Shown piece after piece: positions 1 through 38,583 of a stretch of 38,583 bases of DNA. The notes beneath the pieces were generated by a model. The model was not told the origin of the DNA, did no database searches, and worked only from the letters and a program-made list of their open reading frames with translations. Every line of letters starts with the position of its first letter. Positions within the stretch are counted from its first letter, which is position 1. The stretch spans positions 1-38,583 of the forward strand of contig JAPKBL010000043.1 in assembly GCA_028823415.1 (NCBI GenBank), written 5' to 3'. The translations under genes were made by a program, and so were the position numbers. The stretch is from Mariniblastus sp. GTDB taxonomy: Bacteria; Planctomycetota; Planctomycetia; Pirellulales; Pirellulaceae.

Positions 1-42
1 CAAAAAGCTAATCGCAAAAAGCTAATCGCAAAAAGCTAATCG
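1..42. repeat. Three perfect tandem copies of a 14-bp unit
   Basis: The unit CAAAAAGCTAATCG is present three times head to tail at 1-14, 15-28 and 29-42 with no mismatch. The array breaks off at TTAAGC. It touches the left window edge, so more copies may lie upstream. The copies abut directly with no spacers. Confidence 0.95.
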
Positions 43-353
43 TTAAGCTTTCCCTGTTCGGACTATCCTTTAAATTCGGCTTTCGCGGAAAAACCAAAGG
101 TTTTTCTCAAATTACGCTGCCATGGCGCCAATTTTTTCCTGCAAGTTCGTTTCGGCACGCAGCCTCAATCAGACAATACCGATATTAGAACTGTGCAATT
201 GCGGTTACTGCAACTTGCCTGACGGCTACATGGAGCGTGTAAACTTGCTCTGTTAAGCCGACCTTGATCGAAAGCCAGCCAACATATGCATCTCCGATGC
301 AATGATCGGCACACGGTGAAGGTGAAATCGGACCCACAAACCGGAGTAAAGTG
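43..353. other. Intergenic region before the first gene
   Basis: No convincing coding frame was found here. The region contains one terminator-like hairpin at 88-106, listed separately. Immediately before the gene at 354 it has a GGAG Shine-Dalgarno at 343-346. Nothing else was recognised. Confidence 0.5.
88..106. terminator. Short A/T-flanked hairpin, possible terminator
   Basis: GAAAAACC (88-95) and GGTTTTTC (99-106) form a perfect 8-bp stem around an AAA loop. The A-tract and T-tract lie inside the stem, which suits an intrinsic terminator readable from either side. It may end a gene that lies left of the window. No separate U-run follows, so the call is moderate. Confidence 0.4.
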
Positions 354-1097
354 ATGCGAAACATTAAGTCTTTAATCACAATCACCATTGTATCCTTAGC
401 ACTGATAAGCCAAGCCGATGCGCAGGTAAATCCAACGTATACATCTGTCATTAATTATACCCAACCTCGATCCACACCAGAGCTGATCGCAGTTGAGCAA
501 GACGAGGTCAACCCTGGAATACCTTGCGAAGCAGGCGCCCTTAGTGACGCCCGCACCAGACCAAGTTTTGGAAGTGGAAAGCACATGGAGCGTTGGAAGA
601 AAGTTCACGCCAAAGCAAAGGAACACGCAGCCACAGTGACGGCACGCAACAGCGCCTGGCCGAAACCTTTTGACTGTGCCGACCGTCAACTTTACACTTC
701 GATGTGGAAGCCCATGATCGATAAGGGATTCGAAGAGCAATGCGTGCTTACATCTAATCATTTCGATCCACTGACCAGCCAACTGAATACGTATGGCAAC
801 CACACCGTTGCGGGCATTATGAACAACATGCCAAAAGCGCGACGCACGGTCTTCATCCATCGGGATACTGATGCACAGCTCAACCAACAGCGAATGAGTA
901 TGGTCAAGAAAACCATCAGCACATTCTACGGAACCGACAAATTGGCAAAGATCGAATTTTCAAACGAGCTGCCGGTAAAGCTCCGTGGATCCGAAGCTGA
1001 GAAAATTACCGAACTGTGGTACGCGGGCAAGCCGTCTCCGACGATTCCAGTAGCGGCGGGCACCGAATCTCTCAATGCAACGGTAACCAACAACTAG
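354..1097 (+). CDS. Small secreted protein with WPxPF...DRQ motif, planctomycete type
   Basis: The product is 247 residues if started at ATG 354. GGAG at 343-346 lies 7 nt upstream of it, better than the GTG at 351. Residues 1-23 form a signal peptide with a hydrophobic core ending in SQADAQ, so the protein is probably exported. The mature part has the conserved-looking string WPKPFDCADRQ near residue 102, then a FDPLTSQLNTYG segment, a run with RRTVFIHRD, and a low-complexity tail. I recognise this layout as a secreted family common in planctomycetes with no known function. No enzyme motif is visible. An intrinsic hairpin follows 50 nt after the stop. It is likely monocistronic. Function is not assigned. 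Confidence 0.8.
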   Translation: MRNIKSLITITIVSLALISQADAQVNPTYTSVINYTQPRSTPELIAVEQDEVNPGIPCEAGALSDARTRPSFGSGKHMERWKKVHAKAKEHAATVTARNSAWPKPFDCADRQLYTSMWKPMIDKGFEEQCVLTSNHFDPLTSQLNTYGNHTVAGIMNNMPKARRTVFIHRDTDAQLNQQRMSMVKKTISTFYGTDKLAKIEFSNELPVKLRGSEAEKITELWYAGKPSPTIPVAAGTESLNATVTNN

Positions 1098-1147
1098 TCA
1101 ATCGAACATTGCCTATGATTGACGGACTGGCCGTCTCTCCCTTATAA

Positions 1148-1183
1148 AAAATGAGCCTGGCGACCTGTTGCTAGGCTCATTTT
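1148..1183. terminator. Strong 11-bp hairpin terminator, probably bidirectional
   Basis: AAAATGAGCCT (1148-1158) and AGGCTCATTTT (1173-1183) pair perfectly around a 14-nt loop. The T-rich 3' arm terminates plus-strand transcription from the gene at 354. On the minus strand the stem runs into six T residues, so it could also stop antisense transcripts. Confidence 0.85.
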
Positions 1184-1246
1184 CATTTAGGTATACGTTA
1201 TCGCTCGCTTTTAATTCAAAAAGCCCAGAGGCACCGACTCGGACTA

Positions 1247-1414
1247 ATGGATAAAAAAACCAAAAAGAAACTCGAAATTCTTCGCCAACGTGTTGAGAAA
1301 ACGCAGAAAATCCTTGCTTCCGCGAGGGAGCAAACAGACGAGGCTGATGAAGTCGAAAAGATTGAGCAGCAGATCTCTGATATGAAATTAGAAATCTCAA
1401 ATTTAAAAAAATAA
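1247..1414 (+). CDS. 55-residue lysine-rich coiled-coil protein
   Basis: ATG at 1247 opens a 55-codon frame ending in TAA at 1412-1414. The protein begins MDKKTKKKLEILRQRVEK and continues with heptad-like leucines, isoleucines and many K, E and Q residues to the end, so it should be one continuous helix or coiled coil. There is no signal peptide and no cysteine. It overlaps no other gene and lies between a terminator and truB, 91 nt upstream of the latter. A frame this biased toward charged helix residues is unlikely by chance. I recall similar short proteins in planctomycete genomes, but no function is known to me. No good Shine-Dalgarno is visible. Confidence 0.65.
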   Translation: MDKKTKKKLEILRQRVEKTQKILASAREQTDEADEVEKIEQQISDMKLEISNLKK

Positions 1415-1504
1415 GACCATTCCAACTCGATTTATTTCGACTTCTAAATTCTGAATTCTAAATTGCCACCCGTTTTATAAGATCCTTTGCAAACTCAATA
1501 TTAA

Positions 1505-2395
1505 GTGTTTGGCTTCCTCAACATCAATAAACCGCCACACGTCACCTCTCGCGGGGCCGTCAATGCGGTTCAGAAACTAATCAAACCGACACGAGTCGGC
1601 CACGCAGGAACGCTCGATCCATTAGCGACCGGTGTGCTCGTTCTCTGCATTGGGCCCGCAACGCGACTGACTCGCTTCATTCAGGATCAGCCCAAAGTCT
1701 ATTTGGCAGATTTCGAATTAGGAATCGTTTCAGACACAGAAGATCGGTATGGCGAGAAAACTGTCGTCCCCTCGGCACCGCAAATCTCAGCCGATCAATT
1801 GGCGGAGGTTCTTCCATTTTTCACCGGTGAAATTCTTCAAAGACCACCTGCGTTTTCTGCCTTAAAGCTACAAGGAAAACGGGCGTACACACTTGCAAGG
1901 CAAGGAAAAGATGTCCAACTCGCACCTCGGAAGATTCAGATTCACAATCTTCAGTTAGTTGATTTCTCTTATCCTAAATTTCGGCTTCGCATTCACTGCG
2001 GCAGCGGCACTTATGTCCGCTCGCTCGGTCGTGATATCGGAGAAAAATTAGGTTCCGGTGCGATCATGACGGCGCTGACGCGCGTCTCGATCGGTGATTT
2101 CCAGTTAGCCAACGCGATCTCTTTGGACGCCATCAATGAATCGAATTTAGACTCGATATTAATCAACGCTTCCCAACCGCTGAACCATCTAGAGTCCATT
2201 GAGATTCCGAAGAAAGAGATCGAACGATTTGCCAATGGCCATACTTGGTCGTTCGACACGGCCCCGCCATGGGACTTGGTCAAAGCCATTGACCCCGAAG
2301 GCCGTTTAGTCGCTATCCTTCAACGAAAGTCGGCCAAGCTATTTACGCCCTCCATTAATTTCGCGCATTATTGGGTAGAGCGCAAATCGAACTAA
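1505..2395 (+). CDS. truB: tRNA pseudouridine(55) synthase TruB
   Basis: TruB converts U55 of the tRNA T-loop to pseudouridine in the cytoplasm. The 296-residue product has the family hallmark GHAGTLDPLATGVL at residues 32-45, whose D38 is the expected catalytic aspartate. It also has RLTRFIQ, RPPAFSALKLQGKRAY and the CGSGTYVRSLGRDIGEKLG motif of the active-site cleft. The start is a GTG at 1505. It is followed directly by MFGFLNINKP-type sequence, the usual TruB N-terminus, so no upstream extension is needed. Length is typical. It is separate from the usual rbfA-truB-rpsO cluster, in line with the scattered gene order of this phylum. Confidence 0.95.
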   Translation: MFGFLNINKPPHVTSRGAVNAVQKLIKPTRVGHAGTLDPLATGVLVLCIGPATRLTRFIQDQPKVYLADFELGIVSDTEDRYGEKTVVPSAPQISADQLAEVLPFFTGEILQRPPAFSALKLQGKRAYTLARQGKDVQLAPRKIQIHNLQLVDFSYPKFRLRIHCGSGTYVRSLGRDIGEKLGSGAIMTALTRVSIGDFQLANAISLDAINESNLDSILINASQPLNHLESIEIPKKEIERFANGHTWSFDTAPPWDLVKAIDPEGRLVAILQRKSAKLFTPSINFAHYWVERKSN

Positions 2396-2564
2396 TCCCG
2401 GCTAACCGGCCGGTCGTCTGAAGCAGGTATTGCAAATTGCGCCTTCCTCAGGCCTCCTCCCAACCAAGCGTTCGATCTACTAAAGCATTTCACGAAGCCC
2501 GAAACAATAATAATATTTATTCAATCTTCCGCGATCTTTTCCGGCCTTCTTATCATCCCCGCGG

Positions 2565-2593
2565 TTGACAGTAAATTACGGAATCTCGACAAT
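2565..2593 (+). promoter_or_regulatory. Likely sigma70-type promoter of acnA
   Basis: A perfect TTGACA (2565-2570) is followed after 17 bp by GACAAT (2588-2593), a 4/6 match to TATAAT. The acnA ATG lies 35 nt downstream. The -10 overlaps a perfect 10-bp palindrome, ACAATATTGT (2589-2598), which could be an operator. This is inferred from consensus only. Confidence 0.5.
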
Positions 2594-2628
2594 ATTGTTC
2601 GATAAGACATCATCTAACAGGCCAAATA

Positions 2629-5331
2629 ATGAGCTCAAAATTTAACGCGTTCGGTGCCCGAGACACTTTTCAAACTGGCGGCCAAGACGTTGGTATTTTT
2701 CGATTATCAACGCTTCAAGATCAAGGCATTGGTCAAATAGACCGCCTGCCCTACTCCATCCGTGTTCTTCTCGAGTCGGTGCTCCGAAATTGCGATGGAT
2801 TTACTGTCCATGAGCAGGACGTCCACAGCTTGGCGACCTGGAATGCCGAAGCACCCGCGAAAGTTGAAATCCCTTACAAACCAGCGAGGGTTGTTCTCCA
2901 AGATTTCACCGGCGTGCCCGCAGTTGTCGACCTCGCAGCGATGAGATCCGCCATGGCTCGCCTCGGTGGCGACCCGAAAAAAATCAATCCTCTGATCCCT
3001 GTCGATTTGGTCATTGACCATAGTGTTCAAGTCGACCAATTCGGCAGCGACGCCGCACTCGACTTAAACGTCGAACTTGAGTTCAAGCGCAATCGGGAAC
3101 GGTATGAATTCCTGCGCTGGGGCCAAAAAGCGTTCGACAATTTTCGCGTGGTGCCACCTAACGTCGGGATTGTCCATCAGGTCAACCTCGAATTTCTAGC
3201 CAAAGGTGTATTTACCCGGGAAGACGAAGCTGGTTTAGTCGCCCTGCCGGATACGCTCGTTGGAACGGATAGTCACACGACCATGATCAACGGGCTGGGC
3301 GTGCTCGGTTGGGGCGTTGGCGGAATCGAGGCCGAAGCCGCAATGCTGGGTCAGCCAATCTATATGCTTCTACCCGAAGTGGTTGGTTTCGAGCTGGTTG
3401 GACAAATTCCTGCCGGCACAACCGCGACCGACCTTGTACTGACCGCTACCGAGCAACTAAGAGCTGCGGGAGTCGTTGGGAAATTTGTCGAGTTCTTTGG
3501 AGAAGGGGTTGCGACGATGTCTCTCGCCGATCGCGCAACGCTCGCCAACATGGCTCCCGAATACGGTGCAACGATGGGCTTTTTCCCAGTGGACCATGTT
3601 ACACTCGACTACATGCGAAGAACCGGACGTAGCGAATCAGAAGTTGAGCTCGTGGAACGGTACACAAAAGAACAAGGATTATTCAAAACTGCAGACGCGC
3701 CTCAGCCTAATTTCACGAGGACGCTTAAATTAGACATGGCGTCTGTTGAGCCCTCTTTGGCAGGCCCCAAACGTCCTCAGGATAGAATCACCCTGTCGGC
3801 GATGAAACAGTCATTCAATGATTCGCTACAAGCACCGGTTGGCCATTCCGGATTTGGACTCAACCCATCTGACCTAGGTCGCAGTGCAACGGTTGCAAAC
3901 AGTGAAGAATCGTCCGAAATATCCCACGGAGCGGTCGTCATTGCAGCCATCACAAGCTGCACCAATACCAGTAACCCCTCGGTGATGATTGCAGCGGGAC
4001 TCTTGGCTCAAAAGGCCGCCGCACTGGGCTTGAAAGTGCCACAGCATGTAAAGACGAGCTTGGCTCCTGGCTCGAGAGTTGTCACAGACTACCTTGATCA
4101 AGCCGGACTCACTGAATCGCTGAAGTCCCTTGGATTCCATACCGTCGGTTATGGTTGCACATCGTGCATCGGCAATAGTGGCCCCCTACCCGAACCCGTC
4201 GCTAGTGCCATCACCACCGGCGAGTTAGTCGCCTCGAGTGTTCTCAGCGGTAATCGAAACTTCGAAGGCCGAGTCAACCCGATGACAAAAGCAAACTATC
4301 TCGCAAGCCCACCCTTAGTCGTCGCTTACGCACTGGCTGGAACGACAGACATCGATTTGGTCAACGAACCACTTGGCTCAGGAGACGATGGCGACGTCTT
4401 TCTCAAAGATGTCTGGCCCTCGCATGAAGAGGTGAGCAGCGTTATGGAGGCCAACGTTACCGCAGAAATGTTCCAGAAACAGTATTCCAACGTATTTGAT
4501 TCGAACGAAATGTGGAATCGCATTGAAACCGGTGATGGAGACTTATACGCATGGTCATCGGAAAGCACGTACATTCAGGAGCCACCCTTTCTCGCTCAAA
4601 TGACGCCGGAAGTATCCATCATCACCCCCATCATGGGTGCTCGCTGCTTAGCATTGTTAGGAGATTCAGTAACCACCGATCATATTTCTCCGGCTGGTGC
4701 GATTGCCAAAGATGGCCCCGCGGGACTTTATCTACAGGATAATAATGTGCAACCCCGTGATTTCAATAGCTACGGGTCGCGCCGCGGTAACGACCGCGTC
4801 ATGGTTCGTGGGACGTTTGCTAATATTAGAATTCGCAATCACCTCGCTCCTGGAACCGAGGGGGGCGTGACGACCTACGTGCCAACGGATGAACCAATGT
4901 CAATCTACGACGCTTCGATGAAATATCAGGAAAGTGGAACCCCATTGGTCGTCCTGGCAGGAACTGAGTACGGCACCGGCAGTAGTCGAGACTGGGCAGC
5001 CAAAGGCACAATGATGCTTGGCGTGCAAGCTGTCATTGCCGCGTCGTACGAGCGAATCCATCGCAGCAACCTCGTCGGCATGGGAATTCTTCCACTCGAA
5101 TTCGCCGATGGGAACAACTGGAAAGCCTTGGGTCTCAACGGGAAAGAGACATTCGACATTCCTTCACTCAACGACGCACTGGAACCTCGCTCAACAATCA
5201 AAGTCGTCGTTACCAAGGATGACGGATGCAAAGTGGAATTCGATGCAACCGTTAGAATCGATACCCCCGTGGAAATGGACTACTATCGAAATGGGGGAAT
5301 TCTCCAAACTGTGCTGCGAAATCTTTTATAA
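2629..5331 (+). CDS. acnA: Aconitate hydratase (AcnA/IRP-type)
   Basis: This TCA-cycle enzyme isomerises citrate to isocitrate in the cytoplasm using a [4Fe-4S] cluster. The 900-residue product matches the AcnA/IRP1 family in length. The three cluster ligands are visible: C444 in [11 protein letters not shown], and C510 and C513 in [14 protein letters not shown]. Their spacing (66 and 3) equals that of E. coli AcnA. Further family motifs are [27 protein letters not shown] near residue 210, [15 protein letters not shown], and the swivel-domain [12 protein letters not shown] near residue 785. Bacterial IRP-type aconitases can also bind mRNA when they lose the cluster. That is family knowledge and not shown here. 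It has its own promoter upstream and is flanked by unrelated genes. Confidence 0.97.
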
Positions 5332-5482
5332 CTGAACACAGCACGACGGTATAAATCCCTCCAGAATCACGAGAGGAGTTTTGTCCGTCCAGTTACAAAT
5401 CAAAAAAACTTGAGTTAGATCCTTGAGTCAACTCTTGATTTTTTTTGGCTTGCCTACTAATGTTATTTATCTTGGTCCAAAA

Positions 5483-5532
5483 GAGTGTTTCCTTCAGGGG
5501 AAACTCTACTACGGAAGCATCCGTTCCCCCTG
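5483..5532 (+). other. Two mutually exclusive hairpins in the acnA downstream region
   Basis: Within the 298-nt gap after acnA, GAG(TG)TTTCC at 5483-5492 can pair with GGAAACTC at 5499-5506. Alternatively CAGGGGAA (5495-5502) can pair with TTCCCC(C)TG (5524-5532), enclosing a small CGGA-AGCA-TCCG hairpin (5512-5523). The two share bases 5499-5502, as in an attenuator-type switch. No U-run follows, so a role is not shown. The rest of the gap shows nothing clear. Confidence 0.3.
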
Positions 5533-5629
5533 GGGCAAGTTAGCTTTTCAGCGGCCTCATCAAGAAATTTTAAGAAGACCATTATTTGCTCGCGAGTACG
5601 AGCCAACATCCGCGGTTCGTTAGAGATTC

Positions 5630-5896
5630 ATGAACAGTCCAACTTCGCCAAATCCTGAACCACGTCCTCGCAAGCGGCTTCATTGTTTTCATTGCAATCG
5701 CACCGAGGGGCATTTCCTCGCCCACAAAAACCGTTGGTTTTATTCTTATTTATTAGGGCTCACCCTCGGCCTGGTCTCACTTATCGGGCCATTCCGTTGC
5801 CAATGTTGCGGTGAACAACGATTGCTTTGCAGCAACCGGTTACACCCTCGATCTTGGTTACAATCGCAGATTTTCCGAAAGATCATTAACAAATAG
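5630..5896 (+). CDS. Small membrane protein with two Cys pairs
   Basis: This 88-residue frame has CFHC near residue 19, a hydrophobic stretch (FYSYLLGLTLGLVSLIGPF, about residues 37-55) and then CQCC (58-61) with a nearby GEQRLLCSN. A CxxC pair, one membrane segment and a second Cys pair suggest a metal-binding or zinc-ribbon-like membrane protein. I recall short planctomycete proteins of this shape but know no function. The start is ATG 5630 with no strong Shine-Dalgarno. It sits convergent to valS, with stops about 110 nt apart. The non-random residue pattern argues for a real gene, but it could be a chance frame. Confidence 0.55.
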   Translation: MNSPTSPNPEPRPRKRLHCFHCNRTEGHFLAHKNRWFYSYLLGLTLGLVSLIGPFRCQCCGEQRLLCSNRLHPRSWLQSQIFRKIINK

Positions 5897-6002
5897 CTGA
5901 CGTTCAACCTCGGAATTCACGATCGGGCTGATTTTACCCAAGCGTTTTTCCCAAAAAACGGGACCGACGAAAGTCGCTGTCGCTCGAATCACGACCACGC
6001 GG

Positions 6003-9000
6003 TTAAAGCTTGGCAATCATTTTTTGTAACGACTCAGCAATCGTTGCAAGTTGGCTTTCCGCTTGCCGGAGACCATTTCGTATCTCGTCCGCTAAGTCAG
6101 GTTTGGCTGCAACGAATTTTTCATTTGCCAACTGCCTTTGCTTGCTTGAAATACTCTTTTCAAAATTTGCCTTTTCCTTTTCCAATCGCTTCACTTCCGC
6201 TTCAATATCGATCAAGCCATCGAGGTCGACGTAGATCTCCATATCGGCCGTCGTTCGGGTCGCGCTCGTTTCGGGAGCTTCCGCTGATGGCCCCAGTTCA
6301 ATCAACTCAGAATTTGCCATCCGGCTAAAGTAAACACCCAGGGGCCGAAGTAAATCGGCAATGTCCGCCGTGCATTTGATTGAAAATTTAACCTTCTTCT
6401 TATTCCCAATATTTTGTGAATTCCGAATCTCCCTCAAATCGCCCAGCGCCGCCTGATAAAGCGCAAACTGATTTTCGATCGCATCGTCCTGCCAAGTTGG
6501 ATTCAGCTGAGGCCAAGCCGCGTTAATTAAACAGGGATTGGCTGTTTCAATTTCGTCCCAACCTCTTTGGGGACAGATACGAGCCAGGTTTTGCCAGATT
6601 TCCTCGGTGATGAATGGCATGACCGGATGTAAAAGCCTTAACAGGCAATCCAATGAGTAGGCTAACATTCTCTGGGCATGCGGGCGTTTCTCTTCATCCG
6701 CAAACCGGTCTTTCAACATCTCGACGTAGAAACTGCAGAACTGGTGCCATGCAAATTCATACAATTCTCGCGTGGCGTCGGCATACTTAAAGTCCTCAAG
6801 ATACGAAGTTACATTTCTCGAGACTGTCGTCAGACGGCTTAACATCCAACGATCTTCCACTGTCAGCTCGTCTTCGGCAATTGGCGCCGCGACATACCCC
6901 TCAAGATTCAGCATCGCAAACCTAGAAGCATTCCAGAGCTTATTTACAAAATTTCGCGCCGTCTCAAAACGCTCACTAATAACGCCGCCTTTCTCAAGAC
7001 GCTTATCCTCTTCGGTTTCTGCCCATTGCGTGGAGAATTCTTTTTTACAACCAGGGCACGCTACCTTGGGTAGCACTCGGTTCTTTTTAGTTTGATCAAA
7101 AGAGTGCTGACAATGTGGACATTCAAACTGAACCGGCAACCGTACATCCTGCGTTTCGGTGCAGAGATGAGCCATCCCGAACCTCAAGGCATCGGCACCG
7201 AATTTAGAAATAACATCTAAAGGGTCAATGCCATTTCCCTTTGACTTGGACATGGTCTCGCCAAATCCATCTTGAATTTTCGGATGAATATACACCTTTT
7301 CGAACGGCACCTCGCCGCAGTTATTTAATCCCATCAATACCATCCGAGCGACCCATAGGGAAATGATATCGCGACTGGTAATCAAAGTACTCGTGGGGTA
7401 GAAGCAAGCTAGTTCCGGCGTCTTTTCGGGCCATCCGAGGGTAGAGTGTGGCCACAACGCTGAGCTGAACCAGGTGTCCAAAACATCCTCTTCCCGCTTC
7501 AATCCCAATTCTTCCAGAGCCTTTTCAAAATCCTCACACCCGGATTGAACGCAAACGTGAAGCGAAGCAAAGGGGAGCTCTAATTTAGCCCGTTTAGCGG
7601 CATCGGTCTCTTCACAAGGCTCCAACTGAATGGCTGCGACCGTTTTCTCGAACCCGGGAAGTGAGAGAATTGTATCGGTCAATGGCTGAACATCTCCCTC
7701 GGACTCACAAGCTTTTGTCCAAACCGGAATTTGATGCCCCCACCACAACTGACGGGAAACTGGCCAATCGCGTTTCTCCCCGAGCCAATCGAGATAACCG
7801 CGTTCGTATCGACTGGGGGTAATCGAGACCCTCCCATCGACCACCGCATCGATCGCTGACTGTGACAGTTTGCCCATCGAGACAAACCACTGATCGGCTA
7901 AATAAGGTTCGATTGGTGTTTTACTTCGATCCGATTGAGGCAGTTCAATTTCACGATCCTCGACGGTCTCCAACAGTTGAAGCGCGTCCAGCTCCTCGAC
8001 AACTTTCTTGCGAGCCTGCTTCATCGTAAGTCCGGCATAGACTCCAGTTTCGACATTAAGCGTTCCGTCCCGATTCATAATGTTGATCATGGGCAAGTCA
8101 CATCGCTTCGCAACTTCGTAATCATTAGGGTCGTGAGCGGGTGTAATTTTCACACACCCTGCCCCCAACTCTGGTTTCGCCCACACGTCGCACACCAAGG
8201 GAATCTCTCGATTCATCAGCGGTAACATCAGCCTTCGGCCATCGGAGGCCATATCGCGTAACTGCTCAAGTTTGGGCAGCATCAGCTCGCGCCGCGCCGC
8301 CAAAGCATCCAACTGCGCCTCAACGACCGATTTCTCAGCTTCAGAACTCTTTTTTAATTTCTCTCTAAGCTCCGAAGCGACCCGATCAAGTGCCTTATCG
8401 GGTTCTGGATGCACAGCCACCGCAGTATCCCCGAGCATCGTCTCTGGCCTGGTCGTGGCCACAATGACGTAATCTGGCTCTCCTGGTTTGGGATCAATGA
8501 CTGGGTATTTAAAATGCCAAAACTGACCCTTGACGGTTTTCGAAAAAACCTCGTCATCACTGACGGTTGTTTGCAAATAAGTATCCCAATTGACTAATCG
8601 CTTCCCTCGGTAGATCAACGACTTTTGGAACAAATCGAAAAAAGTATGCCGGACCGCCCGCGCGCAAACGTCATCCAACGTAAATCGCGTTCTCTTCCAG
8701 TCACAGCTCGACCCGATCTGCTTGAGCTGCCCAAGGATTCGCGTCTCATACTGATCTTTCCATTTCCAAATTCGCTCGACGAGAGCTTCCCGCCCTAGAT
8801 CATGACGCGTTTTCCCCTCATCCTCCTTCAAACGGCGCTCTACCACCGCTTGTGTGGCAATGCCGGCGTGATCGGTACCCGGCATCCAGAGTGCGTTGAA
8901 TCCCTGCATCCGTTTCATGCGAATCAGTGTGTCCTGAAGCGTGCTGTTTAAAGCATGCCCGAGATGCAGCGCTCCAGTGACATTTGGCGGTGGAATCACA

Positions 9001-9134
9001 ACCGTATAGGGCGGTTTCTCGGATTGCGGATCACCTTCAAAATAGCCTCCAGATTCCCACATTTGGAATATGCGATTTTGTGCCTCAGCAAAATCAAATC
9101 GGCTGGGAATATCGTGAGGATTAAAAGTAGTCAT
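6003..9134 (-). CDS. valS: Valyl-tRNA synthetase
   Basis: Class I aminoacyl-tRNA synthetase that charges tRNA-Val. ATG 9134 gives 1043 residues. A TTG at 9155 in the same frame would add seven residues of no family character. The HIGH box is HLGH (57-60) in PPNVTGALHLGHALN, and the KMSKS box is TMSKSKGNG near residue 630. The editing (CP1) domain shows TTRPETMLGDTAVAVHP. It is interrupted near residues 255-310 by a charged helical insert before LPLMNREIPLV. Near residues 670-700, after KMSKS, lies a four-cysteine ribbon (CPHC, then CPGC about 18 residues on) that standard bacterial ValRS lacks. The C-terminal 70 residues form the usual tRNA-binding coiled-coil arm. It stands alone and is convergent to the 5630 gene. 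Confidence 0.97.
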   Translation of the reverse strand: MTTFNPHDIPSRFDFAEAQNRIFQMWESGGYFEGDPQSEKPPYTVVIPPPNVTGALHLGHALNSTLQDTLIRMKRMQGFNALWMPGTDHAGIATQAVVERRLKEDEGKTRHDLGREALVERIWKWKDQYETRILGQLKQIGSSCDWKRTRFTLDDVCARAVRHTFFDLFQKSLIYRGKRLVNWDTYLQTTVSDDEVFSKTVKGQFWHFKYPVIDPKPGEPDYVIVATTRPETMLGDTAVAVHPEPDKALDRVASELREKLKKSSEAEKSVVEAQLDALAARRELMLPKLEQLRDMASDGRRLMLPLMNREIPLVCDVWAKPELGAGCVKITPAHDPNDYEVAKRCDLPMINIMNRDGTLNVETGVYAGLTMKQARKKVVEELDALQLLETVEDREIELPQSDRSKTPIEPYLADQWFVSMGKLSQSAIDAVVDGRVSITPSRYERGYLDWLGEKRDWPVSRQLWWGHQIPVWTKACESEGDVQPLTDTILSLPGFEKTVAAIQLEPCEETDAAKRAKLELPFASLHVCVQSGCEDFEKALEELGLKREEDVLDTWFSSALWPHSTLGWPEKTPELACFYPTSTLITSRDIISLWVARMVLMGLNNCGEVPFEKVYIHPKIQDGFGETMSKSKGNGIDPLDVISKFGADALRFGMAHLCTETQDVRLPVQFECPHCQHSFDQTKKNRVLPKVACPGCKKEFSTQWAETEEDKRLEKGGVISERFETARNFVNKLWNASRFAMLNLEGYVAAPIAEDELTVEDRWMLSRLTTVSRNVTSYLEDFKYADATRELYEFAWHQFCSFYVEMLKDRFADEEKRPHAQRMLAYSLDCLLRLLHPVMPFITEEIWQNLARICPQRGWDEIETANPCLINAAWPQLNPTWQDDAIENQFALYQAALGDLREIRNSQNIGNKKKVKFSIKCTADIADLLRPLGVYFSRMANSELIELGPSAEAPETSATRTTADMEIYVDLDGLIDIEAEVKRLEKEKANFEKSISSKQRQLANEKFVAAKPDLADEIRNGLRQAESQLATIAESLQKMIAKL

Positions 9135-9501
9135 CCGTTTAGGACCCTGAATCAAGTTTGTAATCTCGAGCTTCTAGCGAAGCACAGCTGGTGAATGGTG
9201 TAACTCAAGTTTATAGGCAAATTCACTAAATTCCCCAACCGGTTTCCTCGCCGCAATTCCCTAAAAAACATAGGAATTCACAACAACGCGTCGAGGCACG
9301 ACGTTTTTTCAGACCGCAGTCCCCTCAATCGCTGGTTCCCGACTAAATTACTGCCTCTCGATGAGCGCTTTCACCAATCGCGTCGGGGAATCGCTCTCTG
9401 ACTCCACTTCTTGATTCGCCAATGAAAATCACCGATGATTACCCCTGTGGAAGCCACGTAGGGCAAGCCAGTTACCTTTCCCAAACCAATTTGAGTTGGA
9501 T
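9135..9501. other. Divergent intergenic region between valS and the reductase gene
   Basis: This 367-nt region should carry the divergent promoters of valS (minus) and the gene at 9502 (plus). An imperfect inverted repeat, AATTCC(C)TA with TAGGAATT, lies at about 9257-9280. No clear -35/-10 pair, T-box leader or tRNA-like structure was recognised ahead of valS. Confidence 0.4.
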
Positions 9502-10263
9502 ATGCCGAAATGGTGCTCAGCAACAGTCGTCGATAAAAAAACATGGACCGATGGATTGTTTACGTTACGCATTGCGACCGATGATGTGCAACCATTTCTC
9601 TCGGGACAGTTTCTTCATCTGGGGCTCTACCCTCCTGAGCATGAAGGAGACGAATCAAGAATTATCAATCGCCCCTACTCTGTCGCCTCACCACATGGCA
9701 AAGAACTGGAATTCTTCATTGTTCTCGTCGATGACGGGCAATTAACACCACATTTATGGAACCTAGAAAACGGCGCTGACATTTTGGTCGGACAAAAAGC
9801 AGCCGGTAGTTTTACTCTTAAAAAGAGCCCGCCGGCTGAAATACTATGGCTTGTTGCAACGGGAACCGGACTGGCTCCCTACATCGCCATGCTTCGCACG
9901 AATGAGCCTTGGGAAAATTTTGATAAAATCTGCGTTGTTCATGGTGTTCGACAATTTTCCGATTTAGCGTACACCGAAGAACTATTGGCTCTGGAATCTA
10001 AGTATCCAGGGAAATTTAAAATGATTCAGTCACTTACGCGAGAAGAAGCCAGCGGAACGTTAAACGGACGAATCCCTGGATTATTTGAGAACGGGGAAAT
10101 CGAATCAGCAAGTGGCTTCCAGTGTCGATCGGACAATTCAACAGTGATGCTTTGCGGTAATCCAGCGATGCTGGACACGATGGAAGAGATCCTCGCAAAA
10201 CGCGAAATGAAGCGACACCGAAGCAAGTCCCCGGGACAGATCGTACTTGAAAGGTATTGGTAA
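9502..10263 (+). CDS. fpr: Ferredoxin/flavodoxin--NADP+ reductase
   Basis: FAD enzyme that moves electrons between NADPH and ferredoxin or flavodoxin. ATG 9502 gives 253 residues, typical for bacterial FPR. A TTG two codons earlier is possible. The FAD-binding RPYSVAS lies at residues 57-63, and the nucleotide-binding TGTGLAPYIAML at 120-131. Next come VHGVRQFSDLAY and the NADP-site CGNPAMLD. The C-terminus ends in ERYW, the aromatic-capped tail of E. coli-type (subclass II) FPRs, which stacks on the flavin. No iron-sulfur motif is present, so it is not PyrK or a Rieske-linked reductase. It precedes murB by 184 nt with an inverted repeat between. Confidence 0.9.
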   Translation: MPKWCSATVVDKKTWTDGLFTLRIATDDVQPFLSGQFLHLGLYPPEHEGDESRIINRPYSVASPHGKELEFFIVLVDDGQLTPHLWNLENGADILVGQKAAGSFTLKKSPPAEILWLVATGTGLAPYIAMLRTNEPWENFDKICVVHGVRQFSDLAYTEELLALESKYPGKFKMIQSLTREEASGTLNGRIPGLFENGEIESASGFQCRSDNSTVMLCGNPAMLDTMEEILAKREMKRHRSKSPGQIVLERYW

Positions 10264-10314
10264 AACAGCAGGGAATGTATTTACCTAATGGATCCTTCCT
10301 TGAATTCCAGTCAG

Positions 10315-10340
10315 CGTCTTTCTTGAATCAAAGAAAGACG
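10315..10340. terminator. Perfect 10-bp inverted repeat after fpr
   Basis: CGTCTTTCTT (10315-10324) and AAGAAAGACG (10331-10340) pair perfectly around a 6-nt loop, 52 nt after the fpr stop. No U-run follows on either strand, so it is a weak terminator or an RNA stabiliser. Confidence 0.45.
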
Positions 10341-10447
10341 ATAAAATAACTATTCGAACGTCTTAACAATAAGAGTCGACACGCGTCTAGCTTCCAAGCT
10401 GTTAGGACATTTTTGCCCGTTACCATTTTTCCGCTTTAGGATTCTCC

Positions 10448-11326
10448 GTGTCATTGCTATCTGGATACGAACACATCGTTCGCGAAAACGAACCACTTGC
10501 TCCCTTCACAAGGCTAAACATTGGGGGGTCCGCCGAGTATTTTGCGGAACCGACCAATGAGGATGAACTGACCGAACTCGTGCAAAGGTTCGCCGAGGCA
10601 AATCATCCCATCCGTTTAATTGGCAGCGGCACCAACCTGTTGATTAATGATGCCGGAGTGAAAGGGCTTGTAATCCATCTCGCGGCCCCTGATTTTTGCT
10701 CAATTGAAGTAAATGAGAATCGTATCACTGTCGGCGGCGGTACTCGACTCTCCCACTTCGTGGCGACCGCAGTCCGAGAAGGGCTCGCCGGTCCCGAACA
10801 ATTGGTCGGTCTCCCGGGTACCATTGGCGGCGCGCTTCATAACAATACCGATGCTCACGGTGTCGATATCGGAACCTGGGTTGAATCCGCGGAAGTCCTG
10901 ACACGAGCCGGTGAGCGGCTCAAACGCGAAAAGGATTCGCTCTCGTTTTCATACCGACAAAGCAGCTTAAGCGAACTAGTAATTCTAAAAGCAGAATTCG
11001 TCCTCGACCGAGAGCCGGCCGAAAACCTCACCAAGGCGATGCAAAAGCTCTGGATCGTTCGGCGCTCCCAGCAACCCAGTTCAGAATTAAAGGCCGCCTA
11101 CATGTTTAAAGATCTTGGTGGCGAATTGGCGGGTGATTTGATCGATCGAGCTGGACTCAAAGGAACCCGAGCTGGAAAAGTAGAAGTTCTCGATTCTGAT
11201 CCCAATTTCTTCGTTGCCGGAGCTGGAGCGACGAGTGAAGACGTACTCAGCCTGCTTCAGACCGTTCAAACTCAGGTTTCCCAGCGACTCGACCAAACAT
11301 TGGAACCTGCCATTCAAATTTGGTAG
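10448..11326 (+). CDS. murB: UDP-N-acetylenolpyruvoylglucosamine reductase (MurB-like, divergent)
   Basis: MurB reduces UDP-GlcNAc-enolpyruvate to UDP-MurNAc, the second committed step of peptidoglycan synthesis, with FAD and NADPH. The 292-residue frame starts at GTG 10448, 6-7 nt after AGGA. The FAD-binding half is clear: LIGSGTNLLINDAG (57-70), GLPGTIGGALH (121-131) and SYRQSS with the expected R170. The substrate half is odd. The usual GS/C-x-FKNP proton-donor motif reads AAYMFKDLGG (216-225), so Y218 sits where Ser or Cys is normal. The C-terminal L-E-x-E-V motif reads LEPAIQIW, with A288 where the second Glu is expected. It may be divergent, inactive or altered in mechanism. It precedes the ftsQ-like gene by 124 nt, a relic of the dcw order with murC and ddl missing. 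Confidence 0.85.
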   Translation: MSLLSGYEHIVRENEPLAPFTRLNIGGSAEYFAEPTNEDELTELVQRFAEANHPIRLIGSGTNLLINDAGVKGLVIHLAAPDFCSIEVNENRITVGGGTRLSHFVATAVREGLAGPEQLVGLPGTIGGALHNNTDAHGVDIGTWVESAEVLTRAGERLKREKDSLSFSYRQSSLSELVILKAEFVLDREPAENLTKAMQKLWIVRRSQQPSSELKAAYMFKDLGGELAGDLIDRAGLKGTRAGKVEVLDSDPNFFVAGAGATSEDVLSLLQTVQTQVSQRLDQTLEPAIQIW

Positions 11327-11450
11327 GGAATTTGCTGACATCGCCGGTTCTATGACTTTTTGTGATCCGCCCAAAGTTTTACGGCTGAAAACTCGATTTT
11401 GACAGATGGACCATCTCTATTTAGATGGAAGTTCATTTTCGGGGGCTGAT

Positions 11451-12407
11451 ATGCCAAAACACAACAAAGATATTCTTGACCGTTTACTTGCAGGGATTTC
11501 AATCCGCGGCACACTCGTGCACCCAACCACGCTGTTCGTCTTCGCCACATCGATCTTGATCGGGAGTGCCATCTTCCTGTGGGAACGCCATCAGGAATCA
11601 ATCGTCAATCTCGAGGAATTCAGCCTAACCCAAGAAAAAATTGTTATTACCCCGCAGCCACATTGGTCAAAACCCAATCTCAAAGAAATGGTATTGGATC
11701 AATCCAATGGCGAACAAGCATCCATTCTCGATACCGAACTGGTACCCCGAACCGTAGCGATTATGAAGCAGGTCGGATTTGTTGAACAAATTAACAGCAT
11801 TGAGAAGTCGAAATCTGGCCTCAACATCGACGTAATCTATCGCCAACCGGTCGCTTTTGTTGAACATAGCGCCGTGACTATGAAAAACAAATGGCCCGCC
11901 GATCAGCTTGGAAAAACTATTTTGCTACCGGTAGACCGCAATGGCATCCTCATGCCCGAATCAATCGGTGACAATCTAGACCTGCCATGGATTACGGTAC
12001 TTTTCCCATCGCAGTTCGAAGCAACCTGGGATCAATGGCCGGACGATCGGATCCACGACGCCGCGGCAATCAGTTCTGCATTTGATCGCCCGTTGAGTGA
12101 ACTTGGTATTCAGCGAATCACCACCAATCAGTTTGATCCGTCCGAATCAAATCTCAATCCAAAACCATTCGAACTTTACTCGGGCTCGGGCACGCGTATC
12201 GTCTGGGGAAACGCACCCGGAAAAGAAGTTGACTCCGAAGTCAATGCAAGTCAAAAAATACGTGCGATCGAAGCCGTCGTGGCTCAGTATGGAAGACTTA
12301 ACGAAATCGATCTCGGTAGAATCGACGTTCGCTCGGGGAAAGCAATTTCAACCGGAGTTTCAAAAACGGCTGGCAAAGTCAGCGAACCGAGACTAGAACT
12401 TAAATAG
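11451..12407 (+). CDS. FtsQ-like cell-division membrane protein
   Basis: Chosen start ATG 11451 follows GGGGG at 11441-11445. An upstream in-frame ATG at 11406 lacks a binding site. The 318-residue product has a short basic cytoplasmic N-terminus, one membrane segment (about residues 19-40, TTLFVFATSILIGSAIFLW) and a large exported part. That part begins with a POTRA-like stretch (VITPQPHW, then TVAIMKQVGFVEQINSIEK and IDVIYRQPVAFVE) and then LLPVDRNGILMPES. FtsQ has exactly this topology, and the motif order V.YR.PVA..E ... LPVD..G is FtsQ-like. Its position right after murB supports the call. Sequence similarity to classical FtsQ is weak. Pirellula-type planctomycetes divide without FtsZ, so its role here is uncertain. 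Confidence 0.6.
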   Translation: MPKHNKDILDRLLAGISIRGTLVHPTTLFVFATSILIGSAIFLWERHQESIVNLEEFSLTQEKIVITPQPHWSKPNLKEMVLDQSNGEQASILDTELVPRTVAIMKQVGFVEQINSIEKSKSGLNIDVIYRQPVAFVEHSAVTMKNKWPADQLGKTILLPVDRNGILMPESIGDNLDLPWITVLFPSQFEATWDQWPDDRIHDAAAISSAFDRPLSELGIQRITTNQFDPSESNLNPKPFELYSGSGTRIVWGNAPGKEVDSEVNASQKIRAIEAVVAQYGRLNEIDLGRIDVRSGKAISTGVSKTAGKVSEPRLELK

Positions 12408-12511
12408 CGAATCTACCCAATGAATAAGCCATGGGTCACCCAATTGACTGATGTAAGACAAACATTGGATCTGAAGATTTCTTTGATTCAGCTACTTCGA
12501 CTGGAGCGATG

Positions 12512-12730
12512 CTAGATTGATTCTTGGGGCGATGAATTGTCGACAATATCAACTTCGACATCGGCCTGATCCTGCTCAAGCTTCAACTTGAGTTCCTCTC
12601 GAACTACGGGCATTTCACTAGGGGCGTCAATCCCAAGACGAACACCTCCGCCGGTAATCCGAACGACGGTTATGGAAATGTCCTCCCCGATCCAAATGCG
12701 CTCGCCAACCTTGCGACTAAGCACTAACAT
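12512..12730 (-). CDS. csrA: Translational regulator CsrA
   Basis: CsrA is a small dimeric RNA-binding protein that occludes or remodels ribosome-binding sites at GGA motifs. The 72-residue product starts with the family signature MLVLSRKVGERIWIG, followed by ITVVRITGGGVRLGIDAP and VVREEL. L4, R6 and R44, which contact RNA in characterised CsrA, are all present. The C-terminus has an acidic tail (about residues 52-72) that is longer than in E. coli. A good AAGGA lies about 8 nt before the ATG at 12730. It converges with the ftsQ-like gene, with about 100 nt between stops, and no flagellar gene or fliW is near. Confidence 0.95.
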   Translation of the reverse strand: MLVLSRKVGERIWIGEDISITVVRITGGGVRLGIDAPSEMPVVREELKLKLEQDQADVEVDIVDNSSPQESI

Positions 12731-13168
12731 TATCGATTCCTTTGATAAACTAAATTCCTATAACTCAGGCTCCAAGCCGTGGCTGTTAAAAATTTCTCCA
12801 AACTGGTCTTGACAAGCACAGTTCACTATTGGTGAACATACCGTCTTGTAAATAAAATGCAACCGTCGAGCCTCTGTTTCGAGGAAATGGCGCAATTAAG
12901 CCCCTCCAGAAACCCCCAGGCCCCCTATTTTTCCATCGAGTAGGCGGCTCTAGAGATCAATGGGTTCAGCTATTTGTTAAAATGCTGCATGGCCACAACA
13001 CGCATGCGTGCTTCGCAATTCCTAAATTCACATCGGCCGTCTATCGAAATGACCTTGCGGGAGCCAGATGCAAAATTATACTTCCCCAGCTGTTTTCTAC
13101 GGGAACTAAATTGCATCCCAAAACGTTACTAGCTGCTTAAATGATTGAGCAGCATTTGCGAGGCATTA
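12731..13168. other. Intergenic region upstream of csrA
   Basis: This 438-nt region holds no convincing coding frame. It carries a perfect TTGACA at 12809-12814 on the plus strand and the operator-like inverted repeat at 12821-12837, listed separately. A GCTGCT/AGCAGC hairpin (12...13132-13153) sits just past the stop of the large minus-strand gene and could end its transcript, although no U-run follows. The csrA promoter must lie here but was not pinned down. Confidence 0.4.
12821..12837. promoter_or_regulatory. Operator-like inverted repeat GTTCAC-N5-GTGAAC
   Basis: GTTCAC (12821-12826) and GTGAAC (12832-12837) form a perfect 6-bp inverted repeat with a 5-nt centre, 91 nt upstream of csrA. 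It follows TTGACA (12809-12814) at about promoter spacing. The symmetry suits a dimeric repressor. The factor is unknown. Confidence 0.35.
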
Positions 13169-16100
13169 TTAGGAGCTCGTCCACTTTTGCAATTCTTCCA
13201 TGATATTTGGATTGGCATCCGACGGCTCAAAACCAAAGTAATGCGCTTCAAGATTAGTGATCGTTGTCGCCAACTCACTTTTACGGTCGCTGCTGATTCC
13301 TTCGGAGTCGTAGATGTCCTGCAACATAGAGATAGCGGCAAACGGAGACATATCCTCAGGCAATACTGTTCGGTGTTTTTCTTGCGAATCAGGCGTCCGA
13401 CGCAAATAGCCAATAACTCCGACCAGAATAGCAAGTCCGAACGAGAGAATCCCAATCACCGCCCAGACAGTCTTTGCGGTACTTCGCTTACCATAGCTCG
13501 CATTTAGATCTACGGTCGCTTCTGCCAAAGCAAGATCCGCGTCATCGTACCTTTGAAAAATAAACTCTTCGACTTCAACTTTCGACTGAGGAAACGTGAA
13601 TTTCGTTGGTTTCTGATCAAGTCCGGGTTTTGCTTCCAGCGAGACCAGCCATGACCGATCAGAATTAATCGTCGGCTTCCGCGCCGTCGGATCAAATTGG
13701 GAAACCGAAACGCCATTGTCCTGAATTTCAGACACCTCAAAATCTGCCGGGACGATGGAAACGAGCGCGTCCAAATCAGGAACGAGTCCTTGAGCACTGG
13801 CCTTGATCTCCAAGACCAACTTCCCCTCTTCCGCTTGTCTTTCGTCGAGAATTTGAGTCACTGATACCTTCTGATTTGGCCGGGGAAATGCCGAAGAAGA
13901 CTCCACCGGAATTACCGCAGACTCCACAGGCAGAATGGCGTACCCCGAAGTGTCTAAAAAATCTAAATCTAAATGAGCCGGTGGAATCTTGTCCACTTGC
14001 GGCCCTCTGGACTTCAACAAGATGTAGGCGTAAGGCGTTACACGCCACCCGGCTTTATCACTTGGCAGCGATTGAACATCGGGCTTTTGGAATGTCACCG
14101 ACATAACCTCAAATTGCTCAGAGAAAGTCTCCCGAATCGCCTCTTCGAATTTATCGCGGTAATCATTAGTCGGCCGTCCGTAATTGTAGGAGAACGCAAC
14201 ACTGCTATTCTGGTTTTGCAGGTATCTTCCAAAGCCGCCTGATTCTCGCTCGATTTCCTTGGTGTGCACGAGGTCAACATACACACCGAACGGTTGATCA
14301 AAACCAACTCTTGCATCTCCATCAATTCGTGTTTCAAGCCGAATCTCGTTAACGAGATCCTTATAATACTCATGGACTTTGATGGCTTCGCTTGCCTGTT
14401 TGTGATCTCCAACAATCGAGAGCCCAAGGTCAAGGTACTTATGCTTGAGTTGCGGCTTGACGCTGCTCATTCGATTGAAGAGCCGATTCGCGAATTGAGC
14501 CATATGGTATTCAGCAGCAGCCTTCGGAAGTGACAAAATCGCCTCTCGAATCAGAGGAGCCTGAGTTGGATCGGTACGATTCTTGTTTTCAATTAGCCCT
14601 AAATCACATGCCCCAAGACTCGCATAAAACCACGAAGTGAAAGGCGAATATTTGAGATACTCGCTAGGCTCCATCTGCTCAACTAACTCTGCATAACGGC
14701 GGGCGGAAGTTTGAAACAATACCATCGCCTCTTTTCTTCGCGGTGAGAACTCAGCACTGTTTTTAATCCCAGCTCGATAATTGTTTTCATCGTGCAACAA
14801 CTCAGCTTGTGTTCTGATCAATTGCCAGGAATCTTGATCACGCAACATCGCATTCTCTACGAGTCGCTGAGCCAACTGATAACCATCGATGACTTCTTTT
14901 TCGATTTCTTTCTTTTTTCGTTTTGTTTTTTTGTCTTTTTGAACTTTCGCGTCTCGCCACATTCCTGCCAAATTTGTCCGCATCGAAGATGCCAACACAG
15001 CAATCGTCTCCGAATCAATATCATCGACAGATCCGAAAACCTGTTCAATTTCATCAAGCTCGTAAACTTCAGCTGTGCTATGGCAAGAAACGAATGCCTT
15101 AACGACCAACTTTTGGTCTAGTTTATTTTCGATCAATTGATTTAAACGCACGACCAACTCCGCCAACTCTTGAAGATTGCGATTCTGTTTCGAACGCGTC
15201 AGCGGAATAGATTCAGCACGACTTTCAAATCCATACATAAACATGTAACTGTTGGTCCGCCGTCGATCACTGTTGGGATTGTGATTTCGAGTCCATACCG
15301 AAATGTATTCGTTGACTAACGACTCAGCTTTTTCAGGATGGTTTTTTGCCAGTTTTTCAATGTAGGGTAAAGCTAAATCCTCTTCAGAGACTTTGAGGTA
15401 CAGTTGTGCAAGGACCGAATCGAATTTAGGACGCAACGTGGCCCCCACCATCTCCAGCCATTCCTCCGACGGTCGAATCTCGAGCAAATCCGCGGTGCCG
15501 ATTGCAGATAAACGTGTGCTTCTGGGACGGGAAACAGAGGATGCTGAATTACTATAGAAAATGTTCCCATACTGATCACGCTGCATACTCGGCCCCATGG
15601 ACGACGCATTATCGTCAGAGTAAGAAATCTCCGCTTCTCGCAGCCAATTTACCGCCAGAAGTTCGAGTAATTTTTTCCATTGCGATGCTTGCTCAGGCGA
15701 AGCAAGAAACAAAGCGCTAACGGCCTCATCCTGCAACTTCAAACGATCCAGACGAACTTGCGGGCTGCGAGGGCTCGTCTTCAGAGACATCGCCGTATCA
15801 ACCCCAATCGCTCCGAGGACTTCCATCCCCACCTCCGGTTTGGCAACGAAGCTGTCATTGAGCCACTTGTGCCCTAACTCGGTTTTCACTTGAGAGGATA
15901 ATTTAACGGCCCGCGTCAACGCTAAATTACGTTCCGTTGCGTCCACATCGTCCGCGGCAAGAATTGCCTGAGTCACACTCCAAGCGCCCTCTAAATGTTC
16001 CGTCTTCTGCTCTTTGCCGTAAAGTGCTAACTGATACTGCGAAAGTAAGTTAAGCGCTTCGTGATCATTGTTCGTCTTGGCCAAGGCGAGTTCGGGTAAA

Positions 16101-16954
16101 AACTCTCCGGCCTCTATCGACAGTCCAGCACTAAATAAGAGCTTTGCACACTGACGCTTAGTAAATACAAGCGCATTCTCTTCCAACTCCGACTTCATAC
16201 GCGCAATAAGATCTTCTGACATATTGCCCCTTAATATCGTAGCGCGAAAAGCTGCAGCAAAAAAACTCAAGTACTCATCGGGTAGACCTACTTCTTTTTT
16301 TTCGTCTGGTTTCTTTGGAACAATCGACGCAATGGCAAACAGGTCGTCAAACGTCAAGTATTGTGGTTGCAAGGCTCTGGGGTCGACCTGCGACCGAACT
16401 GCATTCCCCCCCTGAAAGGTCAACGCATTGGAATTCGAAGCCGAGGTAAGAATTTGCCGGTACACGACTTTGGCGTTTTCTAAAGGAATCTGAGTAAGAA
16501 AACCGCCGATTTGATCCCAATTACCAAGGGCAAAATCAGTTTCGAGTTGCTTCACCGCCATCTTAAATCGAGCATCGCCCGAGAGAAATGCACGCCGGGG
16601 CGCTGGAGGCATGTCCAGATTTTCATCTACCTTGGTCTCCTTATACCAAGTTTCGAGAATATTAGATGGCAATCGATTCAATTTCAGCTTTGCGAGCAGC
16701 CTTAGGCGATTCAAATTCTCGCTCTTAGATTTCTCGTCAGGATTGCTCGGTACACTCGGTGCCGGCACGCGCTCGTCCACAGGGGGCAAGACCTGCTCAA
16801 AATCAGGATCCTGCAAAGGCCTAACCTTTATCGAAGGCACCATTCGAATGGCCTTGATTGTCTGAGCCTTCAAAAACGAATTTGCCGGCAGCGCTAAGAC
16901 AAGGATCATTAAAGCGAACGCGGCGTTGCCGAGCCAAAGTTTCGTAATATGCAT
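13169..16954 (-). CDS. Very large exported, C-terminally membrane-anchored protein of unknown function
   Basis: This 1261-residue protein begins with a signal sequence (about residues 1-30, AAFALMILVLALPANSF). The long external part has helical repeat character (many L/A-rich segments such as LALTRAVKLSSQVKTELG), a lysine-rich patch (KDKKTKRKKKEIEKE) near residue 650, and a beta-rich stretch after about residue 900 (GDARVGFDQPFGVYVDLVHT). A membrane segment at about 1161-1186 (VWAVIGILSFGLAILVGVIGYL) is followed by RR and a 75-residue cytoplasmic tail. The topology is that of a large periplasmic or surface sensor or scaffold held in the inner membrane. No catalytic motif or known family was recognised. 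It lies downstream of the terminator ending the TPR gene, so it is probably transcribed separately. Confidence 0.8.
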   Translation of the reverse strand: MHITKLWLGNAAFALMILVLALPANSFLKAQTIKAIRMVPSIKVRPLQDPDFEQVLPPVDERVPAPSVPSNPDEKSKSENLNRLRLLAKLKLNRLPSNILETWYKETKVDENLDMPPAPRRAFLSGDARFKMAVKQLETDFALGNWDQIGGFLTQIPLENAKVVYRQILTSASNSNALTFQGGNAVRSQVDPRALQPQYLTFDDLFAIASIVPKKPDEKKEVGLPDEYLSFFAAAFRATILRGNMSEDLIARMKSELEENALVFTKRQCAKLLFSAGLSIEAGEFLPELALAKTNNDHEALNLLSQYQLALYGKEQKTEHLEGAWSVTQAILAADDVDATERNLALTRAVKLSSQVKTELGHKWLNDSFVAKPEVGMEVLGAIGVDTAMSLKTSPRSPQVRLDRLKLQDEAVSALFLASPEQASQWKKLLELLAVNWLREAEISYSDDNASSMGPSMQRDQYGNIFYSNSASSVSRPRSTRLSAIGTADLLEIRPSEEWLEMVGATLRPKFDSVLAQLYLKVSEEDLALPYIEKLAKNHPEKAESLVNEYISVWTRNHNPNSDRRRTNSYMFMYGFESRAESIPLTRSKQNRNLQELAELVVRLNQLIENKLDQKLVVKAFVSCHSTAEVYELDEIEQVFGSVDDIDSETIAVLASSMRTNLAGMWRDAKVQKDKKTKRKKKEIEKEVIDGYQLAQRLVENAMLRDQDSWQLIRTQAELLHDENNYRAGIKNSAEFSPRRKEAMVLFQTSARRYAELVEQMEPSEYLKYSPFTSWFYASLGACDLGLIENKNRTDPTQAPLIREAILSLPKAAAEYHMAQFANRLFNRMSSVKPQLKHKYLDLGLSIVGDHKQASEAIKVHEYYKDLVNEIRLETRIDGDARVGFDQPFGVYVDLVHTKEIERESGGFGRYLQNQNSSVAFSYNYGRPTNDYRDKFEEAIRETFSEQFEVMSVTFQKPDVQSLPSDKAGWRVTPYAYILLKSRGPQVDKIPPAHLDLDFLDTSGYAILPVESAVIPVESSSAFPRPNQKVSVTQILDERQAEEGKLVLEIKASAQGLVPDLDALVSIVPADFEVSEIQDNGVSVSQFDPTARKPTINSDRSWLVSLEAKPGLDQKPTKFTFPQSKVEVEEFIFQRYDDADLALAEATVDLNASYGKRSTAKTVWAVIGILSFGLAILVGVIGYLRRTPDSQEKHRTVLPEDMSPFAAISMLQDIYDSEGISSDRKSELATTITNLEAHYFGFEPSDANPNIMEELQKWTSS

Positions 16955-17176
16955 ATATTTTTTCGCGTAATGGCCTGATAATTCGATAGTCGATTTCCGA
17001 GCCGCGGGCAGCCCAGAATTCCGCTTATTCTAACTCAATTGCTTCGAAAAACCTAACCACTGATTGTGATTTAGCCAACATGGCATGGATTTTGACCTCT
17101 AAATTCAGACGTCTCTTCCTTTTTTGTTAGCAGATTAATTCCGCAAAGCACAACGGCTCGGTGGAAAGCAACGAGC

Positions 17177-17211
17177 AAAAAAAATACCATGCAAACCAAT
17201 GCATGGTATTT
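17177..17211 (-). terminator. Strong intrinsic terminator after the UGA-containing TPR gene
   Basis: On the minus strand AAATACCATGC and GCATGGTATTT (17201-17211 and 17182-17192) form a perfect 11-bp stem with an 8-nt loop that runs into eight T residues. It begins 31 nt after the TAA at 17243-17245 but about 142 nt after the first UGA. This fits the longer reading of the gene. Confidence 0.9.
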
Positions 17212-17242
17212 GAAATTTTGGTTTGAATCTTAAGCTAACGTA

Positions 17243-17947
17243 TTAACTTCCCGATCCATCTGCAGGAGTCCCTGCACTTGCTCCACGAGCGTCTTGTTTC
17301 TTTTTGCCAGGCTGACCAACGCGACCGCGTTTGGAAGATGAATTTCAGCCAGCTCATTGGCTTGGCAGAGGCAATCCCTGCAACTCACCAATATCCATTC
17401 GAGCCAACTTGACCGAAGATTCAAGATCTGATTTTCTTTTTAAGATACCTTCGGTCTCCAAACCATCTTCCGACTGTTCGGCAAGCAGTCGATAAATTTG
17501 CTGCGACGACGTGATCTCAGGCTCCCAAACTTCTTGCGGTCGCCCCTCCAGTCTCATCAACCATGTAATGTAGAACTGTGAATTCGCAAGAGCGATTCGA
17601 GACGCCGTCAGCGTTTGTGGATCGCTCTCGGGATCAGCCATCAACTCCTCGACGAGCATCTTGAGGTCTTCATTCGCCTGAGGCAAACCACTATTGTGGA
17701 TTTCGCATTTGGCCAGTTCAAGTCTTGTCTTTCGCTGAGTCGCCAGATCATCCTCGGGAAGCAAATCGAGCGCTTCCTTATAATTTTCAATCGCTTTGGG
17801 CCACTGCTCATCAGCGACCCAACGATCTGCCTCGACCAGTAACTGAGCCGCGCGATCGCTTTTCAAATCACCCTGCCCAGGTCCTAAATGGTAGGCGAGC
17901 GCGCCGACCGGGATTAACATCCATACAACAAACAATAGTGTTCTCAT
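17243..17947 (-). CDS. Candidate selenoprotein: membrane-anchored TPR protein with a UxxU motif
   Basis: ATG 17947 follows GAGGGA by 4 nt. The encoded protein has one N-terminal hydrophobic segment (residues 3-18), AYHLGPGQGDL, and a TPR-like helical region (about 31-130). The frame meets UGA at codon 198, reads Ala-Gly, meets UGA again at codon 201, then runs 33 codons to TAA (17243-17245). The tail reads NSSSKRGRVGQPGKKKQDAR, then GASAGTPADGSGS. This basic, Gly/Ser-rich ending resembles tails of planctomycete TPR proteins, where I would expect cysteines before it. A hairpin with a GGUC loop sits 18 nt after the second UGA. The two UGAs would thus be selenocysteines in a UxxU redox motif, giving 234 residues. 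It lies downstream of lptE and ends at a strong terminator. The alternatives are termination at codon 198 or a decayed tail. The sec genes are not in this window. Confidence 0.7.
17310..17350 (-). promoter_or_regulatory. Candidate bacterial SECIS element
   Basis: On the minus-strand RNA, GGCUGA (17350-17345), which includes the second UGA, pairs perfectly with UCAGCC (17315-17310). Inside, after a 10-nt one-sided bulge, CCAA(A)CGC pairs with GCGUUGG, leaving one bulged A and an apical GGUC loop (17326-17323). Eighteen nucleotides separate the UGA from GGUC, as in E. coli fdhF. That element likewise has a 3-bp upper stem and one bulged base below it, though there the bulge is U. The spacing to the first UGA is 27 nt. 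Confidence 0.7.
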
Positions 17948-18268
17948 TCGTTCCCTCAGAATCTTTGCATATCGTTTTGCTTGATTCGTTCGATCGAAAA
18001 AACCGAACTGCAACAATCCTACACCAAAAACACAAAAACGCGAAATCTAGACCCTTTTTTCGATTTCAAACCCTCGTGCTAACCATCTGAAACCACAGTC
18101 ACTTCCTCCAATTCCACCCCGAGCTCCCGTAGCGGAGTTCGTTTTTCCGCCCCTACGCAGCAACAGTCAGTCATACCGGCTTTCCACAGCCAAAACTCCC
18201 CGCCAGCCCAGGGGAATTCATAAATCGCAGACATTCCGAAATCCAGCGTTTAAGCCCGCCTGTTTACT
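17948..18268. other. Intergenic region between lptE and the TPR selenoprotein candidate
   Basis: No coding frame was recognised in these 321 nt. A hairpin, GAGCTCC (18121-18127) with GGAGTTC (18134-18140) and a 6-nt loop, is followed on the plus strand by GTTTTTCC. This is a terminator-like arrangement antisense to the flanking genes. The promoter of the minus-strand TPR gene is expected here but was not located. Confidence 0.4.
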
Positions 18269-18838
18269 TTACCACGGGGTTTGCATTTGGCTTAAGATGT
18301 CTCTCGCTGCTTGCTCAATGATGCGTTGCTGTGCGGTCGACATCGATTGCCCAGCTTCGGGAATGAACTCCGCATCGCGTGTAATTATGACGCTTTGCAG
18401 CTGCATCAAGGGCACACCAGCTCGATCCACCCAATCAACCTCAACACGCCATGCAACTCGTAACGTTCTTGGCTCGTCGTACTTATTTTCCGCAACGGCG
18501 CGTTTCGTGTCAGAAATGATCCTACCACGAATAAAGCTGTCGGCAATTTGGGGATCGGTGATGACAAGCGGAGTGTTTAACTCAATATCCTTGATTACCG
18601 CTTCGGTCATTCTTTGCCCGAGGTAACGCCGAGCAGAATCCGATTCGAAGATCATGACATGAACGGTTCGAATATCGCTCCGATATAAATATTGGTTACC
18701 GAGATGGTAACTCGCACAGCCGGCACACGAGAAACCGGCAATTACAAAAAGCAATCCCAACAACACACGACGCCCGCTGAACCTTGAGCGGTCGCCGGCT
18801 GTGTGGCTTGACGGGGCCTTACTTGCAATGCCTGACAT
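18269..18838 (-). CDS. lptE: LptE-like outer-membrane LPS-assembly lipoprotein
   Basis: LptE plugs and folds the LptD barrel that inserts lipopolysaccharide in the outer membrane. The 189-residue product has an N-terminal cytoplasmic stretch, a hydrophobic export segment (about 24-37) and a lipobox ending at C41 (SCAGC). Next comes ASYHLGNQYLYRSDIRTVHV, which matches the LptE start G-YHL. Then come an ITDP-x-ADSFIRGRI strand pattern, a WRVEVDWVD strand and a C-terminal helix (AQQRIIEQAARDILSQM). This small two-helix, four-strand layout is the LptE fold. Position -3 of the lipobox is Cys rather than Leu, which is unusual. It lies between the BamD-like lipoprotein gene and the TPR selenoprotein candidate. 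LptD is not in the window. Confidence 0.8.
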   Translation of the reverse strand: MSGIASKAPSSHTAGDRSRFSGRRVLLGLLFVIAGFSCAGCASYHLGNQYLYRSDIRTVHVMIFESDSARRYLGQRMTEAVIKDIELNTPLVITDPQIADSFIRGRIISDTKRAVAENKYDEPRTLRVAWRVEVDWVDRAGVPLMQLQSVIITRDAEFIPEAGQSMSTAQQRIIEQAARDILSQMQTPW

Positions 18839-18960
18839 CCGTGTTTTTTCTCCCGACTAAATTCTGTTGTAAATCAAATCGATGACTGGCCTTATTATAA
18901 CCGTTCAACGATTTATCAAGTGGCGTCTATTGAAAAACCGACCCATTCCAAAACCAAACG

Positions 18961-20226
18961 CTATTTGAAAATTGTCTCGTTGTCGCCGTTGTTGATCAAG
19001 GGCTTCGCCGGCTCAGGATTTGGAAAAACATCAACAAGCCACTTCATGGGCTGTTTCGGATCAGGAGGCAGCGTGGCGACGCGTTCAATCTCTTTATTGA
19101 TTTCCGCCACAACTTCCTGGTTGGGGTATCGGTTTGCAATCTTCTCCAAATATTCTCGGTACGCTCTATTATGACCACGTCTCTTGTAAAACAACGCATC
19201 AGAAAAATCGCGCTCCGCGGTTTGTCTTTGAATTTTCGCAGCCTGCTGTTCAAGATAATCCAATTCCTGTTCGGATTCTCGTGGGAATACTCGAACAATG
19301 TTCTTGAGCAAATCATCAGCTTTCTGAAGTGGCTTGTCGTCATATTCCTTCCCCTGGTACGCCTGCAACCATGCCTCCAGTTCCAGCATGTGTGCCGCAA
19401 ACTGGTGCGTGCTACCTGGGTAATTTTTTCTTAAATCTTCAAACGTATCTGCAGCATCTAAATATCTGTTACTTTTCATAAACGACTTGCCCAGTGCAAA
19501 AGCTGCATCATCGGCGAACTGACCGGTTGGATCGTCGATCCGAATCTGGTTCAATATTCGTCGTCCTTCTCCTTTTAGCCCCGACTTTGGGCGCTTAGCG
19601 TCCATGAAGCTCGCAAACACCTTTTCATCTGCCAGTTCCAACCAGTAAACGGCAATAGAATATCGACGCAGTTCCGCCTGATCGATGTGACGAGTCCCTG
19701 CGTAAGCCGCGATCAGCTTCTCAAATTCTCTATTTGCCTGAACATAACGGTCCGCGAAGAAATATGATTCACCCGCAAAATAGAGCGAGTCTTCCTCAAT
19801 CTTTGAATCCGGCCCAGTCGATGCGGCTAAACGAAACAGCCCTGCCGCCTCCGAAAAATCATTCTGAAATTCCGCACCCTCAGGATCCGCATCCATCTTC
19901 GCGACGGCTGAATTGTAGAGTGCCTTCGCCTCAAGGAACTGGGTTTCAGATAACTCGTAGTCCACCGCTCCTAATCTTGCTTCCAGCGTTGTCAAAAATT
20001 GACTTGGAGCTAGATCCTCCAGCAAAATTCTATTGGGGCTCCGTGCCCCCAACGGGTCAAGAATTTCATCAGCCCCAGGCTGGAATCTATCTTCCCGTTC
20101 CTTGTTATATGCTGAATCTTTGTCCTTGGACCAGAACGAAGACACACCGGTAGATTTAAATGCCGTACAACCTGAAACTGAGAAGATCAGTAAGCTGCTA
20201 GTCAATAATGCAAACCACAATCTCAT
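18961..20226 (-). CDS. BamD-like TPR lipoprotein
   Basis: This 421-residue protein has a type II signal peptide ending VSGC (lipid on C20), so it is anchored in a membrane, probably the outer one. It contains several TPR-type helix pairs: FAGESYFFADRYVQANREFEKLI, FALGKSFMKSNRYLDAADTFEDLRKNYP and FSDALFYKRRGHNRAYREYLEKIANRYP. The repeat with RKNYPGS is the BamD/YfiO outer-membrane assembly lipoprotein type. It is longer than E. coli BamD (about 245 residues), so orthology is uncertain. AAGGAAG lies about 8 nt before the ATG. It begins 34 nt after the recO stop and precedes lptE, suggesting one transcript recO, this gene, lptE. Confidence 0.75.
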   Translation of the reverse strand: MRLWFALLTSSLLIFSVSGCTAFKSTGVSSFWSKDKDSAYNKEREDRFQPGADEILDPLGARSPNRILLEDLAPSQFLTTLEARLGAVDYELSETQFLEAKALYNSAVAKMDADPEGAEFQNDFSEAAGLFRLAASTGPDSKIEEDSLYFAGESYFFADRYVQANREFEKLIAAYAGTRHIDQAELRRYSIAVYWLELADEKVFASFMDAKRPKSGLKGEGRRILNQIRIDDPTGQFADDAAFALGKSFMKSNRYLDAADTFEDLRKNYPGSTHQFAAHMLELEAWLQAYQGKEYDDKPLQKADDLLKNIVRVFPRESEQELDYLEQQAAKIQRQTAERDFSDALFYKRRGHNRAYREYLEKIANRYPNQEVVAEINKEIERVATLPPDPKQPMKWLVDVFPNPEPAKPLINNGDNETIFK

Positions 20227-20260
20227 GCCCGACTTCCTTGTCGACGTGAAAACGTCAAAT

Positions 20261-21178
20261 CTATAAATTTCCCAAAAACTTGTAGAGCTTCGGCTGAAAC
20301 CCCAACAAGTGAGTGATGTACTTGTGAATCAAACGCCTTACTTCAATTAAACAACGATCCGACTCTGTTCCTGTCGCGTCCACATCCGCCAACTCGTCAT
20401 GGCCTTCCTCAAGATTCTGACTTGGTAAGCCCGACGGAAACTTCTGTGCTTCCAACTCTCTCTGCGTAATTAGTTGGTCGCTACCACTTACCAATTCTTG
20501 ACGCTGTCCGTTCCAGTTATCTGAATTCCTCGACAGCTCTCCAATTTGGCCGCCCACGATACCCAATAAAAATTGCAACCCCTCGGGGCTTAAACTAACA
20601 ATGTTCGATTCACTCCGCCGGCAAGTACTACATAAAATTCCGCCAGCATTTAAGCCAAAACTAACTCTCGCAATCGTCGTTTTCTCCCGCCCACAACTGA
20701 CACATTTCGTGAGCATCGGAAGATGCCCAAGGATCTCAAGCATTTTCAGTTCATAATTTAATAACGTAACCCCGAGTTTTTCTTCTGAAATCTCAGTGGA
20801 ATCAATTTGCTCAATCACCTGAATCGACAAGTCAAATAACTCAGGATGGGGATCACCGTCATCTGTTAAGGAATTGAGCAACTCAATAATGTAATAACCA
20901 GCATATAAGCGATCCAAACTACGAGTAGCGCTGCGAAAACGCCGCTCCAATTTCGCTTCCGTTAGCAAGCCCATCGCATCGGGATTTTTGTTGAGGAACA
21001 CTATTCGACACAACGCCAGGACGTCAAGAGCAGCCTCGAATGGACTCTTCGGCCTGCGTGCACCTTTGGCCATCGTGGTGAGTTTGCCAAAATCACGCGT
21101 AAACATGTTGACGATGCAACTAGTTTCGCCGAATGGAATTACCCGAAGCACAATTCCCGTTGTTTTTTCTGCCGCCAT
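20261..21178 (-). CDS. recO: DNA repair protein RecO
   Basis: RecO binds SSB and single-stranded DNA and helps RecR load RecA for gap repair. ATG 21178 gives 305 residues beginning MAAEKTTGIVLRVIPFGE, the usual N-terminal OB-fold start. A TTG at 21217 would add 13 residues without support. Typical features follow: FTRDFGKLTTMAKGARRPKS, YAGYYIIELLNSLTDDGDPHPELF, and a zinc site C-VSCGRE ... ILCSTCRR. A non-conserved stretch of about 60 residues rich in S, N and Q lies before the C-terminal helix and makes it longer than the E. coli protein. It heads the minus-strand block containing the BamD-like gene and lptE. Confidence 0.93.
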   Translation of the reverse strand: MAAEKTTGIVLRVIPFGETSCIVNMFTRDFGKLTTMAKGARRPKSPFEAALDVLALCRIVFLNKNPDAMGLLTEAKLERRFRSATRSLDRLYAGYYIIELLNSLTDDGDPHPELFDLSIQVIEQIDSTEISEEKLGVTLLNYELKMLEILGHLPMLTKCVSCGREKTTIARVSFGLNAGGILCSTCRRSESNIVSLSPEGLQFLLGIVGGQIGELSRNSDNWNGQRQELVSGSDQLITQRELEAQKFPSGLPSQNLEEGHDELADVDATGTESDRCLIEVRRLIHKYITHLLGFQPKLYKFLGNL

Positions 21179-21449
21179 ATCTGTTTGCGTTCCGGATTTA
21201 CGGAAATTCCCTTCCAAAGTTCACTAAATGTACCACAATCTCCGATCCTCTTAAGCGATAGCAATCTAAACCGAAAGCGATCTTCCGCTAGCACCCCGCA
21301 TGTCAGGCTTCACGTAAATACAGGAATCACCCGACAGGCGGGGGTGTCCCCAAAACGCTTTGGTAATTAACCTATCTGCTCGGATTTCATTGAGCTTCAA
21401 TCTGGGACTTTTGTCCACCCGAACTAGGTAACTGGCCCGGGAGTTTACT

Positions 21450-22925
21450 TTGAGGCTCTGTCCTGCAGATTATCTGCTCGCTGGATTCAGGCAAATAGAC
21501 GACAAAACTGAACAACTTGGTAGAACGTTTTCAATCGTTGACTCTTCGTCGAACCTCCGGCCGATGTTGCGCATGGCGATCCCCGCACTAGCAGAAGAAA
21601 CTCTGGTCTTGATGGTAACGTGGACGGACTGGGTGCTTGCCAGTCGCTACTTCGCCGAGGACGGGGATGCGACCAAAGCAGCGATGGGTCTGATGGCCTA
21701 TCTGATGTGGTTAATTCCAAGCATGTTTTCGGTAGTCGCGATCGGAGCAACAGCGCTGATCGCTCGATGGGTCGGGGCCGGCGATTTTAAAGCTGCCAAA
21801 AAAGTAGCGAATCAGGCGTATTTGGTAGCCGGTATATTCTCTCTGGGATTGATGGCCCTTACCGCTTCTTTCGGCGAAGAATTTATCGCATTGATGCAAC
21901 TCAAGGGCGATTCGGCCGATTTTGCCATTCGGTATCTCAACATCATCACACCCTTGATTCCACTAATCATGTGTTCCCAAATCGGTGCCGCCTGCCTCCG
22001 TGGAGCTGGGGATACGACCACTGGTTTTTTGGTAAAAATTGTGGTCGTCGTTGTTAATATTCTAGTGAGTACATTGCTAATTACTGGCTGGGGCCTGTTC
22101 CCTCAAGTCGGCTGGGAAGGAATCGCAATTGGAACCGCAGCAGGCTATGCGATCGGCGGTTCAATAATTCTCGCAACATTGATCGTCGGCAGAGCCGGCT
22201 TACAACTTCGCCTCAAATCACTCAAACCGGATTGGGATATTCTGTCGAAGATGTTTCGCATTGGTCTTCCCGGAGGGTTTGATATCGGAACCCTTTTATT
22301 TAGCCAACTGTTGTTCTTAGGACTCATTAATAGCCTCGGTAAAGCATCCGCGGCAGCTCATGGACTGGCTGTTCAGATCGAGGCCTGTGCGTTCCTTCCA
22401 GGAGCAGCCTTTCAGATCGCCGCGGCCACGATGGCAGGTCAATTCCTCGGTGCAAAATCTCCAGACCGAGCAACGAAGAGTGTCCTCCTCTGCCTCTATA
22501 TTGGCGGTACGATCATGACCTTCGGAGGTGTCTGCATGTACTTTTTCGGAATTCACCTAGCGACATTATTCACGGGAGACCCAGCCGACCTGACCTCCCT
22601 CAACGTTGCTGCGTTGCTAAAAATTGTCGCCTTTGCATTACCGAGCCTAGCAATCGTCATGATCCTCACCGGAGGTTTTCACGGAGCCGGAGATACTTTT
22701 TGGCCCTTCGTTTTTACCGCGATCGGTTTCTTTTTAGTCAGAATTCCTTTGGCAATCTTTCTGGCGTTCGGGCTCGTTGAAATCCCCTACACCGGAATTA
22801 CGATCCAAGGTCTCCAATGGGGAGTGGCAGGTGCCTGGTATGCGATGGCGGCGGACCTGATCGTCCGCAGCATTCTCGTCGGTTTCCGATTCGCAAGCGG
22901 CCAATGGAGAAACATCAAAATCTAA
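21450..22925 (+). CDS. MATE-family multidrug/toxin efflux transporter
   Basis: Inner-membrane antiporter exporting organic cations or drugs with Na+ or H+. The 491-residue product has about twelve membrane segments in two similar halves. They show MATE features: the PALAEETLVLMVTWTDWVL first helix, GATALIARWVGAGDFKAAKK, CLRGAGDTTTGFLVK and its second-half counterpart GGFHGAGDTFWPFVFTAIG. The start is a TTG at 21450, supported by GGGAG ending 6-7 nt upstream; no ATG lies within the next 100 nt of frame. The first 40 residues are hydrophilic and longer than usual. Substrate cannot be read from the sequence. It is divergent from recO across 270 nt that show no clear regulatory site. Confidence 0.9.
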   Translation: MRLCPADYLLAGFRQIDDKTEQLGRTFSIVDSSSNLRPMLRMAIPALAEETLVLMVTWTDWVLASRYFAEDGDATKAAMGLMAYLMWLIPSMFSVVAIGATALIARWVGAGDFKAAKKVANQAYLVAGIFSLGLMALTASFGEEFIALMQLKGDSADFAIRYLNIITPLIPLIMCSQIGAACLRGAGDTTTGFLVKIVVVVVNILVSTLLITGWGLFPQVGWEGIAIGTAAGYAIGGSIILATLIVGRAGLQLRLKSLKPDWDILSKMFRIGLPGGFDIGTLLFSQLLFLGLINSLGKASAAAHGLAVQIEACAFLPGAAFQIAAATMAGQFLGAKSPDRATKSVLLCLYIGGTIMTFGGVCMYFFGIHLATLFTGDPADLTSLNVAALLKIVAFALPSLAIVMILTGGFHGAGDTFWPFVFTAIGFFLVRIPLAIFLAFGLVEIPYTGITIQGLQWGVAGAWYAMAADLIVRSILVGFRFASGQWRNIKI

Positions 22926-23011
22926 CCGCACCGCTGGCCAGTCGCCAAATTTATCCACTAAACCAAGAGCTAATCTCCGAACCAGTGTGGGATTAGGAAC
23001 CTGCACCAAAC

Positions 23012-23542
23012 CTAGTTAACAAACTTCCGCTCAAATTCTTGAACCACAGGGCGGCTTGGCAAATGATGATTAACGTGAGGCCGCTTTTCGATTAGCCATT
23101 TCTGCGCCGCTTCCGCACTAATCTGTTTCGACTTCATTAGCCAGCAAATCGCAACGGTCGCACTTCGTCCTCGACCCGCCTTGCAGTGAATGTAGACAGT
23201 TTTCCCCGCGTCAACGTTCTCTTCAATAAAATCAACGGCCCTCGTCACATCGGCGAATGAGGGATGGGTAAAATCAATTGTCGGCATCCTCATCTGCTCG
23301 ATCCCAAATTTGGCGTACTCTCTTTGTGGACCGCCATATTCCTCACACGTATTCACGACCGCCTGGATCCCTTCAGAAGCAAGTTCGGAGACATCGCTTG
23401 AAAATGGGAATGCGCCCAAAACGACGTGCTCGTCGATTGGATCCCGCCAATTTCGAACCTTTAGCCAACGCCCCAGTACGACATTCCACAATAGCGTAGG
23501 GTAAAAGACCAACCTCGCTTTAACCCAATTCCAAGACTGCAT
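23012..23542 (-). CDS. PTPMT1-like dual-specificity phosphatase
   Basis: ATG 23542 (176 residues) is preceded by AAGGGA at good spacing. The ATG at 23551 is too close to that site. The active site HCKAGRGRSAT (Cys 120, Arg 126) is the C-x5-R phosphatase loop. N-terminal hydrophobic WVKARLVFYPTLLW, VVLGAFPFSSDV, VVNTCEEYGGP and the YAKFGIEQMRMPTIDFTHPSF segment with a candidate general-acid Asp match PTPMT1. That enzyme dephosphorylates phosphatidylglycerophosphate on the way to phosphatidylglycerol and cardiolipin. Family knowledge therefore suggests a lipid rather than a protein substrate. It is convergent to the MATE gene, and a 14-bp direct repeat lies directly upstream. Confidence 0.85.
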   Translation of the reverse strand: MQSWNWVKARLVFYPTLLWNVVLGRWLKVRNWRDPIDEHVVLGAFPFSSDVSELASEGIQAVVNTCEEYGGPQREYAKFGIEQMRMPTIDFTHPSFADVTRAVDFIEENVDAGKTVYIHCKAGRGRSATVAICWLMKSKQISAEAAQKWLIEKRPHVNHHLPSRPVVQEFERKFVN

Positions 23543-23568
23543 TCGACTCATCCCTTAAAGATCGTTTT

Positions 23569-23596
23569 ATATCCGCACTCAAATATCCGCACTCAA
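23569..23596. repeat. Two tandem copies of a 14-bp unit
   Basis: ATATCCGCACTCAA occurs at 23569-23582 and 23583-23596 without mismatch, followed by ATAT as the start of a third. It lies 27 nt upstream of the phosphatase gene, where it could affect its promoter. Confidence 0.9.
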
Positions 23597-23719
23597 ATAT
23601 AACTTGAACGAGGACTGCTCCCCAGCAGAGATAACGCACAAATCAAGCGAAGATTGGCGAAACTTAAGAGTCTGCCATTGATTTTTGCTATCCCAAGCGC
23701 TCGAGGATTCTCAAACGTC

Positions 23720-24277
23720 TTAATTTTGCAGAATCGACTTGGCCTTTTCGATGAAAGTAGCCGGCGTTTCATCTTTTTCATACTCAATTTCGCCTAGCCT
23801 TTCGCCATCTTGATCGATCAAAAGAATGGTTGGGTATTTCGAAATCTGAAACCGTTGCTTTAAGGCCTCGTTCTGTTTTTTAATCTGCGCAGCTGGCTTC
23901 GTATGTTTGGGGTAATCCAGCTCTAACAAAACGACATTTCCTCCAGCCCATTTTATAAATTCATCTGAGTCCAAAATTTCTCTTTTTAGACGTTTGCAGG
24001 GAGCGCACCAATCACTTCCAGTAAATCCAGCCAAGATCGGCTTACCAAAATCGGCGGCACTGAGTTGTGCCTCGTCGTAGGAATCGTGCCAAATTGTTAA
24101 CGAAGAATACTCGGAATCCGAGATTGTCTCTTCGATAGTCGCTACTTTGTCTCCCGATGATTTCCAAACCGAGAGGCTTCGCAACGATGCCGAACTGCAT
24201 CCAGCGAGGCATGTTAACGCAGATAAAAGAACCGCCCAAAATACTTGGCTAGCCGCTGCGCCTAACTTGTTCGTCAT
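23720..24277 (-). CDS. Thioredoxin-fold lipoprotein
   Basis: ATG 24277, with AGGA about 9 nt upstream, gives 185 residues. A TTG at 24304 is the longer alternative. Residues 1-26 form a signal peptide with lipobox CLAGC, lipid on C27, so the protein is tethered outside the cytoplasm. The thioredoxin domain starts near residue 75 and has GFTGSDWCAPCKRLKRE (active-site C91 and C94), then VVLLELDYPK and the cis-proline region ISKYPTILLIDQDGERLG. This resembles the DsbD C-terminal or DUF255-like thioredoxins that handle disulfides or reduce exported partners. No DsbD-type membrane partner is adjacent. It has a 450-nt upstream gap and probably its own promoter. Confidence 0.85.
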   Translation of the reverse strand: MTNKLGAAASQVFWAVLLSALTCLAGCSSASLRSLSVWKSSGDKVATIEETISDSEYSSLTIWHDSYDEAQLSAADFGKPILAGFTGSDWCAPCKRLKREILDSDEFIKWAGGNVVLLELDYPKHTKPAAQIKKQNEALKQRFQISKYPTILLIDQDGERLGEIEYEKDETPATFIEKAKSILQN

Positions 24278-24756
24278 TCCGTCAATTCCTATTTGATAAC
24301 ACAATCTTGGGAAAGTCGCGAAATACTAGCGAAATCACAATTCGGACTCCATTCCAATTTCTGTCCGCCACGTGCTCTAGAACCCTTGGGTGCGAACCAA
24401 GTCGATTTAGCTATCAGACCTGCCTTTCTGAACGAGATTTTCCGTTTTTTGGATTAATCAATAATCACCGGGCGTCAGTTTCCGCGCCCCTCCTTGGCGT
24501 CGAGAAAGGAACTTTGGAACACACTCGCTCGAATTCACCGCACAATTCTTCAAAATTCGAACTTACCCAATAATTGGATCACTCTCATCTCAATCCAATT
24601 GAGTAACGTCTCAAATACAAACACCGATCAAAATCCGAATCGTATCACCGTCTTCATAATCTCCCGGTTTGCTCCGTGACACCGTTCTTGAAATTCAAAC
24701 CCACCCTTGCCATTTGCTGTGGTTGACTTAAATAGCCGGAAGATTACTTTGGTCGC
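24278..24756. other. Divergent intergenic region
   Basis: These 479 nt separate the divergent thioredoxin-fold and TPR genes. A plus-strand frame at 24307-24573 was judged spurious. TTGACT (about 24722-24727) with TACTTT 16-17 bp later could be a promoter, but it would leave almost no leader before the ATG at 24757. Nothing else was recognised. Confidence 0.35.
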
Positions 24757-25335
24757 ATGTCAAAGAACAAACTATCTCCCGAGATTCAGTCGATCCTAAG
24801 TGCCTCCGACGCAAGCCTTCACGCAACCACGATTTCGTTGGTTAATCATTTCCTTCTGGAGCACCCCGAAAGCCCCCGTGGATGGCTCGATCTTGGTCGG
24901 GCACTCGCTCAGGTCTTTCGTTATGAAGAGGCAGAACGAGCCTTCAAAAAAGTCATCGAGATGTCTGAGGACAACTCTGCTGCTGCCATCTACGGTGAAA
25001 TCGGTAATCTCTACCGAACTCAAGGTAAATTCGATACTGCGATTCTGTGGTATGAGAAACAGATTGCCGTCGATTCAGAGGATGCGTTGGGTCTCCTCTA
25101 CCTTGGCAACATACTGATGCGTCAGGGAAACTTTACCGCCGCAGAAACAGCTTTCCAGAAAGCGCTTCAATGCAAGGCAGCCTGTTTGGATGAAGTGCAC
25201 TATTCGCTTGGCTTGGTCAATCGTTGTCTCGAAAATTACACCGCTGCTGCGACCCATTTCAAACAGGCGATCGAGTTAAACGATCGCCACAGCGAAGCGA
25301 AAGTCGCGCTAAAAGATGTTAAGAAACTCAGTTAA
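24757..25335 (+). CDS. Cytoplasmic TPR protein
   Basis: This 192-residue protein has no signal peptide and consists mostly of tetratricopeptide repeats. Examples are GWLDLGRALAQVFRYEEAER, AIYGEIGNLYRTQGKFDTAI, GLLYLGNILMRQGNFTAAET and VHYSLGLVNRCLENYTAAA, which give four to five helix pairs. Such proteins act as adaptor scaffolds; the partner is not indicated. The nitroreductase-family gene starts 36 nt downstream on the same strand, so the two are probably co-transcribed. A short imperfect repeat (GCAGAGTCYAAAA twice) lies in the junction. No strong Shine-Dalgarno is seen. Confidence 0.85.
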   Translation: MSKNKLSPEIQSILSASDASLHATTISLVNHFLLEHPESPRGWLDLGRALAQVFRYEEAERAFKKVIEMSEDNSAAAIYGEIGNLYRTQGKFDTAILWYEKQIAVDSEDALGLLYLGNILMRQGNFTAAETAFQKALQCKAACLDEVHYSLGLVNRCLENYTAAATHFKQAIELNDRHSEAKVALKDVKKLS

Positions 25336-25371
25336 TCAGAAGGCAGAGTCCAAAATGCAGAGTCTAAAACT

Positions 25372-26043
25372 ATGACTGAGCCTCGTCACATTCCTCTCAC
25401 AGACCAGCGATCCTATTCGGTCGATGAAACAGTCGAACGCTCTCGCAACTTCTATCAAGAAATAAAACGACGGCGCACCGTCAGAGACTTCTCGGATCAG
25501 CCTGTTTCTCGCGAGGTCATTGAAAACTGCATACTCGCTGCCGGCACTGCTCCCAACGGTGCGAATTTACAACCCTGGCATTTCTCCGTCGTAGAGAATC
25601 TCGGTGTAAAAACTGAAATCCGAAAGGCGGCCGAGCAAGAAGAAGAGGCATTTTATAACGGGAAAGCCCCTCAAACTTGGTTGGACGCGCTTGCCCCACT
25701 AGGGACTGATTCCAACAAACCGTTTCTGGAAACAGCCCCATATCTGGTTGTTATTTTTTCAAAATCACACGAACAGCGCAACGACGGATCTACCGTCAAG
25801 AATTACTATGCCAACGAGTCCACAGGAATTGCAACTGGCTTTTTAATAGCAGCTCTACACGACGCTGGCCTCGCCACACTGACTCACACACCCTCGCCCA
25901 TGAAGTTCTTAAATAAAATTTTGAACCGTCCCGCGCACGAGCGACCATTTGTTCTTCTGGTTGTTGGATATCCATCAGAGAGCGCGGTGGTGCCGGACAT
26001 ATCCAAAAAAAGTCTCGCCGAGATATCGAACTTCATTTCCTAA
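25372..26043 (+). CDS. Nitroreductase-superfamily flavoprotein, iodotyrosine-deiodinase type
   Basis: FMN enzyme of 223 residues without a membrane anchor. The N-terminal [13 protein letters not shown] and [12 protein letters not shown] bind FMN phosphate and ribityl in this fold. [33 protein letters not shown] and [17 protein letters not shown] close it. It matches iodotyrosine deiodinase (IYD) better than NfsB or RutE types. The IYD active-site lid residues Glu, Tyr and Lys correspond to E91, Y95 and K116, with the same spacing (4 and 21) as human E157, Y161 and K182. Characterised bacterial IYDs reductively remove halide from halotyrosines using reduced flavin. The natural role in a bacterium is not settled. 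It is probably co-transcribed with the TPR gene upstream. Confidence 0.88.
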
Positions 26044-26081
26044 ACGGAACAAGTAGATTTTGCCCGCAGCGTTAATGAAAG

Positions 26082-28103
26082 CTACCGTTTTTCGTTGGGC
26101 TGGGGTTCAAGTTCAGCGACCTGCTGGTAGACAGGCAGATATCGGTAATAGACCTCGAGGCTCAACGTCGCAATCGCTGTCGAATAAACCTGCCCCCCAT
26201 AGCCGCCCCACGTTCCATTGGCAGGCCAACTTCCGGCGTCCTCTCCGTCGCGGTTTTGAAGTGCCAACAATGTACCCTTGAGAGCCTTATTCCATCGCTC
26301 CCACCCTGCCCCACCGGCTTGGTACATTGCGAGCGTTCCATAATACCAATAGTAGAGATTGACTTGTTTTTCGTTGGGGAGATTCGACTCCATCTGCCGC
26401 TGTGCTTCCTCGAGGGCATCAGGCCCCACCGACTGATTTAGAATGTAACGGCATAGCAGTGCTTCGGCGGTCATTGGCGAACTCGCGCCTTGACCGGGTC
26501 GATAGGAGGCTAATCCTTGGTGTTGTCCGGAACTACAGGAATTCAAAAATCCCCGCATCAGTTTGAACGTTTTATCGGGAACGAGAATTCCGCCTAACCG
26601 AGCGCTGTGAAGTGCTAACACCTGCCAGCCAAATTGGCTCATATCGCCTGAATCGCCGGGAGCATAACGCCATCCGCCTTGGCGTCGATCCTGAGCATTG
26701 ATCGAATAGCTAACTCCTTTTCTAACCGCGCCGGCGAGACGCTGGTCTCCAGTCATTGCCAAAGCTTCGCTCAACGCCAGCAGCGACATACTATGGCAGT
26801 ACATTTTAGCAAATAGTTTCGCATCCCCCGAAAGATCACCATTCGGTTTTTGCTGCTTTACCAAAAATTCAAGTCCGCGAAGCACTTCCGTTTGGTATTG
26901 GCCTTCAAGATGTGACTCACCGCCAGCCAGAAACGCTAGTGTCGCCAGCGCCGTGATACCGTTATCAGCATTTGATCCGGCCCCTCCTCGATCCTCCCCA
27001 AGAACTCGATCCTCCCGACCTCCTCCTGAATTTCGCGAACTCCATCGTCCATCGGCCTCTTGGTGATCTGCAAGCCACTCCAAACCTAGCTCTACCGCTC
27101 GCTCGGTCTCAATCGAACCACCCCGTCGTTTGGCGATTTCGCTACGATTTTCTGACTTGCGAAGCGAGAATGCTGCGGGTAGCGGCAACCCATCCCCGAG
27201 CCTCCGAAGGCTTCCCTCAAGCACAACGCCATTAGCTTGTCTAAATCCGATGGGCAAATGCTGAATCGGATGGGTTGGAACTTGCGGCGCGTTTGGAACC
27301 GACTCTGGTGCCGATAAAAACTGAGAACGAGAATCAACTAGGTCGCTCACGAATGGAGTTACATTGGATTGGTCGAGATCAGCTAAGATCTTCTTTTCAA
27401 TAGTCGCCGCAGAATCGACGTGACTCTCAAGTGACTGCCGATCCATAGCTTGATCGGATTCAAACGGTAGGCCAGCACGGACATCCTGATTTTCCACCCC
27501 CCGCCGAGTAAACTCAATCGGTTTGGGTTCGATCGGATTTTTCATACTGGGAAAACTCTCGGATAGCTCGTCCGGAGTGTTTGAAAAATCACCTCGTTGA
27601 CCAAGAGAATCCTTCGAATTCATCGAAATTTCAGCTTTTTTTGAAATGACTTTCTCAGGAACACGATCAATTACTTTGCCCGAATATCCCTTTGCATCAA
27701 GTTGTGGGCGGGCTAACTCATCTTCGCTTGGAAGCGGCTGATCGACCACGAACTGTTTCATGTTTTTGGAACGCAGTTCCGAGGATTTAAGAATTTCAGA
27801 ACCGTCGATTAAATCGCCTGATTCCTCGGTTAAATTGACGCGAAATGGTGTGACTTCTCGATTCGCCACGGCCGGCGTCTCCAGTATCAACCACGTTCCC
27901 CACGCGTAAGCAAGTAAAAGAATATGTGCCACAAATGACAATATTACGCACTTCCAAACAGGACGCGAATGGCCCCACCTAGTCATCGCCAAGACGAGCA
28001 GAGAGACCGCTAAGACTCCTGAACCAATCAGCAGAAACCACTGCAAATTACCCGCCGGCAAAACGGCGGAGAGCAATTCAAGCTTGCTTGGAGAAAAATC
28101 CAT
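26082..28103 (-). CDS. Membrane protein with C-terminal alpha/alpha-toroid (prenyltransferase/squalene-cyclase-like) domain
   Basis: The 673-residue protein has two membrane segments near the N-terminus (about 20-42 and 52-74). A hydrophilic, low-conservation linker follows (about 80-330, rich in S, E, P and Q). From about 335 to 655 comes a toroid with repeats of the squalene-cyclase/prenyltransferase type: LGLEWLADHQEADGRWSS, VLRGLEFLVKQQKPNGDL, QGGWRYAPGDSGDMSQFG and ALQNRDGEDAGSWPANGTWG. I see no DxDD protonation motif, so squalene cyclase activity is unlikely. Such domains in planctomycetes are of unknown function. It is the last gene of the cluster, 89 nt downstream of exbD, and so is probably tied to the TolQ/ExbD proton channel. 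Confidence 0.82.
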   Translation of the reverse strand: MDFSPSKLELLSAVLPAGNLQWFLLIGSGVLAVSLLVLAMTRWGHSRPVWKCVILSFVAHILLLAYAWGTWLILETPAVANREVTPFRVNLTEESGDLIDGSEILKSSELRSKNMKQFVVDQPLPSEDELARPQLDAKGYSGKVIDRVPEKVISKKAEISMNSKDSLGQRGDFSNTPDELSESFPSMKNPIEPKPIEFTRRGVENQDVRAGLPFESDQAMDRQSLESHVDSAATIEKKILADLDQSNVTPFVSDLVDSRSQFLSAPESVPNAPQVPTHPIQHLPIGFRQANGVVLEGSLRRLGDGLPLPAAFSLRKSENRSEIAKRRGGSIETERAVELGLEWLADHQEADGRWSSRNSGGGREDRVLGEDRGGAGSNADNGITALATLAFLAGGESHLEGQYQTEVLRGLEFLVKQQKPNGDLSGDAKLFAKMYCHSMSLLALSEALAMTGDQRLAGAVRKGVSYSINAQDRRQGGWRYAPGDSGDMSQFGWQVLALHSARLGGILVPDKTFKLMRGFLNSCSSGQHQGLASYRPGQGASSPMTAEALLCRYILNQSVGPDALEEAQRQMESNLPNEKQVNLYYWYYGTLAMYQAGGAGWERWNKALKGTLLALQNRDGEDAGSWPANGTWGGYGGQVYSTAIATLSLEVYYRYLPVYQQVAELEPQPNEKR

Positions 28104-28192
28104 CTTTCTAAATCCAATAATATCGTTGAGGTCGGTAAAGGACCATGACGTAGTACTTTTTCAACTCACTAAAAACACCCGATCGCCGCAAA

Positions 28193-28618
28193 TCAACGCC
28201 TCACGACAGATCGAACCGAAATATTCAAATCAGAAATTCCCGCTTTCTGACAGGTGGCAAAAACGTTTGCAACACTCCCATACTGGCTCGCCTCATCACC
28301 ACGGATGACCACCCCCAGTTTCTTATACTGCTGCCTCGCAGTAACTAAATCCTCTTGAAGTTGTTTCAGTGAAACGAATTTCTTATCAAGAACGATTCGT
28401 CCGTCGGCGTGGACGTTTATGACCCGTTTCCTAGGAGCCGTTGTCAGCGCTGCGACACCACTGACAGCGGGTACCTTAATCGAAATATCCCGTTCTAGAT
28501 CATTGAGCTCACTGAACTTCGTCCCAACCATGAAGAAAATGATTAGTAAAAAGACGATATCAATCATCGGTGTCAGATTAATCGACGACTGGTCATCCGG
28601 CTGTGTTTTTAATGGCAT
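28193..28618 (-). CDS. exbD: ExbD/TolR-family proton-channel subunit
   Basis: The 141-residue inner-membrane protein has a short cytoplasmic N-terminus, one membrane helix (about 18-38, PMIDIVFLLIIFFMVG) with the conserved proton-carrying Asp (D20), and a periplasmic domain (VINVHADGRIVLDKK ... GVVIRGDEASQYGSVANVF) of the ExbD/TolR fold. A consensus AGGAGG lies 8 nt before the ATG. It begins 17 nt after the TolQ/ExbB-like gene on the same strand. Together these use the proton gradient to drive outer-membrane or periplasmic processes. It ends in TGA, the only intact gene in this window that does apart from the candidate selenoprotein's disputed first UGA. Confidence 0.95.
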   Translation of the reverse strand: MPLKTQPDDQSSINLTPMIDIVFLLIIFFMVGTKFSELNDLERDISIKVPAVSGVAALTTAPRKRVINVHADGRIVLDKKFVSLKQLQEDLVTARQQYKKLGVVIRGDEASQYGSVANVFATCQKAGISDLNISVRSVVRR

Positions 28619-28635
28619 CTCGCAACCTCCTTCAT

Positions 28636-29511
28636 TTAGGCAGCCTGTTTCACAGGATCACGCTCAAGAATGGCTTCCGCGGAAATCAAATTAACAACCT
28701 TCATTCCGAGTTCGTCAATTTCCATCACATGTTTATCCACTCGACTGCAGAAAAAGATGTAGGCAATGAGCGCCGGAATTGCGACAGTAAGACCTGCTGC
28801 CGTCGTCAATAATGCCTGGCTGATTCCTGTTGCAATTAACGCCTTCGGATCCGTCGCTGCGGAACTTACTGTCGCAATGGAATCGAAGGCATGAATCATC
28901 CCGAGAACCGTTCCTAGCAAACCGAGTAGAGGACATACCGTTGCAACACCATTTATCAATCGCAAGTACCGTCTCAGATGATTGGACGACCGCTCTCCTT
29001 CGTCCAACACGGATTGCTCAATTTCGATCGCGGAGCGCCCCCATTTTAGGACACCCGCTCGAAAGACATTGGCCATCGGGCTATTGTCTCTTTCACAGAT
29101 CTTCAGTGCCGTTTCTCGATCGAGATCACCTTCTCTTAATTGCTCAAGGAAGCGTTTTGTAAACGGGCCAGGAATGATCCGACCCTTCCTCAAACCAATC
29201 AGTCGCTCAAAAACAAACACCACCAAAATAAATGAGCAGATACCGATTGGAATCATCAATGGGCCTCCACTTTTGGCGATATCGGTCAAACGACGCGTCC
29301 CGGAAATAACCTGATTAGAAGCTTCAAACTCAAGGGCAGATTCACCTTGGCTATTCGCTCCAGTTACCTCACTGACTGGACTCAGGGTTTCAAACCCACT
29401 GCCAGGCTCTTGCGCCGAAAGCTCGCCAAAGGAGCATATCCCCACAAGCATCGCGACAATACTGGATAAAAAAAATAAACGTCGCTGATTCAAACTGGAA
29501 CGTAATTTCAT
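28636..29511 (-). CDS. TolQ/ExbB/MotA-family proton-channel protein
   Basis: Inner-membrane partner of ExbD. ATG 29511 has GAGGA at 6 nt; the ATG two codons earlier (29517) is too close to it. The 291-residue protein starts with a signal peptide-like segment (about 12-33, LFFLSSIVAMLVGICSFG) and an extra periplasmic stretch. It then has three membrane helices: PLMIPIGICSFILVVFVFERLIGL, then VCPLLGLLGTVLGMIHAFDSI, and ALLTTAAGLTVAIPALIAYIFF. The last two pore helices carry the family motifs GLLGTVLGMI and GLTVAIPA. It is translated 98 nt after the giant TPR gene and 17 nt before exbD. A 10-bp palindrome, ACCCGCGGGT, lies upstream at 29535-29544. Confidence 0.93.
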   Translation of the reverse strand: MKLRSSLNQRRLFFLSSIVAMLVGICSFGELSAQEPGSGFETLSPVSEVTGANSQGESALEFEASNQVISGTRRLTDIAKSGGPLMIPIGICSFILVVFVFERLIGLRKGRIIPGPFTKRFLEQLREGDLDRETALKICERDNSPMANVFRAGVLKWGRSAIEIEQSVLDEGERSSNHLRRYLRLINGVATVCPLLGLLGTVLGMIHAFDSIATVSSAATDPKALIATGISQALLTTAAGLTVAIPALIAYIFFCSRVDKHVMEIDELGMKVVNLISAEAILERDPVKQAA

Positions 29512-29609
29512 CTTCATTCCTCACACTAGTTAATACCCGCGGGTTACCGTCGAAACCCGTGAATTCAAAGGGTTGATGGGGAAAATCACACCACCAACGA
29601 AAGGTTCCA

Positions 29610-32600
29610 CTAACGGTCGCGGGTTGTTTTAAGTTGCCCGGCTACTTCAGCATCGTTGTGTTCAGGCTTGGCGTTCATAATGGCAAGTCGTTTCTTTGCA
29701 TCGACGGTAAATTCTGACTCCGGAAAGCCCTCTACCAAGCGTTTGTATAACTTGACCGCATTTCGTTTATTGTCTAACAACTCTTGGCACTTCCCTGCTT
29801 GCAGCAACGCAGCACCTCTCCAGTAGCGATACGCAAACAGCGAATCGACTTTATGATAAGCACGCACCGCTTTTGCGTATTCTTCTTGATGGAAGAACGT
29901 TTCGCCAATTCTCCACTGAGCCATCGCCGCGGTTTCCGTGGCGCCACCGATTTCCGAAGCAACAATGGACTCATAAACTGATCGAGCATCAGACAAACGC
30001 CCTTCATCTTCTCGGTGCCTACCGATCACAAAATCAAATTCATAAGCCATTTTAAACTGAGGGCAGGATTCTTTCGATTGAATTGCAAGTTCGCAGGCTT
30101 CCTCCCAGCGGTTCAAGTATCCCAAACACTGGGCTCGACGAAGCAACACCCATGGTTCTAAACTTGATTCAATCGGTTGTGTGACCGGATTCAATTCGGA
30201 AAACTGTCGCAATGAGTCGTCATACTTTTTCTGCCGATAGAGAGACTCTGCAAGCCAATACTTTGTTTTCGCATGGGCTCTCGGCTTGTTTCCTGCTTCC
30301 TTCAACCGCAATTGGACGGATCGGATTGAGTCGGTGAAATCACCCCAATTCCCTTCGCTGACGGTAAATTCTGCGTACAACGACATGACCTTCGAAAGCA
30401 ACTCGTCCTGTATTTCCTCTACCTTGACGAGCTGTAATATTAGGCTTTCCGCTGATTCCAATTCGCCGTTTTTATAATTCGCGACCGCCACTCGATAGGC
30501 CGAGTCAGACCAATATTTACTATCGGGATAGTCGTTGGCGATCTCTTGAAACGCGGCCTGCCCTTCTTCTTTTCGGTCGAGATCTACCAAGATCCAGGCA
30601 AGTAAATAAAGCGCTTCATCATCTTGGTTTGTTGTTTGATCCGATTGCAAATAATAATCAATCAAGGATTCAGCCTCTTCCAAATCCGGTACCGTTCCAA
30701 TTTGCTGCAAAACATAAGCTTTGCGGAGCCGAGCGATATTTCCCATGCTCGATTCACCCTGCTCGCGGATGACCAAATCATAAATCTCTGACGCCTCTTC
30801 AAACTCGTCATGTTCCTCGCAATATTTCCCACGAGCCAAAGCCGCTTCCAGACCGAATTTACTGTTAGGAAATTCAGTCAACAATCGCTCGAATATGCGA
30901 TTCGCTTCGCCAGTATCATTTGACTTCATCTTAAGCCAGGCCAATCCAGAGAGCCCTCGGGCAATCGTCTCTTGCTTCCTTCCCTCCTCAGTCATTAACC
31001 CAAACCAAGTCTCAGCAATGTTGGTCTTCCCTGCGGCATATGATTTCTCGGCGACAAAAGCCAATGTCGTTTCAAATAGTGTTTCACTCGATGCCTGCGC
31101 CTTAAGATTCGCCACCTGCGTTTCCACTTGATCCCACTGACCAGTTTCCGCCAAACAAATCGCCATTTCAGCCATCGCTCGACTGGATTCATCTCCCGTT
31201 TTTTCAAGCGACAAATAGCCGCGATAGTGAGGGATGGCGTCGGCATACTTCCCTAGACCGTAAAATGTGGTTGCACTGGCTATTTGATAATTGGGCAGTA
31301 GTTCCTTAAGCATTCCATCCACTGCAATTTTTTTAAGCTCAATGTCCGAATTCTCAAATTCTTCAACACCGAGGTGAGCCAGAGCTTTTAGATAATGCCA
31401 AGTTGAATCACGGGCCGTATTACCCGAGTATTTATCTAGTAAGTCACGAAAGATGTTTATGGCAGTCTGATATTCCTCAGCTGAATAGTGGATCCGCCCC
31501 TCGAGTTCCAGAATCTCCGGCATCAACTGGCTATCTCCGTAGTCGACACGAAACGTATCGATAAGACGAAGCGCAGACGCTGTATCCTCGCCCTTCACAT
31601 CTATTTCAAGCGACTGTCGCATGGCGTCATCGGCAAGTTGATTTTTTGGATAGCGTTCCCAAATCCTCTTAAGCCATGCCTTGGCAACTTCGGGTTGCCC
31701 AATTCGATCTGCTGCAATCGCGCCATCAAACCAAATGGCCACTTGGACTCGCTCCTGGCAGTTGGACTCAAAAACCTCTTTAAGCAAAACCAATGCCTCT
31801 GAATATTCGCTCCGCTCATTATGACTTCTCGCAAGCCAATAAGTTGCTTCTACCTTGAAGCTCTCAGACTCAGCCAACGAAATCGCGGTTCGAAAACTGG
31901 CCTTAGCAGTATCAAACTCTCGCCTTCCTAAAAAGATAATTCCAAGCTGTAGATTTGAATCTGCCAACAATCCATCACATTTCTGAGTGATCAAAAACTG
32001 AAAAAACTTGACCGCATCTTCTTCATGCCCCAACACTTGAAGTGACTTGGCCAATCCTAAACGACAATTGTTCGACATTGAACTGGTTGGATAAATCCTA
32101 AGCGCAGTCTCAAAGGCCCGCTTCGCCAGTTGGGGCTCTTCGTTGATTAGTCGAATTTCACCAAGATACGCGAGGGCGTACTCGTTCAAGTCATGCTGGG
32201 AATGATTGAGGATGAAATCTTCTAGCGAACGAATCGCCACATCATAATTTGATAAACGATACGCAGACTCACCCAACCGGAATGCAGCTCGGGAGCGATA
32301 GATATGCCGTGGGTTCTCTTGAATAAAATTCTGATACGCCCGAAAAGCACTTTGGTACTCCTCTTGTTGCATCAAAATTTCAGCAATAAAGAACTTTGAG
32401 GTTTCCGATTCCGCAGACCCCGGAAACTGACGGATTAGTTCGCCGAATGCCTCAATCGCTTCATCCCAATTTCCTTGAGTGTAGTGATTTGCAGCGATCG
32501 CGTATTCAACCGGAGCAGTTTGCGCTAGGCCAAATGTCGGCGACGCAAAAAACAACGCGATCCCGAAAATTAGTTTCAAATAGATTCGCAAATACGAACT

Positions 32601-32621
32601 CTGCTCAAATTTATCGTTCAT
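29610..32621 (-). CDS. Giant exported TPR protein of the TolQ/ExbD cluster
   Basis: This 1003-residue protein has a short N-terminal hydrophilic stretch, then a hydrophobic export signal (about 12-33, YLKLIFGIALFFASPTFGLA) ending before AQTAPVEYA, so it is periplasmic. Nearly the whole rest is tetratricopeptide repeats of the BamD/YbgF (CpoB) kind: NWDEAIEAFGELIRQFPGS, EEYQSAFRAYQNFIQENP, KRAFETALRIYPTSS, AKAWLKRIWERYPKN, ANRIFERLLTEFPNSKFG and AVKLYKRLVEGFPESEF, among roughly twenty. CpoB/YbgF is the TPR partner of the Tol-Pal system, so a link to the downstream proton channel is plausible. No catalytic motif is seen. It heads the four-gene minus-strand cluster. Confidence 0.88.
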   Translation of the reverse strand: MNDKFEQSSYLRIYLKLIFGIALFFASPTFGLAQTAPVEYAIAANHYTQGNWDEAIEAFGELIRQFPGSAESETSKFFIAEILMQQEEYQSAFRAYQNFIQENPRHIYRSRAAFRLGESAYRLSNYDVAIRSLEDFILNHSQHDLNEYALAYLGEIRLINEEPQLAKRAFETALRIYPTSSMSNNCRLGLAKSLQVLGHEEDAVKFFQFLITQKCDGLLADSNLQLGIIFLGRREFDTAKASFRTAISLAESESFKVEATYWLARSHNERSEYSEALVLLKEVFESNCQERVQVAIWFDGAIAADRIGQPEVAKAWLKRIWERYPKNQLADDAMRQSLEIDVKGEDTASALRLIDTFRVDYGDSQLMPEILELEGRIHYSAEEYQTAINIFRDLLDKYSGNTARDSTWHYLKALAHLGVEEFENSDIELKKIAVDGMLKELLPNYQIASATTFYGLGKYADAIPHYRGYLSLEKTGDESSRAMAEMAICLAETGQWDQVETQVANLKAQASSETLFETTLAFVAEKSYAAGKTNIAETWFGLMTEEGRKQETIARGLSGLAWLKMKSNDTGEANRIFERLLTEFPNSKFGLEAALARGKYCEEHDEFEEASEIYDLVIREQGESSMGNIARLRKAYVLQQIGTVPDLEEAESLIDYYLQSDQTTNQDDEALYLLAWILVDLDRKEEGQAAFQEIANDYPDSKYWSDSAYRVAVANYKNGELESAESLILQLVKVEEIQDELLSKVMSLYAEFTVSEGNWGDFTDSIRSVQLRLKEAGNKPRAHAKTKYWLAESLYRQKKYDDSLRQFSELNPVTQPIESSLEPWVLLRRAQCLGYLNRWEEACELAIQSKESCPQFKMAYEFDFVIGRHREDEGRLSDARSVYESIVASEIGGATETAAMAQWRIGETFFHQEEYAKAVRAYHKVDSLFAYRYWRGAALLQAGKCQELLDNKRNAVKLYKRLVEGFPESEFTVDAKKRLAIMNAKPEHNDAEVAGQLKTTRDR

Positions 32622-32999
32622 AGTATGTTAGCCCGCACGAACGCTTCAGTTCGGCTATGGATTGCGGAAACCAGATAACGACAACTCCCTTGTCAATCGA
32701 CAATGGGGTAGGAAATCTCTGGCATCTAGTGGATTGGAGACCAATTCAGACCGCGCTCGACGCGCGATCGTCCATCCTCAACATCGACGCGGGCGAGAGT
32801 AGGACTAGACCGGATATTGATCGCTAGCATTCGCCGAAGGCGTCGAGGCTGGTGAAGTCTTCCGGTTTGAGAAGCAGGGTAATTTGAAAATCACCCTGAG
32901 CGGAGGATTCCGCCGTCGCAGACGCCGCATGCAACCGCAGTGTAACTAGGGGGCGCGGTATTATCTTGTCGAATTTCAGATCAGCTAGATAGGGAAACT
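32622..32999. other. Intergenic region with a possible remnant or small coding frame
   Basis: The 378 nt lie between greA and the giant TPR gene, both minus strand. From just past the greA stop to a TAG at 32824-32826 the minus strand has an open frame with protein-like composition, ending LLLKPEDFTSLDAFGEC. It has no ATG or GTG start; TTG would give 34 residues. Several small inverted repeats are present, for example CGCC-GAA-GGCG at about 32832, GCGGA/TCCGC at about 32899, and CAGGGT/ACCCTG at about 32875. It may be a decayed gene end or a structured repeat. Nothing else was recognised. Confidence 0.3.
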
Positions 33000-33476
33000 T
33001 TAAGAGTCGTAAGTGATTTCGAGCACTTTGAACTGGAGAGTACCTTTGGGTACTTCGATTTTCGCAAATTCACCCACTTTTTTCCCTAGCAATCCCCGCC
33101 CGATCGGGCTGGTGATCAGATATTTTCCGGCATCGTAATCTTCATCACCATCGCCGACGAGTGTAATCTCTTCCTCGTCATCGATATCGACATCCAAGAC
33201 TTTGACGGTCGCTCCAAACGCTACCTGATCTCTTGGAATCTGATTGGGATCAACAATTTGTGCGCGAGACAGTCTCGATTTTAATTCTGAGATCTTACGA
33301 TGAAGATGGGACTGATTTTCGCGCTGGGCGTGGTATTCAGCGTTCTCTTTAAGATCCCCTTCGGCGCGAGCTTCTGCAATTTTCTCCGCGATTGCAGGCA
33401 TTTGCACGTTTTCCATCTCGTCAATTTCAGCCTTACGCTTGTTGTAGGCTTGCTGTGTCATGGGGACGCGTTCCAC
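33000..33476 (-). CDS. greA: Transcription elongation factor GreA
   Basis: GreA rescues backtracked RNA polymerase by stimulating transcript cleavage. The 158-residue protein has the N-terminal coiled coil with the tip-region signature [18 protein letters not shown], whose D and E residues coordinate the cleavage Mg2+. Its C-terminal FKBP-like domain has [25 protein letters not shown] and [12 protein letters not shown]-type sequence (here [15 protein letters not shown]). The start is a GTG at 33476, clearly set by AGGAGA 7 nt upstream. The inner ATG at 33461 lacks such a site. It is flanked by a terminator on the upstream side and stands alone. Confidence 0.95.
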
Positions 33477-33520
33477 TTTGATCTCTCCTGCTCACGACAT
33501 CTAACTTGATACTACAAAAT

Positions 33521-33560
33521 TAAAAAAAGACTACGACCTGTCCATCTAGCAGACAGGTCG
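33521..33560 (-). terminator. Intrinsic terminator after the M50-HlyD gene
   Basis: On the minus strand CGACCTGTC and GACAGGTCG (33552-33560 and 33534-33542) form a perfect 9-bp stem with a 9-nt loop, followed 5 nt later by a run of seven T residues (33523-33529). It separates the M50-HlyD gene from greA. Confidence 0.85.
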
Positions 33561-33732
33561 CATTCAAGAATCATTATGTAACATTCCGCCGAATTAAGCA
33601 ACTAGCAGAGTCAACCATGAATCCCAAAACTTCGTGTTTACCGACTATATTTTGTGGAATAGGGACGTAAGCCTCAACTCGCCAACTCAGTTGCATCCGG
33701 TTTTATCGTTCCCATTTAACGAAAACTCCCTC

Positions 33733-35982
33733 CTACAATTCGAATTGAAAGGTCTCATTGACAAGTCGGACGATCCTCTGCCCAATCGTCTTCCAACCGA
33801 CGCGCACTTTGGCGTGACCGGTGCTACCGGGAAGAATCGTACGGTCTGAATTTGCGAGTGGAACGCTGACGCGATATTTTGTACTCGCTGGCACTAAGCG
33901 ACCATCGCCATCGGACTCAGCGACGATTCCGCCGCCATGCTTGCCAGATAGCGCCGGTGGTAATTCGACGAGTTCGCTGGGTGAGATCCGCTCCGTGACC
34001 GAATGAAAAATGGTTCCGGGAATCTGATTCAAACACAACTCAACATTTTGGCGTTGTTGAATAAATTCAATCGCTGATTGGTCCACCACCAGTACAGCCT
34101 CCATCTTTTCCCAATCGGGCACAATCTGGCCGACAAAAGTTCCCGACTCAAGATAAGCCCCAAGATTCTTGTGATCCAATGGAGTTCCAATCCAATTGCC
34201 AAGCTCGTTCTGACCATTACCCTTGTCCCGCACCCGCTGAGGGGCAATCAAGTATCCTGAAATCGGCGCCCGAATTGAGAGCCTTTCCCGATCCATTAAT
34301 TTCCGTTCATAACTAGCATTGGAAGCCTGAACCGCAACTTCCGCAGATTGCAATCCTTGAGAAAAGGCGGCATCCAGTGCTTCCGATTGCCTGATGTTTT
34401 CCAAACGCACATACGAGGTAGCGAGCTGCGTTTTCATGCCAGCCAACTGAACTTCGAGTTGCTTGCTGCTAAGTTCAATTAACCTCTGCCCTTCCTCCAC
34501 ATACACATTGGGCTCTACATCCACTTGGTTCAGCACCCCCTCCACGTCGACGTAGACATTTCTTACATCTTGGGGCTGAACGTAAAATTTGCAATGCACG
34601 TAGTGCGGTAGTGGAAGCGCGAGAACACCTATAAAAAGAACCCCAAAGCCAACCGTAGAAACAATTACGTTTGCTCGTTTGACCATACCTAACCTCCCTG
34701 GAACAGCAAAGAAACGAAAGAGTCTAAACAGTGGAATACCGACTAACCCGTAGATTGCCGACACAGCGATCAACTGCCCGATGACCTTAAATCCATAGGG
34801 TTCGAGCACGCGGTAGACAAACCAAAAAATCGAAAATGTAATCAACCACCGATAGGCGGCAGCGGCCACACTATAGATCGCGAAGAACCATCTATTTCGT
34901 GTGGGCAAAAATGGATCCGACCGCGTTTCCATCCCTAAAAAGATCGTTCCACAGGTACGTTGCAAAATAGCCGTCGCCTTGGAGCGAAGATTTGGAATTT
35001 CGATCAAATCAGAAAGAACGTAGTAACCATCGTATCGCAGTAAGGGGTTTGCATTAAACAGCAACGTACTTACCGAACAAATGAAAATCACATTTAACGC
35101 AAGCTGGTTTACTAGGCCCGGATGGCTGAACCACCAGACAAAAACCGCAAGCGACGCCAAAATGAACTCAACATAAATCCCAGCAGCTGCGATCATTGCC
35201 CGCTTCCATTTGTTATTCAGCAGCCAGGAATCACTTACATTGACGTATAGACAGGGCGTTAATACCAACAGCATTAAACCCATCTCATGACACTCGCCTC
35301 CGTATCGCTTACAGGCCAATCCATGCCCAAATTCGTGCAGAATTTTTGTGATGGCCAGAACGAGAGCTAACCAGATCCAATTACTCGATGCGAAAAAACT
35401 CGCAAACGATGGTAGTTTATTTTGAAACGTTTCGAACTGGGTGAACACTAAGATCATGGCCGCCAACCACAAGAGCAGCGTTGCAACGAACGCCGGCAAT
35501 GAAAAAAACCAGCCGATGTAACCGTTTAACCACCCTAGCAAACGGTCTGGATCAAACCCTCGGTAACGAATCGCCAACACGTTCGTCAAAGATTGGAAAT
35601 TTTCCTGTTTCCGATTATCCCGGCCACGTTTTACCAACTCGTTGCCCTGAAACGCCGCATCAGAAATCAAAAGAGAATTTCGATGAAGCATGCTAATAAA
35701 TTGATAGATCTCTTGGGTCGTGATCTTTTGCGGCGCGAACCGCGCGTCGAATTTTGATTTGACAGTTTCCAAACTAACGCGGCCATCCAGCAACTCAAAG
35801 AGCATGAACTCCTCTTCCTCAAAACGATAATACTTCATCGTTAGCGGATCTTTGATGACAACGCAGTCGCGTCCCTGAAACTGTTGCCGCTGAACTGTGA
35901 CGTCGGTGCGAGTGTGCATTGGCAACGGTCGACTAACGATCGTTGGGGTGGCTTGGTCACTTCTCCGGTGCGTCGGCGACAT
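33733..35982 (-). CDS. PqqD-like / M50 metallopeptidase / HlyD fusion membrane protein
   Basis: The 749-residue protein joins three modules. Residues 25-115 look like a PqqD-type peptide-binding fold (YYRFEEEEFMLFELLDGRVSLE). Residues 150-470 form a polytopic M50 (site-2-protease) domain with the zinc motif HEFGH near 216-220 and the partner NANPLLRYDGYY near 310-318. Residues 480-745 form a HlyD/membrane-fusion arm with a lipoyl-like half (GVLNQVDVEPNVYVEEGQRL), a coiled-coil hairpin and IRAPISGYLIAPQ. In planctomycetes such proteins occur beside HlyD exporters. A role in processing and exporting a peptide or natural product is plausible but not shown. GGAG lies 10 nt before the ATG. It begins 34 nt after the gene at 36017. 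Confidence 0.88.
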   Translation of the reverse strand: MSPTHRRSDQATPTIVSRPLPMHTRTDVTVQRQQFQGRDCVVIKDPLTMKYYRFEEEEFMLFELLDGRVSLETVKSKFDARFAPQKITTQEIYQFISMLHRNSLLISDAAFQGNELVKRGRDNRKQENFQSLTNVLAIRYRGFDPDRLLGWLNGYIGWFFSLPAFVATLLLWLAAMILVFTQFETFQNKLPSFASFFASSNWIWLALVLAITKILHEFGHGLACKRYGGECHEMGLMLLVLTPCLYVNVSDSWLLNNKWKRAMIAAAGIYVEFILASLAVFVWWFSHPGLVNQLALNVIFICSVSTLLFNANPLLRYDGYYVLSDLIEIPNLRSKATAILQRTCGTIFLGMETRSDPFLPTRNRWFFAIYSVAAAAYRWLITFSIFWFVYRVLEPYGFKVIGQLIAVSAIYGLVGIPLFRLFRFFAVPGRLGMVKRANVIVSTVGFGVLFIGVLALPLPHYVHCKFYVQPQDVRNVYVDVEGVLNQVDVEPNVYVEEGQRLIELSSKQLEVQLAGMKTQLATSYVRLENIRQSEALDAAFSQGLQSAEVAVQASNASYERKLMDRERLSIRAPISGYLIAPQRVRDKGNGQNELGNWIGTPLDHKNLGAYLESGTFVGQIVPDWEKMEAVLVVDQSAIEFIQQRQNVELCLNQIPGTIFHSVTERISPSELVELPPALSGKHGGGIVAESDGDGRLVPASTKYRVSVPLANSDRTILPGSTGHAKVRVGWKTIGQRIVRLVNETFQFEL

Positions 35983-36016
35983 GAAAATAGAGCTCCAGAA
36001 TTATCCTAATTAAATA

Positions 36017-36688
36017 CTACTCTTTTTTCACATGCGTGTGCTGGGTTTCAAATCCGCTACCCTTCAACCAACTCTGCCACGCGTGCGCCTGTGGTTCATC
36101 AGCGAGTTCAATGGTCCGCCAGTCGGGACAAGAAAACGTGGCGTCCAAATGGTTGCCGTGGTTTTTCGAAGTTACCTCACAGCCAATGAGCCTGAGTGTA
36201 TTGAGAATCTGTTTGGCCTTGGCTTCATCATGCAAATGGACCGTCTTAGCAGTCGGCATTCGAAATCGGACGGTCGGTTGTTTAGTTTCCGACGAAGGAT
36301 TCATCAAAACCGTTTCCATGCCGCGAGCCTGACACCAACTGGACCATTGATTCACCAACTGTGAGCTGGATAATTTCATGGAACGCCAATCGAGACAACG
36401 GTAACTCACATCAATATGACTCCCGTGTTTTTGAGATTTGACTTCACAGCCAATTTTCTCCAGCGTCGCAATCGCCTGCTGTGCCTCTTCTGAAGTGCTT
36501 GAATGCAGCGTTTTCCACGCCTCTAGCCGATAGCCCATTTTAATCGCGCTCGACTTGATTGACTTTACCGGAACAACGGTACCCGCTTTTAATAAATTTG
36601 GCTGACTCCCAACCGACTCTTGTGCCAACGAAGTTACCTCCCAAGAGCATCCTAGGATCACCACCAAAACCACGAACATATCCTTCAT
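36017..36688 (-). CDS. Secreted protein with two copies of a Cys-pair domain
   Basis: The 223-residue protein has a signal peptide (about 1-22, MFVVLVVILGCSWEVTSLAQ). It carries two similar copies of a 75-residue unit at about 53-126 and 141-215. Both share the pattern IGCEV, then HG-x-H-x-D, C-x-DWR and W-x-x-W, ending in a G-x-ET. Cysteines 81/98 and 170/187 are spaced identically and may form one disulfide per unit. I do not recognise a named family. GGAAGGG lies 7 nt before the ATG. It precedes the M50-HlyD gene by 34 nt on the same strand, so it could be its substrate or partner. Confidence 0.78.
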   Translation of the reverse strand: MKDMFVVLVVILGCSWEVTSLAQESVGSQPNLLKAGTVVPVKSIKSSAIKMGYRLEAWKTLHSSTSEEAQQAIATLEKIGCEVKSQKHGSHIDVSYRCLDWRSMKLSSSQLVNQWSSWCQARGMETVLMNPSSETKQPTVRFRMPTAKTVHLHDEAKAKQILNTLRLIGCEVTSKNHGNHLDATFSCPDWRTIELADEPQAHAWQSWLKGSGFETQHTHVKKE

Positions 36689-36905
36689 CGCGATACCCTT
36701 CCGAAACCTATGTACTTAGAATCACAACCATTCAGAAAGACTTGATTAAGGAATACCGGAGAAACCGACAAGGCGACCCAGCCTGCTAGCACTTCTCGTT
36801 GGAGCCAACACAGGCATCACACCCACTCCGCGGCAGGAAAGATATTGTAAAAAAAAGCCAGATTGCTTAACTTCTGGTGTCACAAATTTCTTTTTCTGCA
36901 ATGCC

Positions 36906-37904
36906 ATGAATCAAACCCCATTGCCCATCGTTTCCGTCATCGTTCCTGTATACAACGAAATCGATAATGTCGATTTGATGTACCACGAACTGCTCGAAGC
37001 GTTGCAATCTCAGCCTCGTCCATTTGAAATCGTTCTCGTCGATGACGGCAGCATCGACGGCACGACCGCCAAGCTCGAACAAGTAGCTCAAAAAGACGCG
37101 CGAGTAAAACTTGTCGTTTTTCGTCGCAACTACGGCCAAACAGCGGCCATGCACGCGGGAATCCAAAATGCCACAGGCGATTATTTGGTAACCATCGACG
37201 GCGATCTTCAGAATGATCCCAACGATATCCCCATGATGCTGGACAAATTAGACGAAGGCTTCGACCTTGTACATGGATGGCGAAAAGATCGGAAAGACAA
37301 ACTGTTGAGCCGCAAGATTCCCTCGCTGATTGCCAATCGACTAATCTCAAAGGTTACCGAATTCCCCATTCACGACCTTGGTTGCACGCTTAAAGCGATG
37401 CGTTCTGAGATCGCTCAACAAATTGAATTGTATGGTGAGATGCACCGGTTCATTCCTATTCTTGCGCACCAGCTTGGAGCGAAAAGCATAGAGGTCGTGA
37501 CCAATCACCGGGCACGTCAATTCGGCGAAACAAAATATGGAATAGGCCGCACGTTCCGCGTAGTTCTCGATTTGATTACCGTCAAATATATGTTGAAATA
37601 CTTTTCAAGCCCGATGAAGTTATTTGGCAAGCTGGGCCTTTGGATCGGTGGAGCCGGAATGCTGTCTTGCATCACCGCAGTCTTGATGAAGGTAGTTTCT
37701 GGAGTCGATATGACCGGCAACCCGTTTCTACTGTTGGGTATTTTGTCGGCAATTCTAAGCGTGCAATTCTTCAGCCTCGGCCTGATTGGCGAAGTCTGCG
37801 CTCGCATCTACTACACCCACGAGAAACGAACGAATTATCAAATTCGGAATCTCGTCAACTTCGAGGCGGCCGATATTATTCCACTTCCTCGTAAAACCGC
37901 CTAG
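36906..37904 (+). CDS. GT2 glycosyltransferase, DPM1/ArnC/GtrB type
   Basis: The 332-residue protein has a GT-A domain with VIVPVYNEIDNV, EIVLVDDGSIDGT and the metal-binding DGDLQNDP (D98, D100), then FRRNYGQTAAMHAGIQNATG. Two C-terminal membrane helices (about 237-262 and 270-293) anchor it. This is the polyprenyl-phosphate glycosyltransferase layout of ArnC, GtrB and DPM1. These transfer a sugar from a nucleotide donor to undecaprenyl phosphate for later use in lipid or surface glycan decoration. The sugar cannot be told from sequence. ATG 36906 is the best start, although an ATG lies 5 nt before it in another frame, and there is no clear Shine-Dalgarno. The neighbour 360 nt downstream is queA, functionally unrelated. 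Confidence 0.9.
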   Translation: MNQTPLPIVSVIVPVYNEIDNVDLMYHELLEALQSQPRPFEIVLVDDGSIDGTTAKLEQVAQKDARVKLVVFRRNYGQTAAMHAGIQNATGDYLVTIDGDLQNDPNDIPMMLDKLDEGFDLVHGWRKDRKDKLLSRKIPSLIANRLISKVTEFPIHDLGCTLKAMRSEIAQQIELYGEMHRFIPILAHQLGAKSIEVVTNHRARQFGETKYGIGRTFRVVLDLITVKYMLKYFSSPMKLFGKLGLWIGGAGMLSCITAVLMKVVSGVDMTGNPFLLLGILSAILSVQFFSLGLIGEVCARIYYTHEKRTNYQIRNLVNFEAADIIPLPRKTA

Positions 37905-38264
37905 GCTCCGCGGACGCTCGTCTTTGGAAAAATCAAAGTCCAATCGACACCCAGGCGAGCCTTCGTTCCAGCTGAATTCATCGAGCGGTTGGCCAATCAG
38001 ACTGAGATTCCACTCAGTCTTCTGCATTGCTTCTTACAAACCGAGGGATGCTTGCCACTGGCTTTCAGAACATGGCGCGAGAAAATATCCACATCCAAAA
38101 TACAAATGGGCAATACGGCCAATGGCATTTGCGACCAATCCGACGCAGGTCTCAGGCCGGTTTCCAAAAAAAGACTAGACACGGTTGATTGCCCTACTGC
38201 CTTTATTAAAAAAGCCTTACAACGGACATCCTGAAAAACGAGTCATTTTTAGAACGAAACCAAT
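37905..38264. other. Intergenic region with a hairpin after the glycosyltransferase
   Basis: The 360-nt gap holds one perfect stem: AGACTGAG (37999-38006) with CTCAGTCT (38013-38020) and a 6-nt loop, about 95 nt after the stop. It may be a terminator, although the T-content after it is scattered. No convincing frame or other site was seen. Confidence 0.45.
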
Positions 38265-38583
38265 ATGAGTGATGAACCGAAACTCGATCGTTTTCACCAC
38301 GCGGATTACTACGATTACGATTTGCCTAAAGAGCTAATTGCTCAAAATCCATTAGACAATCGATTGGACGCGCGGTTGCTGACAGTCAACCGAGCACAAG
38401 AAAAAATTGACCATCAGCATATCCGCGATCTCGACCAGCTCTTGAACCCTGGTGATTGCCTTGTGTTAAACAACACAAAAGTGGTACCCGCCAAGCTAGT
38501 CGGTTTCCGAACGTTAACTCGAGGCCGGTGGCAAGGCTTGTTTCTGGAGGCGGACTCAAGCGGGAACTGGCGAGTTCTTTGCA
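38265..38583 (+). CDS. queA: S-adenosylmethionine:tRNA ribosyltransferase-isomerase QueA (N-terminal part)
   Basis: QueA transfers and isomerises the ribose of S-adenosylmethionine onto preQ1 in tRNA, the step before queuosine. ATG 38265 opens a frame that runs off the right window edge after about 106 residues, so the gene is incomplete. The N-terminus ADYYDYDLPKELIAQNPLDNR and CLVLNNTKVVPAKLVGF are the expected family motifs (usually FDYDLP-x-ELIAQ and LVxNDTRVIPARL). The rest of the family's C-terminal half is outside. No strong Shine-Dalgarno is visible. No promoter was found in the preceding gap. Confidence 0.85.
   Translation, partial: MSDEPKLDRFHHADYYDYDLPKELIAQNPLDNRLDARLLTVNRAQEKIDHQHIRDLDQLLNPGDCLVLNNTKVVPAKLVGFRTLTRGRWQGLFLEADSSGNWRVLC

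Follow-up and report, generated by a model that had tools for sequence, protein, structure and literature searches.

The gene on the minus strand at positions 17,243 to 17,947 of the Mariniblastus sp. DNA analysed here (the window, 38,583 nucleotides) encodes, with near certainty, a selenoprotein, a judgement reached by comparing sequences, with no protein or selenium measured. It follows from the exchange of UGA with cysteine codons among relatives, from a GGUC hairpin with compensatory changes and from the presence of selenocysteine (Sec) machinery. The product would be a membrane-anchored, tetratricopeptide repeat (TPR)-like protein with a flexible C-terminal tail carrying Sec198-Ala-Gly-Sec201. 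The explanation taken as a whole, that is, a tail with a Sec pair, decoding through one hairpin and a redox arm in a Bat-like system, is one that we hold with considerable confidence; that it acts in redox chemistry within a Bat-like complex is an inference. The features to which the text refers are as follows.

17243..17947, minus strand: full-length selenoprotein frame, 234 aa, with Sec198 and Sec201; stop TAA at 17243-17245; nine relatives align to residues 1-234 (one to 1-233), with both UGAs in all
17354..17356, minus strand: UGA codon 1 (Sec198); Cys or UGA at the aligned position in relatives
17345..17347, minus strand: UGA codon 2 (Sec201); present in 9/9 close relatives, Cys in UxxC/CxxC forms, Thr in UxxxU forms
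17306..17353, minus strand: SECIS-like hairpin; GGUC loop 17326-17323, stem 17331-17327/17322-17318, UGA 2 inside the lower helix of the predicted fold
17246..17344, minus strand: Gly/Lys/Ser-rich tail, probably disordered, under purifying selection; pLDDT below 50 for residues 178-234
17177..17210, minus strand: terminator-like inverted repeat with T-run, from sequence; similar repeat 3′ of the stop in the relatives L002-L008
17879..17947, minus strand: N-terminal hydrophobic segment, approximate (signal anchor or signal peptide), MRTLLFVVWMLIPVGALAYHLGP, judged by eye
17549..17881, minus strand: TPR-like helical hairpins, residues 23-133, from the predicted structure and Foldseek
13169..16954, minus strand: downstream 1261-aa protein, a frequent neighbour of the selenoprotein, without Pfam or NCBIfam family

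Reading frame, tail and predicted protein

The frame starts at 17947 and runs through the first UGA, Ala-Gly, the second UGA and 33 further codons to the TAA, at the coordinates given by a preliminary description of the window that had proposed a two-selenocysteine UxxU protein. A strong terminator had been placed 31 nt beyond the TAA in that description, and a terminator-like repeat does begin about 30 nt on, at a distance that is somewhat variable in L002-L008. Its remark that TGA is a rare stop in the window also held, as exbD alone uses it among the 24 main genes, which were hand-picked from the list of open reading frames. Searched with the full-length protein, the genome collection yielded nine loci at 65-92% identity, all of which have both TGAs, a Gln preceding the first TGA, Ala-Gly in between and the tail, in support of the UxxU reading. 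Homologues ending at the first UGA, which had been named as an outcome that would overturn the proposal, were not what we found: the tail is kept, with Cys or Sec at the positions in question.

Over 28 pairs of eight close sequences, pN/pS was 0.067 in the body of the protein, 0.130 in the tail and 0.086 in the tail from residue 213 on, low values which indicate that the tail is translated. By subtraction, codons 199-212, which hold most of the hairpin, contain just 14 of the 187 synonymous differences in the tail, indicating that the DNA of the hairpin is under a second constraint. These data bear on the reading of the locus as an ordinary gene that ends at the first UGA, followed by a chance open frame, or as a product of sequencing error. 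The folding energy of the hairpin is by itself unimpressive, as such a reading would have it, but the UGAs and the tail are common to many separate assemblies, which excludes sequencing error, and the pN/pS of 0.086 from residue 213 on is not that of a chance frame. In our reading, the comparative sequence data refute it, and we give it practically no credence.

In the predicted model (mean pLDDT 65), helices span residues 23-133, with pLDDT of 78-96 in the ten-residue blocks from 31 to 120, and confidence falls below 50 over residues 178-234. A Foldseek search of the PDB with this model returned mostly generic TPR domains, with a best E value of 6.6e-3. Pfam TPR_11 matched at E 0.0047, under its cut-off, and a Pfam and NCBIfam scan of the selenoprotein gave nothing above cut-off. 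That the N-terminus is a membrane anchor or signal, and that the tail is thereby periplasmic, is inferred. Animal thioredoxin reductase carries a C-terminal Gly-Cys-Sec-Gly arm, and the window protein resembles it in having selenium on a flexible C-terminal arm, but has no flavin or reductase domain.

Selenocysteine and cysteine forms in Planctomycetota

The spread of the gene was followed in two sets of genomes. In the family set, 54 of 199 genomes matched in a search at E 0.001 and 50 loci were read, four genomes with weak matches being left out; these loci comprised 30 Sec forms, nine Cys forms, two with neither UGA nor Cys at the motif (L050 and L052) and nine distant ones without the motif. 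In the phylum set, 71 of 392 genomes matched, many weakly, and 321 did not; two of the matches were already known, 34 were Sec forms, 10 Cys forms and three distant, and 22 weak ones were left unread. Three loci (L053, L112 and L129) were not kept among the Sec forms since their UGA is the end of the frame, and L112 was counted as a Cys form. The loci read thus give Sec forms in 64 planctomycete genomes and Cys forms in 19. Two distant relatives, L127 (DCPGGQC) and L128 (PQCDG), have Cys near the place of the motif and were excluded from the Cys count.

Two UGAs are present in 24 of the 64 Sec forms (seven UxxU, 14 UxxxU and three UxxxxxU), while 27 are UxxC forms, with Cys three residues after the UGA, 12 are CU forms, with Cys directly before it, and one has a lone UGA. 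In the UxxxU forms, the second Sec lies one residue beyond the position aligned with Sec201 of the window. The UxxU spacing of the preliminary description is therefore right for the window and its close relatives, and other geometries (UxxxU, UxxxxxU, UxxC, CU) take its place elsewhere. In 63 of the 64, a partner Sec or Cys lies no more than six residues ahead of the first Sec or seven beyond it; G316 is the sole Sec form without one, so the pair is not universal. Motifs of the Cys forms include CKGCCSGQC, CKGCKSGKC, KCKGCCNGVC and similar ones. The stop at the end of the tail is UGA in 34 of the 64 Sec forms and TAA or TAG in the other 30. UGA thus alternates with Cys at the motif and with TAA or TAG at the tail end, and appears to bear two meanings inside one gene. 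In a tree of 84 bodies, from which the partial gene L051 was omitted, Sec and Cys forms are interleaved, and the starred branches cannot be reconciled with fewer than four changes of the Cys label. Since the bootstrap values are rough and the root is a midpoint root only, no ancestral state is claimed.

Within the literature accessible to us, the family appears to be undescribed. Table 1 of a 2026 inventory (PMC13188914), which covers 119 families and subfamilies of prokaryotic selenoproteins, has no TPR family and no entry for such a protein, in agreement with the earlier remark that this is not a classical bacterial selenoprotein. A term look-up in PMC13188914, PMC12013277, PMC9312934 and PMC2398784 found no mention of planctomycetes or tetratricopeptides. 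The portion available to us of a study of planctomycete selenoproteins (PMC4807772) names formate dehydrogenase and formylmethanofuran dehydrogenase; its supplementary table of candidates might hold the family, and NCBI protein records were outside our scope. Nor is the family named in the literature on planctomycete, UxxU, multi-Sec, diselenide, TPR and MoxR selenoproteins, as far as this was accessible in part, with few subscription papers and no preprints. The nearest known proteins are bacterial double selenoproteins (Prx-like UxxU, NF041115 metal-binding UxxU, FmdB-family UxxU and TsoB UxxxxU; PMC13188914), which share two Sec residues a few positions apart. Those belong to named domain families, whereas the window protein is TPR-like and anchored, with its pair on a probably disordered tail. 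It would add to the list of selenoproteins, dominated by enzymes of the thioredoxin fold, a family from outside that fold which is found across many families of a large phylum of environmental bacteria. Annotation is liable to miss its functional tail because UGA reads as a stop.

GGUC hairpin and selenocysteine machinery

A hairpin with the layout of a bacterial SECIS had been reported after the second UGA, and we found it there, with a GGTC loop on a 5-bp stem, 18 nt past the second UGA and 27 nt past the first. It is the only GGTC flanked by at least five Watson-Crick pairs on either strand of the whole window. The SECIS of E. coli formate dehydrogenase likewise has a GGUC-type loop at a similar spacing from its UGA, the difference being that the single hairpin of the window is preceded by two UGAs, the second of which is part of its lower helix. 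A GGUC loop follows the last UGA in 52 of the 64 Sec forms, at 21 nt (38 forms), 18 nt (7), 27 nt (6) or 24 nt (1), the one with the longest stem being taken where several GGTC were present. The hairpin was found in none of the 19 Cys forms.

Support for the stem came from covariation. Of the 41 different 20-base stretches compared, 41, 41, 40, 40 and 41, respectively, form the five pairs flanking the loop, and pair types are exchanged on both sides of the stem (GC/CG and CG/TG/GC/AT), as expected for compensatory changes. With one side of the stem slid by one base as a control, the pairs form in 0-34 of 41; when the shift is two or three bases, the repetition of CGC keeps some individual pairs at 37-41 of 41. 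Under the loop, Arg-Gly-Arg is written CGC GGT CGC in 46 of 50 RGR triplets; for comparison, GGT accounts for 160 of the 406 Gly codons in the initial portion of the tails. Folding of single sequences was rejected as proof of the hairpin, being weak against shuffles, and the covariation of pairs was used in its place. The 56 nt from the first UGA folded with an MFE of −18.9 kcal/mol (z −2.1, 4/200 shuffles as good), and folding from the second UGA gave −7.1 kcal/mol (142/200 shuffles as good). A published model of the bacterial SECIS, according to the part of the source that we could consult, allows 16-37 nt from UGA to loop and sets an MFE limit of −7.5 kcal/mol (PMC13188914). Both window UGAs are within this range of distances, and the energy is below the limit from the first UGA and above it from the second.

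Other Sec forms depart from this arrangement. L115-L126, which are 12 Sec forms of one other family with Cys-Sec in GCUQGSGLLGS, lack the GGUC hairpin, and two of them, when folded, gave a hairpin with a GUU loop that was no better than shuffles. The UxxxxxU forms L100-L102 (USGNGTU) have a CCCC-GGUC-GGGG stem, with the first UGA 39 nt from the loop, just beyond the published range.

We infer that SelB and Sec-tRNA would use the single hairpin of the window for both UGAs. Sharing of one obvious hairpin by two UGAs 9 nt apart could also mean that read-through is limited to the first UGA, or to a fraction of ribosomes, so that most chains end at residue 197 or residue 200 and the complete protein is made in minor amounts that depend on selenium; Sec insertion in vivo has an efficiency of 30-40% according to the accessible part of PMC4513850. 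Against such an outcome, the tail past both UGAs is under constraint at the protein level, and other relatives have Cys at the second position, which argues that the doubly decoded form matters to fitness. Partial read-through of this kind remains possible, and we consider it unlikely.

The machinery needed for selenocysteine was then located in the genome of the window. SelB is present in full, at 368.9 bits against a cut-off of 242, and a tRNA-Sec scores above its model cut-off and is called SeC, anticodon TCA, by ARAGORN; among 14 control genomes, five also gave a match to the Rfam tRNA-Sec model that reached its cut-off. SelD was found as well. A search for selA, selB, selC and selD had been proposed at the outset, with the absence of selB and selC as a ground for rejection; both are there, together with selD, and only selA is missing, with nothing for SelA over cut-off in this draft of 92.7% completeness. 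As 11 of the 13 genomes of the genus have SelA over cut-off, all except G119 and that of the window (G000), its absence here is likely an assembly gap, which has not been shown. G000 and G119 have SelB without a SelA match over cut-off, and in the remaining 11 genomes of the genus SelB and SelA occur together. In three genomes of the same genus (G067, G168 and G182), SelB and SelA are present and no homologue of the selenoprotein was found at E 0.001. The SelD match of the window genome (L077; G000:C226:213-1115) lies within a 740-aa open frame, and SelD may be fused to another domain.

Across the phylum, SelB (judged by TIGR00475 for the family set and by PF09107 for the phylum set) was found in 60 of 64 genomes with Sec forms versus 9 of 19 with Cys forms (Fisher p = 2e-5, uncorrected for kinship), and the four Sec-form genomes without a SelB match are drafts of 78-90% completeness. 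Reading of UGA as Trp, Arg or Cys by a suppressor or near-cognate tRNA, without selenium, would leave the tail coding just as well and would be at ease with the missing SelA. It does not account for the exchange with Cys, the restriction of the hairpin to UGA forms, the co-occurrence with SelB or the presence of tRNA-Sec, nor for the fact that UGA also stops exbD and 34 of the 64 tails, and we consider it very improbable.

Gene neighbourhood and possible function

Among loci with enough flanking sequence, a ~1300-aa homologue of the 1261-aa protein is encoded downstream at 46 of 60 Sec loci and at all 19 Cys loci, and the gene immediately upstream encodes a VWA protein at 43 of 62 Sec loci and 18 of 19 Cys loci; the remaining 19 of 62 Sec loci have no VWA gene upstream. 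All five relatives examined in full have the order MoxR-DUF58-~290 aa-VWA-VWA-selenoprotein gene-~1300 aa, with the Pfam domain names taken from one of the five. In the window genome, MoxR-DUF58-~290 aa-VWA-VWA stands on another contig (L110:3272-8141) without the TPR-like and ~1300-aa genes, which are at 13169-17947 of the window, indicating that in this clade the selenoprotein gene is separated from the Bat-like operon. The outer-membrane assembly context of the preliminary description holds for the window, whose neighbours RecO, YfiO-like and LptE recur at the close relatives L002 and L009, and not elsewhere: no RecO, YfiO or LptE match was present at the other six of the eight loci compared. 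Away from close relatives, the gene is mostly accompanied by MoxR, DUF58, two VWA proteins and the ~1300-aa protein. With only these two loci, both close relatives, LptE, YfiO and RecO were set aside as a clue to function.

The cluster resembles the Bat (Bacteroides aerotolerance) operon in its MoxR, DUF58 and two BatA/BatB-like VWA proteins followed by a TPR-like protein, and differs in lacking a BatD match, in the ~1300-aa protein of no family and in the Sec/Cys tail. A place as the operon's BatC/BatE-like TPR protein would fit the gene order of the five relatives and does not fit the window locus itself, and the TPR matches that it would call for are weak. The first VWA protein matched the BatA model best (E 8e-22, below its cut-off), and no NCBIfam Bat model reached its cut-off in the operon proteins. 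No Pfam or NCBIfam match to BatD was found in the ~290-aa or ~1300-aa neighbours scanned. The second VWA protein and the MoxR protein also matched chelatase models, far below cut-off.

These weak chelatase matches bear on the main rival to a redox role, in which the gene still encodes a selenoprotein and the Sec/Cys cluster serves as a ligand for a metal or metalloid. Some MoxR-VWA systems assist in metal insertion, and the Cys forms are rich in Cys (CKGCCSGQC, KCKGCCNGVC). Against this, the spacing varies from UxxU through UxxxU, UxxxxxU and UxxC to CU, one form has a lone Sec, and the tail is probably disordered, all of which fit more easily with a redox pair. Metal binding is thus a reading that we doubt without dismissing it.

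Under the redox reading that we prefer, the two selenols would form a reversible Se-Se pair on a mobile periplasmic arm, with Se-S or S-S pairs in relatives, and the arm may pass electrons to or from the MoxR-DUF58-BatA/BatB-like partners as part of a function in oxygen or oxidant tolerance; all of these steps are inferred. The parts of PMC3557215 open to us describe the function of Bat as elusive, the genes as named for aerotolerance in Bacteroides, and the proposed activity as the reduction of periplasmic proteins or the export of reducing power, and report that an oxidative-stress phenotype was absent in bat mutants of Leptospira. In planctomycete anammox genomes, BatA and BatD were counted among the genes for oxygen tolerance and protection, to judge from the accessible text of PMC8862662.

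A broader proposal is that this is a planctomycete Sec family in which one hairpin serves UGAs 9-18 nt apart and a diselenol arm supplies Bat/MoxR-VWA systems with their missing redox centre. We advance it tentatively, as an idea that may well fail. If true, the arm would give chemical substance to the old idea that Bat supplies the periplasm with reducing power. A selenol/thiol pair beside MoxR, DUF58 and BatA/BatB-like genes provides a testable handle on Bat, and the interchange of Sec, Cys and spacing is a natural experiment on the benefit of a second selenium and on the way SelB copes with UGAs so near each other. As a minor observation on the tails themselves, Gly-Ser stands directly before the stop in at least 60 of the 64 Sec forms.
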